DNA from: Vulcanisaeta moutnovskia 768-28
Lineage (GTDB): Archaea > Thermoproteota > Thermoprotei > Thermoproteales > Thermocladiaceae
Assembly: GCF_000190315.1 (NCBI RefSeq)
Contig: NC_015151.1
Coordinates: forward strand, 2,086,509-2,150,508
Length of the DNA: 64,000 nt
Direction: 5' to 3'
The position numbers and the translations under genes were made by a program. The notes under the pieces are model-generated. The model was not told where the DNA came from. It ran no database searches and saw only the letters and a list, made by a program, of their open reading frames with translations. The first letter of the stretch is position 1. Every line of letters begins with the position of its first letter. Positions 1 to 64,000 of this stretch are shown here, one piece after another.

Positions 1-174
1 CCAAATCAAACGCTGCCATATACATACTTTTACCCAACGATAATGAATTGTTACTACTACAACCAGAATAACCAGAATTATATTAATTCATACATATACT
101 TCAGCTATGAGGATAATCAATTACTATATAATGGCTACACCCAATATAATTTAGGATCTTGTCAGGGGTGGTAG
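1..174 (+). CDS. C-terminal end of a Tyr/Asn-rich surface protein (partial)
   Basis: An open frame enters from the left edge and stops at TAG 172-174. The 57 visible residues are extremely rich in Tyr and Asn, as in crenarchaeal secreted proteins, and end in SCQGW. Its stop lies 4 nt before the next gene, and the junction carries a GGGGTGG Shine-Dalgarno-like run, so it is probably the upstream member of the pilin-like operon that follows. The family cannot be recognised from this fragment. Confidence 0.7.
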   Translation, partial: PNQTLPYTYFYPTIMNCYYYNQNNQNYINSYIYFSYEDNQLLYNGYTQYNLGSCQGW

Positions 175-178
175 GGCT

Positions 179-1873
179 ATGGCTAATCGTCCTTTACATT
201 ATCGCGGTCAGGCTAGGATCATGGAGGCAATAATCGCCACCATAATAATCCTGGTGCTAGCAGCCTTAATGCCCATGTTATTTAAATCGCCAACGACGCA
301 ACTGCCGAGCCAAGTCGAGTCCAACCTGGAGTCCTATGCCGAGAATGCCCTCTCCCTACTGATAAATAATCCTCAATTCCTCTCGATTATCCAGAATGAG
401 AATTGGGGTGAACTGGACTCTTTAATGAATAGTATTGTTGGTCCTCAGTATGACTGGTATGTTGCGGTGATTCCATATGGTAGATTGCTCACCTTGTCCT
501 CTATTGTTAAGGGTAGTAAGTATGTTTTAATACCCATAACCACGGTGCCTATGTGGAATTACTCCTCACCAATACCAATACCACTCACAGATATACACGT
601 ATCAGAATTAACGCTAAACGTGTACTTACTAAACTTTCTGCTATCCACAGTATCGCCTAATTACTTCATAAACACAACACTGCCTTTATCCAACGTAGCC
701 TTCATACAATGTGCAAACCAGTCCTTAATGAGTAATATAACGGCGTGCATTGAGAGTAGGCAGGTCAGGATGCTCAGATGGTGGGTTACGTATTTTGATC
801 CTAGGACTGGTACGGCTGTTGTTTGGGTTAATGCTACTGGCAACATGTATATTGTTGTTTCCGCAAATGGTACTTTACCATATAATGTTATTAGCGGTAC
901 GTATTGTAGTGAGCCCTATTGTTTCGATATGGGGCTTGGTGGGCTCAGCAATTTAATGAATACCGTATACGGGGCATCGTATAATAATGAGCCGCAGTTC
1001 ATTAATTATGTAAATTCCAACGTCCTTAGCTGTAGTATCTCCAATGGCGTTAAGTATGGTAGTAACTATCTAGTTGAGTTATTAACAAATGGAATTTACT
1101 ATAATGTACCATCATCAGTAGGTTGTAGTGCGACTGTCAATGCGCCATATGAGCCTTATGGTTACCATGTCTACATGATTGGGCAGTTGATAACGGCAAT
1201 ACCAGACTCATTCCTTGAGCTTACCTTTAATAATATTGAAGTTGAGCCGTACATTGTGTATCCTAATGGTACCGTGAATGTGCTGAGTACGTACCAGGTT
1301 GGTTCTATCGGTGTTGAGCTGCTTTACGGAAGTAATGCGGAACGTATGTATATAATAGGCAGTAGTGGAATCCTGAATAAAACAATGCTTAATCAATATT
1401 CCTATTTATACCTGCTTGATTTAGGCATCGAACCTACTATAAGCAACGGCGTTTGCTATCTAAACATTAATGTTACCTTATATGATTTAGTTACGACAAG
1501 TAATTATAACATTAATGCCAGCGTTCCTGTAGGCAGTTGTTCCAATGCGCTTGGTATTAATGTCACAATAGGAGGCATTAGTATTGCACAACAATCACAG
1601 AATCCACAAGGTAATACGAATTATACATACAATACAACGACCATAGTCTACGATCTGTGGTTCATAGGGACTCCAACAACCACACAATACATGCCTATCT
1701 ATGTGAATTACGAATTCCAGCGCATAGACGCCCTTAACATTATTCCACCTAACTATAGAGAGAAGTTCGCCATCAATGGTTTCTCACCAACGGCCTCTGC
1801 CTTCGCAGTTGTTCAGCTTGGTAATAGTTCATACTACCTCGTTTATATTGGGTTAAGTAGTTTGTCGAGGTGA
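179..1873 (+). CDS. Large pilin-like surface protein with class III-type N-terminus
   Basis: This 564-residue protein starts with a short basic stretch (RPLHYRGQAR) followed by a Glu and one hydrophobic helix (about residues 14-34). That layout matches archaeal type IV pilin-like precursors cut by a PibD/FlaK-type peptidase after the Gly. The rest is a Tyr/Asn/Ser/Thr-rich extracellular part with many NxS/T sequons and several Cys (e.g. CSEPYC). It is far longer than a major pilin, so a minor subunit or adhesin is more likely. The ATG follows a GGGGTGG/TAGGG ribosome-binding sequence and the 3' end overlaps the next gene. Function is inferred from the N-terminus and context only. Confidence 0.65.
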   Translation: MANRPLHYRGQARIMEAIIATIIILVLAALMPMLFKSPTTQLPSQVESNLESYAENALSLLINNPQFLSIIQNENWGELDSLMNSIVGPQYDWYVAVIPYGRLLTLSSIVKGSKYVLIPITTVPMWNYSSPIPIPLTDIHVSELTLNVYLLNFLLSTVSPNYFINTTLPLSNVAFIQCANQSLMSNITACIESRQVRMLRWWVTYFDPRTGTAVVWVNATGNMYIVVSANGTLPYNVISGTYCSEPYCFDMGLGGLSNLMNTVYGASYNNEPQFINYVNSNVLSCSISNGVKYGSNYLVELLTNGIYYNVPSSVGCSATVNAPYEPYGYHVYMIGQLITAIPDSFLELTFNNIEVEPYIVYPNGTVNVLSTYQVGSIGVELLYGSNAERMYIIGSSGILNKTMLNQYSYLYLLDLGIEPTISNGVCYLNINVTLYDLVTTSNYNINASVPVGSCSNALGINVTIGGISIAQQSQNPQGNTNYTYNTTTIVYDLWFIGTPTTTQYMPIYVNYEFQRIDALNIIPPNYREKFAINGFSPTASAFAVVQLGNSSYYLVYIGLSSLSR

Positions 1874-2622
1874 TGGGCGTGGATAGTCAAGGTTTAAGCG
1901 AGACTCTTTCCTTGGTTTTGGTTCTGGGTGTTGTTTTAGTTCTATCTGCAATTTTTGTGCTTATTGCTGGCTTTAATTTTGCCTCAGCCTCCGCATCCAC
2001 ATCCCTTGCACAAGCGCAGACGTTCTTTGTTGATGTGGCTCAGGATTTGAATGCTGCAATTATGAATGGCATTCAGAATTACGCATTGTCATTTCCACGC
2101 CCAACAACGCAATTCGGCGTATATGGTGCTCTATTTAACTATTGCAAACTGATTATTGTTAATACCACGCACGCAGTTGTGAATACCTATTCCAGTGGCG
2201 CTATTTTATTTGGTGTATCGCCTAGCTACCTATCGTTACCTAGCGGATTTAGTGAGAGTTTGTTTAGCAATTGTAGTTCTTTGATTTTCAACTCTGTATC
2301 ATCTAGCTTCTTTGCTGTTTGTAAGTTTGGCGCTGGTAATTTAAACGGTGTTTCTTATGGAACCTACGTGATCCTTTTCCCGAGGGTTGGTGCTTTCGTC
2401 TCTGGTTCTACCTACTACATCTATGTTCCAATCATAAATGTCATCTTTGATTCTAGCCTACATGGTTTGTTCTTCGCCAATGTTACGTCCTGGAGCTATA
2501 TTACTATCAATAATCCACTTTATATAACATATTCATGTGGTTCAGTAACGTCATCGTATTCGTTAAATGGTGCTAGTAAAATTGAAATAGTACTTATAAA
2601 AATAATCATTAAGTATGGGTGA
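1873..2622 (+). CDS. Pilin-like protein, class III signal (paralogue of next gene)
   Basis: About 249 residues. The N-terminus SQG-LSETL followed by a long hydrophobic helix is the type IV pilin pattern: Gly before the cut, Glu a few residues after it. The body shares YGVY, GVxPxYxSxP and FGxGxxxGVSYGT with the next protein, so the two are paralogues. The stop codon of the upstream gene (TGA 1871-1873) overlaps ATG 1873, indicating translational coupling. GTG 1870 and GTG 1879 are alternative starts; 1879 is better spaced from GAGGTG at 1867-1872. Probably a minor pilus or adhesion subunit anchored by its N-terminal helix. Confidence 0.65.
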   Translation: MGVDSQGLSETLSLVLVLGVVLVLSAIFVLIAGFNFASASASTSLAQAQTFFVDVAQDLNAAIMNGIQNYALSFPRPTTQFGVYGALFNYCKLIIVNTTHAVVNTYSSGAILFGVSPSYLSLPSGFSESLFSNCSSLIFNSVSSSFFAVCKFGAGNLNGVSYGTYVILFPRVGAFVSGSTYYIYVPIINVIFDSSLHGLFFANVTSWSYITINNPLYITYSCGSVTSSYSLNGASKIEIVLIKIIIKYG

Positions 2623-2628
2623 TTGAAA

Positions 2629-3462
2629 ATGAAAAGCAGGGGACAAAGTGAAATATTAAGCGTTGTAATCTTGACGGCAACAATATTGGCGGTAGCGGCA
2701 ATGTTTCTGGTAGTGGCTATGAGGTCCTTTAATTATGATTCGGCCTATTACTCGATTAGTTATGTTGCGTCGTTCTTGACTAATGTGGCTGATGATATTG
2801 ATACCTACCTAATGTCGCCTGGTGTGTCCTTGACTTATGCATTGCCGAGCACCGAGTATGGTGTTTATAATTACGTATATTCTAATGATGCGTATTGTGA
2901 GATTTACGTTAACGCCTCTGGTGCTAACATCGTTACTGCCACATCTGGTGTATTGATTTATGGCGTGCCACCTAACTATTTCTCAATACCTGCTAGTAGG
3001 AGTGCTTGGTATGTATGGAGGGGTTCCAATATGATAGGCTATCCTACGGTTAATCCAAGTGACTTCTCATTAATAGTTGGACCAGGTGTTTTCGCACTGA
3101 CAGGCACCCTCATCTCCATAGTTCAGTTTGGGTATGGTTCTGTAGACGGTGTTTCCTATGGTACGTTTTTAGCCCTGGTTCCTAGGGTTTTGGCGATTAA
3201 TGGTTCTTTGAATAGTGGTGTCGGTTATATCTACATACCCGTGTTTATTAGTATGGGCAATTCTACTGGCAGGAATATTCTCACAATCAAAATATTGAGT
3301 GTCTCATCATTCTCATTGAGTGATGTAAGGCATTTAATTGTTACAGAGAAGTGTAATATCGGTAAGTATATACTACTTACTAATCCCGCTCTACGTAAAG
3401 TTACCGTAGTTGGTAACAATATATATATTGTGGAAATTAGGATAGGTATTAACATGGGGTGA
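2629..3462 (+). CDS. Pilin-like protein, class III signal
   Basis: About 277 residues. It begins MKSRGQSEILS followed by a hydrophobic helix, a textbook archaeal pilin precursor motif with cleavage expected after the Gly. It shares the YGVY, GVPPNYFSIP and FGYGSVDGVSYGT blocks with the preceding protein. I chose ATG 2629 because GGGTGAT lies 6 nt upstream, overlapping the previous stop; TTG 2623 is possible. The motifs show a secreted, membrane-anchored subunit. Its exact filament type (adhesive pilus or other) cannot be read from the window, because no assembly ATPase or platform gene is present here. Confidence 0.65.
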   Translation: MKSRGQSEILSVVILTATILAVAAMFLVVAMRSFNYDSAYYSISYVASFLTNVADDIDTYLMSPGVSLTYALPSTEYGVYNYVYSNDAYCEIYVNASGANIVTATSGVLIYGVPPNYFSIPASRSAWYVWRGSNMIGYPTVNPSDFSLIVGPGVFALTGTLISIVQFGYGSVDGVSYGTFLALVPRVLAINGSLNSGVGYIYIPVFISMGNSTGRNILTIKILSVSSFSLSDVRHLIVTEKCNIGKYILLTNPALRKVTVVGNNIYIVEIRIGINMG

Positions 3463-3466
3463 TTAT

Positions 3467-4027
3467 ATGAACGTTCTGGCCTTCGTAATAACCACGGTAG
3501 CACTCCTGGCCTTAGTTATATTCTTCACGTGGTATACCAATTATTATACAACAGTTAATATGCTTAATACTGTTAGTTATGTATCGTCACTCGTATCCTC
3601 AGCCCTCACCCATGAATTTGAGAATGCCATCGCCATAGCCTCCATGGGCGATGTTGTTGGCTCATTCAATTATACGTTATTGCTTCCAACATCTGCTGTG
3701 CCTGTACAGGGAGTAGCGCTTAACTATAGTATAACGCTGTATCCAAGGAAGCAGTCAAATACATTGTTGCTTTATGCTAATATAACGGTAACAATGAGCA
3801 TGGGTCCACTTAGCAGGTCTGAAAACGCAACGGTACTTGTTTATTCATCAGCACAGCCCTATGAAATAACGGCATATAACTGTAAAAACAATAATTCCCT
3901 AGTTACAGTTACACTTGTTAATCCTGACTGGGCGAGTCAAGTATCACCGAAGTCAGTACCAACCTGCACGTGGACCAGCGCCCAGGTTCAGTTGGGTGAT
4001 GCAGTGATAGGTATAAGTAAGGGTTAA
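3467..4027 (+). CDS. Small secreted/membrane-anchored pilin-cluster protein
   Basis: 186 residues, with a hydrophobic N-terminal segment (about residues 3-21) and then a beta-rich, sequon-containing extracellular part with two Cys near the C-terminus. Unlike its neighbours it lacks the GxSE cleavage motif, so it may be an anchored accessory subunit rather than a processed pilin. GGGGTGAT precedes ATG 3467 and overlaps the previous stop, giving the same arrangement as at the other operon junctions. It is the last gene of the operon. The family is not recognised. Confidence 0.6.
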   Translation: MNVLAFVITTVALLALVIFFTWYTNYYTTVNMLNTVSYVSSLVSSALTHEFENAIAIASMGDVVGSFNYTLLLPTSAVPVQGVALNYSITLYPRKQSNTLLLYANITVTMSMGPLSRSENATVLVYSSAQPYEITAYNCKNNNSLVTVTLVNPDWASQVSPKSVPTCTWTSAQVQLGDAVIGISKG

Positions 4028-4046
4028 TTTATTTAAAATTAGGTAT

Positions 4047-4457
4047 ATGGGTATTGAGTATTTGAGGTTGTTTCCGTGGAGTGATTATGGTGTGGTGTTT
4101 GCGTTATTGTTTGGTTCTAGGGCGTGGGGTAGGGTGTTTAAGGGTGATTGGGATATTGCTGTTTGGTTAGGTGATGTTGATAAGGACATAGACCTTCAGT
4201 ACGCATTGGCTAGGTTTCTTCATGTGCGTGAGGAGAGTATCGGCTTGGTAGTACTTAATAATTATGAGTACCTGCCCTGCTCATTAATAATTGATGTATT
4301 GGGTAAGGGTAAGGTGGTTTATTACCGGGACTTTGATGAGTATCTTGATATTAAGTTAAGGGTTTTGAAGCCTTGTTTCGACTTTATGATTGATGCTGAG
4401 AAGCTTGATTTACTAAGGACGCAGATAAATGCGGTGACTAAGAAATGGGTTCAGTAG
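4047..4457 (+). CDS. MNT-domain nucleotidyltransferase (antitoxin-like)
   Basis: 136 residues. The N-terminal half has the minimal nucleotidyltransferase motif GSRAWGRVFKGDWDIAVWL: the GS signature followed by the metal-binding DxD (DWD). A later Asp in LIIDVL can serve as the third carboxylate. In archaea such proteins pair with HEPN proteins, where MNT/MntA adds AMP to the HEPN toxin (established for the family). The next gene, 37 nt downstream, is HEPN-like, so I infer an MntA/HepT-type module. The pilin operon ends just upstream, but a functional link is not implied. Confidence 0.75.
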   Translation: MGIEYLRLFPWSDYGVVFALLFGSRAWGRVFKGDWDIAVWLGDVDKDIDLQYALARFLHVREESIGLVVLNNYEYLPCSLIIDVLGKGKVVYYRDFDEYLDIKLRVLKPCFDFMIDAEKLDLLRTQINAVTKKWVQ

Positions 4458-4494
4458 AACGTTTGCTGAAGCTTCTTTTTATTATACATCATTA

Positions 4495-4869
4495 TTGGAT
4501 AATCTAAGTATTGATGACCTGAATGATGTGTATAAGTACTTATCTGCGGTGTACTTATTGCAAGTTCAAGCCAAATCACTTATTGATATCGTGGTTAAGG
4601 CTGCATCAGCGATGGGATTCGAGGTTGAGGGCTATATTGATGCTGGCAATAAGTTAGTAAGCGCTGGTCTGCTAAGTAATGAGGAGTTTAGTAGGTATAG
4701 GTCTGTTGTTAGGTTTAGGAATAATTGTGGTTCATCAATATGGAATTATTATGGAATTATTGATGTGAATATAATTCGTAGAATAATAAGCAATAGAGAG
4801 TATAGAGAGGTTGCTAAGCTTGGTGTTAAGGTTGTGGAGGAATTACGTAGGCGAGGAATTGATTGCTAG
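4495..4869 (+). CDS. HEPN-like protein (HepT-type) with altered active site
   Basis: 124 residues, mostly helical, with a TTG start; no ATG/GTG precedes it in the open frame. Position after an MNT gene and the block RFRNNCGSSIWNYYGIID match the HepT/DUF86-like region, where active RNases carry R-x4-6-H-x-Y. Here Arg-Asn are kept but the His is replaced (Ser/Trp region), so RNase activity may be lost or the motif rearranged. It overlaps the convergent HerA gene by 4 bp. The HEPN assignment rests on context plus this motif and is moderately secure. Confidence 0.6.
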   Translation: MDNLSIDDLNDVYKYLSAVYLLQVQAKSLIDIVVKAASAMGFEVEGYIDAGNKLVSAGLLSNEEFSRYRSVVRFRNNCGSSIWNYYGIIDVNIIRRIISNREYREVAKLGVKVVEELRRRGIDC

Positions 4870-6338
4870 GCATCCCTCACCCTGATTAGTATTGGTTTTC
4901 TTAGTGGGTTCATCAATCCTGCCACGAAGAATTCCCTAGTGCCCAATTGAGCCAATGTTGCCTCGTTTACATCTGCCAAGTCCATGTATGCAGCGATCTC
5001 CCTAAGATCACCCTGGGCGCTTAACCTACTGAAGAAGACTGTGCCGAGGTTAGCCCTGATGCTAGCCCTAATATCCCTAGCAATCCTCTGGCTGGCTACA
5101 ATAAGCGATAAGCCCCACTTACGGCCCTCCCTAGCCGTAGTCTCAATAACATCACCGCAGATAGTCCATTCATTCTCAGGTACATAATTCTGAGCCTCGT
5201 CTATGATGAAAGCCAAATCCAGCGGTGACTTGTTGGTTTTGACGAGTTTCCACGCAGCATCAATTACATCTGCAATTATTGCCTGCTTAACCACGAGTTC
5301 AGGATCAAGACTCAAATCAATAACAACCAGGTTTGAATTTAATGCCCTATTAACAATGTTCATAGGTAATAAAGCCCTCTTATTAAGTTCATCAAAGAAT
5401 TCATTCTCTATGAAGTAATCAATGAATAACCTGGCTTTCTCAACTGTCGAATCTCTAGCACCTAATCCTCTCATACTATCCACTAGGTGCTTCGTGAATG
5501 CCGCCTTATCCCACTTAATCACCTGGCTTACCTGGTTACTTATTTGCGAATCTATTAATTGTGAGGATTGCTGCCTCTTAATCTTCTTATCACCGCTTAC
5601 ATAAGTAATGACGGCAACCTCCAGATACTCACCGAAAGTCTGCCAATTAAGCCTGGCCTTCTCAGCAATTACGGAGGCTATTGTTGGTGGTGAGATGGCA
5701 ATCTCCTTGGACGTAATAACCCTATCCTTAAAGTATGGAGCGTAATCAACGCCACTGTGATCAAAGATTATTATGTGCTTCCCAACCCTAATTAACTCCT
5801 CAATAAGGGCCTTAACAAGCCTAGACTTACCCACACCAGTGGCGCCGAAGACACCAACATGCTGATTAACAAAACCAGCATCTAGGCTAATGGGCCAGCC
5901 ACTGTACTTATGACTACCAACATTTATTGGTAGGTTTGACTTAACATAGTCATTAAGGAACCTACCATCCTTAATAACAAAGACCTTAGAGCCTGGCGTT
6001 GGTACATGCCTAACCTCAAGCACGGACTTAGTACTCGGCTTTAGGGCTGCGTAGAGCCTAACCATGGCTGAGGTGAAGGGCATGAGTATTGTTTGATCAA
6101 GGACCTCAGGCCTATCTACGAAGGGCGACCTAACCCTGTCCCTAATGAGCGGTTCGAGTTTCGTCACATTCCTAATAACACCAAGGAGTAATTCATCATC
6201 CATTGTTTGATCATGAATGATGACAAGTTGCTCCTCCAGTGCAAGGTTCTCAGCCTTCTTATAGAATTGAATCGGAACTAACCCAACTGATGCTCCGCTC
6301 GTGGTTATCCCAACCTCCATGCAACACCTATCAAGCAT
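4866..6338 (-). CDS. herA: HerA-like DNA translocase ATPase
   Basis: 490 residues. The N-terminal part (about 8-130) has the beta-barrel-like sequence of HerA (VGITTSGASVGLVPIQF). Walker A is GATGVGKS (about 165-172) and Walker B is FIIDEAQ (about 377-383), followed by an Arg-rich stretch SQRIARDIRASIRA. HerA normally acts as a hexameric translocase with the nuclease NurA in DNA end resection; no nurA is in the window, so this may be a HerA paralogue. The start at 6338 fits a TTATAA box at 6362-6367, about 26 bp upstream (leaderless). ATG 6320 (MEVGITT) is an alternative. Confidence 0.8.
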   Translation of the reverse strand: MLDRCCMEVGITTSGASVGLVPIQFYKKAENLALEEQLVIIHDQTMDDELLLGVIRNVTKLEPLIRDRVRSPFVDRPEVLDQTILMPFTSAMVRLYAALKPSTKSVLEVRHVPTPGSKVFVIKDGRFLNDYVKSNLPINVGSHKYSGWPISLDAGFVNQHVGVFGATGVGKSRLVKALIEELIRVGKHIIIFDHSGVDYAPYFKDRVITSKEIAISPPTIASVIAEKARLNWQTFGEYLEVAVITYVSGDKKIKRQQSSQLIDSQISNQVSQVIKWDKAAFTKHLVDSMRGLGARDSTVEKARLFIDYFIENEFFDELNKRALLPMNIVNRALNSNLVVIDLSLDPELVVKQAIIADVIDAAWKLVKTNKSPLDLAFIIDEAQNYVPENEWTICGDVIETTAREGRKWGLSLIVASQRIARDIRASIRANLGTVFFSRLSAQGDLREIAAYMDLADVNEATLAQLGTREFFVAGLMNPLRKPILIRVRDA

Positions 6339-6478
6339 TCATTAATTAATCTCAAGGGAACTTATAAATAACTAATGATGAGTAAGGTATCTATAGATTA
6401 TAAATTGAATGCAGAAATTACGGTAAACCTATAAATAATATATTTGTAAAACGAATAATCCATTTTATCTGCGAATTA

Positions 6479-6521
6479 TTTTACATCAATAAAATGTAAA
6501 TATAAAGGAAAAACTTAATAA
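6479..6521 (+). promoter_or_regulatory. Inverted repeat and promoter upstream of the permease
   Basis: TTTACAT (6480-6486) and ATGTAAA (6494-6500) form a 7-bp inverted repeat with a 7-nt spacer. It sits just upstream of a TATA-like CTTAATAA at 6514-6521, which is about 28 bp before the permease ATG. This arrangement suits a dimeric regulator acting at the permease promoter. The gap 6339-6547 is otherwise AT-rich and holds the two divergent promoters. Confidence 0.35.
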
Positions 6522-6547
6522 GAGGAAATAAATATATTACTTTTGTT

Positions 6548-8443
6548 ATGTCTAACCCAACTGGGTCGGGTCCTAAGATTAGTACTGAGAAGGCTGAGAC
6601 TACCGATAAACAATTGAGGAAGGCTTTGAATGTGTTTGATATAGCATATCTCGTGATTGGTGCGGTAATTGGTAGCGGTTGGTTGTTTGGTTCGTTCTAT
6701 GCAGCTAGTGTTTCCGGACCTGCAGCCATATTATCTTGGACAATAGCTGGTATATTCCTAATATTTGTGGCTCTTTCGTTTGCTGAATTAGGAGGTATGA
6801 TCCCAAAATCCGGTGCAATAGTTAGGTATCCTCAGTATAGTCATGGAAGCTTTGCATCATATATATTTGCATGGGCATACTTACTTGGTGCTATCACAGT
6901 GCCTCCAGTGGAGGCTGAGGCTGTAGTTACATACATGTCCTCGTATGTCCCTGGTCTTGTCACATCAACAGGTGTATTAACATTAACCGGAGGTCTTATT
7001 GCCTTTGCTTTCCTAACATTCTTCTTCCTCCTTAATTATTTCGGTGTTCATGTGATGGGTAAGACAAATACTGGCGTTGGTTGGTGGAAATTAATAATAC
7101 CAATACTCACCATTGCCTTGTTACTGGGCCTATTTTTCCACCCAACAAACTTTACGGCATTGCCAGGAGGATTTACACCATATGGCTGGGCACCAGTATT
7201 TCTAGCGATACCTACTACGGGTATTGCCTTTGCGTACCTAGGTTTTAGGCAAGGTATTGAGTATGGCGGTGAGGCTAAGAACCCACAGAGAGATTTGCCA
7301 TGGGGTACTATAATAGGTTTCGTAATATGTATGGCAATATACATACTACTCCAGGTTTCTTTCATTGGTGCTATTGATTGGTCAAAGTTAAGCCTAAAGC
7401 CTGGTGATTGGGCTGACCTGACATCAACGGCCTTGAGCAGTGGTCCATTTTATCAAATAATGAAAATAAGCGGTATACCAATACTAATGGCGTTCGCAAT
7501 AATACTGCTAATTGATGCAATGGTATCACCATCAGGTACAGGCTGGATATATACGGGTACTAGTGCTAGGACGTTCTATGGGATGGCAGCTGATGGTCAC
7601 CTACCGGACTGGTTCCTGCACCTTAATAGGTGGAAGGTGCCTAAGTGGGCTACAATAGCTGCTTGGTTAGTCGGTGCGTTGTTCTTAATACCATACCCAG
7701 CATGGGTTTATTTAGCGACATTCATAAGTTCTACAACGGTAACTACATACATTATTACAGGTGCTTCAGTAGTTGTTCTCAGGAGGACTGCGCCAAATGC
7801 CCCTAGGCCATTTAAACTACCAGTTGCATATTTAATGGGTGCTTTAGCCTTCATATTTGCCTTTTTAATACCATATTGGGCTGGGTTTACGACATATTGG
7901 GGTGTATTTGCATTAATACTTGCTGGTCTACCTTTCTTCTATATGTACACCGCAGCTAATAGATTTGGCATACGTAGATTAAACGCTGCAGTTCTTGGCA
8001 TTATTTACTGGATCATATTGGGTTTATCAACCTGGTTCTTAATTTACCAGGATATAATTGTGCCTTACAACGCGGCATCAGCATCAGGGACTGCCTTAAC
8101 GTTCAGCATGAAGTATTTCACACCATTCATAATTTACTGGGTATTGATGTTAATCGTGACAGTGATCTTTACGTATATAATACGTATGTGGGCTAACGAG
8201 GAGGGCAAGCGTCATATAAGTTCCGGTTGGTGGGCTGTTGCGATGCTTTTCTCCGTGTTAATTCTTGATTTTGTTGGACCATTTAGTGTTTGGAAGTCTC
8301 CACCATTACCATTCCCATGGGATACAGTGACGGCGGCCATAATAGCTCTGGCACTATTCTTCTGGTCGGTTTATAGTGGAATACTGACGAAGGACCTAGA
8401 GATTGTATTAAAGGAAATGGGTGTAATTAAGGAGGAGAAATAA
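6548..8443 (+). CDS. APC-family amino acid permease
   Basis: 631 residues with about 14 hydrophobic segments. The first helix contains the APC signature GAVIGSGWLFG (substrate-binding unwound helix), followed by FAELGGMIPKSGAIVRYPQY, both typical of the amino acid-polyamine-organocation family. The protein exchanges or imports amino acids across the cytoplasmic membrane; the substrate cannot be read from the sequence. It is transcribed alone, divergently from herA, and a possible operator lies in the shared upstream region. It is longer than the usual 450-550 residues because of extra C-terminal helices. Confidence 0.85.
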   Translation: MSNPTGSGPKISTEKAETTDKQLRKALNVFDIAYLVIGAVIGSGWLFGSFYAASVSGPAAILSWTIAGIFLIFVALSFAELGGMIPKSGAIVRYPQYSHGSFASYIFAWAYLLGAITVPPVEAEAVVTYMSSYVPGLVTSTGVLTLTGGLIAFAFLTFFFLLNYFGVHVMGKTNTGVGWWKLIIPILTIALLLGLFFHPTNFTALPGGFTPYGWAPVFLAIPTTGIAFAYLGFRQGIEYGGEAKNPQRDLPWGTIIGFVICMAIYILLQVSFIGAIDWSKLSLKPGDWADLTSTALSSGPFYQIMKISGIPILMAFAIILLIDAMVSPSGTGWIYTGTSARTFYGMAADGHLPDWFLHLNRWKVPKWATIAAWLVGALFLIPYPAWVYLATFISSTTVTTYIITGASVVVLRRTAPNAPRPFKLPVAYLMGALAFIFAFLIPYWAGFTTYWGVFALILAGLPFFYMYTAANRFGIRRLNAAVLGIIYWIILGLSTWFLIYQDIIVPYNAASASGTALTFSMKYFTPFIIYWVLMLIVTVIFTYIIRMWANEEGKRHISSGWWAVAMLFSVLILDFVGPFSVWKSPPLPFPWDTVTAAIIALALFFWSVYSGILTKDLEIVLKEMGVIKEEK

Positions 8444-8502
8444 TTAGTCTGCAATGATTATTTAAAAATACCTTTTTATTTTTCTCCATAATCTATAATT
8501 TA

Positions 8503-9165
8503 ATGATCATTAGGCATAACGGTTTAATACTTGCATTTGATGTTGATTGGGATACTAAGAGGTCTATTGTCTTTCTAAGAGGTATTATGGATTTAATTGA
8601 TGCTGTTAAGGTTGGATGGCTTCAATTATTGAATATAGGACCCAATGGAATTAAGGAATTAACTTCAGGCATAAATACGTACTTTTTGGCCGACATTAAA
8701 CTTGGCGATATTGCTCACATAAATGAGTATGTCATTAGGAGACTTAGGGATTTAGGTATTAATGGTGTGATTATGCACGCTGTAACAGGTAGGGAGAATT
8801 TAAATGGTGTAGCTAAGTTATCGCGTGATTTAGGTATTGACATTTTTCTCCTTATTTCCATGAGCTCTGGTGGTGAGTTATATGACTTAAACCTGGACTA
8901 TAATGTTAAGCTTGGTACTGAGCTTGGTATTGCGGGCTTTGTTGTGCCTGCCACGAAGCCCAACATCATTAGACGTGTTAGGTCTATGGTTGGTAATAAC
9001 TATCAATTATTATCACCAGGCGTTGGGGTGCAGGGTGGTAAGCCTGGTTGTGCCACGGCGAGCGGTGCTGATTTTGAGATTGTTGGTAGGTCAATAATTA
9101 ATAGCGAATCACCGAGGGAAGTTACTTTAAGTATACTAAGTGCTATTAAGGATCCAAGGTGTTGA
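8503..9165 (+). CDS. pyrF: Orotidine 5'-phosphate decarboxylase
   Basis: 220 residues, a TIM barrel with LILAFDVDWD at the first strand, the catalytic Lys/Asp motif ADIKLGDI (about 63-70) and the phosphate-gripping end LLSPGVGVQGGKPG...VGRSI. It decarboxylates OMP to UMP, the last step of pyrimidine synthesis. Length fits archaeal PyrF. No other pyr genes are nearby. It is convergent with the Lrp regulator with only 2 bp between the ends. Confidence 0.93.
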   Translation: MIIRHNGLILAFDVDWDTKRSIVFLRGIMDLIDAVKVGWLQLLNIGPNGIKELTSGINTYFLADIKLGDIAHINEYVIRRLRDLGINGVIMHAVTGRENLNGVAKLSRDLGIDIFLLISMSSGGELYDLNLDYNVKLGTELGIAGFVVPATKPNIIRRVRSMVGNNYQLLSPGVGVQGGKPGCATASGADFEIVGRSIINSESPREVTLSILSAIKDPRC

Positions 9166-9167
9166 TT

Positions 9168-9683
9168 TTAGTCAGGTAATACCTTATCAATTGGCAGTAA
9201 CCTATCTTTCCAATCAGATACTAATTCCAATACGAGCATGGTTTCCGTCTGCGCAATATCGGGATAAGTCGGTAGATAATTAATTAGGAAGTAACTGAGT
9301 TGTCTGAGATCCTTGGCCCAAACCTTAAGCAATATATCATAATGACCAGTTATTACATAGGCCTCCTCAATCCATGGAAGTTTAGGATCCTCATCACTAT
9401 CCTTCAGGATTTTCTCAACAAGGAGCACCTGAGCAGACTTATTACCACTTGGTGCACTTCTCCTTACGCTAATTAGCACATAGGCTAATAATGAGAAACC
9501 AACCTTTAATGGATCCACTACAGCCCTATACGAGGTTATTATCTTATCGCCTTCAAGTCTCGCTAATCTAGTGGCTATTGTGGTTCTTGGCCTATTTAGA
9601 ATCTCGGCTAATTTACTTAATTGCAATCTACCATCTTTCTGAATCTCCTTAAGTATTTCCTTATCCAGTTTATCTATTATCAT
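9168..9683 (-). CDS. Lrp/AsnC-family transcriptional regulator
   Basis: 171 residues. The N-terminal helix-turn-helix (about 5-50: LDKEILKEIQKDGRLQLSKLA, RPRTTIATRLARLE) is followed by an AsnC/RAM ligand domain (about 65-160, with TGHYDILLKVWA). Proteins of this family bind DNA as dimers or octamers and sense amino acids. A TATA-like element 26 bp upstream on the minus strand supports the start at 9683. The effector is unknown; the amino acid permeases in the window are possible targets. Confidence 0.9.
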   Translation of the reverse strand: MIIDKLDKEILKEIQKDGRLQLSKLAEILNRPRTTIATRLARLEGDKIITSYRAVVDPLKVGFSLLAYVLISVRRSAPSGNKSAQVLLVEKILKDSDEDPKLPWIEEAYVITGHYDILLKVWAKDLRQLSYFLINYLPTYPDIAQTETMLVLELVSDWKDRLLPIDKVLPD

Positions 9684-9775
9684 TGTTAATAGGCTTCAGA
9701 AACAGACTGTTTTAATCTTTCTATCATGAGGAAAATAATTGATTTTAAATATTTGATTAAATGAGGTCTAATACA

Positions 9776-10102
9776 TTATGCAGGTGACCAGGTAATCTTA
9801 TACTTAGCCTTCCAATCCTCAAACTCCTTCTTCTCAGCATCACTCAATGCCTTACTGAACCTATACCAATTAGCCTTGCCCTTTGCTGAGTCAGGAGCCT
9901 CGCTTGTCTTCCATATGCAGTTCACTGGGCATACTGGTACGCAGCTGAAATCGTCCTTACACATATCCCATATTAGCCTTGCCTTACCATTTTCATCAAG
10001 CTCCAACGCCTGGTATGGACAAACGCTAACACAGGCACCGCAGCCGATGCATATGTCTTGATCAACAACGACCTTCTGGAATGGTCCTGTCTTCTCTGCC
10101 AT
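9776..10102 (-). CDS. Ferredoxin with two 4Fe-4S motifs
   Basis: 108 residues. Cluster 1 ligands are CIGCGACVSVCP (about 17-28). The second group is CKDDFSCVPVCPVNCIWK, in which the usual CxxCxxC is changed to C-x5-C-x3-C-x3-C, as seen in archaeal ferredoxins such as the zinc/dicluster type. A C-terminal extension of about 35 charged residues follows. It is a soluble electron carrier, likely for 2-oxoacid or aldehyde ferredoxin oxidoreductases (family knowledge). It is monocistronic with its own TATA box. Confidence 0.88.
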   Translation of the reverse strand: MAEKTGPFQKVVVDQDICIGCGACVSVCPYQALELDENGKARLIWDMCKDDFSCVPVCPVNCIWKTSEAPDSAKGKANWYRFSKALSDAEKKEFEDWKAKYKITWSPA

Positions 10103-10203
10103 ACGGAATTAAGCCCTTAATTGGGGTCTTAATAACTATTACTATTGATACTGCATGTACGTGATTTCGGCCATAGAGTATCAATTAATAAATAGGGTAA
10201 GTA

Positions 10204-10917
10204 CTACAGGTTAAAAAGCCTAGAGAAATTATTACTCACAGTATTCCATAGATCATCGATGCCCATGCCCTTTATCTCAGCCACAATACTGGCCGCATCC
10301 TTAACCATGGGAGGTTCAAGCGTGATACCCCTATACTCATAAGGTCCATCGCTCTCTAGCAATATCGTATCAAGTGGCGCCTCTCTAGCCACGGCCTTGG
10401 ACTTCTCCTGAATCTTAATTGCAGCATTAATCGATATATAATACCCATAGTCCCTCAGCTCTTGGATAAGATTAAGAGGTCCCGTGTACCAATGAAACAA
10501 AGCCCTATCCACATCAGCCCTCCTAATCATTTCAAGGGCATCATTCCAAGCATCAGGTGCGTGAATATTAAGTGGCAGATCATAATCCTTAGCCCAATTA
10601 ATGAAGACTTGGAAAAACTCAACCTGCCTATTGAAGGTTTGAGGAGCAAATCTTTTATCGAGACCAACTTCACCAATGCACCTAGTCTCAGACAACAACT
10701 TCTCAAGCTGTCTCAATTCATCAAATCCAACCTTATCCACATTCCAAGGGTGGATGCCAATACATGGCACAATGTTCTCATAGGTATTCGACAATTCAAT
10801 GGTCCTCTTTGAAGATGGATAATCATCAGAGACAGCCGCAATTATTATCTCTCTAACGAACTTTGCGATCCTGCTATCCAGGAACTCGTGCAAATGAGTA
10901 TGCGCATCATAAAGCAT
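10204..10917 (-). CDS. TatD-family metal-dependent hydrolase
   Basis: 237 residues. It has the amidohydrolase TIM-barrel pattern of TatD: DAHTHLHE at the N-terminus (HxH metal site), CIGEVGLDK, LNIHAPDAW, LFHWYTG and LESDGPY near the C-terminus. TatD proteins are 3'-5' exonucleases/DNases; archaeal members are uncharacterised hydrolases. The start fits a TATA-like box 26 bp upstream. It lies 34 bp downstream of the S17 gene on the same strand but has its own promoter. Confidence 0.88.
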   Translation of the reverse strand: MLYDAHTHLHEFLDSRIAKFVREIIIAAVSDDYPSSKRTIELSNTYENIVPCIGIHPWNVDKVGFDELRQLEKLLSETRCIGEVGLDKRFAPQTFNRQVEFFQVFINWAKDYDLPLNIHAPDAWNDALEMIRRADVDRALFHWYTGPLNLIQELRDYGYYISINAAIKIQEKSKAVAREAPLDTILLESDGPYEYRGITLEPPMVKDAASIVAEIKGMGIDDLWNTVSNNFSRLFNL

Positions 10918-10951
10918 TGAATTACATTGAAGTTAAGGGATTATTAAAGGA

Positions 10952-11404
10952 TTATTGTGACTGCTCAAGCCTGAGCACTTGGGACTTAGCCTCAGTCACA
11001 TCTTCGCTCTTACCAATGATAACATGCCTTATGGTCTTAGCCAATGGCCTAGTCTCACCAATGTAGACAATATCACCAGGCCTAACCTCAATACACGAAG
11101 GAACCTTAACATGAATTTTCTTTCTCCTCTTCTCATACCTCTTATACTTAGGATCATAATGCAACCACTCATGAATAACAGTGGCAGTTCTGCCATGAAC
11201 GCTCTCAACAGTAACGGTAAACACATGCCCCCTAACACTCAGGTAGCCATGCCATGGGCACTCAGGGTCATTACAAACCTTCTTAGGCGGTAAGAGCCAG
11301 GGAATACCAACATGCCTAACCCTAATAAACTCACCATTAGGCAGCTGAACCTTCTCACCAGGCCTAGGCCTCTCAGGCAGCTCCTTAACAATGACCTCAA
11401 CCAT
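10952..11404 (-). CDS. rps17: 30S ribosomal protein uS17
   Basis: 150 residues. It contains the archaeal S17 zinc-like motif CNDPECPWHG, the OB-fold core GRTATVIHEWLHYDPKYKRYEKRRKKIHVKVPSC and a C-terminal RPLAKTIRHVI block. It binds 16S rRNA early in small-subunit assembly. The frame is open upstream to 11587, but I start at ATG 11404: a TTTAAA element lies 26 bp upstream (about 11427-11433), and the extra region is an RNA-like GC-rich block on the other strand. The gene stands apart from the usual S10/spc cluster. Confidence 0.92.
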   Translation of the reverse strand: MVEVIVKELPERPRPGEKVQLPNGEFIRVRHVGIPWLLPPKKVCNDPECPWHGYLSVRGHVFTVTVESVHGRTATVIHEWLHYDPKYKRYEKRRKKIHVKVPSCIEVRPGDIVYIGETRPLAKTIRHVIIGKSEDVTEAKSQVLRLEQSQ

Positions 11405-11460
11405 CAAGCCACGTACAAATAACCCCTTTAAAACAATTTCTTTTGAAGGAACCCAAAGAC

Positions 11461-11466
11461 TTATAA
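11461..11466 (+). promoter_or_regulatory. TATA box of the structured RNA candidate
   Basis: TTATAA lies about 26 bp upstream of the GC-rich block that begins at 11489 on the plus strand. This is the standard archaeal spacing between TATA centre and transcription start. Confidence 0.45.
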
Positions 11467-11488
11467 GCATGGTTATTGACTTATTAAT

Positions 11489-11572
11489 GCCGCGATAGTC
11501 CCAGAGAGGACCGTGGCGGTCCCCAATGAATGCGGACGGACGAGCCGCGGGGATTACGTACATCCTCCTTTT
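11489..11572 (+). ncRNA. Candidate structured small RNA, family unknown
   Basis: A GC-rich island of about 70 nt stands in AT-rich intergenic DNA, the classic mark of a stable RNA in a thermophile. It can fold: CCGCG (11490-11494) with CGCGG (11546-11550), GTCC (11498-11501) with GGAC (11538-11541), and an internal hairpin GGACC-GTGGC-GGTCC (11508-11522). A TATA box sits at the right distance upstream and a pyrimidine/T-rich tract (11563-11572) follows. ACA at 11560-11562 near the 3' end would suit an atypical H/ACA guide, but no family match is certain. Boundaries are approximate. Confidence 0.5.
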
Positions 11573-11668
11573 CCTAATAATCAACAATGATTACTACAAT
11601 ATTGCATTGCCTTAGTTATTATCTTCAACGATGAATTTCGGAATAATGTTTATTAAGGGCTTTTTCGT

Positions 11669-12610
11669 TTGCCATTTGTATGGCAGGTGTTGGTATTTGC
11701 AGGAAGTGATGGTAAGAATAATATTTTCTCTAGTGTACTTGATTTTGTGAATGGTTTTTACCCGACACCTCTTGTGAGGTTTGATCGTTTTGGCGATGTT
11801 TGGGTTAAACTTGAGTTCTTTAATCCACTGAGTAGGAGTATTAAGGATAGGACTGTTCAGTTCTTACTTCGTAGATATTTAAATGACGAATTGCGTGGTC
11901 GCCTTGTGTTTGAGGCTTCCTCTGGTAATGTTGCGATTGCCCTGGCCGCATTGGCGAATATTTATGAGTATAGGTATAGGGCTTATACTACGAGGTATTT
12001 GCCGGAGACTACGGAAATTCTTCTCAGGGTTTTGGGCGCCGAGGTTGTTAAAGTTGATAGGGAGACAATTAATGAGGAGTTTTGGCACTGGGTTGGTGAG
12101 GAGGCTGCTAGGAATGGAGCGATTAACCTTAATCAATTTGAGAATGTTAATAATCCCGAGGGCCATTACCACGTTACTGGTGAGGAAATCGCCCGGCAGT
12201 TCAGGAGTATTGGTAAGACACCTAAGGTCTTAGTTGCTGGTATTGGCACTGGCGGGCACATAACCGGCATTGCCAGGAGACTTAAGGATGAGTTTGGTGA
12301 TGTCTACATTGTCGGTGTTGAGCCTGCGGCGGGTAGCGCAATACCTGGTATCAAGAGGCTTGAGTCTGGCACTAGGTGGGTTCGTGAGATTATTAATGAG
12401 GTTGTTGATGTCAGTCTTGAGGATGCTGTAAAGGGCGTTATTACTGTGGCCAGAAACACTGGCCTACTAGTCGGCCTTAGTAGTGGTGCTGTCTTTCAAG
12501 CCTTTCTCAGGGTTAGGGAGGGGCTTGGTGATGTGACTTACTTATTGATTTTTCCTGATGATATTTATAAATACGTGGATATCATTAGTCGTTTCATGAA
12601 TTCCACGTAA
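11669..12610 (+). CDS. PLP-dependent cysteine synthase-like enzyme
   Basis: About 313 residues of fold type II PLP enzyme. The Schiff-base Lys is in SRSIKDRTVQF, the substrate loop is SSGNVAIALA, and the phosphate clamp is GIGTGGHITG. A C-terminal LVGLSSGAVF completes the cysteine synthase pattern. It would form cysteine (or a related amino acid) from O-acetyl- or O-phosphoserine and sulfide; the donor cannot be fixed by eye. Start is uncertain: TTG 11669 gives the longest frame, while GTG 11687 lies closer to the transcript start predicted from TTATTAAG (11650-11657). Probably monocistronic. Confidence 0.82.
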   Translation: MPFVWQVLVFAGSDGKNNIFSSVLDFVNGFYPTPLVRFDRFGDVWVKLEFFNPLSRSIKDRTVQFLLRRYLNDELRGRLVFEASSGNVAIALAALANIYEYRYRAYTTRYLPETTEILLRVLGAEVVKVDRETINEEFWHWVGEEAARNGAINLNQFENVNNPEGHYHVTGEEIARQFRSIGKTPKVLVAGIGTGGHITGIARRLKDEFGDVYIVGVEPAAGSAIPGIKRLESGTRWVREIINEVVDVSLEDAVKGVITVARNTGLLVGLSSGAVFQAFLRVREGLGDVTYLLIFPDDIYKYVDIISRFMNST

Positions 12611-12685
12611 GTTTGGTAAAAGTTTTAATGTACTGTTTAAATAAAAACCTGATAGGACTTTTTAACCTGTACACGTATACGTGAT

Positions 12686-12919
12686 ATGATGACTGGCAGA
12701 TACAAAGTATTCATAAACAGGAGGATGGGTAGGATTCTAGTTAGTGGTAAGTCTGAGGATTTATCGCTCATTGAGGAGGGCTGGAGGATCATATACGAGG
12801 ACAATGACTGGAAGAATGCCTTCGAATACGCCAGGAATTATGCGGATAGGCATGATTATGTACTCGAGTGGTACCTTGAAGAGGAGAAGGAGGTTTTGAA
12901 GAATGCGTTAGTCAATTAA
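12686..12919 (+). CDS. Small conserved-looking hypothetical protein
   Basis: 77 residues, acidic and Trp/Tyr-containing, predicted beta strands then helices (KVFINRRMGRILVSG, then NDWKNAFEYARNYA). Start is ATG 12686 or 12689 with a TTTTTAAC element about 26 bp upstream. It ends 4 bp before the convergent aminotransferase. No family recognised. Coding is supported by normal composition and a promoter at leaderless distance. Confidence 0.6.
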   Translation: MMTGRYKVFINRRMGRILVSGKSEDLSLIEEGWRIIYEDNDWKNAFEYARNYADRHDYVLEWYLEEEKEVLKNALVN

Positions 12920-12923
12920 AGAG

Positions 12924-14315
12924 TCACTTAACGCGTTCCCTATCAACCTTCTTAATAACATCAATTATTATATTCACAGCCTTATCGGCGAGTTCCATAG
13001 GTATGTTTAGCGGTGGTGCAATTCTAATCGTTGACTTACCTGCACTTATTACAGCAACGCCTCTCTTGAAGGATTCATAGAGCACCTGCTCAATCTCCTT
13101 GGTAGCATATTCCTTGGTTCTCTTATTCTTGACTAATTCAACACCAATCATTAGGCCGAGACCGCGTACATCACCAATCAACTCCACGTGATCCATCTCC
13201 TCTATAAACCTCTTCTTAATGTAATCACCAACCCTCTGTGCATTCACCATAAGGTCCTCATCACTTATTACGTTAATAACCTCAATACCAGCCGCCAAAG
13301 CCACTGGATTACCACCAAAGGTATTTGCGTGGGATCCCCTCGGTAGATCCATCACGCTTGCCCTACCAACGATGGCACCGAGTGGTAGACCGGCGGCTAT
13401 TGCCTTGGCCATGGTTATTATGTCCGGTTCAACACCCCAATGTTCAATTGCAAACCACTTACCAGTCCTACCAAACCCAGCCTGCACTTCATCATCGACG
13501 AGGAGTATGCCGTACTTATCAGCGATCTTCCTCAAACCTGGGAAGAAGTTCCTTGGCGGAACAACATAACCACCCTCACCCTGTATAGGCTCAAAGAATA
13601 TCGCCGAAGTCTCACTTGGATCAATCATCTTACTAAATATCCAATCCTCAAGGTAACCAAGAACAGCCTCACCACATTCCTCATCAGTTAAATTCTGGCC
13701 GAAGGGACATCTGTATGGGTATGGGTATGGTATATGGATTACGTTGGATAACATTGGGTTAAAGCCATACCTCTGTATTGGTTTACTTGCGGTCAATGCC
13801 ATCGAGCCATAAGTCCTCCCATGGAAGGCGCCCAGGAAGGCTATTATGTATGGTCTCTGATTCCTGAAGTGTCCACGCACTACTTTCATCGCGCCCTCTA
13901 TTGACTCGGTGCCCGAGTTTGTGTAGAATACACGCTTATCGCCGCTTATTGGTACTATACCCCTAAGCATTGATGCATGCCTAATAATTAATTCGTAGTA
14001 GAAGTCGGTCATGCTATAGTGAGTAAATAACTCGGCCTGCCGCTTTATTGCCTCCACAATCCGTGGGTGGCTATGTCCAACATTCATAACAGCAATACCA
14101 GCGTTGAAGTCAATGTATAGGTTGCCATCAGCATCCTCAACAACAGGTCCATAACCCCGCCGAATAACCAGTGGATACCACCGTCCAAAGGACTGCATTA
14201 TCGATGACTCATCCATCTTTATTACTTCTTGGGCCTTAGGGCCTGGTGGTTCAACAACTATTTTAGGAACGCTATTTGGGTCTATTGACCAGTACCATTT
14301 AGGTGGCATCGGCAT
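12924..14315 (-). CDS. Class III aminotransferase (4-aminobutyrate/ornithine-type)
   Basis: 463 residues. Motifs: YIDFNAGIAVMNVGHSHP near the N-terminus, TNSGTESIEGAMK (cofactor phosphate), AFHGRTYGSMALTASK, DDEVQAGFGRTGKWFA (the Asp that pairs with the PLP pyridine) and TMAKAIAAGLPLGAI with the catalytic Lys. These fit 4-aminobutyrate aminotransferase and related omega-transaminases using 2-oxoglutarate. A GABA or ornithine/lysine-related substrate is equally possible. The start MPMPPKWY has a TATA-like TTTATTAA about 26 bp upstream. Confidence 0.88.
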   Translation of the reverse strand: MPMPPKWYWSIDPNSVPKIVVEPPGPKAQEVIKMDESSIMQSFGRWYPLVIRRGYGPVVEDADGNLYIDFNAGIAVMNVGHSHPRIVEAIKRQAELFTHYSMTDFYYELIIRHASMLRGIVPISGDKRVFYTNSGTESIEGAMKVVRGHFRNQRPYIIAFLGAFHGRTYGSMALTASKPIQRYGFNPMLSNVIHIPYPYPYRCPFGQNLTDEECGEAVLGYLEDWIFSKMIDPSETSAIFFEPIQGEGGYVVPPRNFFPGLRKIADKYGILLVDDEVQAGFGRTGKWFAIEHWGVEPDIITMAKAIAAGLPLGAIVGRASVMDLPRGSHANTFGGNPVALAAGIEVINVISDEDLMVNAQRVGDYIKKRFIEEMDHVELIGDVRGLGLMIGVELVKNKRTKEYATKEIEQVLYESFKRGVAVISAGKSTIRIAPPLNIPMELADKAVNIIIDVIKKVDRERVK

Positions 14316-14404
14316 TACCAGGATTTATCTAATTAATAAATTCTTCTTTATAGGTCTTCAGCGTTAGTAATTAAATAAATAAGTTATATTTATAGTAATA
14401 AGGC

Positions 14405-15337
14405 TTATTTAGTCATCAATAATTTAAGGCCGGCCAATGTTGGCGTAACTATGGCTCTACCATCATTTAAATACCTAACCTTAATTAAATTCATGCTTGA
14501 TAATTTAATTAATTCCTTAATTACGTTATTTTTAATAGTGCCTGTTGATTGTGACACCATATCGATTAATGAGGCCATTGTTGTAAAGCCAAGCTCATTA
14601 ACAGTTCTTAAAATCTCCAGGTCAACATCACTTAAAGTCTCCTTATTAAGTTCGAAATTATTATTCACAACACTCAATCCAAGTTTCGTTATCAATACCT
14701 CAGAACTCACTCCACTACTCACTCTAATTAACTTACCAAAGGCTTCCTGTGGTATTGACGATGAGGTTACTATTAATTCATCAAATATCCCTAGATCATG
14801 AGGAATGTGATTAGTCACTACATATATATTGCCAAGGCCCCTCACTTCCTGTAGTGAGTCCTTTATTTCATCTACAAAATCTGTTGTGAGTATGATTGAG
14901 CCCTTGGTATTACTAGCCGTGATATACGCAAGTATGGCAGCAGTTACCAGGGATTTTATTGGTTCAATAAGCGGGATACTTATGCAGCCCTTATTCATTG
15001 GTCCCCAAATATTTAACATGCTCATTAACTTCATGAAGTAGTAAAGCCTTATAGCGTTATAATCTAGGTATGTCTCAAGGACATAGTTTATTGCATCATA
15101 GAGCCTTGATGAACTAGTGAGTGAATCAAGTAATAACCTTAGATCATCATCCCTTAAATCGAGTATTTTACCCCATAATAATGCAATTCTCGTACTTATA
15201 CCTGGGCTTAATTCAATATTTATCCCAGTATTGCCACCATTATCTAGACATATCATGGATATTAACCAGTCATTATTTGGCAATACGTTATGAATTATGT
15301 AATCAAGTCCTAGCGATCCATGTATTAGTATCAGCAT
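14405..15337 (-). CDS. Degenerate HerA/FtsK-like ATPase with C-terminal winged helix
   Basis: 310 residues. The N-terminus LILIHGSLGLDYI looks like a P-loop strand that has lost GKS/T. The middle (about 115-220) resembles the C-terminal half of HerA-type ATPases: IPLIEPIKSLVTAAILAY, then a Walker B-like SIILTTDFVDEI and IYVVTNHIPHDL. The last 80 residues read as a winged helix (DLEILRTVNELGFTTMASLIDMV, then GTIKNNVIKELIKL). It probably cannot hydrolyse ATP and may bind DNA as a regulator. The family relation is inferred from pattern, not proved. It diverges from the flippase gene. Confidence 0.5.
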   Translation of the reverse strand: MLILIHGSLGLDYIIHNVLPNNDWLISMICLDNGGNTGINIELSPGISTRIALLWGKILDLRDDDLRLLLDSLTSSSRLYDAINYVLETYLDYNAIRLYYFMKLMSMLNIWGPMNKGCISIPLIEPIKSLVTAAILAYITASNTKGSIILTTDFVDEIKDSLQEVRGLGNIYVVTNHIPHDLGIFDELIVTSSSIPQEAFGKLIRVSSGVSSEVLITKLGLSVVNNNFELNKETLSDVDLEILRTVNELGFTTMASLIDMVSQSTGTIKNNVIKELIKLSSMNLIKVRYLNDGRAIVTPTLAGLKLLMTK

Positions 15338-15445
15338 TAAGCATTTATTGAACTTTACCGTAGAAAAAATTAATGATTAAAATTAATGTCGTTTATCCAT
15401 GCGAGGAATTTTTAAATTAGTAATTAGTACGTAGATTCAGCGTTA

Positions 15446-16963
15446 ATGGCAAGAGGCACAAGGATGATGGCGGTTTTGGCATCATTATTGGCCCTACTAA
15501 GTAGCTTTACGTATAACATTGCCATTACGAGAAAAATACCAACGGCAGGTCTTGGTTTATTATCACTACTAAATGCAACAATTGCCTTCTCGACCCTACC
15601 AACCGCCCTAATTGGATTTGCTTATCCAAGATTAACGGCTAGGGACAATGGATTAAACATTACAGCAGCCATCAATGTGTCAACGATCTTCTACTTAATA
15701 ACACTGGTTTTAACCATAGCCTACCTAATGGGTGTTTGGACTAAGATGGGGGCCTACGCATTTCTCGTACTTATCATAGCTATTCTCTCAGAAATAACCT
15801 CATACATACAGACAATAACGAATTCCATATTAATGATTAAGAATAGAGGTAGGTTTATTATAACGTCTATTATTCAATCAATTACTAAATTCATTGTTAT
15901 CCCAGTTATATTGTTTCTTGGTTGGACAGTACAGGCTGTCCTCTGGTCATCATTCTTCATAGTATTCATACCATCGCTATACGCGTTCATATGCTCATTG
16001 AGATATCATGTTAATGTTTATAATACCCGTAGATATTTCAGAGAAGTTATTAGTGCATCCTGGGTCCCGCTAATGGGTTATGCTATCAATTCCTTTAGGT
16101 CCCTTGATGCCATGTTCATTGGTATTTTTGGCTATGCACAATTGAGTACTTGGTATGTAATCTTCATACTTAGTAAGCCGTTTGGTTACAGTAATACCCT
16201 TGTTAATGTAACGTATGGTGAACTCCTCGAACGCGGAAGACCAAACATAATATATAGGGACTTCCTTATAATTCTTCTAATAACTACGTATGTCGCGTTA
16301 TCATTAACTTTGTTCCCAGGTGTTTACATAAATCTGGTAAGACCGAGCATCAGAAATGAAATAAGCCTACTAGTACTACCTATTGTTTTATTGGCGATAA
16401 ATAGTGTTTTAGGTAATGTTAATCAGTTCATTAGTAATGTAATGCAAGGTATTGACAAGAGGGATATTGAGAGTAATCATGAGATAAGACCAGGCATTTA
16501 CTTAAGAAGTCTTATTTTGCATACGCACTTGGCGGAGCTTGTCTTCACAATAGTGTATTTATCAACGATGGTGCCATTAATCCTATTATTCAGGGACTTG
16601 GGATTTACATATTATGCCGTGATTGGCGCATTGCTTTCATCATTGCTTGCCAATATTTCTGCATTGGGTTTTAGGTTCATTAGGCTCGGTAGTATTAAGT
16701 CGATATTTAATGGCAGAGTAATGCTCCTGGATTATGCATTACCATCATTATTATCAATAATTGTTCTAATACTTATTGTACATGTGATTAGGTTCACGCT
16801 TTATACAAGTATTATTATTTCACTGGTTCAGGTAGTAATTGCGTCATTAATAACCCTAGTTATTTACTTTGGCATAGCTGTGATAATATCGAGAAATGTG
16901 AGGGATTTGGTTATGATTTTAATTAGAAAAATAATTGGTACTATTACTGCTTCTCAACTCTAA
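15446..16963 (+). CDS. Polysaccharide flippase-like multidrug/oligosaccharide exporter superfamily protein
   Basis: 505 residues with about 12-14 hydrophobic segments and few charged loops. The start (FTYNIAITRKIPTAGLGLLSLLNATIAF) and overall layout match Wzx-like/polysaccharide biosynthesis transporters that flip lipid-linked sugars. Its role may be in surface glycosylation, in keeping with the many secreted sequon-rich proteins in the window. No glycosyltransferases lie beside it. It overlaps the convergent cydA' gene by 20 bp. Confidence 0.72.
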   Translation: MARGTRMMAVLASLLALLSSFTYNIAITRKIPTAGLGLLSLLNATIAFSTLPTALIGFAYPRLTARDNGLNITAAINVSTIFYLITLVLTIAYLMGVWTKMGAYAFLVLIIAILSEITSYIQTITNSILMIKNRGRFIITSIIQSITKFIVIPVILFLGWTVQAVLWSSFFIVFIPSLYAFICSLRYHVNVYNTRRYFREVISASWVPLMGYAINSFRSLDAMFIGIFGYAQLSTWYVIFILSKPFGYSNTLVNVTYGELLERGRPNIIYRDFLIILLITTYVALSLTLFPGVYINLVRPSIRNEISLLVLPIVLLAINSVLGNVNQFISNVMQGIDKRDIESNHEIRPGIYLRSLILHTHLAELVFTIVYLSTMVPLILLFRDLGFTYYAVIGALLSSLLANISALGFRFIRLGSIKSIFNGRVMLLDYALPSLLSIIVLILIVHVIRFTLYTSIIISLVQVVIASLITLVIYFGIAVIISRNVRDLVMILIRKIIGTITASQL

Positions 16964-18224
16964 GTATTTGTGGCGTCCATTTCCAGGACAAGGCAGCGTA
17001 AATTACGTAAAGTAGTAATGCGTTGAATATTGCAAATATCACCAAACTACCATAAAGTAGTCCAGGCTGCACAGATACTAATTGCACTAGGGCATTTAAT
17101 TCAGGCGTTAGTAATGTAGAGACCTTAAGGGTATTAGCCACTTGTAGCGTGAATTGCAAGCCGTAATTACTAACGAGCTTTGGTACTGCGGATAGCGGTG
17201 GGACTATGGCGTAGGGTAGGTGCGCCAAGCCATTCATTACCTCGGCACTAGTCATTAATAGGAGTACTAGGATCAATTTAAGGGCTGATATTGACCTATT
17301 AATGAACCTGAACGACAGCACTATTAGTATTAGTAGTATTATGCCGAGGGCTACGTCCATGTAGAATACACCAGTCAATATCATAGTTGGTTCATAGACT
17401 GAGTAGAGACTTGAGGGAAGGTACGCAGGTGGCTTGCTAAGTATTGACCAGGCAACCGTCGGTGAGTATAGGTAAACCTCATACAGGTATAGCCCAGCGA
17501 ATAACGCATAGACTACACCGAATACTAGGCTTATCCAGTTACTAATTCTGTAACCCATTAGTCTATACTCGCTTTTATCGATTGCATATCTCCAACCAAA
17601 TATTGAGTTTATAAGTATACCCGTCATGGCAATTGCGCCAAAGAGTGTTGCCAGGAACAGTGGTGCATAGGTTGGGTTTAGGAATACTTGAGACCAATTA
17701 ATACCCAGTGTGAAGCCTACCAGGGATGTCTCATCCTTAAACACCTCAACACCAGCTGGATAATTTATGAACGCAAATACGAGCCTAAACATAGCTGGTA
17801 TGACAGTAAGGGCTACCGCCATTCCGTAGCCAATGACTACATGTTTCATTGGATCAATCCTGCCAAAACTCCTGTAGTAAAAACCAATGAATGGTAGGGC
17901 TATGGCAACACCAAAGGCTATCGCAACACCCCATACAGGCCATAGGAGGGCCCCAGCTATATTCGTGAATATCGGTAGTAATCCTGCCAGGAACACGGTT
18001 ATTATCGTGCCGAAGAGCCCACCAATCGCGTAGACTGTAATTAAGTAATTGGCCATGTTATGGGCTAGGTCAACATAGACCTGGTTATTACGCCTATAAC
18101 CAATTAACTCAAGTGTCGGTAGTAACCATCCCAGGCCAAGCACTGTGTAAACAAGCGGCAAGTGTACTGAGAAGGCCCAGGCGATTAGGCCCACGGCAAT
18201 GTCTGTTGCCGAGACCATGGTCAT
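16944..18224 (-). CDS. CydA' subunit of an archaeal cytochrome bd-type oxidase
   Basis: About 426 residues with roughly 9-10 membrane helices. It resembles CydA rather than CydB (AFSVHLPLVYTVLGLGWLLPTLELIGYRRNN at the N-terminus). It follows cydA with 4 nt between the genes. Paired CydA paralogues without CydB define the archaeal CydAA' enzyme, shown for Caldivirga maquilingensis to reduce oxygen using quinol and only b hemes (published work). I use ATG 18224 because GAGGTG overlaps the cydA stop just upstream; a longer frame from 18257 would overlap cydA. Confidence 0.8.
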   Translation of the reverse strand: MTMVSATDIAVGLIAWAFSVHLPLVYTVLGLGWLLPTLELIGYRRNNQVYVDLAHNMANYLITVYAIGGLFGTIITVFLAGLLPIFTNIAGALLWPVWGVAIAFGVAIALPFIGFYYRSFGRIDPMKHVVIGYGMAVALTVIPAMFRLVFAFINYPAGVEVFKDETSLVGFTLGINWSQVFLNPTYAPLFLATLFGAIAMTGILINSIFGWRYAIDKSEYRLMGYRISNWISLVFGVVYALFAGLYLYEVYLYSPTVAWSILSKPPAYLPSSLYSVYEPTMILTGVFYMDVALGIILLILIVLSFRFINRSISALKLILVLLLMTSAEVMNGLAHLPYAIVPPLSAVPKLVSNYGLQFTLQVANTLKVSTLLTPELNALVQLVSVQPGLLYGSLVIFAIFNALLLYVIYAALSWKWTPQILRVEKQ

Positions 18225-18228
18225 CACC

Positions 18229-19632
18229 TCAGTATTCCACCACCTTGGCTTCTTCACGTCTTGGCATTCCCCTTAGGTATAGGTAGACCATATATACGGC
18301 TAGTGACGGCATCGCAATCTCAACAATAAGCACCAATACTGCTAACCAAACTGGGAAGTAAAGCGTTGGGTTCAACAAACCACCGGGTCCAACAGGAACA
18401 CCAGTAATTACTGGCGGACCACCACTTGGATTAGGATCTGCCTGAACGAGTATGAATGGGTACCTACCAGATTCTGCAGAGACTGCACCACCTATTGATG
18501 CGAAGGCCGCAAAGAAAGGCATTAAGTAAACGCTACTCCTCTCAAAGAAGCTGGCTAATGTTTTAGCCCAACTAAAGCGGTCGAAGAAGCCAGGGAATAA
18601 GTACCACAGTGATAAAGCACCGCTCCAGATACCAAGTAGTATCCCAAATATAACCATGAATACCCAGTAGAAGACAGACACGAATGCTGGAGGCCTCTCG
18701 TAAGTCGGCCAACTGAAGTAGCCCCAGAATGCGTGGTTGAATGTTCCATAGGCAAAGAAGCTCGTTAGTGGATCAATCTTAAGGCCACTCCAGAACATAC
18801 CCTCAAGAGCTGCTAACTTAAGCGGGTCATCCTGCAGTACAAGCTCGCCCTGAAGGTGTCCAATTACGAAGCCCTGTATTGCCGTTAGTACGGCCACTGT
18901 TGGTACAAGGATCTTAAGTATCATTAACCTCTCGGGCTTCCTATCATGTATGTAGAGGTATAGGTATATCGCGGCTATTATGGACCAGGTCAGTATTACT
19001 ACGGCTAGTATGCCGTGGAATATGAAAACATTCGCACCCCACCAAAACATGTTCCAAGCATCTATTGGCGAAGCCCATTTAATTACATAGTCCGTTAAGC
19101 CAACGACATTCTGTCCAGTGGCTTGGTATAGGTTAATCACCTCGAGACCTGGTGGTCTCATGCTTAGTGATGCCATTACCGCAAGGATATTATAGGCGCT
19201 ATAGTAGCCGCCGAATGCAGCCACTATACCTATTATCCAATGCAATACTTGGTTCTTTATCTTATTCCAAGTAAATACATAAAGTGGTAGTATAATAACC
19301 TCTATTAGGAAGGCAAATAATTCAAGGTAAAACGGTAGTACTATTGCCTCACCAATCAGTGATATGAAATTACTCCATAATGTGACTAGGCCAAACTCAA
19401 CCAAGGTACCGAAGGCAGCCCCAACACCGAAGAATATCGTTGATATTACCGAGAATGTCCTTGCCGTATTATACCAAAATTGATTATGTTTCCTTATGTA
19501 AAGGAATTCCGCAACTATTGCCAGGAGTATGGTGCCAAGGAAGCTCGATGCGAGGGACAAGTGGGCCAGTATGCCTACTGCAGACACAACTCTAATGTCA
19601 GTTGGCGCTCCGAGTATGGGTTGGTCCATCAT
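18229..19632 (-). CDS. cydA: CydA: cytochrome bd-type oxidase subunit I
   Basis: 467 residues, multi-helix. An N-terminal heme ligand His is in GILAHLSLASSF (about 24). The paired Glu of the active-site heme region lie in YLELFAFLIE (about 104 and 111), and a later His in FIFHGILAVVI matches the heme b558 ligand. It is a membrane-bound terminal oxidase taking electrons from quinol. It forms an operon with the CydA' paralogue; no cydB, cydX or assembly transporter is present. A TTATAA element about 26 bp upstream gives a leaderless start. Confidence 0.88.
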   Translation of the reverse strand: MMDQPILGAPTDIRVVSAVGILAHLSLASSFLGTILLAIVAEFLYIRKHNQFWYNTARTFSVISTIFFGVGAAFGTLVEFGLVTLWSNFISLIGEAIVLPFYLELFAFLIEVIILPLYVFTWNKIKNQVLHWIIGIVAAFGGYYSAYNILAVMASLSMRPPGLEVINLYQATGQNVVGLTDYVIKWASPIDAWNMFWWGANVFIFHGILAVVILTWSIIAAIYLYLYIHDRKPERLMILKILVPTVAVLTAIQGFVIGHLQGELVLQDDPLKLAALEGMFWSGLKIDPLTSFFAYGTFNHAFWGYFSWPTYERPPAFVSVFYWVFMVIFGILLGIWSGALSLWYLFPGFFDRFSWAKTLASFFERSSVYLMPFFAAFASIGGAVSAESGRYPFILVQADPNPSGGPPVITGVPVGPGGLLNPTLYFPVWLAVLVLIVEIAMPSLAVYMVYLYLRGMPRREEAKVVEY

Positions 19633-19781
19633 TATATTATTGATAATTCTATAAGCTTATAAATTAATCAAGGTATTTACAATTTCCCAGAAATTATGTT
19701 ATGTATGTTCATTAAAAATAACAGTATTTATTAACAGTACAATGTATAATTATCTATATAATTAAATATAAGTAAATTATT

Positions 19782-21101
19782 TCAATTCCTAAAGAACTGC
19801 CTCGCAGCAATTATCAACGGATCCCAGACCTGGGTCACAGCAGGTAGATATGCCAAGTCACTCATGAAAAGATCCTCAACAGTTGCTCCCTTAGCCATTA
19901 GTGCTGCTAATGTATCGATCTTGCCAAGTACGTAGGAACCATCATCACCAAGCACCTGCGCACCTATTAACCTCATACTACCGTCATCAACTATTAACTT
20001 TATTGTTACATAACCACCACCAGGGTAATACCTAGCTTTAGTTCTGGCAGTTATTACTGCGCTTCTTATCCTAAACCCATGCCTTATCGCTTCCTGGGTC
20101 GTTAAGCCCGTACTCGCTATGTATAGGTTCATGAACCTAGTCATTGAAGTACCAACAACCCCTGGAAAAATCATGAGTTTACCAGCTATGTTGCTACCGA
20201 CAACAAATCCCATCTTATTAGCCGTGGTTCCAAAGGGATGCCAGTAAGGCTTGTTCGTTATCAGGTTCCTGGTCTCAGCAATATCACCAGCAGCATAGAC
20301 ATTATCAATACTTGTCCTCATGTGCTCATCAACCCAAACAGCCCCTGTCTCACCAATGCGCAAACTAAGTTGTCTAGCTAATTCTATGTTTGGTCTTATG
20401 CCTGTCGCTAGGATTACGGCATCAACCACGTACTTACCACCATCCGTAATTATTACCTGTTCATCACCCTGGTCACTGATTTCGAGAATTATCTCATTCA
20501 GCCGTAATTTTACACCATACTTGCTCAATTCATTCTTAACGATATTACCGATATCCTCATCCAGGGATTTACGTAATGGATAGCCCGACCTACCGATCAT
20601 TATCACGTTCTTACCCCTAAACCTAAGAGCCTCGGCGACCTCAAGGCCTACATAGCCAGTTCCAATAATGCCTATGGTACTTACGGAATATAAGGCATCT
20701 CTTAACTTCATGGCTTCCGCGGGATGATGAACCGTAAATACACGATCACCCCTAATCGGTATGCCCGGTGTTATTGGTATCGCTCCCATTGCAAGCACTA
20801 GATAATCCCATTCAAACCTATTGCCTTTATTGGTCCGCACATAATTCTGCCCAACCTCCACTACAACGTCATTAAGCCTAACGTCAATATTCCTCACATT
20901 CCTAAAGTAATCCGGCGTATAATGCATAAGTAGATCATAGTTATCAAATAAACCCTCAAGATAGTAGGGTATTCCACAGGGTGCATGGCTAACCATATTA
21001 CTCCCCTCAAGAACCACAACATTCGCATCACGCCTTAGTTTTTTCACTCGAGATGCTGCACTCATACCTGCAGCTCCTCCACCAATTACTACTACCTTCA
21101 T
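19782..21101 (-). CDS. CoA-disulfide reductase/NADH oxidase-like flavoprotein
   Basis: 439 residues. The FAD fold starts at MKVVVIGGGAAGMSAASRV, the redox Cys is in SHAPCGIPYYLEG (about 45), the NAD(P)H site is IGIIGTGYVGLEVAEAL, and a second FAD motif is VYAAGDIAE. The single Cys indicates the CoA-disulfide/polysulfide reductase and NADH oxidase branch. The frame is open to 21305, but ATG 21101 begins the FAD motif and has a TTTAAT box 26 bp upstream; the extra residues overlap the divergent gene. Likely role: thiol redox balance, oxygen or sulfur reduction. Confidence 0.88.
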   Translation of the reverse strand: MKVVVIGGGAAGMSAASRVKKLRRDANVVVLEGSNMVSHAPCGIPYYLEGLFDNYDLLMHYTPDYFRNVRNIDVRLNDVVVEVGQNYVRTNKGNRFEWDYLVLAMGAIPITPGIPIRGDRVFTVHHPAEAMKLRDALYSVSTIGIIGTGYVGLEVAEALRFRGKNVIMIGRSGYPLRKSLDEDIGNIVKNELSKYGVKLRLNEIILEISDQGDEQVIITDGGKYVVDAVILATGIRPNIELARQLSLRIGETGAVWVDEHMRTSIDNVYAAGDIAETRNLITNKPYWHPFGTTANKMGFVVGSNIAGKLMIFPGVVGTSMTRFMNLYIASTGLTTQEAIRHGFRIRSAVITARTKARYYPGGGYVTIKLIVDDGSMRLIGAQVLGDDGSYVLGKIDTLAALMAKGATVEDLFMSDLAYLPAVTQVWDPLIIAARQFFRN

Positions 21102-21165
21102 ATTAAATACGCAATAAGGAGGAAAAATTAAATTATACTTCATGATGATACTTAACTGATTACTA

Positions 21166-21717
21166 ATGCATGATTCCAGTGATAAGTTACTTAGTATAAT
21201 TGATGAAATGAAAGAGCTTGAGAGGCATTTGGCGATATTATACGGGATCGCCGCTGCCAGGACAAATGAGCCCTTCATAGGTGCAATAATGAGAAAGATA
21301 AGCATTGAGTCTGCGATGCATAATTATATACTCACAATGCTGAAGTCACTAATTCACGAATGCCCACCAAGGAGAATCTTCGACTTGGAAACACTGTTGT
21401 CATTACAAGGTAGTATTGAGGAGGCAATAACCCATGCTAAGTCATTGATAGATTACATGAATTCCATGGAGAAGGTTAATTATGATATTACTAATACTAT
21501 TATTGAGAAACTGAATGATCTTAAAAGCTACGAGGAGAATGCCGTGAAGGTATACAGCTTCCTACTCAGGAGTTACCTACCCATCACCAGTACAAGGATT
21601 GATGAGAAGCACCGTATAATCTCAAAACTAATTATTAAGTTGCTTAAGGGAATTTCAGATGATGAGAAGAATCATGAGGAGATGCTTGAGGTTGTAAGAG
21701 AAATCTCATTAAAGTAA
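21166..21717 (+). CDS. Ferritin-like (rubrerythrin-type) helical protein
   Basis: 183 residues, all-helical. Two ExxH-type motifs (SIESAMHNYIL about 42-52 and DDEKNHEEML about 167-176), plus further Glu in MKELERHLAILYG and SYEENAVKVYSFL, fit a four-helix diiron fold. It may scavenge peroxide or store metal. It is divergently transcribed from the CoA-disulfide-reductase-like gene 65 bp away, a pairing that suits an oxidative-stress unit next to an oxygen reductase. The diiron assignment is an inference from motif spacing. Confidence 0.55.
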   Translation: MHDSSDKLLSIIDEMKELERHLAILYGIAAARTNEPFIGAIMRKISIESAMHNYILTMLKSLIHECPPRRIFDLETLLSLQGSIEEAITHAKSLIDYMNSMEKVNYDITNTIIEKLNDLKSYEENAVKVYSFLLRSYLPITSTRIDEKHRIISKLIIKLLKGISDDEKNHEEMLEVVREISLK

Positions 21718-21749
21718 GGTATTAAAAGGGAGTCCGCCAGGTCGTTAGC

Positions 21750-23312
21750 GTGGAAAAACCAAGACTTTTCATTAGAGAGACTACGGGGCTTGTTAGGGAG
21801 ATTGGCCCCTGGACAGCCCTTCTAATGAATACTGCTTTCATAGCCTTCCAGTCAGGGTTTATACTGTTGATATCTAGTATGTTCAATTTCCCAAGGGGAA
21901 ACCCATTAATCACCATCATAATTGGTGCGGTATTATTCCTACCACTAACAATACTACTCAATAAAATAGGCATTACATACTACAGAACGGCCAGTGACTA
22001 CATATTTGTCACAAGGAACCTACACCCATCAATTGGTTTTGCCGCTATGTTCATGTTCACAATAGACCAAATGTTCTTTAATGCAGTACTAATAAGTCTA
22101 GGATTAGTTACGGGACTTGCACCTGCATTAGTAGCCATAGGCCTCTCGAATCACGCAGCAGATCTTACTCTTCTTGGTAACTCATTAATGAACAATCCAT
22201 TACTGATATTCCTGACAGGCTCCATAGTATTAACAATCCTCATATTGATTAATGCAATATCAATAAAGGCAGGTAAGTACTTGGCCTCGGCGATTTCCCT
22301 ATTTGGTATCATAACATTCATACTAACGATAATTCTATTCTATACCTACACACCACAAATAATTAATTCAATAAATACGGCTGCACCAAATCTATTTAGC
22401 CAAGCGGTTTCAGTATCAAGGAAATTACCAAGTTATGGAGTAATCATGGACACGATATACCTAATACCATACCTGGCCTATGTATTTCCTTTCGTAAACT
22501 TCATACTGTCAGTCGGTGGCGAAGTCAGGAGGGGTAGCGCAATACCCATTGCCGTGTTCGGAACCTACGCCATAAGCACCCTATTCCTAGTACTTAGTGT
22601 TTGGGTTATGCTTTCATCATTAGGTATTGATAGATTGAATGGATTGTTCGCAATATATTACGGCATTACCAATGGTGCTTCTTGGCCAAGCACATTACCA
22701 CCACCATATCCACAGGCATTGCTCATACTTGCCATCAGGAACCCAGTGCTTCAGTGGTTAATAGCCATTGGTTCGTTTACCTGGTACATAAATGTTGTCT
22801 CGGTCCTAATAATACAAATAGCCAGGTACATACTAGCCCTATCCTTTGATAGGGTATTACCATCAATACTGGCATATGTTAATCCAAGGACCCATACCCC
22901 AGTAACAGCCCACATAACCGACCTTGTAATAACCCTGGCAATAATGTATCTATATAACTTCAGCGTGATGCCATTGCTATCGGCTACAATGGACGTGAGC
23001 ACCCTGATCACAATACTCATGTACTTCATGATAATAACAATAACGGCAATAGTGCTGGGAATTAGAACTAGGTCAGTGAGCACTACATTACTCGGTGCAT
23101 ATGTAACTATGTTATTCTCCTGGATTGCTTATGAGGAGATAATTAATCCAGCAGCTTATCTATTCGTACAATCAATAAATACATACATAATAGGGTTCTT
23201 CGTGGCATTATTCGTGATAGGCATAGCGCTATATTATGCAATGCGCCTATACAGGCTAAGGAGGGAGAACATGGATATAAACATGCTATTTAAGGAAATA
23301 CCACCTGAATGA
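21750..23312 (+). CDS. APC-family amino acid permease
   Basis: 520 residues with about 12 hydrophobic helices. The N-terminus (ETTGLVREIGPWTALLMNTAFIAF) and the even spacing of helices match the APC superfamily, though the GxGIF motif is weak. GTG 21750 is preceded by TTAAAAGG 26 bp upstream (leaderless). It lies 32 bp after the ferritin-like gene. Substrate unknown. Confidence 0.75.
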   Translation: MEKPRLFIRETTGLVREIGPWTALLMNTAFIAFQSGFILLISSMFNFPRGNPLITIIIGAVLFLPLTILLNKIGITYYRTASDYIFVTRNLHPSIGFAAMFMFTIDQMFFNAVLISLGLVTGLAPALVAIGLSNHAADLTLLGNSLMNNPLLIFLTGSIVLTILILINAISIKAGKYLASAISLFGIITFILTIILFYTYTPQIINSINTAAPNLFSQAVSVSRKLPSYGVIMDTIYLIPYLAYVFPFVNFILSVGGEVRRGSAIPIAVFGTYAISTLFLVLSVWVMLSSLGIDRLNGLFAIYYGITNGASWPSTLPPPYPQALLILAIRNPVLQWLIAIGSFTWYINVVSVLIIQIARYILALSFDRVLPSILAYVNPRTHTPVTAHITDLVITLAIMYLYNFSVMPLLSATMDVSTLITILMYFMIITITAIVLGIRTRSVSTTLLGAYVTMLFSWIAYEEIINPAAYLFVQSINTYIIGFFVALFVIGIALYYAMRLYRLRRENMDINMLFKEIPPE

Positions 23313-23603
23313 TCAATTAACCTCCATTGAGAATGCATCAATTATTCTATTACTCCTAATCCTAATAACAGTCTCGAGTGATCCACTCCTTATTATAATA
23401 GTTATTACTCCATGATCATAGTCAATTAATGATGCCTTCCAATCATAATCAAGCTCAATTAATTCCCCACTCTTCCAAACGCCAATTACCTTAGGGTCAA
23501 TATGCGCAATTGATAAACCATCATTAACAAGGCACCTCTTTCTAATTAGCCTAACAAAATATCCAAAACCACTAGCTACCAATGTCTCCTTATCACATCT
23601 CAT
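23313..23603 (-). CDS. Small hypothetical protein
   Basis: 96 residues, predicted mostly beta (WKSGELIELDYDWKASLIDY, GVITIIIRSGSLETVIRIRS). It directly abuts the convergent permease (no gap). No family recognised. The AT-rich upstream region 23604-23727 holds its promoter and that of the divergent nreA. Confidence 0.5.
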   Translation of the reverse strand: MRCDKETLVASGFGYFVRLIRKRCLVNDGLSIAHIDPKVIGVWKSGELIELDYDWKASLIDYDHGVITIIIRSGSLETVIRIRSNRIIDAFSMEVN

Positions 23604-23727
23604 TAATTCACCTGAACAATAATCATAAACTTCACGTTAAGTCTAACGTAGAGCTTTTAAAGGATTCCTATTCAGGGAGAGAGTAATCGAAATACCTATA
23701 TAGCACCTAAATGCATTTATTAATAAG

Positions 23728-24969
23728 GTGCGAATAAACCCAGCACTATGCATTAGATGCAGGGGAGAATACAACCTATGCGGCCTATCCTACTGCCCAG
23801 TCCTCGCTGAGTTACATGCAAAGTACACACTCAAGAATATCATTAATAAGGAGCACATTGATGGATCATCACCACCAAGCGTATTTGTTGGTCGCATTGG
23901 TTACCCAAGGGTCAATATATATCCAGCAACACCACCTGTTCATGGAGACACAAGTAATCTAGAGGATCCAAGGGCCTGGCTGAACATGGGACTAGAGGAC
24001 TTCCTCTCAAGTAGGTTATTACTAATTAGAGGTTCAATGAGGGTTAGGATTGAGGATGCCAGGAACCCATCGAGGATACTTCATGATATTCAAGTCATGG
24101 CATTATCAAGTAATTCTGTGGATTCGGAACTAATGCTCGAGAGGCCAGTCAGTGGTAGGTATGTACTTGATGAGCATTCACCACCCTTTGGCCCCTCATC
24201 ACCACTACAAAAATTGCGTATAAATTCATTACCACCGCCACCGAGGATAATCGATAAGGTACATAGCGATACTGACCTAAGCGCCACTGAGGCGATTTGG
24301 ACGTTGTATAAACACGGTATTGACGTTCACCACATATCAAAACTACTGAGTGTTGGTACACTTGGCATTGGTAAAAGGAGGAGACTCGTACCGACTAGGT
24401 GGTCAATAACTGCCGTTGATAAGCAGGTCTCTGATAAAATGCTTAGTGAGGTTCGCGACTACCCCCTCATAAGTGAGTATAGGGTCTACGTGAGAAGTAT
24501 TAAGGACAATACGTTTATTGGCATATTAACACCACATACCTGGCTTTATGAGTGGGCTGAGGCCTGGTGGCCTGGTTCGACGTGGAACCTATGGAGCGGT
24601 GATACTGTTCTTGAACTTGATTATGAGGGTTACTGGGGGCGTGATGACTACCCATCAATAGGTGGTTGCTACTATGCAGCTAGGATAGCCGCACTTGAAG
24701 CCCTACGTTCAATGCATAGGCAAGCAGCCGTAATACTATGGCGTGAGATTTACCCGGGCTTCAACCTACCCATTGGCGTATGGTGGGTTAGGGAAAATAT
24801 TAGGGCTATGTTTAATGGGTCATATGAGAAATTCTACGACCTAAGAGATGCATTGAGTTACACGGCCAAATTCCTAAGACTACCAATAGGTAAGTGGGTA
24901 TCGAGATCCTACGTAATCAGGGTCCTCACCAAGCAATCAAGCCTAACCAATTGGTTGAGCGGTGGGTAG
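23728..24969 (+). CDS. nreA: NreA-like archaeal DNA repair protein
   Basis: 413 residues. The N-terminal metal-binding cluster CIRCRGEYNLCGLSYCPVL is typical of Nre proteins, followed by VFVGRIGYPRVNIYPATPP and a C-terminal domain with GTLGIGKRRRLVPTRWSITAVD. In Haloferax, NreA takes part in repair of DNA damage and interacts with PCNA (published family knowledge). A GTG start and promoter lie within 35 bp. The next gene begins immediately after the stop, so the two are co-transcribed. Confidence 0.85.
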   Translation: MRINPALCIRCRGEYNLCGLSYCPVLAELHAKYTLKNIINKEHIDGSSPPSVFVGRIGYPRVNIYPATPPVHGDTSNLEDPRAWLNMGLEDFLSSRLLLIRGSMRVRIEDARNPSRILHDIQVMALSSNSVDSELMLERPVSGRYVLDEHSPPFGPSSPLQKLRINSLPPPPRIIDKVHSDTDLSATEAIWTLYKHGIDVHHISKLLSVGTLGIGKRRRLVPTRWSITAVDKQVSDKMLSEVRDYPLISEYRVYVRSIKDNTFIGILTPHTWLYEWAEAWWPGSTWNLWSGDTVLELDYEGYWGRDDYPSIGGCYYAARIAALEALRSMHRQAAVILWREIYPGFNLPIGVWWVRENIRAMFNGSYEKFYDLRDALSYTAKFLRLPIGKWVSRSYVIRVLTKQSSLTNWLSGG

Positions 24970-25794
24970 ATGGACAACGTGACTAGGCTAGGAAATATCA
25001 TCGTGAAGGAGATAAGGGTTAAGTCAGCATTGTCAAGGTCAGGCCTACCTGAGTATGACTATGCATTAAACCCGTACCTAGGTTGTCAACACGGATGTAT
25101 TTACTGCTATGCCATGGACTTCACGAGAGGCGAACCTGGCGTTAGATGGGGTGAGGTCGTATACGTCAAGGTAAACCTAATACAAGTGTTATTAAGGGAT
25201 ATCAGAAGGTTTAGGCCGGGCATTGTTGGTGTATCCACAATAACAGATCCGTACCAACCCGTGGAGTCCAGGTACAAACTAACCAGGAGGTCAATTAAGG
25301 TACTGTGCAATGCGGGTTACCACGTTAGTATTCAAACGAAATCATCATTAATCATTAGGGATTTAGACGTAATTAGTAGGTGCGGTAGGTCAGTGGACGT
25401 CGGCTTCACAATAACCACGATGAGAAATACATACAGGGTAATAGAGCCCATGGCCGCGCATCCAATGGCAAGGGCATCAGCACTTAGGAAAATAGCCAGC
25501 CTGGGCGTTGAGACCTGGATATTCCTAGGCCCTGTACTACCTGGCATGAATGATAAAGTGGAGGATTACGAACCAGTGATTCGCCTAGCTAAAGAAACAA
25601 ATTCCCAGGTAATAATTGATAGGTTCAGGCCAAGGCCAATTGTAACCAGTTTCATGAGTAGGAAATTAAACCCCATATACCGAGTAACTAGGGACTGGTG
25701 GAGAGAGACCCTGAGTTCAATAATGAGACTATGCAAGGACTATGGCGTTAATTGCATCACAGCAGAGGATGAGTGGGAAATAAGTCGAAAATGA
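24970..25794 (+). CDS. Radical SAM protein (SPL-like family)
   Basis: 274 residues. The cluster motif CQHGCIYCYA (CxxxCxxC, about 35-44) sits in YALNPYLGCQHGCIYCYAMD, the start typical of the Rv2578c/spore photolyase-like radical SAM group. The barrel core includes GVSTITDPYQPVE and VSIQTKS. Substrate unknown. It starts directly after nreA, suggesting a DNA-related role. Confidence 0.82.
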   Translation: MDNVTRLGNIIVKEIRVKSALSRSGLPEYDYALNPYLGCQHGCIYCYAMDFTRGEPGVRWGEVVYVKVNLIQVLLRDIRRFRPGIVGVSTITDPYQPVESRYKLTRRSIKVLCNAGYHVSIQTKSSLIIRDLDVISRCGRSVDVGFTITTMRNTYRVIEPMAAHPMARASALRKIASLGVETWIFLGPVLPGMNDKVEDYEPVIRLAKETNSQVIIDRFRPRPIVTSFMSRKLNPIYRVTRDWWRETLSSIMRLCKDYGVNCITAEDEWEISRK

Positions 25795-25857
25795 GGAAAA
25801 CTAGGTTAATGTGAGAAGATTTAAATAAAGTGGAATAGTTAATGATATATAGGGAGC

Positions 25858-25992
25858 GTGATTAAAATCGATAATAGAGGTAGGATAAGACTACCAGGGA
25901 AACTTGCTAAGTATGGCTCAGTGGTTATAATTGATGCTGGTGAATACTTCATCGGCATTCCAATACCCAAGGATCCATTGGTAGCAACATAA
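25858..25992 (+). pseudogene. Truncated VapB/AbrB-type antitoxin
   Basis: GTG 25858 opens a 44-residue frame, VIKIDNRGRIRLPGKL..., ending IPIPKDPLVAT. This is the swapped-hairpin AbrB DNA-binding half of crenarchaeal VapB antitoxins. The usual C-terminal helix that neutralises VapC is missing. A damaged VapC gene follows immediately. I therefore read it as a decayed vapBC operon, although the DNA-binding half could still be made. Confidence 0.6.
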
Positions 25993-26000
25993 GGAGGGAC

Positions 26001-26359
26001 GTGACTGATAGGTTGCTATTACGCATCGTGAATGGGACTTCGGTGAGGTATTAGTAAGTAGGGAGGTTGTTCATGAGATATATTATGTATTGAGTCGAAT
26101 AGGACTTAGTAATCGTGAGATATTGAATAGAGATGGGGCATTAACAAGTATACCAAATCTTAAATGGGTGCCAACCACAGTTGATACAGACTTGATGGCT
26201 TTAGCATTAATGGATCAATACGGCCTTACATCAATTTTCGATGCGTATAATGCCGCAACGTGCCTGCTTTATGATAAGGATAGAAAAATGATATCCACAG
26301 ATAGTGCGTATGATAAGGTTATAGGGTTATCAAGAATTGATCCTAGGAATCTCGTTTAG
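26001..26359 (+). pseudogene. Frameshifted VapC PIN-domain toxin
   Basis: The frame from about 26012 to 26359 reads AITHREWDFGEVLVSREVV..., then DTDLMALALMDQYGLTSIFDAYNAA and ISTDSAYD, the C-terminal two thirds of a PIN domain with its acidic residues. The expected N-terminal D-T-N strand is not in that frame. A GTG-started piece VTDRLLLR lies in another frame at 26001, so one indel near 26021 separates the first Asp from the rest. The gene cannot make an intact VapC unless the sequence has an error. Confidence 0.65.
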
Positions 26360-26417
26360 TATTGTGTACTTAGAAACCTTTATTAATAAGGTCGTTGACT
26401 CACATTCGGCGAATTGA

Positions 26418-27275
26418 GTGGCTCAGGTTGGGAATGAGGAGCAGATAATTAAGGAGATAATGAATGCTTTGTCTGGTTCTGCACGTTATATGGCTGATGA
26501 GATCAGGAGTACCTTCTCGAAGTATGTGGATATTTACAAGGGTGTTTCGGGCTTTGAGACTCAGCAGGTTAGCCTTGGTACTGTTGAGAATAGTAAGAGA
26601 GTCTTTCTGATTCAGTCATCAATTACGGAGCCGAATTACGATTCCAATAATTACCTGGTGAATGCCTTTAAGGGATTCTTCAATATTAACGAGAATTTCT
26701 ACCCAACGTATTTAATGGGTGGTATTGAGTGCTATATGCAGTCATCACCAAGTGAACCCAGTGGCGTTAAGGTTAGTGGTTCTATGGTTTCTGCCTATAA
26801 TGGTGTTGAGTCCGTTGAGGATAAGGATATGGGGCAGGTAATCTGTGCTAAGAAGGCTAGTATTAGATTCTCAGATAATGTTGGTGGCGAAGTAAGTGTA
26901 GATCCCAGTGATTTATTTAGAGTCGCGCTTGACGTAATTAACAACGTTAGGAGTAAGTTTAGCGGTATTCGTGATGATTTTGTTAATACGTACGGCTTCG
27001 AACCAGGGGACATAACGTTGACGGGCAATGAGGTTATGCTAAGTACGTTATTTGACCTAAACATGTCAAGTACAATGAGGGATTATATACAGAGGGTTTT
27101 CTCAAGCATTGTTCCGGAGCAAACACCAGAGTTAATGGGTCTAGGTCTTCTCTGTGGTGCGCAGCCTGACCTCGTCTTTTCATATGATGATGCAGAGAAG
27201 ATATTAGTGCTTGGCCATCCACATAAGGTTAGTTCAGGAGATTGTCTCAAGTACTCAATAATTAAGTACCTTTGA
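26418..27275 (+). CDS. Unrecognised soluble protein
   Basis: 285 residues, no signal peptide or membrane segment, acidic, with mixed alpha/beta character. Notable stretches: GGIECYMQSSPSEPSG, MGQVICAKKASIRFSD, and a C-terminal GLLCGAQPDLVFSYDD. The four Cys are spread, not a zinc motif. A GTG start lies about 26 bp after TTATTAAT. It follows the vapBC debris and precedes the convergent CinA-like gene. I do not recognise a family. Confidence 0.65.
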   Translation: MAQVGNEEQIIKEIMNALSGSARYMADEIRSTFSKYVDIYKGVSGFETQQVSLGTVENSKRVFLIQSSITEPNYDSNNYLVNAFKGFFNINENFYPTYLMGGIECYMQSSPSEPSGVKVSGSMVSAYNGVESVEDKDMGQVICAKKASIRFSDNVGGEVSVDPSDLFRVALDVINNVRSKFSGIRDDFVNTYGFEPGDITLTGNEVMLSTLFDLNMSSTMRDYIQRVFSSIVPEQTPELMGLGLLCGAQPDLVFSYDDAEKILVLGHPHKVSSGDCLKYSIIKYL

Positions 27276-27300
27276 ATTCATCACCTTAAAAGGGGCTTTA

Positions 27301-28095
27301 TTAAGTACTTAAAACCTCACCACCCTTTTCTTTAACTGCAAATATGAGAAAGTCAAGGACTTTATTAATCTCATCCTCGGCCTTCCTAACATCCTCAGAG
27401 CTAACATATACATGAATCTCAACCAATGGTGACCTAATTTCATGACCCTTAGGATGACTCTTAATGTAAACTCTATTACTCATCTTCATTCCCTTTTCAA
27501 TTATTGGCGCCAAGTCAGCCTCAGGAACACCCTTAACTGTTATTGATCTCTCAATAAAGTGAAGTTTAGGCCCTATCTCTCGTAGTTTAGGCTCCACGTA
27601 ATTCTCGAATATACCCATCATCTCGGCTGGGACCCCAGGTAGCGCAATTATTATAGTATTATCCTCCTCAACCCAAATACCTGGTGCAGTACCCACTGGG
27701 TTAGGAAGTGGCTTAGCGCCCTCGGGCATTTTTGCCTGCTTAAGCCTAGGCTCAGTTAGCTCTAAACCCTTTAATTTAAATGTCTCAATCACGAGCTTAA
27801 GCGCCTCGTCATTAATCACGTACTTCCTATTCAATGCCTTGGCCAGGTACTCGCTTGTTTTATCATCGAATGTTGGTCCTAAGCCACCCGTGGAAATCAC
27901 AACCCTGACACCTCTCTTAATGGCATCCCTAAATACCTCAACCTCATCCTCCTCATTGTCAGGCACTGTTATTATCCTCCTAACGTCATAACCAAGCAGT
28001 GTTAATTTCCTGGCAAGCCAAGCGGCGTTTGTATTTACGGTCTTCCCGATTAATAATTCATTACCTATTGATATTATCCACGCTATGTAACTCAT
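27301..28095 (-). CDS. CinA N-terminal/MoaB-like molybdopterin-binding domain protein
   Basis: 264 residues. It starts ISIGNELLIGKTVNTNAAWLARKL and has ISTGGLGPTFDDKTSEYLAKAL and ALPGVPAEMMGIFE, the pattern of COG1058 proteins (competence/damage-inducible CinA N-terminal domain). In archaea and bacteria this domain is linked to NAD-salvage or pyrophosphatase reactions. The C-terminal amidase domain of full CinA is absent, which is usual in archaea. Leaderless start from a TTTAAG element. Confidence 0.85.
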   Translation of the reverse strand: MSYIAWIISIGNELLIGKTVNTNAAWLARKLTLLGYDVRRIITVPDNEEDEVEVFRDAIKRGVRVVISTGGLGPTFDDKTSEYLAKALNRKYVINDEALKLVIETFKLKGLELTEPRLKQAKMPEGAKPLPNPVGTAPGIWVEEDNTIIIALPGVPAEMMGIFENYVEPKLREIGPKLHFIERSITVKGVPEADLAPIIEKGMKMSNRVYIKSHPKGHEIRSPLVEIHVYVSSEDVRKAEDEINKVLDFLIFAVKEKGGEVLST

Positions 28096-28183
28096 TGTGA
28101 AAAATATTGAGGAAACACTGACTTAAATGCTTTTGTACCTAATTAACGAGGACATATTAATAAATGAGTTAACTAATCAATAA

Positions 28184-28441
28184 ATGGATTTAGGTATGAA
28201 GAGGTTTGCAATAATAATCCTGGATCTAGATGATGTTCGTCCAGATGAGGATGATAAGGTTCGAGTAACTAAAATGATTGAGGAATCTTTACAGTGGTGG
28301 CATGGTTATTTGGGGCATAATGATAAGCTGGAGCTTGATAAGTGGAGGGTGTATTACGTGGAGTGGGGTGATGAATTGATGATTGCTAGGGTATTGAACG
28401 CGCTCGGTAAATTCAGGGAATACATAAAGGGGGAGTTATGA
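28184..28441 (+). CDS. Small hypothetical protein
   Basis: 85 residues, acidic, starting with a short beta strand (RFAIIILDLDDV) then a Trp-rich centre (SLQWWHGYLGHND) and a C-terminal helix. It sits between cinA-like and the recombinase genes, convergent with the latter. No family recognised. ATG 28196 (MKRF) is an alternative start. Confidence 0.5.
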   Translation: MDLGMKRFAIIILDLDDVRPDEDDKVRVTKMIEESLQWWHGYLGHNDKLELDKWRVYYVEWGDELMIARVLNALGKFREYIKGEL

Positions 28442-28456
28442 TGAGCTACTTTTAAA

Positions 28457-29215
28457 TCATTCAATTTTAGATTCCTCATAACCGCAATTTGGGCAGTGAA
28501 GCACGTACTTAATTGCATACCTTCCATCAACTTGAACCAACGCCTTATCAACAATCGTCATCCTATGGAGACAACGTGGGCATGTATGATCACCCCTATA
28601 GCCATACTTACTCAGTATTCTCCTTACGGCATAAAGACTAATTCCCAACTTAGAGGATATTGCCCTCTGGCTTAATCCATCACTATATAGTCTTAAGACC
28701 TCATTAATAATATCCTTGGGCATTAAATCAACCTTGGAGGTAATCTTACCCTCAGCTCTAAGTCTCTCCATTGCAGCCCTAGTTCTCTGTCTAATGAATT
28801 CCCTCTCCATGGACGCCACAAAGGCTAGGACAGTCCTAAGGAACTGCCTATATGCGCCATCGAGGTTCTGGAGCACGGCCTCCTTCTCACTGGTACTAAC
28901 TATTAGTAGTCCAAGCCTGTTCTCAACAATATCAAGTAGCCTAAATAGTTCCTGGAAGTTCCTAACGAGCCTCGAGGTTTCATATACCAGGAGAACCATT
29001 GGCCTTGGACTGAATAAATTACTTTCAATATCCCTAACCAAATCCCTAAAGGCTGGTCTGTCCATCACAGGTGATGCACCGCTAATAGCCTCATCAATAT
29101 AAAACCTCAGTATCTGAAAACCCCTTGACTCACTCCATCGCCTTAAGTACTCCACTTGGTTGGCCGGATCCTGCATTTCTGTGGATACTCTAACATATGC
29201 TATGGCAGGAATCAC
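28457..29215 (-). CDS. Serine recombinase (resolvase) with C-terminal zinc ribbon
   Basis: 252 residues. The catalytic domain has the nucleophile in AYVRVSTEMQ (Ser11), YETSRLVRN and the E-helix SMEREFIRQRTR. Then a helix-turn-helix (GLSQRAISSKLGISLYAVRRIL, about 180-200) and a zinc ribbon with CPRC and CPNC (about 210-245). Such proteins cut and rejoin DNA at short sites. It is a stand-alone gene with a leaderless GTG start (TTTTAAAC at 29239-29246). No tnpB or inverted repeats flank it, so it may serve a cellular rather than IS607 role. Confidence 0.8.
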   Translation of the reverse strand: MIPAIAYVRVSTEMQDPANQVEYLRRWSESRGFQILRFYIDEAISGASPVMDRPAFRDLVRDIESNLFSPRPMVLLVYETSRLVRNFQELFRLLDIVENRLGLLIVSTSEKEAVLQNLDGAYRQFLRTVLAFVASMEREFIRQRTRAAMERLRAEGKITSKVDLMPKDIINEVLRLYSDGLSQRAISSKLGISLYAVRRILSKYGYRGDHTCPRCLHRMTIVDKALVQVDGRYAIKYVLHCPNCGYEESKIE

Positions 29216-29346
29216 AACAACGAACTTATTACAAATGCCTTTTAAACGATGCGTCTAGGTATTATTAATTACATTATAATGTATCTTCTCAATTATAAAT
29301 AATATAGATAATAATGCTTAAAAGACATAACCTATTTATTCAATGA

Positions 29347-30270
29347 ATGGTTAGGGCATTAATAACAGACCCTGTAGATGAATACATAGTCAATGAGTTG
29401 AGCAGACATGGTGTAATTGTTGATTATAAGCCAGGCATTAGTAGGGATGAATTGTTAAGGGTAATTCCTAATTATGAGGTATTGGTGGTTAGGAGCAGGA
29501 CTAAGGTTACTAAGGACGTTATTGATACTGCCAACAAATTAAGGATTATAGCGAGGGCAGGTGTTGGTCTTGATAACATTGATGTAGAATACGCTAAGTC
29601 AAAGGGTATTGAGGTTATTAATGCACCTGAAGGTTCCACGCAATCAGTGGCTGAGTTAGTGATTGGTTTCATGATCACTGCAGCTAGACTCGTGATGCTC
29701 CAGGACAGGTTAGTTAAGGATGGTGGGTGGCCTAAGGGTAAGTACGTTGGTACTGAATTATTTGGAAAGGTACTTGGTATAATCGGTTTCGGTAGAATTG
29801 GACAGAGGGTTGCTGAGTTGGCTAGGGCAATTGGTATGAAGGTTCAGGTCTATGATGTCATTGATGTGAGGGATAAGGCCATTAAGCTCGGTGTTGATGT
29901 TGTAAATTTTGAGACTTTGATTAAGGATAGTGATTTCATATCAATACATGTGTCTCTGACGCCAAATGCGAAACATATGATTAGTGAGAGGGAGTTTCGA
30001 ATGATGAAGGATGGCGTAATAATAATTAATACTTCCAGGGGCGAGGTAATAGACACAAGGGCATTACTCAAGGCGCTCAATGATGGTAAGGTGGCTGCCG
30101 TGGCGCTTGATGTGCTTGAGAATGAGCCGCCCAGGGAGCCTTGGGAAATAGAACTGGTTAAGCACCCAAGGGTAATAATAACGCCACATATTGGTGCAGA
30201 AACCAGGGAAGCTCAAAGAAGGATTGCCGAGATACTTGTTAATAAGGTAATTAAGTTACTTAATGAATAA
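29347..30270 (+). CDS. serA: D-3-phosphoglycerate dehydrogenase-like 2-hydroxyacid dehydrogenase
   Basis: 307 residues. The NAD-binding motif is LGIIGFGRIGQRVAELA. The catalytic Arg, Glu and His lie in INTSRGEVIDTRALL, LDVLENEPPREP and ITPHIGAETREAQ. This is the short SerA form without the ACT domain, common in archaea. It oxidises 3-phosphoglycerate in serine synthesis. The start fits CTTAAAAG 26 bp upstream. Glyoxylate-type reductases share the fold, so the substrate is likely but not certain. Confidence 0.85.
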   Translation: MVRALITDPVDEYIVNELSRHGVIVDYKPGISRDELLRVIPNYEVLVVRSRTKVTKDVIDTANKLRIIARAGVGLDNIDVEYAKSKGIEVINAPEGSTQSVAELVIGFMITAARLVMLQDRLVKDGGWPKGKYVGTELFGKVLGIIGFGRIGQRVAELARAIGMKVQVYDVIDVRDKAIKLGVDVVNFETLIKDSDFISIHVSLTPNAKHMISEREFRMMKDGVIIINTSRGEVIDTRALLKALNDGKVAAVALDVLENEPPREPWEIELVKHPRVIITPHIGAETREAQRRIAEILVNKVIKLLNE

Positions 30271-30281
30271 TAACGTTAATC

Positions 30282-30309
30282 ACCGTGGGCTTTCAAGCCT
30301 CTCCGCGGT
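30282..30309. other. GC-rich hairpin after serA
   Basis: ACCGTGG (30282-30288) pairs with CCGCGGT (30303-30309), with one G-T wobble, and an inner GCTT/AAGC stem lies in the loop. It is the only GC-rich spot in the gap 30271-30392. It may be a transcript 3' structure of serA or a small RNA. Confidence 0.35.
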
Positions 30310-30392
30310 CATGCTTAAGGATTATAGGAGGTTTATTTCCGTTTCTCCGTATTACTGTAAAAGTTTTATACCATGTCAGCATATGCGTATTT

Positions 30393-30668
30393 ATGGTTGA
30401 TGTAAATAACATTGTGAATAAGATAATGGGTATTGCCGGAGAATTAGGAATTGCAGCATCAGTTGAGGAGTATGGGCGTGAGAGAGTCGTGATTCTTGAG
30501 ATTGGCGAGGATTTCAGCATTTATGTCTCTATAGTTTGTAACAGTGAATGCGATATTGAGTACGCCATTGGTGATGAGAACTTCACGTTTAAGTCAAGCA
30601 GTATTGAGTTATTGAGGAGGGCTGTGGAGATCATTGAGAGGATAAATAATGAGGCCACCAGGGCCTAA
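30393..30668 (+). CDS. Small hypothetical protein
   Basis: 91 residues: an N-terminal helix (VNNIVNKIMGIAGELGI), beta strands (RVVILEIGEDFSIYVSIVC) and a C-terminal helix (SIELLRRAVEIIERIN). The open frame extends to 30285, but ATG 30393 is exactly 26 bp from TTTTATA (30364-30370), so the leaderless start is preferred. No family recognised. Confidence 0.6.
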   Translation: MVDVNNIVNKIMGIAGELGIAASVEEYGRERVVILEIGEDFSIYVSIVCNSECDIEYAIGDENFTFKSSSIELLRRAVEIIERINNEATRA

Positions 30669-30673
30669 TGTCA

Positions 30674-31003
30674 TCATAGCTTTAGGTATACCCAACCCTC
30701 ATCCTGTTTACGTACAATCTCCGCAACACCAGCATTGACTATTTTAACGCCATCTATTAATCGATCCTCCGTTATGTTTCTACTCCTCATAGAGTTCCTA
30801 CAAGCGACTATTGCGACTCCGCGTCTCATTAAATCCCTTATCCTACTCTCAACACTGCTATCTCTAATAACGGCGTTTATTGCGGATTGATGAAAGACCA
30901 CCTCAACTTCCGCTTCAGGAATTTCATTTATTAGGTTGTTACATGAGGTTAGTGTTTGATCTATGTTGTTAATATCCGAAACCTGTACCACGACCCTCAG
31001 CAT
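30674..31003 (-). CDS. DsrE/DsrF-like protein
   Basis: 109 residues from ATG 31003 (26 bp after TTTAAG); GTG 31012 is an alternative. The sequence VEVVFHQSAINAVIRD, RRGVAIVACRNSMRSR and a C-terminal GVAEIVRKQDEGWVYLKL match the DsrE-like fold (COG1416). The conserved Cys in VACRNSM fits a sulfur-carrier or sulfur-relay role in sulfur-respiring archaea. It is convergent with the preceding small gene. Confidence 0.72.
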   Translation of the reverse strand: MLRVVVQVSDINNIDQTLTSCNNLINEIPEAEVEVVFHQSAINAVIRDSSVESRIRDLMRRGVAIVACRNSMRSRNITEDRLIDGVKIVNAGVAEIVRKQDEGWVYLKL

Positions 31004-31056
31004 CAGAATCACATTTAGAAATTAACTTAAAGAACTTCCCCGGTTAATCACGGTTG

Positions 31057-31797
31057 ATGAGTGAGGCTAACATAACCCTGCCTGACTTTAACATCATCAG
31101 TGATGTAAGGGGCGTGTTGAGTGGTGTAAGGATGAGTTTAGCAGGTAATCAGTGGTTCGTTATTGATGAGTTAATGGGGTTCCTAAAGTCAATGGAATTT
31201 AACGTGTATGTTGAGACCATACCACCAGGCCTTGTGTTAAGGAGGGCATTGGGTGAGCCCCTCGTTATTGGTGGCTTGGTGATCGACGTTAAGCCTGAAA
31301 TAGTATCGTTACCAACAAGCATGCTTAGTGGTTTAACGGTCAAGGATAGGTTTGAGTATGTTGAGAATGACTTAGCGATAGCGTACGTCGGCGAGCCCGT
31401 GAATGATTGGTGTGAGTTAAGGGATAGAAGGGTTGCAGTTCCGAACCCTGTCACGGAGGGTATTGGTGCATTATTTAGGGAGATATACACTGAGTACTGT
31501 GGTGATTACTCAGAGTTTGTTGGCAGGGGCTCGGTGTACTTAACGAGGATACACCATAGGGAAATACCTGAATTACTCCGTAATGGATTAGTTGATGCAG
31601 GGGTAGTTTGGAGGACAGAGGCAATTTACTGGGGCTTTAAGTACACAGTGCCCAGTAGGAATAGGGTTAGTAGATTATCCTTCGCATTAATGCCATGGGC
31701 AAGCAATGATGCCGTTAAGGTCTTCGAACTTTTACGTAGTGACAATGTTAGGCGTATGTATGAGAAGTACGGGTTTAGGTGGATTGTGGGGCATTAA
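31057..31797 (+). CDS. ModA-like periplasmic-binding fold protein without signal peptide
   Basis: 246 residues. The two-lobed binding-protein fold is suggested by RRVAVPNPVTEGIGALFREIY and ELLRNGLVDAGVVWRTEAIYW, the spacing seen in ModA/WtpA-type oxyanion-binding proteins. There is no N-terminal hydrophobic segment, so it should stay in the cytoplasm. No ABC permease genes lie beside it. A cytoplasmic sensor or carrier for an oxyanion or a cofactor is an inference. Confidence 0.55.
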   Translation: MSEANITLPDFNIISDVRGVLSGVRMSLAGNQWFVIDELMGFLKSMEFNVYVETIPPGLVLRRALGEPLVIGGLVIDVKPEIVSLPTSMLSGLTVKDRFEYVENDLAIAYVGEPVNDWCELRDRRVAVPNPVTEGIGALFREIYTEYCGDYSEFVGRGSVYLTRIHHREIPELLRNGLVDAGVVWRTEAIYWGFKYTVPSRNRVSRLSFALMPWASNDAVKVFELLRSDNVRRMYEKYGFRWIVGH

Positions 31798-31925
31798 TTA
31801 TCTTCAATGATGTAGAAAGACTTAACGTAATCAGGTTTAACCTAATGATTTAAGGCATTCATTAAGTACTTCTGCCAATCTACCTCCATTTATCTTAAGT
31901 TATGCCGTTTTAATGAAAAACCCTA

Positions 31926-32780
31926 CTAAAGGCCCATAAGCGTGTTGTTATACTTAAGTAACATTTCCTTCATCTTAAGAGCGTCCTTCTCCAGGAGTGG
32001 GGACTCGTTTATTATCGTTATCTCGATATCCTCACTAGCCAACTCCTTCGCCAGAGGCTCGAATGGTGGATTATTCGTGTCTATGGGTTCATGCTCATCA
32101 ACCCACTCACCCTTCCTGTACTTAACGCATGTGAAGTGGGTGTGCATTGGCTGGTTGCCGAAATACTCATGCCACATGTTAAGCACAGCCCTATAATCAA
32201 TGGAACCGCCATTCCTGGCGAACACATGCCCCCAATCAATGACGGCAACGACCTGTGAGTGGTTAATCTCCTTAACAAGCCTAAAGGTCTCCTCCAAACT
32301 GCCGAATTGGCTTTTTCTCGCCATCACCTCGAGACCAAGCTTAACATTCTTAATACCGTTCTCCTTCATCCAATCAATGATCCTAAGAACACCATCCCTA
32401 ACGGCATTATAGCATCCCTCCGGACCGAGTTTGCCGTAGTACGCTGGATGGAAAACAACCACGGTCGCGCCCATCGTCTCACCCCTATCAAGGGATTCCT
32501 GAAGCCTTGTTAAGCTGGTCTCAACCTTATCCTTCTCCTCACTACACAGGTTTATGAAGTATGGCGCATGCACGGACAGCCTAACACCAAGTTCTCTAGC
32601 AACCTCACCAGCCTCCTGCGCGGCCTCCCTGGTCATCCTAACGCCTTGCACAAATTCAACTTCCATGGCGTTTAAGCCGACCTCTCTCACATACCTAATA
32701 CCGTCTATTGTACCCGCACTCCTCTTTTTCTCCTTAGCACCTATTGGAATCCCGGCAGGTCCAAGATATACCCTAGCCAT
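31926..32780 (-). CDS. nfo: Endonuclease IV-like AP endonuclease
   Basis: 284 residues from ATG 32780 (MARVYLGPAGIP); the frame extends to 32801. It is a TIM barrel of the AP endonuclease family 2, with LSVHAPYFINL, VVFHPAYYGKLG, KLGLEVMARKSQFGSLEE, VAVIDWGHVFAR, HTHFTCVKY and a final IINESPLLEKDA holding the metal-binding His, Glu and Asp. It would cleave DNA at abasic sites. The spacing to the TATA-like element supports the shorter start. Confidence 0.85.
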   Translation of the reverse strand: MARVYLGPAGIPIGAKEKKRSAGTIDGIRYVREVGLNAMEVEFVQGVRMTREAAQEAGEVARELGVRLSVHAPYFINLCSEEKDKVETSLTRLQESLDRGETMGATVVVFHPAYYGKLGPEGCYNAVRDGVLRIIDWMKENGIKNVKLGLEVMARKSQFGSLEETFRLVKEINHSQVVAVIDWGHVFARNGGSIDYRAVLNMWHEYFGNQPMHTHFTCVKYRKGEWVDEHEPIDTNNPPFEPLAKELASEDIEITIINESPLLEKDALKMKEMLLKYNNTLMGL

Positions 32781-32885
32781 TGAAGTAGGCATTGCGAACA
32801 AAACTAAAGAGTTTTGCCTCAGAAATCACTCAATAAATCAAAGATAATACACTACCTCACGCGCCTCCTCGCCCTAATTACTAAC

Positions 32886-33212
32886 TCACCTGAAATGCCC
32901 GTCATTCTTAAGTACGATACCCAGGGCAATATCAAGTGCAAGCGGGTAGTACTGGTCAACGATCTTAAATACCTCATTGACATCAAATGCGAAGACCTCG
33001 ACATTGGGTGGAGTATCCAGCAAGGAGTCTCCTGTGCGGTGATTCATTAAAGTTACCTACGACAACGACATCCACATCACTATCCTCAGCAAAGTCACCC
33101 CAGCGTAGGAACCGACTAAGGATACCGTACCACGAACCTTATCGGCAACCTGCCTAGTCAACTCCAACGCTCTATTCCTCAACTCCTCACGCTATCTAAT
33201 AATCCCCTCCAT
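32886..33212 (-). pseudogene. Decayed MNT nucleotidyltransferase
   Basis: Reverse-strand pieces in different frames spell an MNT protein: REELRNRALELTRQVADKVR, then VGSYA, then GDFAEDSDVDVVVVGNF with the GS and DxD signatures, and a C-terminal TPPNVEVFAFDVNEVFKI. The frame is interrupted by a TAG seven codons after ATG 33212, by a one-base deletion inside the GS/G motif and by another shift further on. It overlaps the 3' end of the decayed HEPN gene, the standard HEPN-MNT order. Confidence 0.75.
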
Positions 33213-33584
33213 AAATCCTCAACAAACATTATAATTCCCTCAGCAGCCTTAATAGCCATTTCCGCATCACTACGCGTACACCCTCGCTCCAAGCATCAAC
33301 GTACCTAGTCGGTACATAGAACTTATTGAACAACTTGCCCAAATCCATTATATCATTAGAAACTTGAACTTTAGTTCATTAAGTAGGTGTGTAATAGAGT
33401 GGCTCCTAGTGGGCTTATCAATCCCATAAAGAATGGCATTTACGGCTAATTCCGATGCTTGGTGTGCCTTAAAGCATGCCCAATTATAGTCTCTTCACTC
33501 CTCATCACCCTTCGCTGGCTCCAGCGTCATTCTTGTCATTAATATCCACCTATTAAGCTCTTCATTATCCATATTGATGTTCAT
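33179..33584 (-). pseudogene. Decayed HEPN-domain gene
   Basis: The reverse strand from ATG 33584 reads EELNRWILMTRMTLEPAKGDEE, an in-frame TGA (33495-33497), then RDYNWACFKAHQASELAVNA. Further HEPN pieces follow in shifted frames: DIMDLGKLFNKFYVPTRY and SDAEMAIKAAEGIIMFVEDL. These are the conserved blocks of the archaeal HEPN family paired with MNT proteins. One stop and at least two frameshifts make it non-functional. Confidence 0.78.
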
Positions 33585-33766
33585 GCATTCTCTATGTTGG
33601 TAATATACCTGGTCACCCAGGTCAGCACACGTATTGCCCAAGGTGCGGTGCAGTGTTGATTAAGAGGATTGAGGATAGGGTCGTTGATGTTAAGTTAGCT
33701 AATTATAAGTGCCCTAGATGCGGTTATGAGATAAGGATTAGGGGGCTTCATTGGTGGGTATGGTAA
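33578..33766 (+). pseudogene. C-terminal fragment of AmmeMemoRadiSam-type radical SAM gene
   Basis: The plus strand encodes ILYVGNIPGHPGQHTYCPRC, then GAVLIKR, and later KCPRCGYEIRIRGLHWWVW with a stop at 33764-33766. This matches the tail of COG1180 radical SAM proteins (AmmeMemoRadiSam system), which end in a zinc ribbon after YVGN-PGHPG-NTYCP-CG. A stop precedes it at 33575, and no radical SAM domain exists upstream, where the antisense HEPN remnant begins. It is a truncated remnant. Confidence 0.65.
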
Positions 33767-33936
33767 TCTATACAGGAGGTTTGTATAGTCAATGCTAGGT
33801 CTTTTCCTTGGATCATCCCCAAGGCTTCACCCAGGCTTAACCAGGGTGATCTACCTTGGGGACTCATTACTACTTCATTGTTAATCCTCTCTAGGCTTAG
33901 TACGTGTATAATGACTAACTTAATAAGGGAGCCCAT
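33748..33936 (-). CDS. Doubtful small ORF overlapping a hairpin
   Basis: 62 codons from ATG 33936. The C-terminal half (SPQGRSPWLSLGEALGMIQG, then LALTIQTSCID) looks protein-like, the N-terminal half less so. The DNA contains an imperfect 45-bp inverted repeat: CCCCAAGG (33817-33824) with CCTTGGGG (33854-33861), and CACCC (33828-33832) with GGGTG (33844-33848). It may be a gene remnant in this decayed stretch or a structured element rather than a gene. Confidence 0.3.
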   Translation of the reverse strand: MGSLIKLVIIHVLSLERINNEVVMSPQGRSPWLSLGEALGMIQGKDLALTIQTSCIDYHTHQ

Positions 33937-33974
33937 TATTAATGGGCTATCAATACTTGTGTCTTACCTAGGTA

Positions 33975-34349
33975 TTACTTAACATATTCATAGACTAGGT
34001 TACCCTTATCGTTAAGTCTCTTTCTAATCTTACCCTTACTACTTAGGCTCTCTATAGCCCTGAGTATATCGGCAACCCTGAGACCCCTGGACTTGCCCCA
34101 GGCCATTAACTCATCCTTAGTAATAACACCCCTACTAATTATGTGGCTTAACACCATATCCTCAACACCAGGTGGTTGTTGAGGAGAAGCCTTTTCGGTA
34201 ACCTTAGCCTCTGCTACATTTACCTCAGCTGGCTTGGTTATGGGCTTCGTCTCGGCCTTTGGCTTCTCCTCCGCGCCATAGAGGAATGAGGTTATTGATG
34301 CCGTACTCTGCTCCTTACCTTCCTCCTTCTTCCTAGCTCTTCTGGACAC
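33975..34349 (-). CDS. Small winged-helix protein with charged linker
   Basis: 124 residues. The first 60 are Lys/Glu/Pro-rich and look disordered. The last 60 form a winged helix (VEDMVLSHIISRGVITKDELMAWGKSRGLRVADILRAIESLSSKGKI in overlapping helices). It probably binds nucleic acid or another protein. Monocistronic, divergent from the next gene. The family is not named with certainty. Confidence 0.6.
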   Translation of the reverse strand: MSRRARKKEEGKEQSTASITSFLYGAEEKPKAETKPITKPAEVNVAEAKVTEKASPQQPPGVEDMVLSHIISRGVITKDELMAWGKSRGLRVADILRAIESLSSKGKIRKRLNDKGNLVYEYVK

Positions 34350-34451
34350 AACTTATTTTCCATGAATTTAATTTAATAATACTTACTATTACCATCCATG
34401 GAGGTATTACGAAGCAATTACTTATAAGTGGGTTGCATGTCAATGCTCACG

Positions 34452-34799
34452 ATGAGTAGTTCAGAGAGTAGGGTTTGGGCTGCGATTGCATGGGCTCTCC
34501 TGATAATTGGGGCTATAGTGGCCTTAATCATTAGGCCTAGGGATGATTATGTTAGGTACTGGGCCGTGGAATCCATTGGATTTACAATAGTCATTATTAT
34601 TGCCTGGATACTCGTGGAGATTGTATCAATAGTATTCGCATTCACGATAGTGATACCCTTAATACTAAAGGTGCTCTACGTACTTGGCATATTCTTGGCA
34701 TGGATAATTGGCGTGTTTAAGTCATTGACAGGTGATTACTGGAGACCGCCAATTATTCATGAAACCAGCGAGTGGGTTAAGAGGGTTTTACGACTATAA
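34452..34799 (+). CDS. DUF4870/Tic20-like small membrane protein
   Basis: 115 residues from ATG 34452, which lies 26 bp after TTATAA (34422-34427); the frame is open from GTG 34428. Three to four hydrophobic segments with a short charged loop (RPRDDYVRYWAVESIGF) between the first two match the DUF4870-like fold. Function unknown. It overlaps the convergent isomerase-like gene by 6 bp. Confidence 0.62.
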   Translation: MSSSESRVWAAIAWALLIIGAIVALIIRPRDDYVRYWAVESIGFTIVIIIAWILVEIVSIVFAFTIVIPLILKVLYVLGIFLAWIIGVFKSLTGDYWRPPIIHETSEWVKRVLRL

Positions 34800-36143
34800 A
34801 TCCTCATGTAAAACCTTAAGCTCAAGTAACCTGGCAAACTCCTCAAGCTCCCTCCTAAAGTCACCGTAAATCACCACCCTATGCCATCCACTACGCCAAC
34901 GCCAATTACGAACAACATTGGTAACATTGCCACTGCCTATTAGCTTCGTTGCGCAGGCCTGTGGTGCATATTCATTATTTACGGCTTTAGACACGTGAAT
35001 TGTTAATAATCGTTCCTCAGGGTTAAAGCCAACAACCGTTACTGGTTCATTCGTGGGTAATTTAACATGTACTGACGCGTGCTTAGTCCCTAGGTGTGCC
35101 TTCGTTATTACATAAGGCACCTCAGGTCTATCACTGCCATGCGGATTTGTTGGTGCGTAATAGTGATGGTATATGAATTCACTTCTTTCCTCATCAACAC
35201 CTACATTCACCACAAAGCCATTCCTATTAAGTAAGTACTTGGCAATTAGTATAGGCACTGCGGCGTATGGATCAGCCTCGCAAATCGGTATTATCCCATC
35301 ATACCAAAGCTGCATGTAGCCGAGGCATGGCCACGCCCTCAAAAGGCCTGTGTTATAAAGTACTATGCAGTCAACAGCAACTGCACTAACACCCAACTCC
35401 CTCACGGCATTCCTCATGGCTACATAAAGCTTAGCCGAGTTCCTAGTCTCATCCATTGTGTCATCATAGACAGCCTCGGCATACTTAACCCACCTATTTG
35501 TCCACTCATCGGCTTCATCATCACTGACCCTATCGAAGAACCTAGTCCTGAACTCATTTGCATCCATTAACACCGGCGTGACTCCAGTTATTGACTGTAT
35601 TAACCTGAACACACTATACATGTCAGTATTAGGACCAAACTGCCAGTATAGGTGTGATTTAAGGCTTGGCGAGACAATAAATAATACCTTACTCATCCTC
35701 AGCCTAGCCAATGCCACTAAATACCTGACCTTATTAATCGCAGCCTGACTAGCCAGGTTGCGTGTGGAAACCCCGATGACTGGGTAACCCTCACTCAACG
35801 CCTTACTAACTCCAAGCATATATTCGCCAGCACCTGCATAGGCCTCGGAAATAACTACGACTGGCTTACCGCTCCTAATTATCGGGTCTATAAAGCCCAT
35901 TAATGAGTTAAGGGTAACAACAACATAACCTACGGCATTCCCCTCAACATTTAAAAATGCCTGAACATCGACCGGCTCCCTAATGTCATAACTCAAAAAC
36001 TCAACATGTGGGTATGATAACCTAAGTGCATTGAGAAATACGGCTTTTTCGTCTTCAATAATTTTCGTAGATCTTGACGGACCACCCAAGTCGCCAATTA
36101 CAGGGTCTATAAAGACCACCGGTATCCTTATCTTCGGGTTCAT
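34794..36143 (-). CDS. L-fucose isomerase-related protein (COG2407)
   Basis: 449 residues. The Rossmann-like N-terminal half (VVFIDPVIGDLGGPSRSTKI, VVVISEAYAGAGEYM) is followed by the acidic CEADPYAAVPILIAKYLLNR motif and a C-terminal beta region with HASVHVKLP. This pattern matches COG2407 proteins related to L-fucose/L-arabinose isomerases, with Glu and Asp as metal ligands. It may isomerise a sugar or sugar phosphate; the substrate is unknown. Monocistronic. Confidence 0.65.
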   Translation of the reverse strand: MNPKIRIPVVFIDPVIGDLGGPSRSTKIIEDEKAVFLNALRLSYPHVEFLSYDIREPVDVQAFLNVEGNAVGYVVVTLNSLMGFIDPIIRSGKPVVVISEAYAGAGEYMLGVSKALSEGYPVIGVSTRNLASQAAINKVRYLVALARLRMSKVLFIVSPSLKSHLYWQFGPNTDMYSVFRLIQSITGVTPVLMDANEFRTRFFDRVSDDEADEWTNRWVKYAEAVYDDTMDETRNSAKLYVAMRNAVRELGVSAVAVDCIVLYNTGLLRAWPCLGYMQLWYDGIIPICEADPYAAVPILIAKYLLNRNGFVVNVGVDEERSEFIYHHYYAPTNPHGSDRPEVPYVITKAHLGTKHASVHVKLPTNEPVTVVGFNPEERLLTIHVSKAVNNEYAPQACATKLIGSGNVTNVVRNWRWRSGWHRVVIYGDFRRELEEFARLLELKVLHEDL

Positions 36144-36285
36144 ATGGATTAATCATTACTTGGCGTATTTATTTTTATTTTCTTTAAATGAGAAATTGAA
36201 TATCAAGGTTAGATAATTGAATGAAACCTGTTTTTCTTAGAAAATTGAAGAAAAACTTAAATAGGAGAAGTTTGTTCTTCATTTA

Positions 36286-36834
36286 ATGAATTACAAAATA
36301 AATAGGGGTAATATGGACCTTTCACACATATTCATAGTAATCACTTTGGTCGCTTTAGCAGTCGCAATACTCGCTCCATTTCGCTTTAATATCAATAGTC
36401 TAGGGCAAACGGTATACTCACTAATGAGCGGGTGGAGCACTAACGAAGGAGTTAATCCAAGCTATGTGGAGACTAGCGCAACAATGAGTAAATCGTATGA
36501 CATGGTCGTTATAACAATAAGCATTAGTAATAATGGCAATAACCAATTAATATTGGGTGGCACAACAATAATTGGAACCGCACAGTGTAACCTGGAACCC
36601 TCAATAATAATACCGCCAAAGAGCACCGGTGAGATAACGCTATCTATCTATACGATGAATGGCACAACAATGGACCCAATAACCGTGAATGTAGGTGGCA
36701 ATGCATACACATCGGGAATGCCACAAATATTCTGTTACGGCTCTCACCCTGATCTCTCAGGAAATAATGAATTCACGGTAGTATTCAGCACAATGAATAA
36801 TGGTAATATTTACGTAAATGTAAATCAAAATTAG
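36286..36834 (+). CDS. Small secreted or membrane-anchored surface protein
   Basis: 182 residues. N-terminal INRGNMDLSHIF and a following hydrophobic segment (about 13-29) resemble a class III pilin-like or uncleaved anchor. The rest is beta-rich with SNNGNNQLILGGTTI, as in archaeal surface proteins with Ig-like domains. CTTAAATAG 26 bp upstream gives a leaderless start. It is alone and may be an orphan pilin or adhesin. Confidence 0.6.
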   Translation: MNYKINRGNMDLSHIFIVITLVALAVAILAPFRFNINSLGQTVYSLMSGWSTNEGVNPSYVETSATMSKSYDMVVITISISNNGNNQLILGGTTIIGTAQCNLEPSIIIPPKSTGEITLSIYTMNGTTMDPITVNVGGNAYTSGMPQIFCYGSHPDLSGNNEFTVVFSTMNNGNIYVNVNQN

Positions 36835-36865
36835 TTTAATTTTTGATTTTTGTTTTCAATTAAAA

Positions 36866-38201
36866 TTATGTCTCGCCTGATGTAACTACGATGCTCGTAC
36901 CCTTACTGGTCTCAATGCCCCATATGAACCAGGCAATAGCTGCCGCAAGACCCATAGTCCAAACACCAGTATTAAGTATTAGGAATTGACTTAATGATGC
37001 AGAAACGGCCCATATTGTCTCAGGAATTAAGGAGCCAATCGATATTGTCCTAACGAGGCTAACGAATGTACCTCTACGCTCAGTTGGCCAAAGCTCACCC
37101 TTAAACGTATCCATTGCAAGGTATTGAATACCAATGAATATATTCAGTATGAAGTCCATGATCAGGAAAAAGGTGAAATTACTAACTATGGGTTTCATTA
37201 ATGCAATAATTGCGTAGGTCGTGACAGCGGCTCCACCTGTAGAGAACAGCAAAATAACCTTTCTACTAAATTCTATCAGCAAAGGGCGCTATGAATAATC
37301 CACCAATAAACTCGGCTAATGCCGTTATTAATATTATAAGAGCAGTCTGACTACTAAAATAAATAGGTCCAACCTCGTATGAGAGAAGGCCGAAGCCAAG
37401 GTCATTAGCAGTCATCATTAATACTGCAACAATGAACCTAAACCAAAGTGGTGGATGAATAATGGGCTTGCTCACCTGTATCTCATTAATAGGAAGGTTA
37501 CCTGAATCGAGCTTAACCCCATAGTACTTCTCAACCTCTCTAATCGCATCATTAATCCTACCCTTCCTCTCCAACCACCTTATGGACTCCGGCATCTTCA
37601 TCCTACTAATCACCAACACGATGAGTATCACAATGCCTATAATCCCAATGGCAAGCCTTTGATAAAACGGCCCAATCAACTGAGTATTCAGGCTTATGAA
37701 GGACACGAGCATAAGCCCAACATTTATGAAGTTTATCAGAAAGAAGGCGGCCTTACTCCTGTGTCTTCTCGGCATTACCTCATGCATATCGGTCAATATT
37801 ACATTCATCTCACCACCAGCCGCCGCAAGCATTATGGCTAGGGTGATGAGTAGTGATATGTAATTTGATATGACCAGTGTTGTCACTATGAACAACGCAA
37901 TACCAACCGCATACATAGACATGGTCAAAATGAAGAGTCTCTTCCTACCAAACCTATCGGAGAGAGGACCAACGAATATTAAACCAACTATTAGCCATAG
38001 GAATGGCCATATCAAAGTCAGTGCAGTTAGGTATGACGGGAGTGAGAACCAGCCTGTGGCGATTGGAGCAATACCGACTAGGTATGCCTCAAAGAGGAGG
38101 CCAAGGGCGAAGGCTATGAATGACCAGGTATGTGCGCTTGACCATTTAAGGTCCTCTATAGCCCTGAAAACCGACACGTCGTTAGCCATATGCATCGTCA
38201 A
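36866..38201 (-). pseudogene. MFS transporter split by a +1 frameshift
   Basis: Two overlapping minus-strand frames make one sugar-porter-like MFS protein of about 440 residues. The first (38201-37266) covers helices 1-8 and includes GPLSDRFGRKRLFIL and FADRI before TAG-TAG. The second (from about 37282 to 36866) continues EFSRKVILLFSTGG through the last helices. Skipping one A between AGA and TTT at about 37268-37272 restores FADR-FSRKV, the second MFS loop motif. So a single-base indel, a sequencing error or a recoding event breaks the gene. Confidence 0.78.
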
Positions 38202-38338
38202 TAACTAATCATTATTAAAGAATTATCCTAATAAGGATGATTGTAATATATAATGTATATTTAAGCAGTTATACCGTGTAATTCTTATGAACCAAGAATA
38301 GTTTTTATTTTCAGCGCACATGAATTTATAGAGAATTA

Positions 38339-38718
38339 ATGAGTTTAAGCCCTGATGAGAAGAAGGACTTCTTAGGGCATTAGAGGAAGATGAGTAGTTT
38401 AGGTTGGCTGTGGTGGAGTTACTCGGCATTTCTGATGTTCAGTCTTCAATTAAGCAATTAATTAATGCGGTTAGTGACTTGAATAAGACCGTTCAGAGGC
38501 TTGTGGAGGGTGAGGTTACGGTAACACTAAGGAGTATTGAAGAAGTCAATAGTCAATTAGAGAAACTCAACACCTCCGCCATAGCCGCTGAGAAATTCAC
38601 TGGTAAGAAAACATACCTTAAGCTACTTGCAGTTGAAAATGCACCAAGTGAGGTGTCACAATACTTAACAAGTAAGGCTAAAGGGCAGGAGATCTACTTA
38701 ATTATTGAGGGAGTATGA
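38339..38718 (+). pseudogene. Broken DUF3782-like coiled-coil protein
   Basis: ATG 38339 begins MSLSPDEKKD, then the frame shifts to LLRALEEDE, a TAG (38395-38397), and FRLAVVELLGISDVQSSIK, which together spell the N-terminus of the crenarchaeal DUF3782-type family (LSPEEK-LLRALEED-EFR-AV-GLLG). A coiled coil follows (SDLNKTVQRLVEG, SIEEVNSQLEKLN), then a short C-terminal end LKLLAVENAPSEVSQYL. The usual PD-(D/E)XK nuclease core appears deleted. An internal start at TTG 38404 or GTG 38410 could still give about 100 residues. Confidence 0.55.
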
Positions 38719-39117
38719 GAAATCATAGTGTTGTATTTATTAGTATATAGTTTATGAACGATTGTAACGGTTAATAAATAGGTTATAATTATTGTAGAAT
38801 TGAACATTAATTAGCAATAGAATATAATCGATAACTATGCGCGCGCCCGACCCCACTCACACATGGAAATCATAGTTAATAAATGATCCTTATTATTACT
38901 TGGTTCTATGATTTTATTAGTTTTTTATTTACATTATTTTTTATCAATATTATATTTTAAATTGCCTTTGTATTGCGTTTTTGATCAATTGCTTTTTGAA
39001 CATTATTTCAGATTTGTAGGAAGTATTTTATGTTTCGTCTTTGATTATTTATAATATTTTCCGTGATCTTCGTGGAAGTAAAAATTTAAATATTGGTCTC
39101 TTTTTGATATAAAGTGC
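38719..39117. other. AT-rich gap with one GC-rich spot
   Basis: About 400 bp without a gene. It is strongly AT-rich with many T runs (38900-39060). A GC-rich 24-mer begins at 38839 (GCGCGCGCCCGACCCC, then ACTCACAC) with no obvious pairing partner nearby. The roadblock gene promoter ATTTAAATA is at 39087-39095. No RNA or protein gene was recognised. Confidence 0.4.
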
Positions 39118-39495
39118 ATGTCTAAGTTAGGTATTGAGGTTAACCTTGCATTGAGGGATTTTGTAAATAATACTGGCAATGAGGTTTTAGGAGCTATGAT
39201 TATTCATCGAAATGGCTTTATTATTTCCTCGGTAATGAGGGATAGTATCAATGCTAAGTCATTGAGTGCTGTTTTCGCAGCCGTTAAGGGAACTGTTGAT
39301 AGGATGCTTAGTAAGTCAGGCATTGGCAATACAAACCTACTCCTATTTAGGGCGAGTAAGTATCTTATTACCATGTACCCAATAAACAATGAAGTAGTCC
39401 TAGTTAGTCTTGCCCGTGAAGACTCAAACCTTGGATTAATACTCATGGGTCTGGATTACGTCAAAGAAAGAATAGAGAAAATACTCCATCAATAA
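39118..39495 (+). CDS. Roadblock/LC7-domain protein
   Basis: 125 residues with the roadblock layout: helix, strands around GAMIIHRNGFIISSVM, then a helix SLSAVFAAVKGTVDRML, NTNLLLFRASKYLITMYPI and VVLVSLAREDSNLGLIL. The family includes MglB-like regulators of small GTPases in archaea. No GTPase gene lies beside it, but a ParA-like ATPase does, on the other strand. Leaderless start from ATTTAAATA 26 bp upstream. It converges on the next gene with 4 bp between stops. Confidence 0.82.
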   Translation: MSKLGIEVNLALRDFVNNTGNEVLGAMIIHRNGFIISSVMRDSINAKSLSAVFAAVKGTVDRMLSKSGIGNTNLLLFRASKYLITMYPINNEVVLVSLAREDSNLGLILMGLDYVKERIEKILHQ

Positions 39496-39499
39496 CTAG

Positions 39500-39853
39500 T
39501 CACGCAATTTTTAACAATTCACAGTCGTAGCGTATGCATTTAAGTATATGTGCATCAATTTTTAATTTATCACTTATCCACTTCAGGAAATTAATTAATT
39601 GTTTCATCTTATTACTATCCTCATCAATGACTATCACTATAAGTCCTGCTCGTAAACCACCATATTGATAAGCCAGGGCCTGGCCAACACCATAATGAAC
39701 CTTATCCTCACATTCAACTTCATAGGCAATACCATTACACATCAGGTCAGGTTTAACATTAATGAATCCAAGGTTTATTGGGTACGATTCATCGCAATTC
39801 AGACGACGAGCTATTATTGCTACGTACTCTTTTTCCCTACAAAATTTCGCCAT
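39500..39853 (-). CDS. PD-(D/E)XK nuclease-like small protein
   Basis: 117 residues. The order NLGFINVKPDL, then GIAYEVECED, then YGVGQALAYQYGGLRAGLIVIVID gives the D...ExE signature followed by a Gln/Tyr helix, typical of PD-(D/E)XK folds with Asp, Glu, Glu as metal ligands. The Lys of the ExK position is replaced by Glu. It starts 14 nt after the ParA-like gene, so they form one transcript. Nuclease activity is inferred. Confidence 0.58.
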   Translation of the reverse strand: MAKFCREKEYVAIIARRLNCDESYPINLGFINVKPDLMCNGIAYEVECEDKVHYGVGQALAYQYGGLRAGLIVIVIDEDSNKMKQLINFLKWISDKLKIDAHILKCIRYDCELLKIA

Positions 39854-39867
39854 TTTAACACCCTAGT

Positions 39868-40809
39868 TTAATGAGCTACTTCGACAGGTGCCATTTCTGA
39901 AATGAACTGCATTAATGATTCGTAATAAGCCTTGAACTGCTTTATAGGCTTTATTTTATCTTCTTCCTTATACTTTCTGGTGTATAGTGGGCCGTCCTCC
40001 ACATATGAATCTAGGGAAATGTCATCCACATGTTTAAATCCCACAAATTCTGTGTTTTCCTTGCCGTAATACTTATCAGGTTTATTATTAGTTAATGGCC
40101 GAATATTTGGGAATGCCTTACTTACTATTTCTTTTGCTTCACGCCAAGTTTTCATGACGTCTTGAGCCTTCATATTTGATCTATATTGGTTAACAATGTA
40201 TGATACTAGGCTGTCATACCTCTTATTGCTTGGTACGAATATTTTCTGATTATATAGCATATCCATAATTTGCCTAAGGAAATCTATGAATTTAGTAATC
40301 TCCTGAATGCCAGGTCTCGTGATAGCTACATAAAGTGGAGCTAATGAAAATGTCATTTCAAAGAATTGATATACCCAATTGGGTGAGTCTAGAATTATTA
40401 CATCGAAGTCGTAACTCATCTCTTCCATTATTTTATCAACGAGTACCTTAAGTAATGATCCCCAATTTGGTACATTTTTGATATCGTTACTAATTTCGTC
40501 TAAGTTACCTCCAGGTAATACGTGGAAAGCTGCGTTATTTCCTGGTATTTTATGCTGATGCAGGCATTCGCTAACTGTGGGCATATTCCTTGAGTAGCCC
40601 CTGCTGTAATCAACGAGCTTTTTCATTAGGGTTTTTAAATTGCATTCGTCGAATGTCCTACCCAGTAATACACGGGTTGCCATTGCTGATGGATCGAAAT
40701 CTATGAATAGGACCTTGCGACCATCGATAGCTAAAGATGCGGCTGTGTTTATAGCTAGAGTTGTTTTTCCTGCACCGCCGCTTGCTGATATAAATGCTAT
40801 GGTAAACAT
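39868..40809 (-). CDS. ParA/MinD-like P-loop ATPase lacking the signature lysine
   Basis: 313 residues. Walker A is SGGAGKTT (about 11-18), where ParA/MinD proteins have K-G-G-x-G-K-T; the first Lys is Ser. Switch I is VLFIDFDPSAMATRVL and Walker B is FDVIILDSPN. The C-terminal 100 residues are specific and Lys/Tyr-rich (KPDKYYGKEN, KEEDKIKPIK). Such ATPases position DNA or complexes. The gene heads an operon with the nuclease-like protein. A TTATTAGG element about 27 bp upstream supports the start. Confidence 0.75.
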   Translation of the reverse strand: MFTIAFISASGGAGKTTLAINTAASLAIDGRKVLFIDFDPSAMATRVLLGRTFDECNLKTLMKKLVDYSRGYSRNMPTVSECLHQHKIPGNNAAFHVLPGGNLDEISNDIKNVPNWGSLLKVLVDKIMEEMSYDFDVIILDSPNWVYQFFEMTFSLAPLYVAITRPGIQEITKFIDFLRQIMDMLYNQKIFVPSNKRYDSLVSYIVNQYRSNMKAQDVMKTWREAKEIVSKAFPNIRPLTNNKPDKYYGKENTEFVGFKHVDDISLDSYVEDGPLYTRKYKEEDKIKPIKQFKAYYESLMQFISEMAPVEVAH

Positions 40810-40906
40810 AATAATTGTTTATTTTGGTATACTTCCTAATAAGTTTTATGTTCAATTGTAGAACACAAAACATTTATTAATTTCTCATTATCTCGATCAG
40901 GCAGGT

Positions 40907-41743
40907 ATGTGTAGGTTTGTTGTTGCTGTTGGCAAGTTCAGCAATGCTAAAGAAACGCTAGTCAGTATAGGTAGGAGCCTAGTGCAGGCAGCTTCAATGG
41001 ACCCATATGGTAAGGACTTCCTTAATGAGGAAAAACATAGCGATGGTTGGGGAGCCCTTCTTATCAGGGTTAATAATTCATCTACTCTGCATCACAGGAG
41101 TGTTAGGGCTATATTTATGGATGATGCAATTAATATTGTAAGTGGTTTTCTAAGTAGTGCGTATGATAGTACTGTTTTAATGATGATGCACGCCAGGGCA
41201 GCAAGTACCGGTACGCCAATTAATGTGTTCTCGACTCATCCTGTTAAGACCGAGACTGCTGATGGCTTTGAGCTTTACATGATTCATAATGGCTCGTTTT
41301 ACAGGGATGATATCGCCAAGGAGGTCGGTATTGGCAGAGATTATGCAGTTAGGTTTAATGATACGTATATAGCGAACCTAGCTCTCGCGAGAAGGATTAA
41401 AGGCGACATCACTAGGGATGACTTGAGTTGGATACTAAGGTTCACCAGGTCTGGAGCTAATCTTGGTATTGCATTAGTTAGGGATGACTTGATTAGTCTT
41501 ATTATTGGTAGTTATTATAGGGTTGTTGATGATTATAAGAAAACCCTTAGAGAGGAGTATTATAGGCTTTATCGATGTGAGGTACCTGGAGGCTTTGTTT
41601 ACGCATCATCAACAGTAATTGATTATTATAAACCGAACATCGTTGGTAATTGCTATGTATTAGATAATGGCGAATACCATAAATATTACATTCATGGTGA
41701 TGGCACGATTAAGCAGGTTGATTCATGGAAACTTTTAATATGA
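40907..41743 (+). CDS. Class II glutamine amidotransferase
   Basis: 278 residues. MCRFVVAVG places the nucleophile Cys at position 2, exposed after Met removal. HSDGWGALL, MMHARAASTGTPINVFSTHP and MIHNGSFYRDD are the Ntn-hydrolase motifs of YafJ/EgtC-like GATases. The protein hydrolyses glutamine or a gamma-glutamyl amide; there is no synthetase domain and no partner next to it. It ends exactly where the convergent taw1 gene ends. Confidence 0.85.
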   Translation: MCRFVVAVGKFSNAKETLVSIGRSLVQAASMDPYGKDFLNEEKHSDGWGALLIRVNNSSTLHHRSVRAIFMDDAINIVSGFLSSAYDSTVLMMMHARAASTGTPINVFSTHPVKTETADGFELYMIHNGSFYRDDIAKEVGIGRDYAVRFNDTYIANLALARRIKGDITRDDLSWILRFTRSGANLGIALVRDDLISLIIGSYYRVVDDYKKTLREEYYRLYRCEVPGGFVYASSTVIDYYKPNIVGNCYVLDNGEYHKYYIHGDGTIKQVDSWKLLI

Positions 41744-42847
41744 TTAAACGTAATTGCTGTATTTACGTTGCTCCTCGGGTCTTACAATCCACCTATCAAT
41801 GTATCTACTCATATTCTGTATTACAACAATCCTACTTGCTTCATCCTCATCCATGTGTCTGAAGTTACCACCCAATCTGTTAATCTCATCAAGTAACTTC
41901 ATAGCCCACTCCCTAACCTCCTCATGCCTAAGCATGTCACTCCTCTTTAATCTGAAGGTTGAGTGCCCTAGGTGCATGTAGGACTTAACCTCAATGAAGT
42001 GTGGGTTGCCGATTAGCATGAGCTTTGCGAATTCGGATATGTACTTGAAGTCGTAGTTAAGGCTCCTTATCAGGGTTATCCTAATAACGGTCCTCGTATT
42101 CAACCTACTAAGTAACTCAAGGCTCCTCAACCACCTCTCCCATGCATCCTCCCTATACATAACCGGCACATTAATCCTATAGAACAACTCCTTATTCGGC
42201 GCATTGCATGACAGGTAAAGCTGCGTTGGCAATGCATCCTCACGTTGCATTCTCTCAAGCATTTCTGGGTGTTCCCCGTTCGTGACTATGAACACGGACT
42301 TGGTACTCGGTAAACCCTTGAGGTACCTAACGAGCTGCGGTAGCTTTGGGTACAGAGTTGGTTCTCCGGATAGCGATATTGACCAGTGTGTTGGCACCAA
42401 GGCCTCCTTAGCCCTGTCCTTGGACTTTGGGTTTCCGAAGTAGCCAGTCAATAGCCTATACCTCTCCCTAAGTATTCCTTGAACAATCTCCTCGGGATCA
42501 TCAACCAAGTCCTCACTGGGTATGAAGGAGTCAAAGGACTCGGTCGGCCTCCAGCAGTAGACGCACCTATTACTGCATATCATACCCACCGGGCTAAACT
42601 CAGCGCATCTATGTGAGCCACCGGCTGGCGCACCGTAGAACTTAAACTTATAACAGCTCTGTCCCTTTACAAGAGCGCTCTTTGTCCAGTGACATAGCTC
42701 CACCGTAGAGTGGTTGTAAATTCCATAACTTGCCTTTATCAACTTAGCCCTTGTGTCATCAGTAATGCGTATCCTAATCCTACTATTAACCTCATTAATA
42801 ACGTGATACCTCAGTGTCTCCTTAATCACTTGGTCAATCCTCTCCAT
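41744..42847 (-). CDS. taw1: 4-demethylwyosine synthase (Taw1/TYW1)
   Basis: 367 residues. The radical SAM cluster is CSNRCVYCW (C-x3-C-x2-C) after SHRCAEFSPVGMI, and an extra N-terminal Cys group (CHWTKSALVKGQSCYKF) supplies the second cluster of archaeal TYW1. SISLSGEPTLYP and VTNGEHPEML follow. It builds the tricyclic base at G37 of tRNA-Phe from m1G and pyruvate. TTG 42871 is in frame, but ATG 42847 is about 36 bp from TTATAA and gives the normal N-terminus. Confidence 0.9.
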   Translation of the reverse strand: MERIDQVIKETLRYHVINEVNSRIRIRITDDTRAKLIKASYGIYNHSTVELCHWTKSALVKGQSCYKFKFYGAPAGGSHRCAEFSPVGMICSNRCVYCWRPTESFDSFIPSEDLVDDPEEIVQGILRERYRLLTGYFGNPKSKDRAKEALVPTHWSISLSGEPTLYPKLPQLVRYLKGLPSTKSVFIVTNGEHPEMLERMQREDALPTQLYLSCNAPNKELFYRINVPVMYREDAWERWLRSLELLSRLNTRTVIRITLIRSLNYDFKYISEFAKLMLIGNPHFIEVKSYMHLGHSTFRLKRSDMLRHEEVREWAMKLLDEINRLGGNFRHMDEDEASRIVVIQNMSRYIDRWIVRPEEQRKYSNYV

Positions 42848-42899
42848 CGCTATCAAGCAATTAATGTCCAAACTTAGAATTATAAACTTTTATTTGAAG

Positions 42900-43523
42900 T
42901 TAAATAACGCCACCACCAATCCTCTTCCAAAGCGCAGAATACCAGTTTGGTGTCCTTAAGTCATTAATCCCAACAGACCTATCGGGTGTATACGGTTTAA
43001 TATCAAGTATCGGTGTTCCATCAAATAGATCAAGCCCAGAAACCCTGAGGAATCTACCATCCCTATTAACGAGCTTAACAATACTAAGTCCAATTGGATT
43101 GGGTCTATGTGGTGAATCGGTGGCGAATACGCCGATCTTAGGCAACTCATTAGCAGCAATACCGAACCTCACAAGTCTTCTAGGCCTAACAACAAGTACC
43201 TTCTGCTGTTCCTTAGTTACTTTATTAAGTAGTGAAATTATTATTAGATGTGAGAATCCATCAATATTCCTTAACCCATCAATGAACTCATCAAAGATCT
43301 CAATTAATCCATCAACACCCATAGGTGAGGACTTTACCACATCATCATTAAGCCCATGCTTAACAATACCAATCGGCCTTAGAAATAGGTCATTATTGGT
43401 ATTAGTTATTACGAAATACCTGGATAGCTCATTATAAGCATCATTATCTCTAAGTAATTCCATTATTAATGCATTCAGTAATCCATATCCTTTAATCGTA
43501 TTTATAAATTCCCTTATATTCAC
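42900..43523 (-). CDS. trmO: TrmO/TsaA-like tRNA (t6A37) methyltransferase
   Basis: 207 residues. PIGIVKHG and the signature GVFATDSPHRPNPIGLS with DLFDGTPILDIKPYTP are characteristic of TrmO, which methylates N6 of t6A37 in tRNA-Thr using SAM. The N-terminal 50 residues and C-terminal end vary. A leaderless GTG start has TTTAAAG about 27 bp upstream. It lies 52 bp upstream of taw1 on the same strand, so two anticodon-loop position-37 modifiers are neighbours. Confidence 0.88.
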   Translation of the reverse strand: MNIREFINTIKGYGLLNALIMELLRDNDAYNELSRYFVITNTNNDLFLRPIGIVKHGLNDDVVKSSPMGVDGLIEIFDEFIDGLRNIDGFSHLIIISLLNKVTKEQQKVLVVRPRRLVRFGIAANELPKIGVFATDSPHRPNPIGLSIVKLVNRDGRFLRVSGLDLFDGTPILDIKPYTPDRSVGINDLRTPNWYSALWKRIGGGVI

Positions 43524-43637
43524 AATCCATGAATCATTAAAGCGCCACTTTAAATATTATTGCCAAGATATTCCCATATTTTTAAGGACTAGAATGAAGA
43601 GAAAAATTAAAAAGAGAAAACAAATAATTGATATATA

Positions 43638-44645
43638 ATGTTCACAGAGAAAATCAGAAACGCAAAATACAGTAGAATAGCGCTGATACTAATGTTCATG
43701 GCATTAGCCATAAGCGTATTAGTGCTAGCTGACGTAGTTTATTATTATAAAGGTGTGATAACTGCTACGGTATCCCAGGCACCACTAACCTTTTTCCCAG
43801 GCCCCAATGGTTACGTACCACCCTACATAGCAACAAGTATAACGCCAACAGGGTTCTCATTAACAATACAATTAACCAACGCCTCATATGCCTATTACTA
43901 CCAAGTGCTTGGGATGAACGTGTACTCCTGGTGCTGGCTCTACGTAACTAACGTAACAGTAAGTAATGAATTAATAAATAACCTGTGGCTATACATAACA
44001 ACACCACAAAACCAAACATACTGCATACTGCCAGTAATTTACAAGGCAATGCCTACACCATTACAAACCTATCAATCATGTACAGCAGGCTATTGGAAAA
44101 ACCATGCCTCAATACCACCATGGTCCTCACAATACCCACCAAATGAAACCCTTGGCTCAGTATTCACTGCATTAAACCAATACTGCACTGAACTAAGCAA
44201 CTACACACTGCTCCAGGCGCTATACTTCCCGAGTGAAGGTCCATATAAACCAAGTAGTTATTGTGGTAAGGTTGAGCTATTGCTATTTCAGGCGGTTACT
44301 GCACTTGAGAATTCCGCCACAATGAATTACCCATTAACGTCAGATGAAGTCATTACAATGACTAATAATGCCATATCAAGTACTAACATAACAGAAGTTA
44401 CTAATTTACAGAACTACTTTAATCAGCTAAATGAGGAGTATGAGTATGCCTGCTCACCAGGATCTCATTACGTAATTATACCACCAACAACTGGATGCAC
44501 ATTACAACCAGGTACGTACTATATCTCTGTGTTTGTTCAACCAATAATTCCGCTATATATTGGACAAAGTGAATCAATAGATTTTTATTTAGCATGTAAT
44601 GTTGTTAATAATGAATCAATACCATTACCTCCAGTTGCAGGTTAG
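43638..44645 (+). CDS. TasA-like secreted fibre protein with inserted CTAGYWKNH domain
   Basis: 335 residues. Signal or anchor segment at about 14-31, ending LADVVYYYKGVITATVSQAP, then a beta sandwich with IQLTNASYAYYYQVLG. Residues about 143-285 form an extra domain starting CTAGYWKNH (148-156) with four more Cys; it is absent from the paralogue 44753-45391. The final block LQPGTYYISVFVQP resumes the shared fold. CxxGYWKxH domains occur in secreted proteins, some with SipW/TasA-type signals. Leaderless start. Likely a surface fibre subunit or its cap; inference. Confidence 0.62.
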   Translation: MFTEKIRNAKYSRIALILMFMALAISVLVLADVVYYYKGVITATVSQAPLTFFPGPNGYVPPYIATSITPTGFSLTIQLTNASYAYYYQVLGMNVYSWCWLYVTNVTVSNELINNLWLYITTPQNQTYCILPVIYKAMPTPLQTYQSCTAGYWKNHASIPPWSSQYPPNETLGSVFTALNQYCTELSNYTLLQALYFPSEGPYKPSSYCGKVELLLFQAVTALENSATMNYPLTSDEVITMTNNAISSTNITEVTNLQNYFNQLNEEYEYACSPGSHYVIIPPTTGCTLQPGTYYISVFVQPIIPLYIGQSESIDFYLACNVVNNESIPLPPVAG

Positions 44646-44752
44646 TTCTTGATTATGTTCATTTTCTAAAACAATGAAGAATAAATATTACTAAAAATAA
44701 ATACCTAATTTATAAGAAAAGTTTAAAAAGAAAAACTTAACATATTAATTGT

Positions 44753-45391
44753 ATGAGAACATTTAAAATAAATGGAAAAACAAGAAAATACCTACTAATA
44801 GCAGCGATAGCTCTAATGTTAATCAGTGTTGTTGCACTAGCTGATGTGATCTATTACTATAAGGGTGTAATAACGGCCTCAGTATCTCAAGCACCACTAA
44901 CCTTCTATAGCGGTAAGAACTTCACGTATACGACGCCAACGGGCACCACATGCACCGTACCATTAAATAGCTATGCAGGCAATTACGCGAATTTCACAGC
45001 GACATCCCAGGGATTCACCGCCAAGATACAACTTACTAACGCATCATATACCTACTTCTACCATGCACTTGGATTACTTGCTAATACGCCAGGCTGGATA
45101 TACATAACTAATGTTACAATTAGTGGCACACCAATAATTGAGCAGTTAACAATAGTTATTCAAAATGCATATACTGGGCAGTCCGTCTGTAGTTTCACGA
45201 TAATAGCAAATGCAGAACCAATACAAGGAACAACTAATGCCTGCGCATTGAATACAGGGCCTTATCTCATATCAGTAATAGCTCAACCAATAGCGTCGTT
45301 AAGTACTGGCGAATCTGAAACAGTGACACTATACTTTGGTTACAATATTATGAGTAATGCGACAGTGCCATTACCACCAATTAGCGGTTAG
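44753..45391 (+). CDS. TasA-like secreted fibre protein (major-subunit candidate)
   Basis: 212 residues. Signal segment about 13-30, then ADVIYYYKGVITASVSQAPL, IQLTNASYTYFYHALG and a terminal LNTGPYLISVIAQPIAS, all shared with the gene before it but without the insert. The compact beta-sandwich size and free strand after the signal are features of TasA/camelysin-like donor-strand subunits and of the archaeal bundling pilus subunit AbpA. Its own strong leaderless promoter (GTTTAAAAAG, 44721-44730) heads a four-gene operon. Filament function is inferred. Confidence 0.62.
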   Translation: MRTFKINGKTRKYLLIAAIALMLISVVALADVIYYYKGVITASVSQAPLTFYSGKNFTYTTPTGTTCTVPLNSYAGNYANFTATSQGFTAKIQLTNASYTYFYHALGLLANTPGWIYITNVTISGTPIIEQLTIVIQNAYTGQSVCSFTIIANAEPIQGTTNACALNTGPYLISVIAQPIASLSTGESETVTLYFGYNIMSNATVPLPPISG

Positions 45392-45408
45392 TAATTTGGT
45401 TGATTAAA

Positions 45409-46188
45409 ATGACCCCCTTCAAAACCTTTATTTTATTATCCATAATCCTAACATTAATAGCTCTCATAATAACCTATGGCGCGGTTAAATTCACATCAAG
45501 TATACACCCGGCAACCATGATCACACCGTATGTAGATGTTGAGAATACAACAGTATCGGGTGAAGGTCTAATCGTTAAGCTAGTTATAATTAATGCAACA
45601 GGTAATATAACAATCACGGGAGGATACGCAAGTATCCTTGAAACAGGACAATCAGCACAATTAAGTACCATTGGGCCTCTAACTCTTGAAGCAAAGTACC
45701 CGTTATTACCTCAATATGTTAACCTAAGTACCATAGGAATTAAGGGCTTGGTTAGTGGAACGTTTTATGGCGACCCAATGTACATAGGCTTCTTCCTGGT
45801 TGCACCAATAAGCGTGAGGATCAATACCTGGATAAGTAATGTGGAGTATAGTGATTGCATACTTAATATATTGATTTCATACTCAACACCAGTACCAATT
45901 ATGATAAATGAAATATCAAACATTACCCTAGTAGATGATACTCAATCATCATATGTATTTTATGTAATTGGTAACATTCCATTATCAACATACATAACCC
46001 CTGGCATTAACAATACAGTCATTACGATTAACCTAGGCACTATTCCGAATGCCAGGGTTTTCTCCTGCTCATTAGTGAACGGTCATACCTATACCCTGTA
46101 CTTACCGGTTAGTGTTACCTATGTTTACCCAACCATTAATATGACGTCGCAGTTAACGTTATATAGGGTATTCATAACTGGTGGTTAG
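45409..46188 (+). CDS. Secreted beta-rich protein of the fibre operon
   Basis: About 259 residues from ATG 45409; TTG 45400 is in frame. An N-terminal hydrophobic segment (about 4-24) precedes a long beta-rich region with sequons (INATGNITITGG, ISNITLVDD). Two Cys (about 155 and 212) could form a disulfide. It is twice the size of a fibre subunit and may hold two Ig-like domains, for example a cap or anchor. The stop abuts the next start. No family recognised. Confidence 0.58.
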   Translation: MTPFKTFILLSIILTLIALIITYGAVKFTSSIHPATMITPYVDVENTTVSGEGLIVKLVIINATGNITITGGYASILETGQSAQLSTIGPLTLEAKYPLLPQYVNLSTIGIKGLVSGTFYGDPMYIGFFLVAPISVRINTWISNVEYSDCILNILISYSTPVPIMINEISNITLVDDTQSSYVFYVIGNIPLSTYITPGINNTVITINLGTIPNARVFSCSLVNGHTYTLYLPVSVTYVYPTINMTSQLTLYRVFITGG

Positions 46189-46189
46189 T

Positions 46190-46990
46190 GTGAGGCTAGA
46201 AGTTATCATTCAATTGATTATTGCATTGATATTCGTAATCTCTTGGTTCTTAGCACCGCTTTGGTGCTTAAGGTCCAATATATATACCCAGGAATTAACA
46301 CCACTCGGCTTCTCCATAACCTTCCTAGGCCATAAGTACTTCCTAATCCTACCAAATTCAATTGCAGCACTTATCTATGTGATTACTTCAGCATTAATAC
46401 CAATTGCCTGGAGAAATAGCAGGTATTCCCTCTACCTATCTCTATTCACGTTATCATTAGCCATTATGTTAATAATCACAGTATTCATCTTCCAGAGTAG
46501 GTACTTATTCTACGGTGGTTATTCGGTGCTTAGTACGGAGACCGGTTACATGTACATTAGAATACCATATACCACGTACTTTGGAATACCATTATACATA
46601 TTGGTATTCTTAATCATAGTAACTTCAGTAAATGCAGTAACTAGGGCTAGGTGGATTACTGTGAGGAGGATGACAATCATTGAGGAGACATTGCTAATGG
46701 TGAGGTCTGAAGGCCCCATCAACGCAATTAGGAAAGCTCTGGATAGGATTGGTATTCAGTATTCAATAATTAATAATGCATTGATTATTGGGGATATGGC
46801 AATTACGGCAAGTAATACGGGAAGACCTGAAGGTGTTAAGGAATACTTATCATTTACAGATAAAGGTTTCATTTACTTTGATGGATCATCGATCACGGAA
46901 TTAAGTACTGAACAGGGAATAATACTGGCCATCTCCAAAGCGCTTATTAAAGGTAAACCAGGCAAACCATTGGCGGGTGAATATGCGTAA
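46190..46990 (+). CDS. Polytopic membrane protein of the fibre operon
   Basis: About 266 residues from GTG 46190; GTG 46181 is also possible but overlaps the previous gene. Four hydrophobic segments (about 5-25, 52-72, 82-105, 135-155) are followed by a soluble cytoplasmic domain of about 105 residues with TIIEETLLMVRSEG. It may anchor or regulate the fibre. It has no signal peptidase Ser/Lys motif. Its 3' end overlaps the next gene (ATGCGTAA). Confidence 0.58.
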   Translation: MRLEVIIQLIIALIFVISWFLAPLWCLRSNIYTQELTPLGFSITFLGHKYFLILPNSIAALIYVITSALIPIAWRNSRYSLYLSLFTLSLAIMLIITVFIFQSRYLFYGGYSVLSTETGYMYIRIPYTTYFGIPLYILVFLIIVTSVNAVTRARWITVRRMTIIEETLLMVRSEGPINAIRKALDRIGIQYSIINNALIIGDMAITASNTGRPEGVKEYLSFTDKGFIYFDGSSITELSTEQGIILAISKALIKGKPGKPLAGEYA

Positions 46991-47513
46991 GCTATTTTTA
47001 ATAATCATGATACTGGTTATGGCGTTAATAGCCCTAGCAAGCGCTGTATATTATAAATACGTAACGACATCAATCAATGTAACAAACCCACCAATTAGTA
47101 TAGAACAAGCTCAATCTCAGTACATAAGTAATTTCATAAATAGACCAACAGGTCTTTACATAAGTGCTTCAATTAGTAAATCAGTAATTATTTACGTTAA
47201 TAATACGGGAACCATAAACATAACCCTGGCAAGGGTAATCATTACACGCCCAATAACAGTAGAACTTAACATAAATGCGCAGGAACCAGTGCAATTAACA
47301 TTAATGATACTTAATGCAAGTAATGCTTTGGTAGCGATGTACCCTAATGATACGATCTTTAACCTAAATCCCGGTAATTACATCATTATTGAGGAGATAC
47401 AATTACCAATGAACTTCACGGGAATGACAACAGTAAGTGGAACATACATTGTTATGATTAAAGGAGTTGAATTTGTATACAACCTCAACGAGGATATCAA
47501 TATTACCAATTAA
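46983..47513 (+). CDS. Small secreted beta protein of the fibre operon
   Basis: 176 residues from ATG 46983, coupled to the previous stop and preceded by GGTGA. Signal segment about 3-22 (LFLIIMILVMALIALASA), then YYKYVTTSINVTNPP and a beta domain with two matching NxT-rich strands. It lacks the IQLTNASY motif. It is the last gene of the operon. Likely an accessory surface subunit. Confidence 0.55.
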   Translation: MRKLFLIIMILVMALIALASAVYYKYVTTSINVTNPPISIEQAQSQYISNFINRPTGLYISASISKSVIIYVNNTGTINITLARVIITRPITVELNINAQEPVQLTLMILNASNALVAMYPNDTIFNLNPGNYIIIEEIQLPMNFTGMTTVSGTYIVMIKGVEFVYNLNEDINITN

Positions 47514-47677
47514 CGTATCATAATCACTTTTGCGCATTTTATACTTTTTAATTTAAAAATTAGATTTATAAATACTAATTATTATTGGAAATATTCCGAC
47601 TATATTATTATTTTATAAAATATTATTTCAATAGTAATAGAAATATTTAAATACTAAAAATAGAAAGTAAAATAATT

Positions 47678-48106
47678 GTGAAAACAATATTCATGGCATT
47701 GATACTGGCATTAATAATACTCGCCATAGCTAACGTAATGGCCTCAGCACAGCAACAGCACTATTACCATTTATTTAATATTCACATTCAATTAACCAAC
47801 GCCTCATATATTTATTATAATGACGCCGAAGAGATAAACATCCCACAGACTGAGGTAATCAGGCTCGTGAATGTTTACTACCTTGGCAATGGCATTAATA
47901 ATGTCTGGCTGTATATCCAAAGACCCGATGGTCAATATGTGGGAATACTACATGTAATAAATAATGGGAAATCATACACGGATTCAAAGGAAATTCTGCT
48001 GTCGCCAGGTAACTACTACATATCCATTCTCATACAACCAAGTCCTGTGGTTAATTATGGCGATAATGCCACAATAACTATATACTTCATAATTACGCAC
48101 AGTTAA
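47678..48106 (+). CDS. Short TasA-like secreted protein
   Basis: 142 residues from leaderless GTG 47678. Signal segment about 4-24 (to MASA), then HIQLTNASYIYYND and LSPGNYYISILIQPSPVV, which match the two fibre proteins at 43.6 and 44.7 kb over their core. It lacks the first strand VSQAPLTF of the others. Separate promoter ATTTAAATA (47645-47653). Third paralogue of the cluster. Confidence 0.58.
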   Translation: MKTIFMALILALIILAIANVMASAQQQHYYHLFNIHIQLTNASYIYYNDAEEINIPQTEVIRLVNVYYLGNGINNVWLYIQRPDGQYVGILHVINNGKSYTDSKEILLSPGNYYISILIQPSPVVNYGDNATITIYFIITHS

Positions 48107-48171
48107 GGGTCCTGTTCATAATTATTATACTCACGAGTTAGTAATTTAGCCTTAAACAATACACAGCAGTA

Positions 48172-48732
48172 ATGACAAGTAATTATGGGTATTTTGAGCA
48201 ATTTAATGAAAAAATGGCCAGGATATATAGGCTTCTAGATACGTTATTATTATGGGGCTATAGAATAACGGCAAATACACTTAGGAAGTACGTGAAACCA
48301 CCTGCAAAAGTGCTCGAAGTAGGACCTGGCACGGGTAGGTTAGCCAGCATATTAAGTAATAATGGTTATTACGTAGTTGGTGTTGACGTAAGCCTACCAA
48401 TGCTTAGGCAGGCCAGGAGGTTTTGGAGACCTGACTTTGTTAACGCAGGTAGTTGGGCATTACCAACCATACCGGAGAGGTTCGATGCAGCTGTAGCTAT
48501 GTTCACATTACATCACTGGGGCGACCACACATCATCCATTAGGAATATACGTGATTCGTTGAAACCCGGCTCAGTATTCATAGTTGTTGAGGCCGATGCC
48601 GATAGAGTCAGGGCATTAGGGGATCATTCATGCAATGAAAAATGCCTAACCAGTGTATTAACTCCTTACTTTGACATTAAGTTCACTAGGTCGTTCCTAT
48701 TAATAATTGCAATCGGCAGGAGGTTAAAGTAA
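48172..48732 (+). CDS. SAM-dependent class I methyltransferase
   Basis: 186 residues. Motif I VLEVGPGTGRLASIL, motif II YYVVGVDVSLPMLRQA and motif IV FDAAVAMFTLHHWGDH are those of UbiE/Methyltransf_11 enzymes. The substrate is unknown. It follows the fibre cluster but has its own start region. The short length leaves almost only the Rossmann core. Confidence 0.8.
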   Translation: MTSNYGYFEQFNEKMARIYRLLDTLLLWGYRITANTLRKYVKPPAKVLEVGPGTGRLASILSNNGYYVVGVDVSLPMLRQARRFWRPDFVNAGSWALPTIPERFDAAVAMFTLHHWGDHTSSIRNIRDSLKPGSVFIVVEADADRVRALGDHSCNEKCLTSVLTPYFDIKFTRSFLLIIAIGRRLK

Positions 48733-48817
48733 TTAATTAGGTGAGAATTTAATAATGAATGAGCGGTGTATACGTTAGTAAATTAAAGAAAAGAGCGCTG
48801 AGTATGCTTAACTCTAT

Positions 48818-49009
48818 GTGAAGGATGCGATTGCGATATTTATTAATGATGGAGGATCAATAACCGTTGTAAATAAGGAAAGTAATAACGCAAGACCCAA
48901 TTGGGCCGCTGCAAGGACCTTAAGTAATCCCTTATTTGTGGCTTTACACCCTATGCTCTTCCTTAATTGTGTTGTAGCCTCCATAGGTCTGCCTCAAGAT
49001 TCAGTTTAG
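48818..49009. other. Short ambiguous ORFs
   Basis: Within the 344-bp gap 48733-49076 two overlapping short frames exist. The plus strand has 63 codons from GTG 48818. The minus strand has about 55 codons (MEATTQLRKSIGCKATNKGL, then LLKVLAAAQLGLALLLSLF) and is the more protein-like, with a hydrophobic segment. Neither matches a known family. It may be a membrane-protein fragment. Confidence 0.25.
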
Positions 49010-49076
49010 TATGGCAATATTTAAGTGTTGCAACTCGTTGAGGAATACGTTAAATACCCTCTCATTAATATAGCAT

Positions 49077-50435
49077 GTGGTTTCATTAGACGATTTAAGC
49101 AGCATCATTAGGGATGTTAAGAGTTTAATTGATGATGCCATAATAATATATAGAAGGATTCGCTGGTCAATGATTAGGTTTGCTAATAATGAACCTACGA
49201 TAGCAAATAACTGGGTAACTCACGAGACAGCGATATACATTGCCAAGTCAAAGAGGTATTTAACGGCGTCACTCTCAATTGCCGACATAAATATTATTAA
49301 GAATAAGGTCTATGAGTTAATTAAGGAGTTAAGTAACATACCTGAGGATGAGTTCTATGTACCATTAACCCACGGCGAAAAGCCAAGTCAACTAATTGGT
49401 AAGTATGATAATAGGATTGAGAGAGAAACCGACAAGTTAATTGATGGATTAAATGATGCAATTCAAGCATCACTCGGTGAAGGTTCACAGAGGAATGCCG
49501 GTGCAATGACATTTGGTGTTGAGGAGCGTTACTACGTTGATAGTGCTGGGCTTGAGCTTGAGGATAGTGCATCCTTCGTGACACTCACAATTAGGGCCTT
49601 TATTGATGATTTAACTGCCACGTCAGTGTCTATATCCAATACTCTGGATGGGTTTAAACCAAGAATTGCGGGTGTCGAAGCAGGTCACTTAGTAAGGCTG
49701 GCCAAGGATTTACCCGAGGAGAGAGTAAGTAGTGGTAAGTATAATGTGGTTCTTGGTCCGTTGGTATCGGGTCATTTATACGGTGTAATGATGGCTATGT
49801 GGTTTAATGCATATTCCGTAATAACTGAGATGACAGGTATATCTAAGAGTGATATTGGCAATTCAATAGCTAGTGAGGGACTATCAATAACTGACCTATC
49901 GAATGACCCAAATGCATTTGGGTCTGAGTCCTTTGATTACGAGGGTAATAAGGCGATGAATGTGGAGGTTATAAGGAAGGGTGTGCTCACTGGGTTATTG
50001 CATAATAATAGGACAGCTGTTAAGTTCGGCACAATCAGCACAGGCCACGCAGTTGGTAATTGGTTAAGGCCTAGGCCAAGGCATGTTGCGATAAGCACAG
50101 GACGATTGTCCAATGATGTTGAGGCTATAGCGGTAGAGCTTGGTAATGGCATTGTAGTTACTAATAATTGGTACACGAGGTTCCAAAACGTTAAGGAGGG
50201 CGTATTCTCGACTGTCGTCAGGGACGCAGCCTTCCTTGTTAGGAATAGTAAGTTAAGTGCTAGGGTACGTGGATTAAGGATTGCGGATTCCTTCAGGTCA
50301 TTACTTAGGAACTTCATTGACTCAAGTAAGGAGGCTAGGCAGGTTTATTGGTGGGATTCACCACTACCCGGCACGGCACCGTACGTATTAATCAGGGATT
50401 TAAACATATCGAAGGGCACTAGCGCGGAGCCTTAA
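49077..50435 (+). CDS. TldE/PmbA-like component of the TldD/TldE protease
   Basis: 452 residues. The ordering of blocks, such as EERYYVDSAGLELEDSASFV, SGHLYGVMMAMWFNAYSVI and GVLTGLLHNNRTAVKFG, matches TldE/PmbA, the partner lacking the metal site. TldD/TldE is a zinc protease that trims unfolded peptides and leaders. The gene is convergent with tldD and overlaps it by 17 bp, unusual because they are normally in one operon. GTG start is leaderless (TTAAATAC 26 bp upstream). Confidence 0.87.
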   Translation: MVSLDDLSSIIRDVKSLIDDAIIIYRRIRWSMIRFANNEPTIANNWVTHETAIYIAKSKRYLTASLSIADINIIKNKVYELIKELSNIPEDEFYVPLTHGEKPSQLIGKYDNRIERETDKLIDGLNDAIQASLGEGSQRNAGAMTFGVEERYYVDSAGLELEDSASFVTLTIRAFIDDLTATSVSISNTLDGFKPRIAGVEAGHLVRLAKDLPEERVSSGKYNVVLGPLVSGHLYGVMMAMWFNAYSVITEMTGISKSDIGNSIASEGLSITDLSNDPNAFGSESFDYEGNKAMNVEVIRKGVLTGLLHNNRTAVKFGTISTGHAVGNWLRPRPRHVAISTGRLSNDVEAIAVELGNGIVVTNNWYTRFQNVKEGVFSTVVRDAAFLVRNSKLSARVRGLRIADSFRSLLRNFIDSSKEARQVYWWDSPLPGTAPYVLIRDLNISKGTSAEP

Positions 50436-51852
50436 AAACCCTAACATTAGTTACCCTGAATGTGGGTCCGCCTAAATAGACTGGTACCCCCTGCTCTGGG
50501 TTACCTTTGCCGCAGGTTCCTGGGTAGAACCTGAGATCATTGGCCACCGCATCCACGTTACTCCATAATGTCTTTGTGTCGACTTCGATGAATGGTTCCC
50601 TAACCATGAACTTCAAGTCTCCATTCTCTATGTAATATGCCTCAAAACCTCCATAACGCCCAAACCAGCGTTTATCATCAATGTTCCACTCAGTGTATGA
50701 AGCAATGTACAGTCCCCTCCTAGTCTCCCTGATTACTTCCTCAGGCTTCCAATTACCTGGCGCTAGGTACGTGTTTGCCATCCTCGGTATTGGCTCCTTA
50801 TCGAACTCGCTAGCTCTAGCGGCGGCATTGCTTGTTAACCCGATATATGATGCGTACTCCCTATTCATTAGGAATTCATTAATCATGCCATTCCTAACTA
50901 GGAACCTTGGCCTGGCAGTGACCCCCTCCTCATCGACTATGTAGAAGCCGTAGCTATTGGGTATTGTTGGATCGTCAATTATTGTGACCAGGTCACTACC
51001 AATTTTATAACTGCCTAGGTAGTCTGGTCTGGCATACGATTCGCCGGCCTCAGCGCCCTCCCTACCCATGATCCTATCTAACTCCAGCGGGTGGCCTATG
51101 CTCTCGTGAACCATTATACCCGCCAACTCAGAGCTTAGTACTACGTCCATGGCCTCGTCATGAGGAAGTGGCTTAGCCTTGTCAAGCACGTCCTTAATAA
51201 CATTGACTTCCCTGTCAATCTCATCCTCAATATCACTCAACACCTCAAAGCCACCTGAACCACCAAACTCAATATTTCTCTGGAAACTGCCGCTCTGTGG
51301 GTCATAGGCTATTAATGAGCCGAATAGGTAGACTCTAGGTATCTTACTCCTAACATAGGCTCCATCGCTAGTTACAATTAGCTTCTCGGTAACTGTAGCG
51401 CTAAGGAATAGGTTCCTAACCCTAATCCTGGACTCAACATTAGTGTGAGTATCAAGCTCGCTCAAATACTTAATCAGATACTCATTCGATAAATCCTCAA
51501 CCTTAACCCTCTGACTAATATCATACGAAACCCTGGCAAGCCTCTCCCTACTAATCGTCGCCTTCCTCCTCCTAAGCCTAGCCACAGACCTAGCCAATGA
51601 CACAGCCCTACCCACGGCATCTCTGACAGAATCCCAATCAGTACTACTCGTAGCAGCGAAACCCCACATACCATTAACCAAGACCCTAATCGAAATACCA
51701 CCATAGGAGTAGCTGCTTAATGATTGAAGCGCTCCATTCCTAACATTGGCAAATCTAACGGTATCAACCTGATACCTAACCTCGGCATACGAAGAACCGC
51801 TGCTCAGGGCTAAATCAAGGACCTTAGTAATGGTATCCTCAGATAGGCTCAT
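50419..51852 (-). CDS. tldD: TldD-like metalloprotease
   Basis: 477 residues. The metal-binding motif VHESIGHPLELD (HExxxH-type of TldD) is at about 253-258. VIIDDPTIPNSYGFYIVDEEGV and a C-terminal CGKGNPEQGVPVYLGGP complete the TldD fold. It is the catalytic half of the heterodimer with the convergent TldE. The start ATG 51852 precedes SLSEDTITKVLDLA. Confidence 0.9.
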   Translation of the reverse strand: MSLSEDTITKVLDLALSSGSSYAEVRYQVDTVRFANVRNGALQSLSSYSYGGISIRVLVNGMWGFAATSSTDWDSVRDAVGRAVSLARSVARLRRRKATISRERLARVSYDISQRVKVEDLSNEYLIKYLSELDTHTNVESRIRVRNLFLSATVTEKLIVTSDGAYVRSKIPRVYLFGSLIAYDPQSGSFQRNIEFGGSGGFEVLSDIEDEIDREVNVIKDVLDKAKPLPHDEAMDVVLSSELAGIMVHESIGHPLELDRIMGREGAEAGESYARPDYLGSYKIGSDLVTIIDDPTIPNSYGFYIVDEEGVTARPRFLVRNGMINEFLMNREYASYIGLTSNAAARASEFDKEPIPRMANTYLAPGNWKPEEVIRETRRGLYIASYTEWNIDDKRWFGRYGGFEAYYIENGDLKFMVREPFIEVDTKTLWSNVDAVANDLRFYPGTCGKGNPEQGVPVYLGGPTFRVTNVRVFKAPR

Positions 51853-51884
51853 TAGTATAAGACTTTTAGCTGGATTTATAGATA

Positions 51885-52307
51885 TTACGTACTGTTTCTA
51901 TTACTCAGATTCTTACACAATATGCTATAGTAAGTATTTGGTTGTGGAATGTCTCTTATGATTATTACCTTGTTATCTTGCAGAACCAGGTATATTGAAC
52001 CGCAGTTAAAATGTTTGGCGAGTATGCCCTGGGATATGAAACAATCAATTATTTCTGAAGCATTTACGGACCTAACTCCTATTAATCCTCTTATGATTAT
52101 ATGGCCCTCATTTATACAATACTTGTGCATTCTTTTCCATAGCATATACGTGCTAAGTAATATGTACCATAGAATCACAAAGATTATGTAATTTATAAAC
52201 TTTGATGGTACTATATCGAGAAATAATGAGAATATTACTAAAATTATTGTGCCTTTAATAAGTGTCTTCATTACCTCAGGTTTAATACAATTATCATAAT
52301 TTGGCAT
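51885..52307 (-). CDS. Small membrane protein with PH-like domain
   Basis: 140 residues. Two hydrophobic helices (about 16-55) are followed by a PH-like beta domain (GHIIIRGLIGVRSVNASEIIDCF, SIYLVLQDNKVIIIRDIP), as in bacterial-type PH/YdbT proteins. Function unknown. It lies upstream of tldD on the same strand, 32 bp away, and divergent from the oligopeptide transporter genes. Confidence 0.6.
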   Translation of the reverse strand: MPNYDNCIKPEVMKTLIKGTIILVIFSLFLDIVPSKFINYIIFVILWYILLSTYMLWKRMHKYCINEGHIIIRGLIGVRSVNASEIIDCFISQGILAKHFNCGSIYLVLQDNKVIIIRDIPQPNTYYSILCKNLSNRNST

Positions 52308-52369
52308 TTAGACATAGTTAATGAAGTAAGACTTTAAAAATATTGAAATCATATATTAAATCATTAAAT

Positions 52370-53344
52370 ATGGCACTTCTTGAAGTTAGGAATCTAAGTG
52401 TGGCCTATAAGACACCGCTTGGTATTGTTCATGCGCTTGAGGACGTGACCTTTAGTATTGATAGGGGTGAATCATTGGCAGTTGTTGGTGAGTCTGGAAG
52501 CGGTAAGTCAACACTGGCATTGGCTGTAGCTAGGTTATTACCGCCAAATGCAGCATATGCTAATGGATCCATAATATTTGATGGTTTGGATCTATTGAAT
52601 ATGAGTAATGACTCAGTTAGAAAAATAAGAGGCACAGGCATATTTATGGTATTTCAGGAACCAGCAACTAGCCTAAATCCTGTATTTAAGATCAAGGATC
52701 AATTACTAGAAGCATTAAAGGTAAGATATGAAAGAGAGGGTAATAGTTTTGATGAAAATAGGGCCATCGATGAAATAATGAAAGTACTGAGAGATGTTAG
52801 GATGACTGATCCTGAGTTAATAATTGATAGATATCCTCATCAATTATCCGGTGGGCAAATACAGAGGATTATGATAGCCATGGGATTACTCATGAGGCCC
52901 AAGTTGTATATTGCTGATGAACCTACATCGGCACTAGACGTTACTGTACAAGCACAAATACTTAAGTTACTTAAGGATTTGAAGAGAGATTATGGTATTT
53001 CAATCCTGTTTATAACCCATGATATAGTGGTTGCATCAATAATAGGTGATTCAATCATGGTATTATATGCCGGACAATTAATGGAGCTAGGAACCATGAA
53101 AGATATTATCTATGAACCAAGGCATCCATATACACAGGCATTGCTGAACAGCATACCTAGGGTAAGTAAGGCTGAGGGTAAATTACCAATGATAGGCGGT
53201 TCCGTACCCAACCTAATGAATCCACCAACAGGATGTAGATTTCACCCAAGATGCCCAAATGCTAAGGATGTATGTAGTAAGGTAATTCCAAACCTTGTTA
53301 GAGTAGGTAATGTATACGTGAGGTGTCATTTGTATGGTCAATGA
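52370..53344 (+). CDS. Oligopeptide/dipeptide ABC transporter ATPase (OppD/DppD)
   Basis: 324 residues from ATG 52370. Walker A VGESGSGKST, Q-loop MVFQEPATSLNPVF, signature LSGGQIQR and Walker B LYIADEPTS are intact. The C-terminal oligopeptide extension with CRFHPRCPNAKDVC marks the OppD/DppD family. It powers peptide import with the next four genes. The longer frame from 52343 adds only nine residues with a poorer start. It overlaps the next gene by 11 bp. Confidence 0.9.
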   Translation: MALLEVRNLSVAYKTPLGIVHALEDVTFSIDRGESLAVVGESGSGKSTLALAVARLLPPNAAYANGSIIFDGLDLLNMSNDSVRKIRGTGIFMVFQEPATSLNPVFKIKDQLLEALKVRYEREGNSFDENRAIDEIMKVLRDVRMTDPELIIDRYPHQLSGGQIQRIMIAMGLLMRPKLYIADEPTSALDVTVQAQILKLLKDLKRDYGISILFITHDIVVASIIGDSIMVLYAGQLMELGTMKDIIYEPRHPYTQALLNSIPRVSKAEGKLPMIGGSVPNLMNPPTGCRFHPRCPNAKDVCSKVIPNLVRVGNVYVRCHLYGQ

Positions 53345-54317
53345 TGTGATCATAAGGACTGAACACTTAACCAAGGTGTTTTTGGCTAAGAATTACGGTA
53401 TAATAAACAAGATCTTAATGGAAAAGCCCCTCTTTGTTAGGGCCGTGGATGACGTGAATATTGAAATCATGAAGGGGAAAACAACGGCACTTGTGGGTGA
53501 ATCTGGAAGTGGAAAAACAACACTAGGTAGGTTATTAGTCACACTTGAATATCCCACATCAGGTAAGATATACTTTCATGATATTGATATCACAAACGTA
53601 AGAGGTAGGAATTTGCAAAACGTAAGGGCAAGGTTGCAAATGGTGTTTCAAGATCCATATTCAAGCCTTAACCCAGTAATGAGAATTAAGGACATAGTAG
53701 GAGAACCACTAAGAAATAGGGGCGTTAAGGGTAAGGAGCTTGACGAGACAGTGGCTAAAATAATGCATGAAGTTGGGTTGGATTACTCATCATTAGCTAC
53801 AAGAAGGCCAAGCGAACTATCAGGTGGACAAAGACAGAGGGTTGCCATTGCAAGGGCTTTAATTACCAATCCAGAATTCGTGGTCCTTGATGAACCAACC
53901 TCAGCACTAGATGCCTCTACGCAAGCTCAAGTACTCAATCTATTACTCGATTTGCAACAGCGCCATAACCTAACATACCTACTAATAACTCATAATATAG
54001 CTGTGGCCAGATATATGAGTGATATCTCGATGATTATGTATATGGGTAAGATCATGGAAATAGGAGAAACTGGAATAATCCTTAAGGAGCCACTACATCC
54101 GTATACGCAGGCACTTATAGAGTCAGTACCCGATATAGCCAAGCCAGATTTAAAGCCGCCAACAGGGGAGGTTGGTAGCCTCGTTAATCCACCAAAGGGA
54201 TGCAGATTTTACCCAAGATGCCCATTCAGAATGGATATTTGCAAAGAAAAGGAACCACCCATGATAAAAACAGAGAAGGGCATTAGGGTTTCGTGTTGGT
54301 TATATGTAAAGAAATAA
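53334..54317 (+). CDS. Oligopeptide/dipeptide ABC transporter ATPase (OppF/DppF)
   Basis: 327 residues. Walker A VGESGSGKTT, Q-loop MVFQDPYSSLNP, signature LSGGQRQR, Walker B FVVLDEPTS, and the C-terminal CRFYPRCPFRMDIC cysteine motif. It is the second nucleotide-binding subunit, translated with overlap to the first. A 127-bp gap with a new promoter follows before the binding protein. Confidence 0.9.
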   Translation: MVNDVIIRTEHLTKVFLAKNYGIINKILMEKPLFVRAVDDVNIEIMKGKTTALVGESGSGKTTLGRLLVTLEYPTSGKIYFHDIDITNVRGRNLQNVRARLQMVFQDPYSSLNPVMRIKDIVGEPLRNRGVKGKELDETVAKIMHEVGLDYSSLATRRPSELSGGQRQRVAIARALITNPEFVVLDEPTSALDASTQAQVLNLLLDLQQRHNLTYLLITHNIAVARYMSDISMIMYMGKIMEIGETGIILKEPLHPYTQALIESVPDIAKPDLKPPTGEVGSLVNPPKGCRFYPRCPFRMDICKEKEPPMIKTEKGIRVSCWLYVKK

Positions 54318-54444
54318 TTCCATATAATGTTCATATGATAAATTGTATTTTTTCACACGGAAATAGATAATAGTGTAATAACCATTTTATAATTGAATTG
54401 AACATGGAAAACTTAAAAACTAATTAATAATTATAGTTAGTAAT

Positions 54445-56475
54445 ATGATGAGAAAGGGTCTATCAAAAAGCGCGACAGTAGCAATTGCAGTAATTATAGT
54501 GATAATAGTGATTGGTGTGGCGGCCTATATGTTATATAAACCACCCACCAAGGTCTCAAAACCCGTCACGCCTTCGAATGTTACAACGGTTACTCCAACG
54601 ACGACTACCACAATAACGCCGCCATCGAATAATACACTGATTGTTGCAGAGACGACACCACCAGATAGCCTAGACCCAGCAATAGCTGCATACACTCAGG
54701 ACATGGAGGTATTATATTCATGCTATCAAACACTAGTGATATTTAATGGCACGGACCCATCGACATTCCTACCATCTTTAGCCTACAACTGGACAATATC
54801 CAGTAATTACCTTAACTGGACCTTCTACATAAGGCAGGGAGCTTATTTCCAGAATGGCGATCAAATAAATGCAACAACGGTTTGGTTCAGCATCTATAGG
54901 TCAATAGTCATGAACCAATTTGGCGCATTCAATTTCCTCGACTTGCTATACAACGGGACAACGGCCAGTGTGACTGGATATGCTACTCCCTGGGGTGTTT
55001 GTCGTGCTATGGAGCAGATCTTTGGTCTTCAGTTCCCGAACCCACAGACCAACCTAACTGGTTATGAGGAGGAGTGTGCCTACGCCCTAGCCAATGTACT
55101 AAGCAACTTTAATGTGCATAATCAATCAATAGTGGAACTAATGGAATACCCAGACCAGGCAGCAGTGGTTAAGGGACCATATGAAATACAATTCAACCTG
55201 CTAGCGCCATATTATGACTACCTAGGCGTAATGTCTGGTTCCTGGGCGATGATCGTTGATCCAACATTCGTTGATCAAAATGGTGGCGTACAGCCAGACT
55301 CAACAACATCCTATCTAAGCACAAACATGCTTTGCAGTGGGCCATATACACTTAAGCAGTACATACCTGGTGAGGAAATAGTACTAACGGCTAATCCAAA
55401 TTACTGGGCTGCAAAGAACCCACCAAACTTCATGCTTACGCCAGCCCATATTCAGAATATAGTCATTAAGTACTACACAAGTTTTGACGAAGAAATATTA
55501 GCATTTAAGACAGGATCTGCACAAGCGATAGATCCCAGTCCACATGAATCACCACCACCAATATATTTATCAACGGTTTTATCAATACCAAACGTGGTCA
55601 TGTATGGACCTATTTGGTCAGGGGGTGATGTATTCCTAGTATTTGACACACAGAGATACCCATACAACTTAACTGTGGTGAGGGAAGCCTTTGCATATGC
55701 AATTAATACCACAGAAATAATAGACACAGTATTAAAGGGATTTGGCGCGCCATACCTAGGTCCAATACCGCCATATCCACCTAATCCATACTACAACCCA
55801 GGTAATTTACCGCCATATCCTTATGATCCAAATAAGGCAATTGAATTATTGGCAAGTGCCGGATTCCAGCTTACATTACCAAATGGGACTGTGATAAATC
55901 CAAACGGTAAGCCATTAACTGTGCATTTATGGTACATAAGCACTGACTTAACATTCACACAAGAGGTTCAAATGATACAGCAAATGCTCAGTAACATTGG
56001 TGTCAATGTAATACTTGAGGGCGTACCAGTGAGTTACTTGGTTTCTGCCATGGAGAATCCGCCAACATCTCCGCAATATCCAGGTTTCTTCCTGCTTGAT
56101 TGGTACCCAGATTGGTGGGATCCAGTAGCTCAGGAGGCTTGGTTCATACTCAATGTTGATTTTGGAGGTATTACAGGCAATGAGGCTTGGTACAATAATT
56201 CACTAGTCAATACTTTAACCACAGAGGCAGTATTTACGACAAATATAACACAGAGAGTCGGGCTTATGGAACAAATCTACGCTCAGGTATATAAGGATGT
56301 GCCATATATATGGTTATATGAGCCGGCATTCTATGGTTTTACGTATAAATATGTATGTGGCATACTGGTTAATCCATTGATAACTGGATTCTACTACCCA
56401 ACAATGTACTTCTATAATGGAACAGGTACTTGTATAAACTACACACCAATATATACAATAACAGGCAGTTCATAG
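54445..56475 (+). CDS. Peptide-binding lipoprotein-like ABC substrate-binding protein
   Basis: 676 residues. N-terminal hydrophobic anchor (about 10-29) and a Thr/Pro-rich linker (about 34-65) as in crenarchaeal binding proteins, then an SBP family 5 body: TPPDSLDPAIAAYTQDMEVL, WTFYIRQGAYFQNGDQINA and PGEEIVLTANPNYWAAKNPP. It captures peptides outside the membrane. Leaderless start from CTTAAAAA 26 bp upstream; the binding protein thus has its own promoter for higher expression. Confidence 0.88.
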   Translation: MMRKGLSKSATVAIAVIIVIIVIGVAAYMLYKPPTKVSKPVTPSNVTTVTPTTTTTITPPSNNTLIVAETTPPDSLDPAIAAYTQDMEVLYSCYQTLVIFNGTDPSTFLPSLAYNWTISSNYLNWTFYIRQGAYFQNGDQINATTVWFSIYRSIVMNQFGAFNFLDLLYNGTTASVTGYATPWGVCRAMEQIFGLQFPNPQTNLTGYEEECAYALANVLSNFNVHNQSIVELMEYPDQAAVVKGPYEIQFNLLAPYYDYLGVMSGSWAMIVDPTFVDQNGGVQPDSTTSYLSTNMLCSGPYTLKQYIPGEEIVLTANPNYWAAKNPPNFMLTPAHIQNIVIKYYTSFDEEILAFKTGSAQAIDPSPHESPPPIYLSTVLSIPNVVMYGPIWSGGDVFLVFDTQRYPYNLTVVREAFAYAINTTEIIDTVLKGFGAPYLGPIPPYPPNPYYNPGNLPPYPYDPNKAIELLASAGFQLTLPNGTVINPNGKPLTVHLWYISTDLTFTQEVQMIQQMLSNIGVNVILEGVPVSYLVSAMENPPTSPQYPGFFLLDWYPDWWDPVAQEAWFILNVDFGGITGNEAWYNNSLVNTLTTEAVFTTNITQRVGLMEQIYAQVYKDVPYIWLYEPAFYGFTYKYVCGILVNPLITGFYYPTMYFYNGTGTCINYTPIYTITGSS

Positions 56476-56530
56476 TCAATTTATATATAAGTGAGTTAAA
56501 CTTAAAAATTAATTATTATTTTTTGTAATA

Positions 56531-57544
56531 ATGGGCCTTGCATCTTTTCTAATTAGGAGAAGTATAAATATGGTCATTACTGTGCTTGGTGTGATTTTCA
56601 TAATGTTTATAATAACTCATGTAATAACTCCAAATCCGGCAGTTGCGTGGGCAGGTCCACATCCTGTACCCTCAATAGTTGAGGCAATAACTAGGGAGTA
56701 TCACTTGAATGACCCTGTTTATGTTCAATTCTACTACTTTCTAGTAACTGTACTTCAAGGGAATTGGGGTGAGGATCCCATGTACCATCAACCAATAATA
56801 CAGTTAATAGACGTTTACTTCCCAAGGACTCTTGAACTTACGATATTTGCCATGATCGTAATAGTAATAATAGGTATTTTAACGGGCGCTATAGCTGCTG
56901 TACATAGGAATACACCAACGGATTATACAATTAGGGCATTCTATCTAGTAACTTGGTCAATGCCACCATTCCTTGTTGCAATGCTTCTCCAATTAGCAAT
57001 AGCATATGGATTGAAACTCTTGCCAGCCACTGGGTTAGCAAATCCATTATTATCTCCACCAAAACCAATAACCGGTATGCCCACAATTGACGCATTAATT
57101 GAGGGTGATTGGATATACTTCTGGTCAAGCCTTAGGCATCTAATTTTACCGGCTACTGCGCTGGCTCTTGTGGCATTTGGTATAATATCAAGACTCATTA
57201 GGAATGGTATGATCGACATTGCTTCAAAACCTTTCATAAGAACAGCAATAATGAAGGGACTTAGGGAAAGAGACATTGTTTTTAGACACATGCTAAGGAA
57301 TGCACTTATACCGGCAATAACAATTCTAGCATTAACATTTGCTTCGTTACTTGCAGGAGCTGTTGTTATTGAGGATGTATTCTCATGGACAGGAATGGGA
57401 TGGCTACTAACACAAGCCCTTTACCAGCAGGATTACCCCTTAGTAATGGCTGGAACGTTTATAGTAGCCATTGGTGTAGTCATACTAAATTTAATAGCCG
57501 ATATACTATACGCCATTGTAGACCCTAGAATAAAACTTGAGTAG
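56531..57544 (+). CDS. Oligopeptide/dipeptide ABC permease (DppB-like)
   Basis: 337 residues, six hydrophobic helices. The N-terminus FLIRRSINMVITVLGVIFIM and loop LNDPVYVQFYYFL with LQGNWG are typical of DppB/OppB. The EAA loop AIMKGLRERDIVFRHMLRNA contacts the ATPase. Leaderless promoter CTTAAAAA. The next permease begins 9 bp downstream. Confidence 0.9.
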   Translation: MGLASFLIRRSINMVITVLGVIFIMFIITHVITPNPAVAWAGPHPVPSIVEAITREYHLNDPVYVQFYYFLVTVLQGNWGEDPMYHQPIIQLIDVYFPRTLELTIFAMIVIVIIGILTGAIAAVHRNTPTDYTIRAFYLVTWSMPPFLVAMLLQLAIAYGLKLLPATGLANPLLSPPKPITGMPTIDALIEGDWIYFWSSLRHLILPATALALVAFGIISRLIRNGMIDIASKPFIRTAIMKGLRERDIVFRHMLRNALIPAITILALTFASLLAGAVVIEDVFSWTGMGWLLTQALYQQDYPLVMAGTFIVAIGVVILNLIADILYAIVDPRIKLE

Positions 57545-57553
57545 TGACCCAAC

Positions 57554-58483
57554 ATGGCAATCCAAGTTACTATTGTCAAAGAACGTAAACCTTCAGCACT
57601 GAGATTATTTATGACTTACATGATCCATAATCCACCAACACTTATTGGCTTTATAATAACGGTAGTATTCTACGGCTGGGCAATAATAGAGGGTATTCTG
57701 CAATTACTAGGTATGGTCCTCCATAATCCTGCACTTGGATGGGCACTACTACCCTATAATCCCTTTGCGGTTAAATACATTGCTGCCTTTAAACCGCCAT
57801 CTATTACTCATTTATTCGGTACTGACAATCTAGGTAGGGACTTATTTAGCGAAATACTCTATGGTACACCAACCGAAGCATTAATATCAATTCTAGTTGT
57901 GGGTTCGGCAGTTCTCATAGGAGGTCTAATAGGTATGATCTCTGGATATTTCGGTAAGTATGTTGAAGAAGCTGGCATGAGAGTTACTGACATGTTTTTG
58001 GCATTTCCAGCAATAATCCTTGCACTTGCTGTAGAGGCAGCCATAGGCAGAGGCGCCATAAATGCAGCAATAGCCCTAATGGTTGTCTGGTGGCCAACTT
58101 ATGCAAGGCTCTTCAGAGCTGAGACTCTTAGAGTGAAGACACAGCACTTCATCGATGCTGCAAGGCTTTCAGGCTCAAGCACAATAAGTATAGTATTTAA
58201 ACACATATTCCCAAATGTACTGACACCAGTCATTTCCTACGCAACAATAGACTTGGGAAACGTAATACTGTCATACTCAATAATAAGCTTCCTAGGTTTT
58301 GGAGTACCACCACCATACCCAGAATGGGGTAGATTAGTGTCAGAGGGTTTTCAATACTTTCCGGCACCAGCATGGTGGTACGCGATAATACCCGGAGTAG
58401 TAATAACAATAGTAGTAATAGGACTTGCACTACTCGGTGATGGAATATCAGAGTACATAACAAGCGGTGGTATAACAGCGTGA
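57554..58483 (+). CDS. Oligopeptide/dipeptide ABC permease (DppC-like)
   Basis: 309 residues with six helices. HLFGTDNLGRDLFSEILYG is the DppC/OppC signature, and the EAA loop is FIDAARLSGSSTISIVFKHI. It completes the transporter with the genes from 52.4 kb on. The 3' end is followed after 15 bp by an antisense C/D-box RNA. Confidence 0.9.
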   Translation: MAIQVTIVKERKPSALRLFMTYMIHNPPTLIGFIITVVFYGWAIIEGILQLLGMVLHNPALGWALLPYNPFAVKYIAAFKPPSITHLFGTDNLGRDLFSEILYGTPTEALISILVVGSAVLIGGLIGMISGYFGKYVEEAGMRVTDMFLAFPAIILALAVEAAIGRGAINAAIALMVVWWPTYARLFRAETLRVKTQHFIDAARLSGSSTISIVFKHIFPNVLTPVISYATIDLGNVILSYSIISFLGFGVPPPYPEWGRLVSEGFQYFPAPAWWYAIIPGVVITIVVIGLALLGDGISEYITSGGITA

Positions 58484-58497
58484 GTCATGTAAGCAGA

Positions 58498-58550
58498 AAT
58501 CAGTAAGGATGTCCTTCATCAAGTCTCAGGGTCTAGGGACTCATCATAAG
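58498..58550 (-). ncRNA. C/D-box sRNA (antisense strand, after dppC)
   Basis: On the minus strand: C box ATGATGA (58547-58541), guide GTCCCTAGACC, D' CTGA (58529-58526), 4-nt spacer, C' TGATGA (58521-58516), guide AGGACATCCTTA, and D box CTGA (58503-58500). All box spacings fit archaeal dual-guide C/D RNAs that direct 2'-O-methylation. A TAAATA element at about 58574-58580 lies about 26 bp upstream. Targets should contain GGTCTAGGGAC and TAAGGATGTCCT; I cannot place them in an rRNA by eye. Confidence 0.75.
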
Positions 58551-58551
58551 C

Positions 58552-58746
58552 TTAAATTAAAATGAGTGATACGATATTTATTTGATTTCTTAATGACAAG
58601 TAAATATTGATTAGGTTAGACTTACAGGTAAATCGGCATCGGTTCACCAAGTCCTTTCTCACCACCAAGGCATCAATAACATAGTCAATGTCTAAACCCC
58701 TCCTCCTAAGCGCTTCAACTAAAGCCTCAGGCAATTCCATACGCAA
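58552..58746 (-). pseudogene. N-terminal fragment of a PaREP1-like protein
   Basis: 64 codons from ATG 58746 (or 58740). The first 33 residues (MELPEALVEALRRRGLDIDY, then VIDALVVRKDLV) look like the start of PaREP1/PaREP8-type proteins of Thermoproteales. The rest (NRCRFTCKSNLINIYLSLRN) is unrelated. The usual body with repeated helices is missing, so this is a truncated copy. It ends in the promoter region of the neighbouring C/D RNA. Confidence 0.5.
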
Positions 58747-58857
58747 TCAACAACTCCACTAAGAACTATAAACCTTAATATACAGGATTCAGAAAGAGAA
58801 AACTAAACCGACTGTAATAACGTAAAAATACTTTAAATAGGGCACATAATGGTTAAA

Positions 58858-58915
58858 TCATGTGATGACTTCAGCCTTGCCTGAACACCTGATGAGCCCA
58901 GGCGTCACTGAGCAC
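58858..58915 (+). ncRNA. C/D-box sRNA with two guides matching 16S rRNA
   Basis: C box GTGATGA (58862-58868), guide CTTCAGCCTTGC, D' CTGA (58881-58884), spacer ACACC, C' TGATGA (58890-58895), guide GCCCAGGCGTCA, D CTGA (58908-58911). TTTAAATA (58832-58839) lies 26 bp upstream. Guide 1 is complementary to GCAAGGCTGAA and guide 2 to CGCCTGGG, both parts of the conserved 16S region just before the universal 907-926 site. By the N+5 rule the targets would be about G902 and G881 (E. coli numbering). Boxes are seen directly; the targets rest on recalled consensus. Confidence 0.85.
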
Positions 58916-58986
58916 AGATAAGGCAGTTAAGTAATGCAAATTCCCTTAGCAGAAATACTAACAGTAGTATCACGCCAAACTTGTAG

Positions 58987-59076
58987 GAGGTTGGCTTATT
59001 AGATTTATTGGGGGAGGTAGAGGAAGTGAAACTTCCCGCGTCCTCGAGGGGAAGTTAGTCCCGTAGATGGCACGGG
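58987..59076 (+). mobile_element. Decayed right end of a TnpB (IS200/IS605-like) element
   Basis: The plus frame 58987-59058 reads EVGLLDLLGEVEEVKLPASS then RGS and stop, which resembles the C-terminal end of crenarchaeal TnpB proteins; a stop at 58984 cuts it off. Overlapping it is an 8-bp hairpin AACTTCCC (59030-59037) with GGGAAGTT (59049-59056). A second hairpin follows, CCCGT (59060-59064) with ACGGG (59072-59076). Hairpins of this kind mark the right end and the guide-RNA scaffold of these elements. No tnpA and no full tnpB are present. Confidence 0.5.
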
Positions 59077-59112
59077 GAGGAGAATAGGGGTGATGAAGCC
59101 AAGTGACCAATA

Positions 59113-59330
59113 GCCGCAATGATGGCCGAACCCTAACCGCATATCCTGTTAATGAGCAGCCGCTTAACACCTTAGCCACCTCAACGGGTATCTTAACATT
59201 GTCAACAATCGCGCTACCCTCATTAAACGCAAAAACCTAGCCATTAAGTCTCGGACCAATCCTCTTATTAGGCCTTTTATTAACGCCACCCATACGCGTC
59301 CCTGAACTGCATGCAATCTTAAAAATTCTC
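59113..59330 (-). pseudogene. Broken small ORF
   Basis: On the minus strand a frame beginning about 59300 with MGGVNKRPNKRIGPRLNG meets a TAG, then continues VFAFNEGSAIVDNVKIPVEV and AKVLSGCSLTGYAVRVR. It looks like one small protein interrupted by a stop and cut off towards the TnpB remnant. The family is not recognised. The remaining gap 59077-59372 holds nothing else I can support. Confidence 0.3.
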
Positions 59331-59372
59331 AACATATCGAGACCTAAGGCTTTAACCTAATGATAATGTTCG

Positions 59373-60908
59373 TTAAGAGGGTGGGCAGGGAGTCCATACT
59401 AAGCTTGACGATACTCCCGATACGTACGGGTAGTTAGGTAACGCGTTTAACATGGACGGGCTTCCCGTCACGTTCGCCGTTGTAGCTGATTGAGGCACTA
59501 CATTAATGTCCCATTCCACGTCGGCCCAAATGGTCTCTGTGGTGTAGTATCCACATAAAACCTGAGAGGTGACGGCGTAATTCTCGAAGTCGACATTAAA
59601 AACAATATAATATGATTGTAGTTGATTAAAGTTCGGTAGGAATATGTTGACTGGTGTTATGTCTTCAAAAGCATTTGGAAAACCGGCTTGAGCAGATTGA
59701 TATATGTTGAATGTCCACGTTATGTTGGACACCTGTATAATAGAAACACTAGGTAGGCTTGTTTCTGCGGCCGAGTTTTGTGAGTCGCTGATGCTCTCAC
59801 TGGTACCTGAAGGTAATGAAATGCCGACGGATAATGATGGGATACCTGTAACCGTAATGCCAAATGATACTGTGTAACTGGATGTACTAGATGTCGGTGG
59901 TGGATTCCAGGAACTATTATACATCGTTGAGTTCTCGTAGTAATCCCCATAGCCGACAATTTGGGCTGGTAGGTAGTAGGCTGGAGCATACCCAGGATAC
60001 TGCACCTCATATATTGAGTTACCTACGGCTAGGCATGTGTCCCAGTAGAATGTACCATTGCCATCGTAGTAGGCTTGTACACCGTTGTCGCTTGTACCAT
60101 AGAACATTGGTGCTGCCCATATTAGTGTGCTTTCACCATTCGTGTACACCCCTGTCCCCTGTTGGGATGTGTACTGTTGATACTCCGCATAGCATGGGTC
60201 CTCGTTGTCGATGACTCCGTTAATGGTTGGGGGCGCGTTAACAAGCTTCATTGTGTTTACTATGAATTGCTGTAGTTGGCTTAGGTATATTGGCCCTATC
60301 ACTAATCCTCTCGGCTTTACCCACCTGGCTACGATTATCATTGGTTCCTTCGCATTTACTGGTATTGTTGGGTATGCGAACATGTAGTCTATTAGCCCTG
60401 CGCCAGCGATTGCCGTATTGTTCACCGCCCTTGCCCATACGTATGCTAGCGTGAACTCGACAACATTCTCTAGGCTGGCGTTTGCGTAAATGCCAACAAT
60501 GCCTCCCCTAGCCAGCGTTGAAGCCAGGTAGCCGAATACTGGGCTTGTTAAGTTAACAACGTACACCCTCCCAGAATCCCCAACAATAACGTCACCGCTA
60601 ATAAAAGGCCAGTAAACCAAAACAACGCTACCGTTAGGTAAGCTGGGTAGGGCGTTAAGCGGTATGGGCTTGATTAAGGAAGCATTAACGCTAACTGAGG
60701 CCAATTCCTCAACGAGGCTAACAGGGCCGACAACATAAATGGGAACACTCAGCGGAGCCACATTAAAATTAACGGTTGCTGTAGTGGGTGTGGTGGATGG
60801 CGCAGTGGTTGCTGGTTTATGCGTGGTTACAATGCCAGCCACAGCAGCCACTATAACAACCACCACTACCACACCCACCCAGACCCATTTAGAGATACCC
60901 GTCTTCAT
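59373..60908 (-). CDS. Large secreted or membrane-anchored surface protein
   Basis: 511 residues. N-terminal hydrophobic segment (about 8-27: VWVGVVVVVVIVAAVAGI) and Thr/Pro-rich linker (about 29-45), followed by a long Ser/Thr/Tyr/Asn-rich extracellular part with sequons (NNTAIAG, NSTMYNSSW). The first 200 residues (SVPIYVVGPVSLVEEL, PKPLNAL-like) look globular, the middle is Tyr-rich. Family unknown. It lies between a decayed TnpB element and tRNA-Trp and may be part of an accessory island. Promoter features are listed separately. Confidence 0.6.
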   Translation of the reverse strand: MKTGISKWVWVGVVVVVVIVAAVAGIVTTHKPATTAPSTTPTTATVNFNVAPLSVPIYVVGPVSLVEELASVSVNASLIKPIPLNALPSLPNGSVVLVYWPFISGDVIVGDSGRVYVVNLTSPVFGYLASTLARGGIVGIYANASLENVVEFTLAYVWARAVNNTAIAGAGLIDYMFAYPTIPVNAKEPMIIVARWVKPRGLVIGPIYLSQLQQFIVNTMKLVNAPPTINGVIDNEDPCYAEYQQYTSQQGTGVYTNGESTLIWAAPMFYGTSDNGVQAYYDGNGTFYWDTCLAVGNSIYEVQYPGYAPAYYLPAQIVGYGDYYENSTMYNSSWNPPPTSSTSSYTVSFGITVTGIPSLSVGISLPSGTSESISDSQNSAAETSLPSVSIIQVSNITWTFNIYQSAQAGFPNAFEDITPVNIFLPNFNQLQSYYIVFNVDFENYAVTSQVLCGYYTTETIWADVEWDINVVPQSATTANVTGSPSMLNALPNYPYVSGVSSSLVWTPCPPS

Positions 60909-60921
60909 AAACGCTATAATA

Positions 60922-60949
60922 CTATAGAGTTTTCTATAGAGTTTTTAAA
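60922..60949 (-). promoter_or_regulatory. Tandem 12-bp repeat at the surface-protein promoter
   Basis: CTATAGAGTTTT occurs twice in direct succession (60922-60933 and 60934-60945). The second copy overlaps the TTTAAA (60944-60949) that would be the TATA element for the minus-strand gene starting at 60908. CTATAG is itself a palindrome. Such paired sites around the promoter could be an operator. Confidence 0.4.
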
Positions 60950-61079
60950 TTCTACCCACATGAACATGGGTCTGGGTTTAATTATGATTTAATATTTAAG
61001 AGTCATTGCGGCGTAGGTAACAAACCACTGGTGCACTGGAGGCTTAATTAGTTATAGCCACGTATATATACTGGTATAT

Positions 61080-61095
61080 GCACGGTGGCCCGTGC
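61080..61095. other. Hairpin between surface protein and tRNA-Trp
   Basis: GCACGG (61080-61085), TGGC loop, CCGTGC (61090-61095): a perfect 6-bp stem. It lies in the 226-bp gap 60909-61134, which otherwise shows AT-rich sequence and no gene. It could be a tRNA transcript 3' structure or part of an attachment region. Confidence 0.3.
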
Positions 61096-61134
61096 CTATA
61101 TGCATGGTAAGGAGGAATTGACCATTAATTTGGT

Positions 61135-61209
61135 GGGCCCGGTGGGATTTGAACCCACGACCTACGGGTCTGGAGCCCGCCGCTCTGGACCTTGCTGAGC
61201 TACGGGCCC
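61135..61209 (-). tRNA. tRNA-Trp (CCA anticodon)
   Basis: A 75-nt cloverleaf on the minus strand: acceptor GGGCCCG/CGGGCCC, D stem GCTC/GAGC, anticodon stem GCGGG/CCCGT (one G-T pair) with loop CTCCAGA giving anticodon CCA, five-base variable region and T arm GTGGG-TTCAAAT-CCCAC. No intron is seen at the canonical position, although many archaeal tRNA-Trp genes carry one. CCA is not encoded. The 3' end faces the accessory stretch at 58.5-61.1 kb. Confidence 0.93.
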
Positions 61210-61281
61210 ATTTTTCTGTATATTGTAGTTTTTTATGTTTTTTGCATCATGACCAATATTTGATACGGTTTTGTTCTGCGA

Positions 61282-62211
61282 TTAGTATTTGCCGTAGAAT
61301 GCTTGTCTTAGTGTTGTCCCTATTAGTCCTACCGCTGCCTTTGCGTGTGGTATTGGGAATCCGTAGAATCCATGGGTTACTCCGTTGAATCTTACGACTA
61401 TTGTTGGTACGCCAGACTCGGCGAGTTTTGCGGCGTAGGTTTCTGCCGAATCTCTTAGTGGGTCATACTCCGAGGTTATTATTAAAGCTGGTGGTAGGTT
61501 GCTCAGATTGTCGATGAGTATTGGTGAGAATCTTGGGTCGAAGGCGTCAGCTGGACTCCTTAGGTAAGCTTTGTTGAAGAACGCCATTGCCTCACGTTCT
61601 AGGAATAGTCCCGTTGAGTATTCTCTGATTGTGTATGATGCTGGATCAACGCCGACAAATGGGTTTATTAGTACTTGGTACTTAAGGCTTGGTTTTAGTC
61701 CCTGGTCCCTAGCCATTATAGCTACCACAGCGGCTAAATTACCACCGGCGCTATCGCCACCGACAGCCACCTTCTCTGGGTCACCATTGATTTCCCTGGC
61801 ATGCTCAAGAACCCACTTCGTCGAGTCGAAGGAGTCAATAACTGCTGCTGGGAACTTATGTTCGGGAGCTAACCTATAATCCACAGAAACAACTACACAA
61901 TCACAGGCGACCGCTAATTCTCTGCATAATGGGTCGTAGGTTTCAACATCGCCAAGTACGAAACCACCGCCGTGGAAGTAAACGAGTATGCCGAGATCAG
62001 TGCCTTCTCTGGGAACGTAAATCCTAACCGGTATCTTAGCTTCTGTACCTGGTATCGTTATATCATATACCTTGTAGATGGATCTTCTTGATTGCGATGC
62101 GAAGAATGCCCTAAACATTTTCCTGAACTCACTAAGGGGTATTTTCGTCATTTGTGGCATTACCTTGTTCAGCTCCTCAAGGACTCTCCCAACCGCGGGA
62201 TCCAAAGGCAC
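61282..62211 (-). CDS. Alpha/beta-hydrolase esterase (HSL family)
   Basis: 309 residues. Oxyanion motif FHGGGFVLGD (about 78-87), nucleophile GDSAGGNLAA (Ser about 152), acid in EYDPLRDSAETYA and His in GVTHGFYGFP. These are the HSL (hormone-sensitive lipase) family marks. It hydrolyses short acyl esters in the cytoplasm; physiological substrate unknown. Length is the family norm (about 310). Confidence 0.92.
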   Translation of the reverse strand: MPLDPAVGRVLEELNKVMPQMTKIPLSEFRKMFRAFFASQSRRSIYKVYDITIPGTEAKIPVRIYVPREGTDLGILVYFHGGGFVLGDVETYDPLCRELAVACDCVVVSVDYRLAPEHKFPAAVIDSFDSTKWVLEHAREINGDPEKVAVGGDSAGGNLAAVVAIMARDQGLKPSLKYQVLINPFVGVDPASYTIREYSTGLFLEREAMAFFNKAYLRSPADAFDPRFSPILIDNLSNLPPALIITSEYDPLRDSAETYAAKLAESGVPTIVVRFNGVTHGFYGFPIPHAKAAVGLIGTTLRQAFYGKY

Positions 62212-62271
62212 ATTATCAATGTGTGCTGAAGCTCTAAAGTATTTGTTCTATATAGGTATTAAATTAACGTA

Positions 62272-62553
62272 TTAATGCTTCCATCCCCACCTCCACCTAT
62301 GTCTATGCCTAACTCCTTGTGGTGCCATTATTATAGACACCAGAGTGTTCGATGCGGCATCTGAATCAAGAACTATTACTGATCCATCTTCCCTCTGGAT
62401 GAGCGCTGGACCACATGGTGTGCTTATCAGCACCCTTACGATGGACCCATCACTCAGCCCTAAATCCCTGAGCCTCTCACTACTCACCTTAACAATCTTA
62501 ACTATTGAATTGTTAGGTACGCTATTTATTGATAAATAATCATTACTACTCAT
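62272..62553 (-). CDS. feoA: FeoA-like protein with His/Trp-rich tail
   Basis: 93 residues with an SH3-like FeoA fold (IVKIVKVSSERLRDLGLSDG, SIVRVLIS, VSIIMAPQGV). The C-terminus RHRHRWRWGWKH is unusual and could bind metal. FeoA supports ferrous iron transport by FeoB. Its start overlaps the feoB stop by 4 bp, so they are coupled with feoB first, the reverse of the usual bacterial order. Confidence 0.8.
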   Translation of the reverse strand: MSSNDYLSINSVPNNSIVKIVKVSSERLRDLGLSDGSIVRVLISTPCGPALIQREDGSVIVLDSDAASNTLVSIIMAPQGVRHRHRWRWGWKH

Positions 62554-64000
62554 AATGCAATCACCATGAATAGTGCCAGGTAATATGCGATGTATGCCAA
62601 TGTCAACGCTAGTATGAATTGTAAAATGGTATTTATTATGGTGAGCTTTACACCAACAATTCTACTTTCGGTAATGAAAGTTGCGATGCATGGCGAATAG
62701 AAAGTTACGAATACGATTAAGGCTACGGCAGACGGCAAGGTAATAAATGACTTAATGGCATAGGCAAGCCCTCCTTCCTCAACACCGTACAATAAAGCCA
62801 ATGTGCTCAGCACAACCTCCTTGAATATATATCCATAAACAAGCGATGCGGAGACCTGCCAAGGTATACCAATGGGGCTTAACAATGGCGACATTGCACT
62901 ACCTACTATTCCAAGCCAGGTCCGTTTAAGTAATACTGGATTCTTCAGGGCTGATGGACCTATTATACCACTTGGTCCAGTTATTGATAGGAGCCACATT
63001 ACTATTATGAACACTATTATTAAAACACCAGCCCTCAGTATGAATTCATACGTATAGTACCAAACCTTCTTAATGAAGGATTTATACAACGGTATTGTTA
63101 ATGGAGGCAATTCATAGGCATACGGTACACCTTTACCTATGAACCTGAGGCGTATTTTTGCGGTATTTGATATCATAATTACACCAATTAATGCTACAGC
63201 GTAGGGTAACACAACAATTAGGCCCATTAAATGTGGTATTACGGCAGCTGCTATTAAAGATATTATCACGAATCTAGCGGTACACGGTATGTACGGTATC
63301 ATGAGCGCTGTAAGTACCCTATCCCTAGTGCTTGGCATGGCCCTTGTAGCCGTTATAGCAGGTATGTTACAACCGGAACCAGCGATTAGGTATATTAAAC
63401 CCCTCGAAGGAATGCCAATCCTTCTCAACCACCTCTCTATTGGGAAGGAAATTCTTGTAATCAAGCCTGAATCCTCAATAAATGCTATAAGAAACGCTAC
63501 TCCAAAAACGTAAGGTATGAAGTCAATTAAGGTCGCAAGACCATTCCATACCCCATCTAGAAGTAGTGATCTTAAAATATCATTACCTACGTAATACTCA
63601 ACGAGACTACTGACAGGTAACGAGCCAAGGGCTGTTGATAGTAAATCTACAAGTGGTTCGAGGGCTAGGAATATGGTTTCGGCAATGGCAAATAGAATTA
63701 ATAACGACAGTAATGGTCCATATTTCGGATTTAGGAATAGCTCATCATACTTACTTATGGCTACCTTAGCACTTTTTATAACAAATTTATTAACAAGTAA
63801 TTTAACGGTTTTCCAACGCATCTCTGTCACATAATTATCTATATTAGGTATTTCCTTGCGCGCATTCTCGATTATCTGCCTTATGCCATCATTTATGAGA
63901 TCTCTCGTTATCGGATTACCACTCAGGATCTCTACGGCAAGCCCTCGTGATATCTTAAAGTTGTTAACCAAGGCATCTATGTACTTCTCAAGTCTATCGT
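62550..64000 (-). CDS. feoB: FeoB ferrous iron transporter (C-terminal part, 5' truncated by window end)
   Basis: The frame enters from the right edge and covers 483 codons. It contains the FeoB membrane domain: GLIYLIAGSGCNIPAITATR (Gate motif with Cys), LMIPYIPCTARFVIISLI and a Nucleos_tra2-like region before the C-terminus. The G-protein domain lies beyond position 64000. It imports Fe(II) across the cytoplasmic membrane. The overlapping feoA follows. Confidence 0.9.
   Translation of the reverse strand, partial: DRLEKYIDALVNNFKISRGLAVEILSGNPITRDLINDGIRQIIENARKEIPNIDNYVTEMRWKTVKLLVNKFVIKSAKVAISKYDELFLNPKYGPLLSLLILFAIAETIFLALEPLVDLLSTALGSLPVSSLVEYYVGNDILRSLLLDGVWNGLATLIDFIPYVFGVAFLIAFIEDSGLITRISFPIERWLRRIGIPSRGLIYLIAGSGCNIPAITATRAMPSTRDRVLTALMIPYIPCTARFVIISLIAAAVIPHLMGLIVVLPYAVALIGVIMISNTAKIRLRFIGKGVPYAYELPPLTIPLYKSFIKKVWYYTYEFILRAGVLIIVFIIVMWLLSITGPSGIIGPSALKNPVLLKRTWLGIVGSAMSPLLSPIGIPWQVSASLVYGYIFKEVVLSTLALLYGVEEGGLAYAIKSFITLPSAVALIVFVTFYSPCIATFITESRIVGVKLTIINTILQFILALTLAYIAYYLALFMVIAL

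Follow-up and report, generated by a model that had tools for sequence, protein, structure and literature searches.

Threads are thin adhesive surface filaments of hot-spring archaea that are already known from Sulfolobus acidocaldarius, in which the cryo-EM structure of the subunit Saci_0406 shows donor-strand complementation. A homologue in Vulcanisaeta moutnovskia has likewise been published. Gaines et al. 2022 (PMC9715654) describe its AlphaFold2 model as lying 2.18 A from Saci_0406, place threads in a class apart from AbpA bundling pili, and argue that threads and chaperone-usher pili are independent in origin. A second thread paper terms the functions of Saci_0404, 0407, and 0408 elusive. 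What is newly described here is the anatomy of the locus, taken from a window of 64,000 nucleotides of V. moutnovskia (the whole stretch of DNA that was analysed), with thread loci compared between this window and 20 further genome stretches. The species identity is supported by a phosphotriesterase-like lactonase of the genome that matches 4rdy, the lactonase VmoLac, with full identity over 316 residues. A crystallised VmoLac from V. moutnovskia is described in PMC4323659. We report homology, operon layout, co-occurrence, and predicted folds for two proteins, and this comparison bears on the assembly, capping, and anchoring of archaeal threads.

Thread identity and gene layout

The region from 43638 to 48106 is very probably a diversified thread-filament locus. 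Its six open reading frames, all on the + strand, and the associated features are listed here by coordinates in the window, with the basis of each assignment in parentheses.

43606..43613, + strand, TATA-like ATTAAAAA, centre about 28 nt upstream of the 43638 start codon, an ATG (consensus only)
43638..44645, + strand, candidate decorated thread subunit, 335 aa, with signal peptide, DVVYYYKG donor strand, and interrupted head (phmmer, AlphaFold2, Foldseek, tree)
44061..44486, + strand, GYWKNH insert, about 140 aa, interrupting the 43638 head (alignments)
44722..44729, + strand, TATA-like TTTAAAAA, centre about 27 nt upstream of the 44753 start codon, the ATG that opens the thread operon (consensus only)
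44753..45391, + strand, major thread subunit, 212 aa, Saci_0406 homologue (phmmer 1.5e-17, profile 1.5e-63)
45409..46188, + strand, protein with a membrane anchor and two Ig-like beta domains, Saci_0407+0408 homologue (alignment, AlphaFold2, iterative HMM)
46181..46990, + strand, four-helix membrane protein with a C-terminal soluble domain, Saci_0409 homologue (sequence match, hydropathy, co-occurrence)
46977..47513, + strand, short secreted protein, N-terminal domain of the Saci_0404 family (hhalign; operon slot)
47646..47653, + strand, TATA-like TTTAAATA, centre about 28 nt upstream of the 47678 start codon, a GTG (consensus only)
47678..48106, + strand, short thread-head protein, 142 aa, candidate acceptor-only cap (hhalign to thread profile)

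Searched against the PDB with phmmer, the 44753-45391 protein returned two matches only (E = 1.5e-17 and 1e-13), each of them the thread of Saci_0406, and a 21-sequence thread profile reached 7pnb at E = 1.5e-63. The 43638-44645 protein also matches 7pnb (phmmer E = 4.8e-9). The solved thread filaments matched by subunits of the locus are 7pnb and 8rzl, both from S. acidocaldarius. Of the two full-length paralogues, 44753 is the obvious candidate for the homologue modelled in PMC9715654. The locus resembles the S. acidocaldarius thread in subunit sequence, predicted fold, Sec signal, D-V-I-Y-Y-Y tail, sequons, and neighbours of the Saci_0407/0408 and Saci_0409 types. It differs in having two extra thread-fold proteins, 43638 with its GYWKNH insert and the tail-less 47678, in the shortening of its Saci_0404-type protein, and in the tight coupling of the thread gene to its partners within a single operon.

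The original prediction had proposed three related secreted proteins with shared motifs, forming a donor-strand beta filament of the TasA/AbpA type, one of them within a coupled operon of four genes. The relationship and the operon are borne out, the donor-strand character is supported, and the assignment to TasA/AbpA is not. In BLASTP comparisons, 43638 and 44753 are true paralogues (E = 2e-28 and 2e-12 for the two halves) and 47678 is related to both at E of about 1e-9, all far beyond chance. IQLTNASY is indeed found in all three proteins (at 43866, 45026, and 47786), as is the C-terminal block (GPYLISVIAQP, GTYYISVFVQP, and GNYYISILIQP). VSQAPLTF, described as common to the three, is present in two only, at 43770 and 44882. 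The donor-strand filament is supported by the homology of the subunits to Saci_0406.

The coupled operon is real and comprises 44753-45391, 45400, 46181, and 46977, with gaps of 8, -8, and -14 bp; its second open reading frame begins at TTG 45400, and ATG 45409 is the codon that lines up with the start of the homologues. The genes 43638 and 47678 are set apart from this operon by 107 and 164 bp. The starts of 43638, 44753, and 47678 are each preceded, at a distance of about 27-28 nt, by a TATA-like box. Read from the consensus alone, these boxes suggest three transcripts.

For the major subunit, an assembly pathway can be proposed. With cleavage sites read off the alignment with Saci_0406, a Sec/signal peptidase I-type signal is followed by D and YYY in 44753 (ALA-DVIYYYKG) and 43638 (VLA-DVVYYYKG) and is absent from 47678. 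The 44753 protein, which carries a single N-terminal hydrophobic segment, a signal-peptidase-type site, no lipid anchor, and five N-X-S/T sequons, would be exported by Sec, and signal peptidase I would then cleave behind ...ALA, exposing DVIYYYKG. Its subunits would then polymerise head to tail, with the N-terminal strand of each filling the head groove of its neighbour. The presence of the filament in V. moutnovskia, as well as every assembly role put forward here, we infer.

A covalent isopeptide link has also been proposed. Asp24, one of its residues, is kept in both full-length subunits, 44753 and 43638, and in most homologues, with Asn or His in the Acidilobus-like rows of the alignment and Glu in one Sulfolobaceae-type row. 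Asn57, in a poorly aligned loop, is aligned in 44753, missing in 43638 and several homologues, and missing or replaced in many alignment rows. Given this variation, the proposed link is unlikely to be universal in the family; with the loop so poorly aligned, this is meant as a warning and proves nothing.

The probable extra subunits

Both ends of the 43638 protein are thread-like, and an insert of about 140 residues lies between them. In its AlphaFold2 model the head blocks mostly have pLDDT values of about 75-94, the tail is free, and the insert is mostly below 50 and helical. The model shows the thread head fold, and 7pnb is its sole significant Foldseek match in the PDB (E = 3.8e-8). The tree places 43638 as sister to 44753 with support of 99/97, and thus points to a duplication within this Vulcanisaeta group. 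By sequence, 43638 is a tandem duplicate of the thread subunit whose head is interrupted by a GYWKNH domain. It may be a minor subunit that decorates the filament surface or sits at the tip.

The insert itself contains Cys, is mainly helical in the low-confidence model, and is conserved in four Vulcanisaeta genomes. It had no significant match in Pfam, NCBIfam, or the PDB, a literature search for GYWKNH returned no match, and no relatives of the insert or of the thread subunit were found among the viral contigs searched. One relative forms the C-terminal domain of a protein in another archaeon (L088:1039-1878, E = 9e-19), and another makes up the C-terminal end of a large protein encoded on a Rhodococcus plasmid (31%, E = 7e-7). 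This bacterial protein may be of a surface type. The N-terminal part of the L088 protein presumably resembles TasA/camelysin proteins; the protein had no match in Pfam.

The third thread-fold protein, 47678, aligns with the thread profile over columns 80-192 only (hhalign 99.6%, E = 8.4e-24). It is without the donor strand and the first head strands, and an identical N-terminus arrangement is seen in three genomes. A head that has no donor strand could accept a tail but would have none to offer, which would suit a subunit at the end of a chain. Judged from the alignment and a count of strands, 47678 appears to keep the groove-lining strands (beta-4 and the last strand) and would be acceptor-only.

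The protein encoded at 46977 matches the Saci_0404-family profile (hhalign 96.8%, E = 3e-10, 167 columns, within the first 174) and occupies the same operon slot, with the same overlap, as the long Saci_0404-type form. In other Vulcanisaeta and in Caldivirga, proteins of this family have about 480-520 aa, and their N-terminal domain aligns with nearly all of 46977; the large C-terminal domain present there is missing from 46977. Among five proteins tested, this C-terminal domain gave one PA14 match above the Pfam cut-off. No long form is found in the V. moutnovskia genome, and 46977 may be regarded as a shortened Saci_0404-type protein. Comparison with the Saci_0405 cap gave an hhalign probability of 1%, and that identity was rejected for 46977; no counterpart of Saci_0405 was found at the locus.

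Placed together, these proteins make a heteropolymeric thread with one decorated subunit and one end cap the likely picture. The specific role given to each extra subunit is less secure and is better than even in no case. A more complete proposal, in which the heteropolymeric threads of the V. moutnovskia group would bring their own cap (47678 ending one side), a GYWKNH-displaying duplicate, and an assembly or anchor complex of 45409 and 46181 that thread-bearing archaea conserve, is conceivable and is put forward tentatively.

It could also be argued that 44753 alone forms threads and that 43638 and 47678 are separate surface proteins which reuse the thread fold, under their own promoters and in other conditions. 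Each of the three genes does have its own upstream gap and TATA-like box, 43638 is without the aligned Asn57 isopeptide acceptor, and 47678 is without a donor strand. However, the DVVYYYKG tail of 43638 is intact, its head was modelled in the thread fold, and the 43638, 44753, and 47678 types are found together in three genomes (the window, L013, and L014), and we consider such a separation unlikely. If the extra subunit types do belong to the heteropolymeric thread preferred here, they could reveal how thread filaments are capped and decorated, and the natural variants (tail-less, with decorated head, or with shortened 0404) make capping testable.

The partner genes and their distribution

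The protein encoded at 45409 was modelled by AlphaFold2 with a mean pLDDT of 89.9, as a helix (residues 6-33) followed by two beta domains, and an iterative HMM search ties it to the S. acidocaldarius pieces Saci_0407/0408. Its fold matches, with low TM-scores, are mostly generic tandem Ig/FnIII proteins, transglutaminases, and two-domain CfaB pilin fusions. The two Ig-like domains raised the possibility of a PapD-like chaperone, which was set aside as no chaperone occurs among the top 50 fold matches; the assembly role of 45409 is therefore a guess from gene order. A donor-strand chaperone is possible but unsupported, and a membrane anchor or base is the more modest reading. Kinship with the thread subunits was also considered and rejected, the comparison giving no relation. 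Its neighbour 46181 matches Saci_0409 (L050 7694-8494) at E = 6e-23. As a conserved core, 45409 and 46181 would most likely hold or assemble the base of the filament.

In a species sister to S. acidocaldarius, Saci_0407/0408 corresponds to one gene of 276 aa (L051:6571-7401), and in S. acidocaldarius itself to two overlapping reading frames (L050:6652-7483), with a single-base difference in a T-run between the two DNAs at the junction. On this comparison a single base seems to divide what would be one gene into saci_0407 and saci_0408. The Saci numbers on L050 were assigned from gene order and length, and the assignment agrees with the thread paper, which mentions species with a fusion of 0407 and 0408. 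In three Sulfolobaceae-type stretches (L052:2668-3300, L054:899-1486, and L055:2537-3118, two of the three scanned with Pfam), a ParA/MinD-type ATPase gene adjoins the 46181 or 45409 homologue.

The same gene set is found in Sulfolobaceae, Vulcanisaeta, Caldivirga, and an Acidilobus-like family. Among 398 genomes of the phylum, strong matches were counted in 20 for the thread subunit, in 21 for the 45409 family, and in 21 for the 46181 family, these counts leaving out weak partial matches, including thread-profile matches at E of about 1e-4 in other families. The 45409 and 46181 sets coincide, and all 20 thread genomes lie inside the 21 that hold both partners (hypergeometric probability about 1e-32, a value that ignores relatedness). 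The comparison names a two-protein core that is present with nearly every thread gene. The lineages with strong thread matches are ones that we take to be thermoacidophiles. The sole genome with both partners and no thread match (G012) is Caldivirga-like. At L101:1938-2708, also Caldivirga-like, both core partners are kept together with the long protein, and there is no thread subunit gene where one would be expected. Two genomes have two different thread loci each (L014 and L068 in G008, L057 and L058 in G021); those of G008 are, respectively or not in that order, a locus like that of V. moutnovskia and a locus with the long Saci_0404 form.

Relation to other filament and surface systems

The attribution to a TasA/AbpA-like archaeal bundling pilus, with camelysin-type subunits, a dedicated signal peptidase, and bundles, has in its favour that donor-strand assembly is common to both in principle; AbpA pili, as the thread paper describes them, and TasA fibres are likewise donor-strand beta filaments with a signal-peptidase-I-type leader. 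However, no sequence relation to the locus is detectable. The 21-sequence profile matched no TasA or AbpA chain in the PDB at E<=10, and the Pfam TasA model (Peptidase_M73) found nothing in the whole V. moutnovskia genome, with a positive B. subtilis control; on these grounds membership was rejected. The sole significant fold match of the 43638 model is, moreover, to 7pnb. In line with the prediction, no signal peptidase gene was found in the window: the thread locus has no adjacent SipW-like enzyme, and the genome's only archaeal signal peptidase I match lies at 2007086-2007490, about 79 kb before the window. With 44753 homologous to Saci_0406 and no TasA/AbpA match, the filament type is the known thread, and a TasA/AbpA-like pilus is very improbable.

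An S-layer or other non-filament surface role, to which the secreted, beta-rich, sequon-rich proteins and the S-layer protein 8c8k among the 45409 fold matches might point, is likewise very improbable: 44753 is homologous to a subunit solved as a filament, has no lipid anchor, and shows one hydrophobic segment, at its N-terminus, together with a site of signal-peptidase type.

Bacterial chaperone-usher pili share with threads the principle of the donor strand, and the reasoning about minor and end subunits applies to both. They differ from the locus described here, where there is no usher, no recognisable chaperone (the locus proteins gave no chaperone or usher match in Pfam), and no outer membrane.

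Elsewhere in the window, at 179-4027, a cluster of proteins has type IV pilin-like N-termini, for example RGQSEILSVVILTATILAV; the four proteins gave no match above the Pfam cut-off. Two filament types in V. moutnovskia are plausible, and Sulfolobus is already known to have several filaments, namely archaella, Aap, UV pili, and threads. Beside this cluster, at 4047-4869, lies a nucleotidyltransferase and HepT-like pair that is likely a toxin-antitoxin module.
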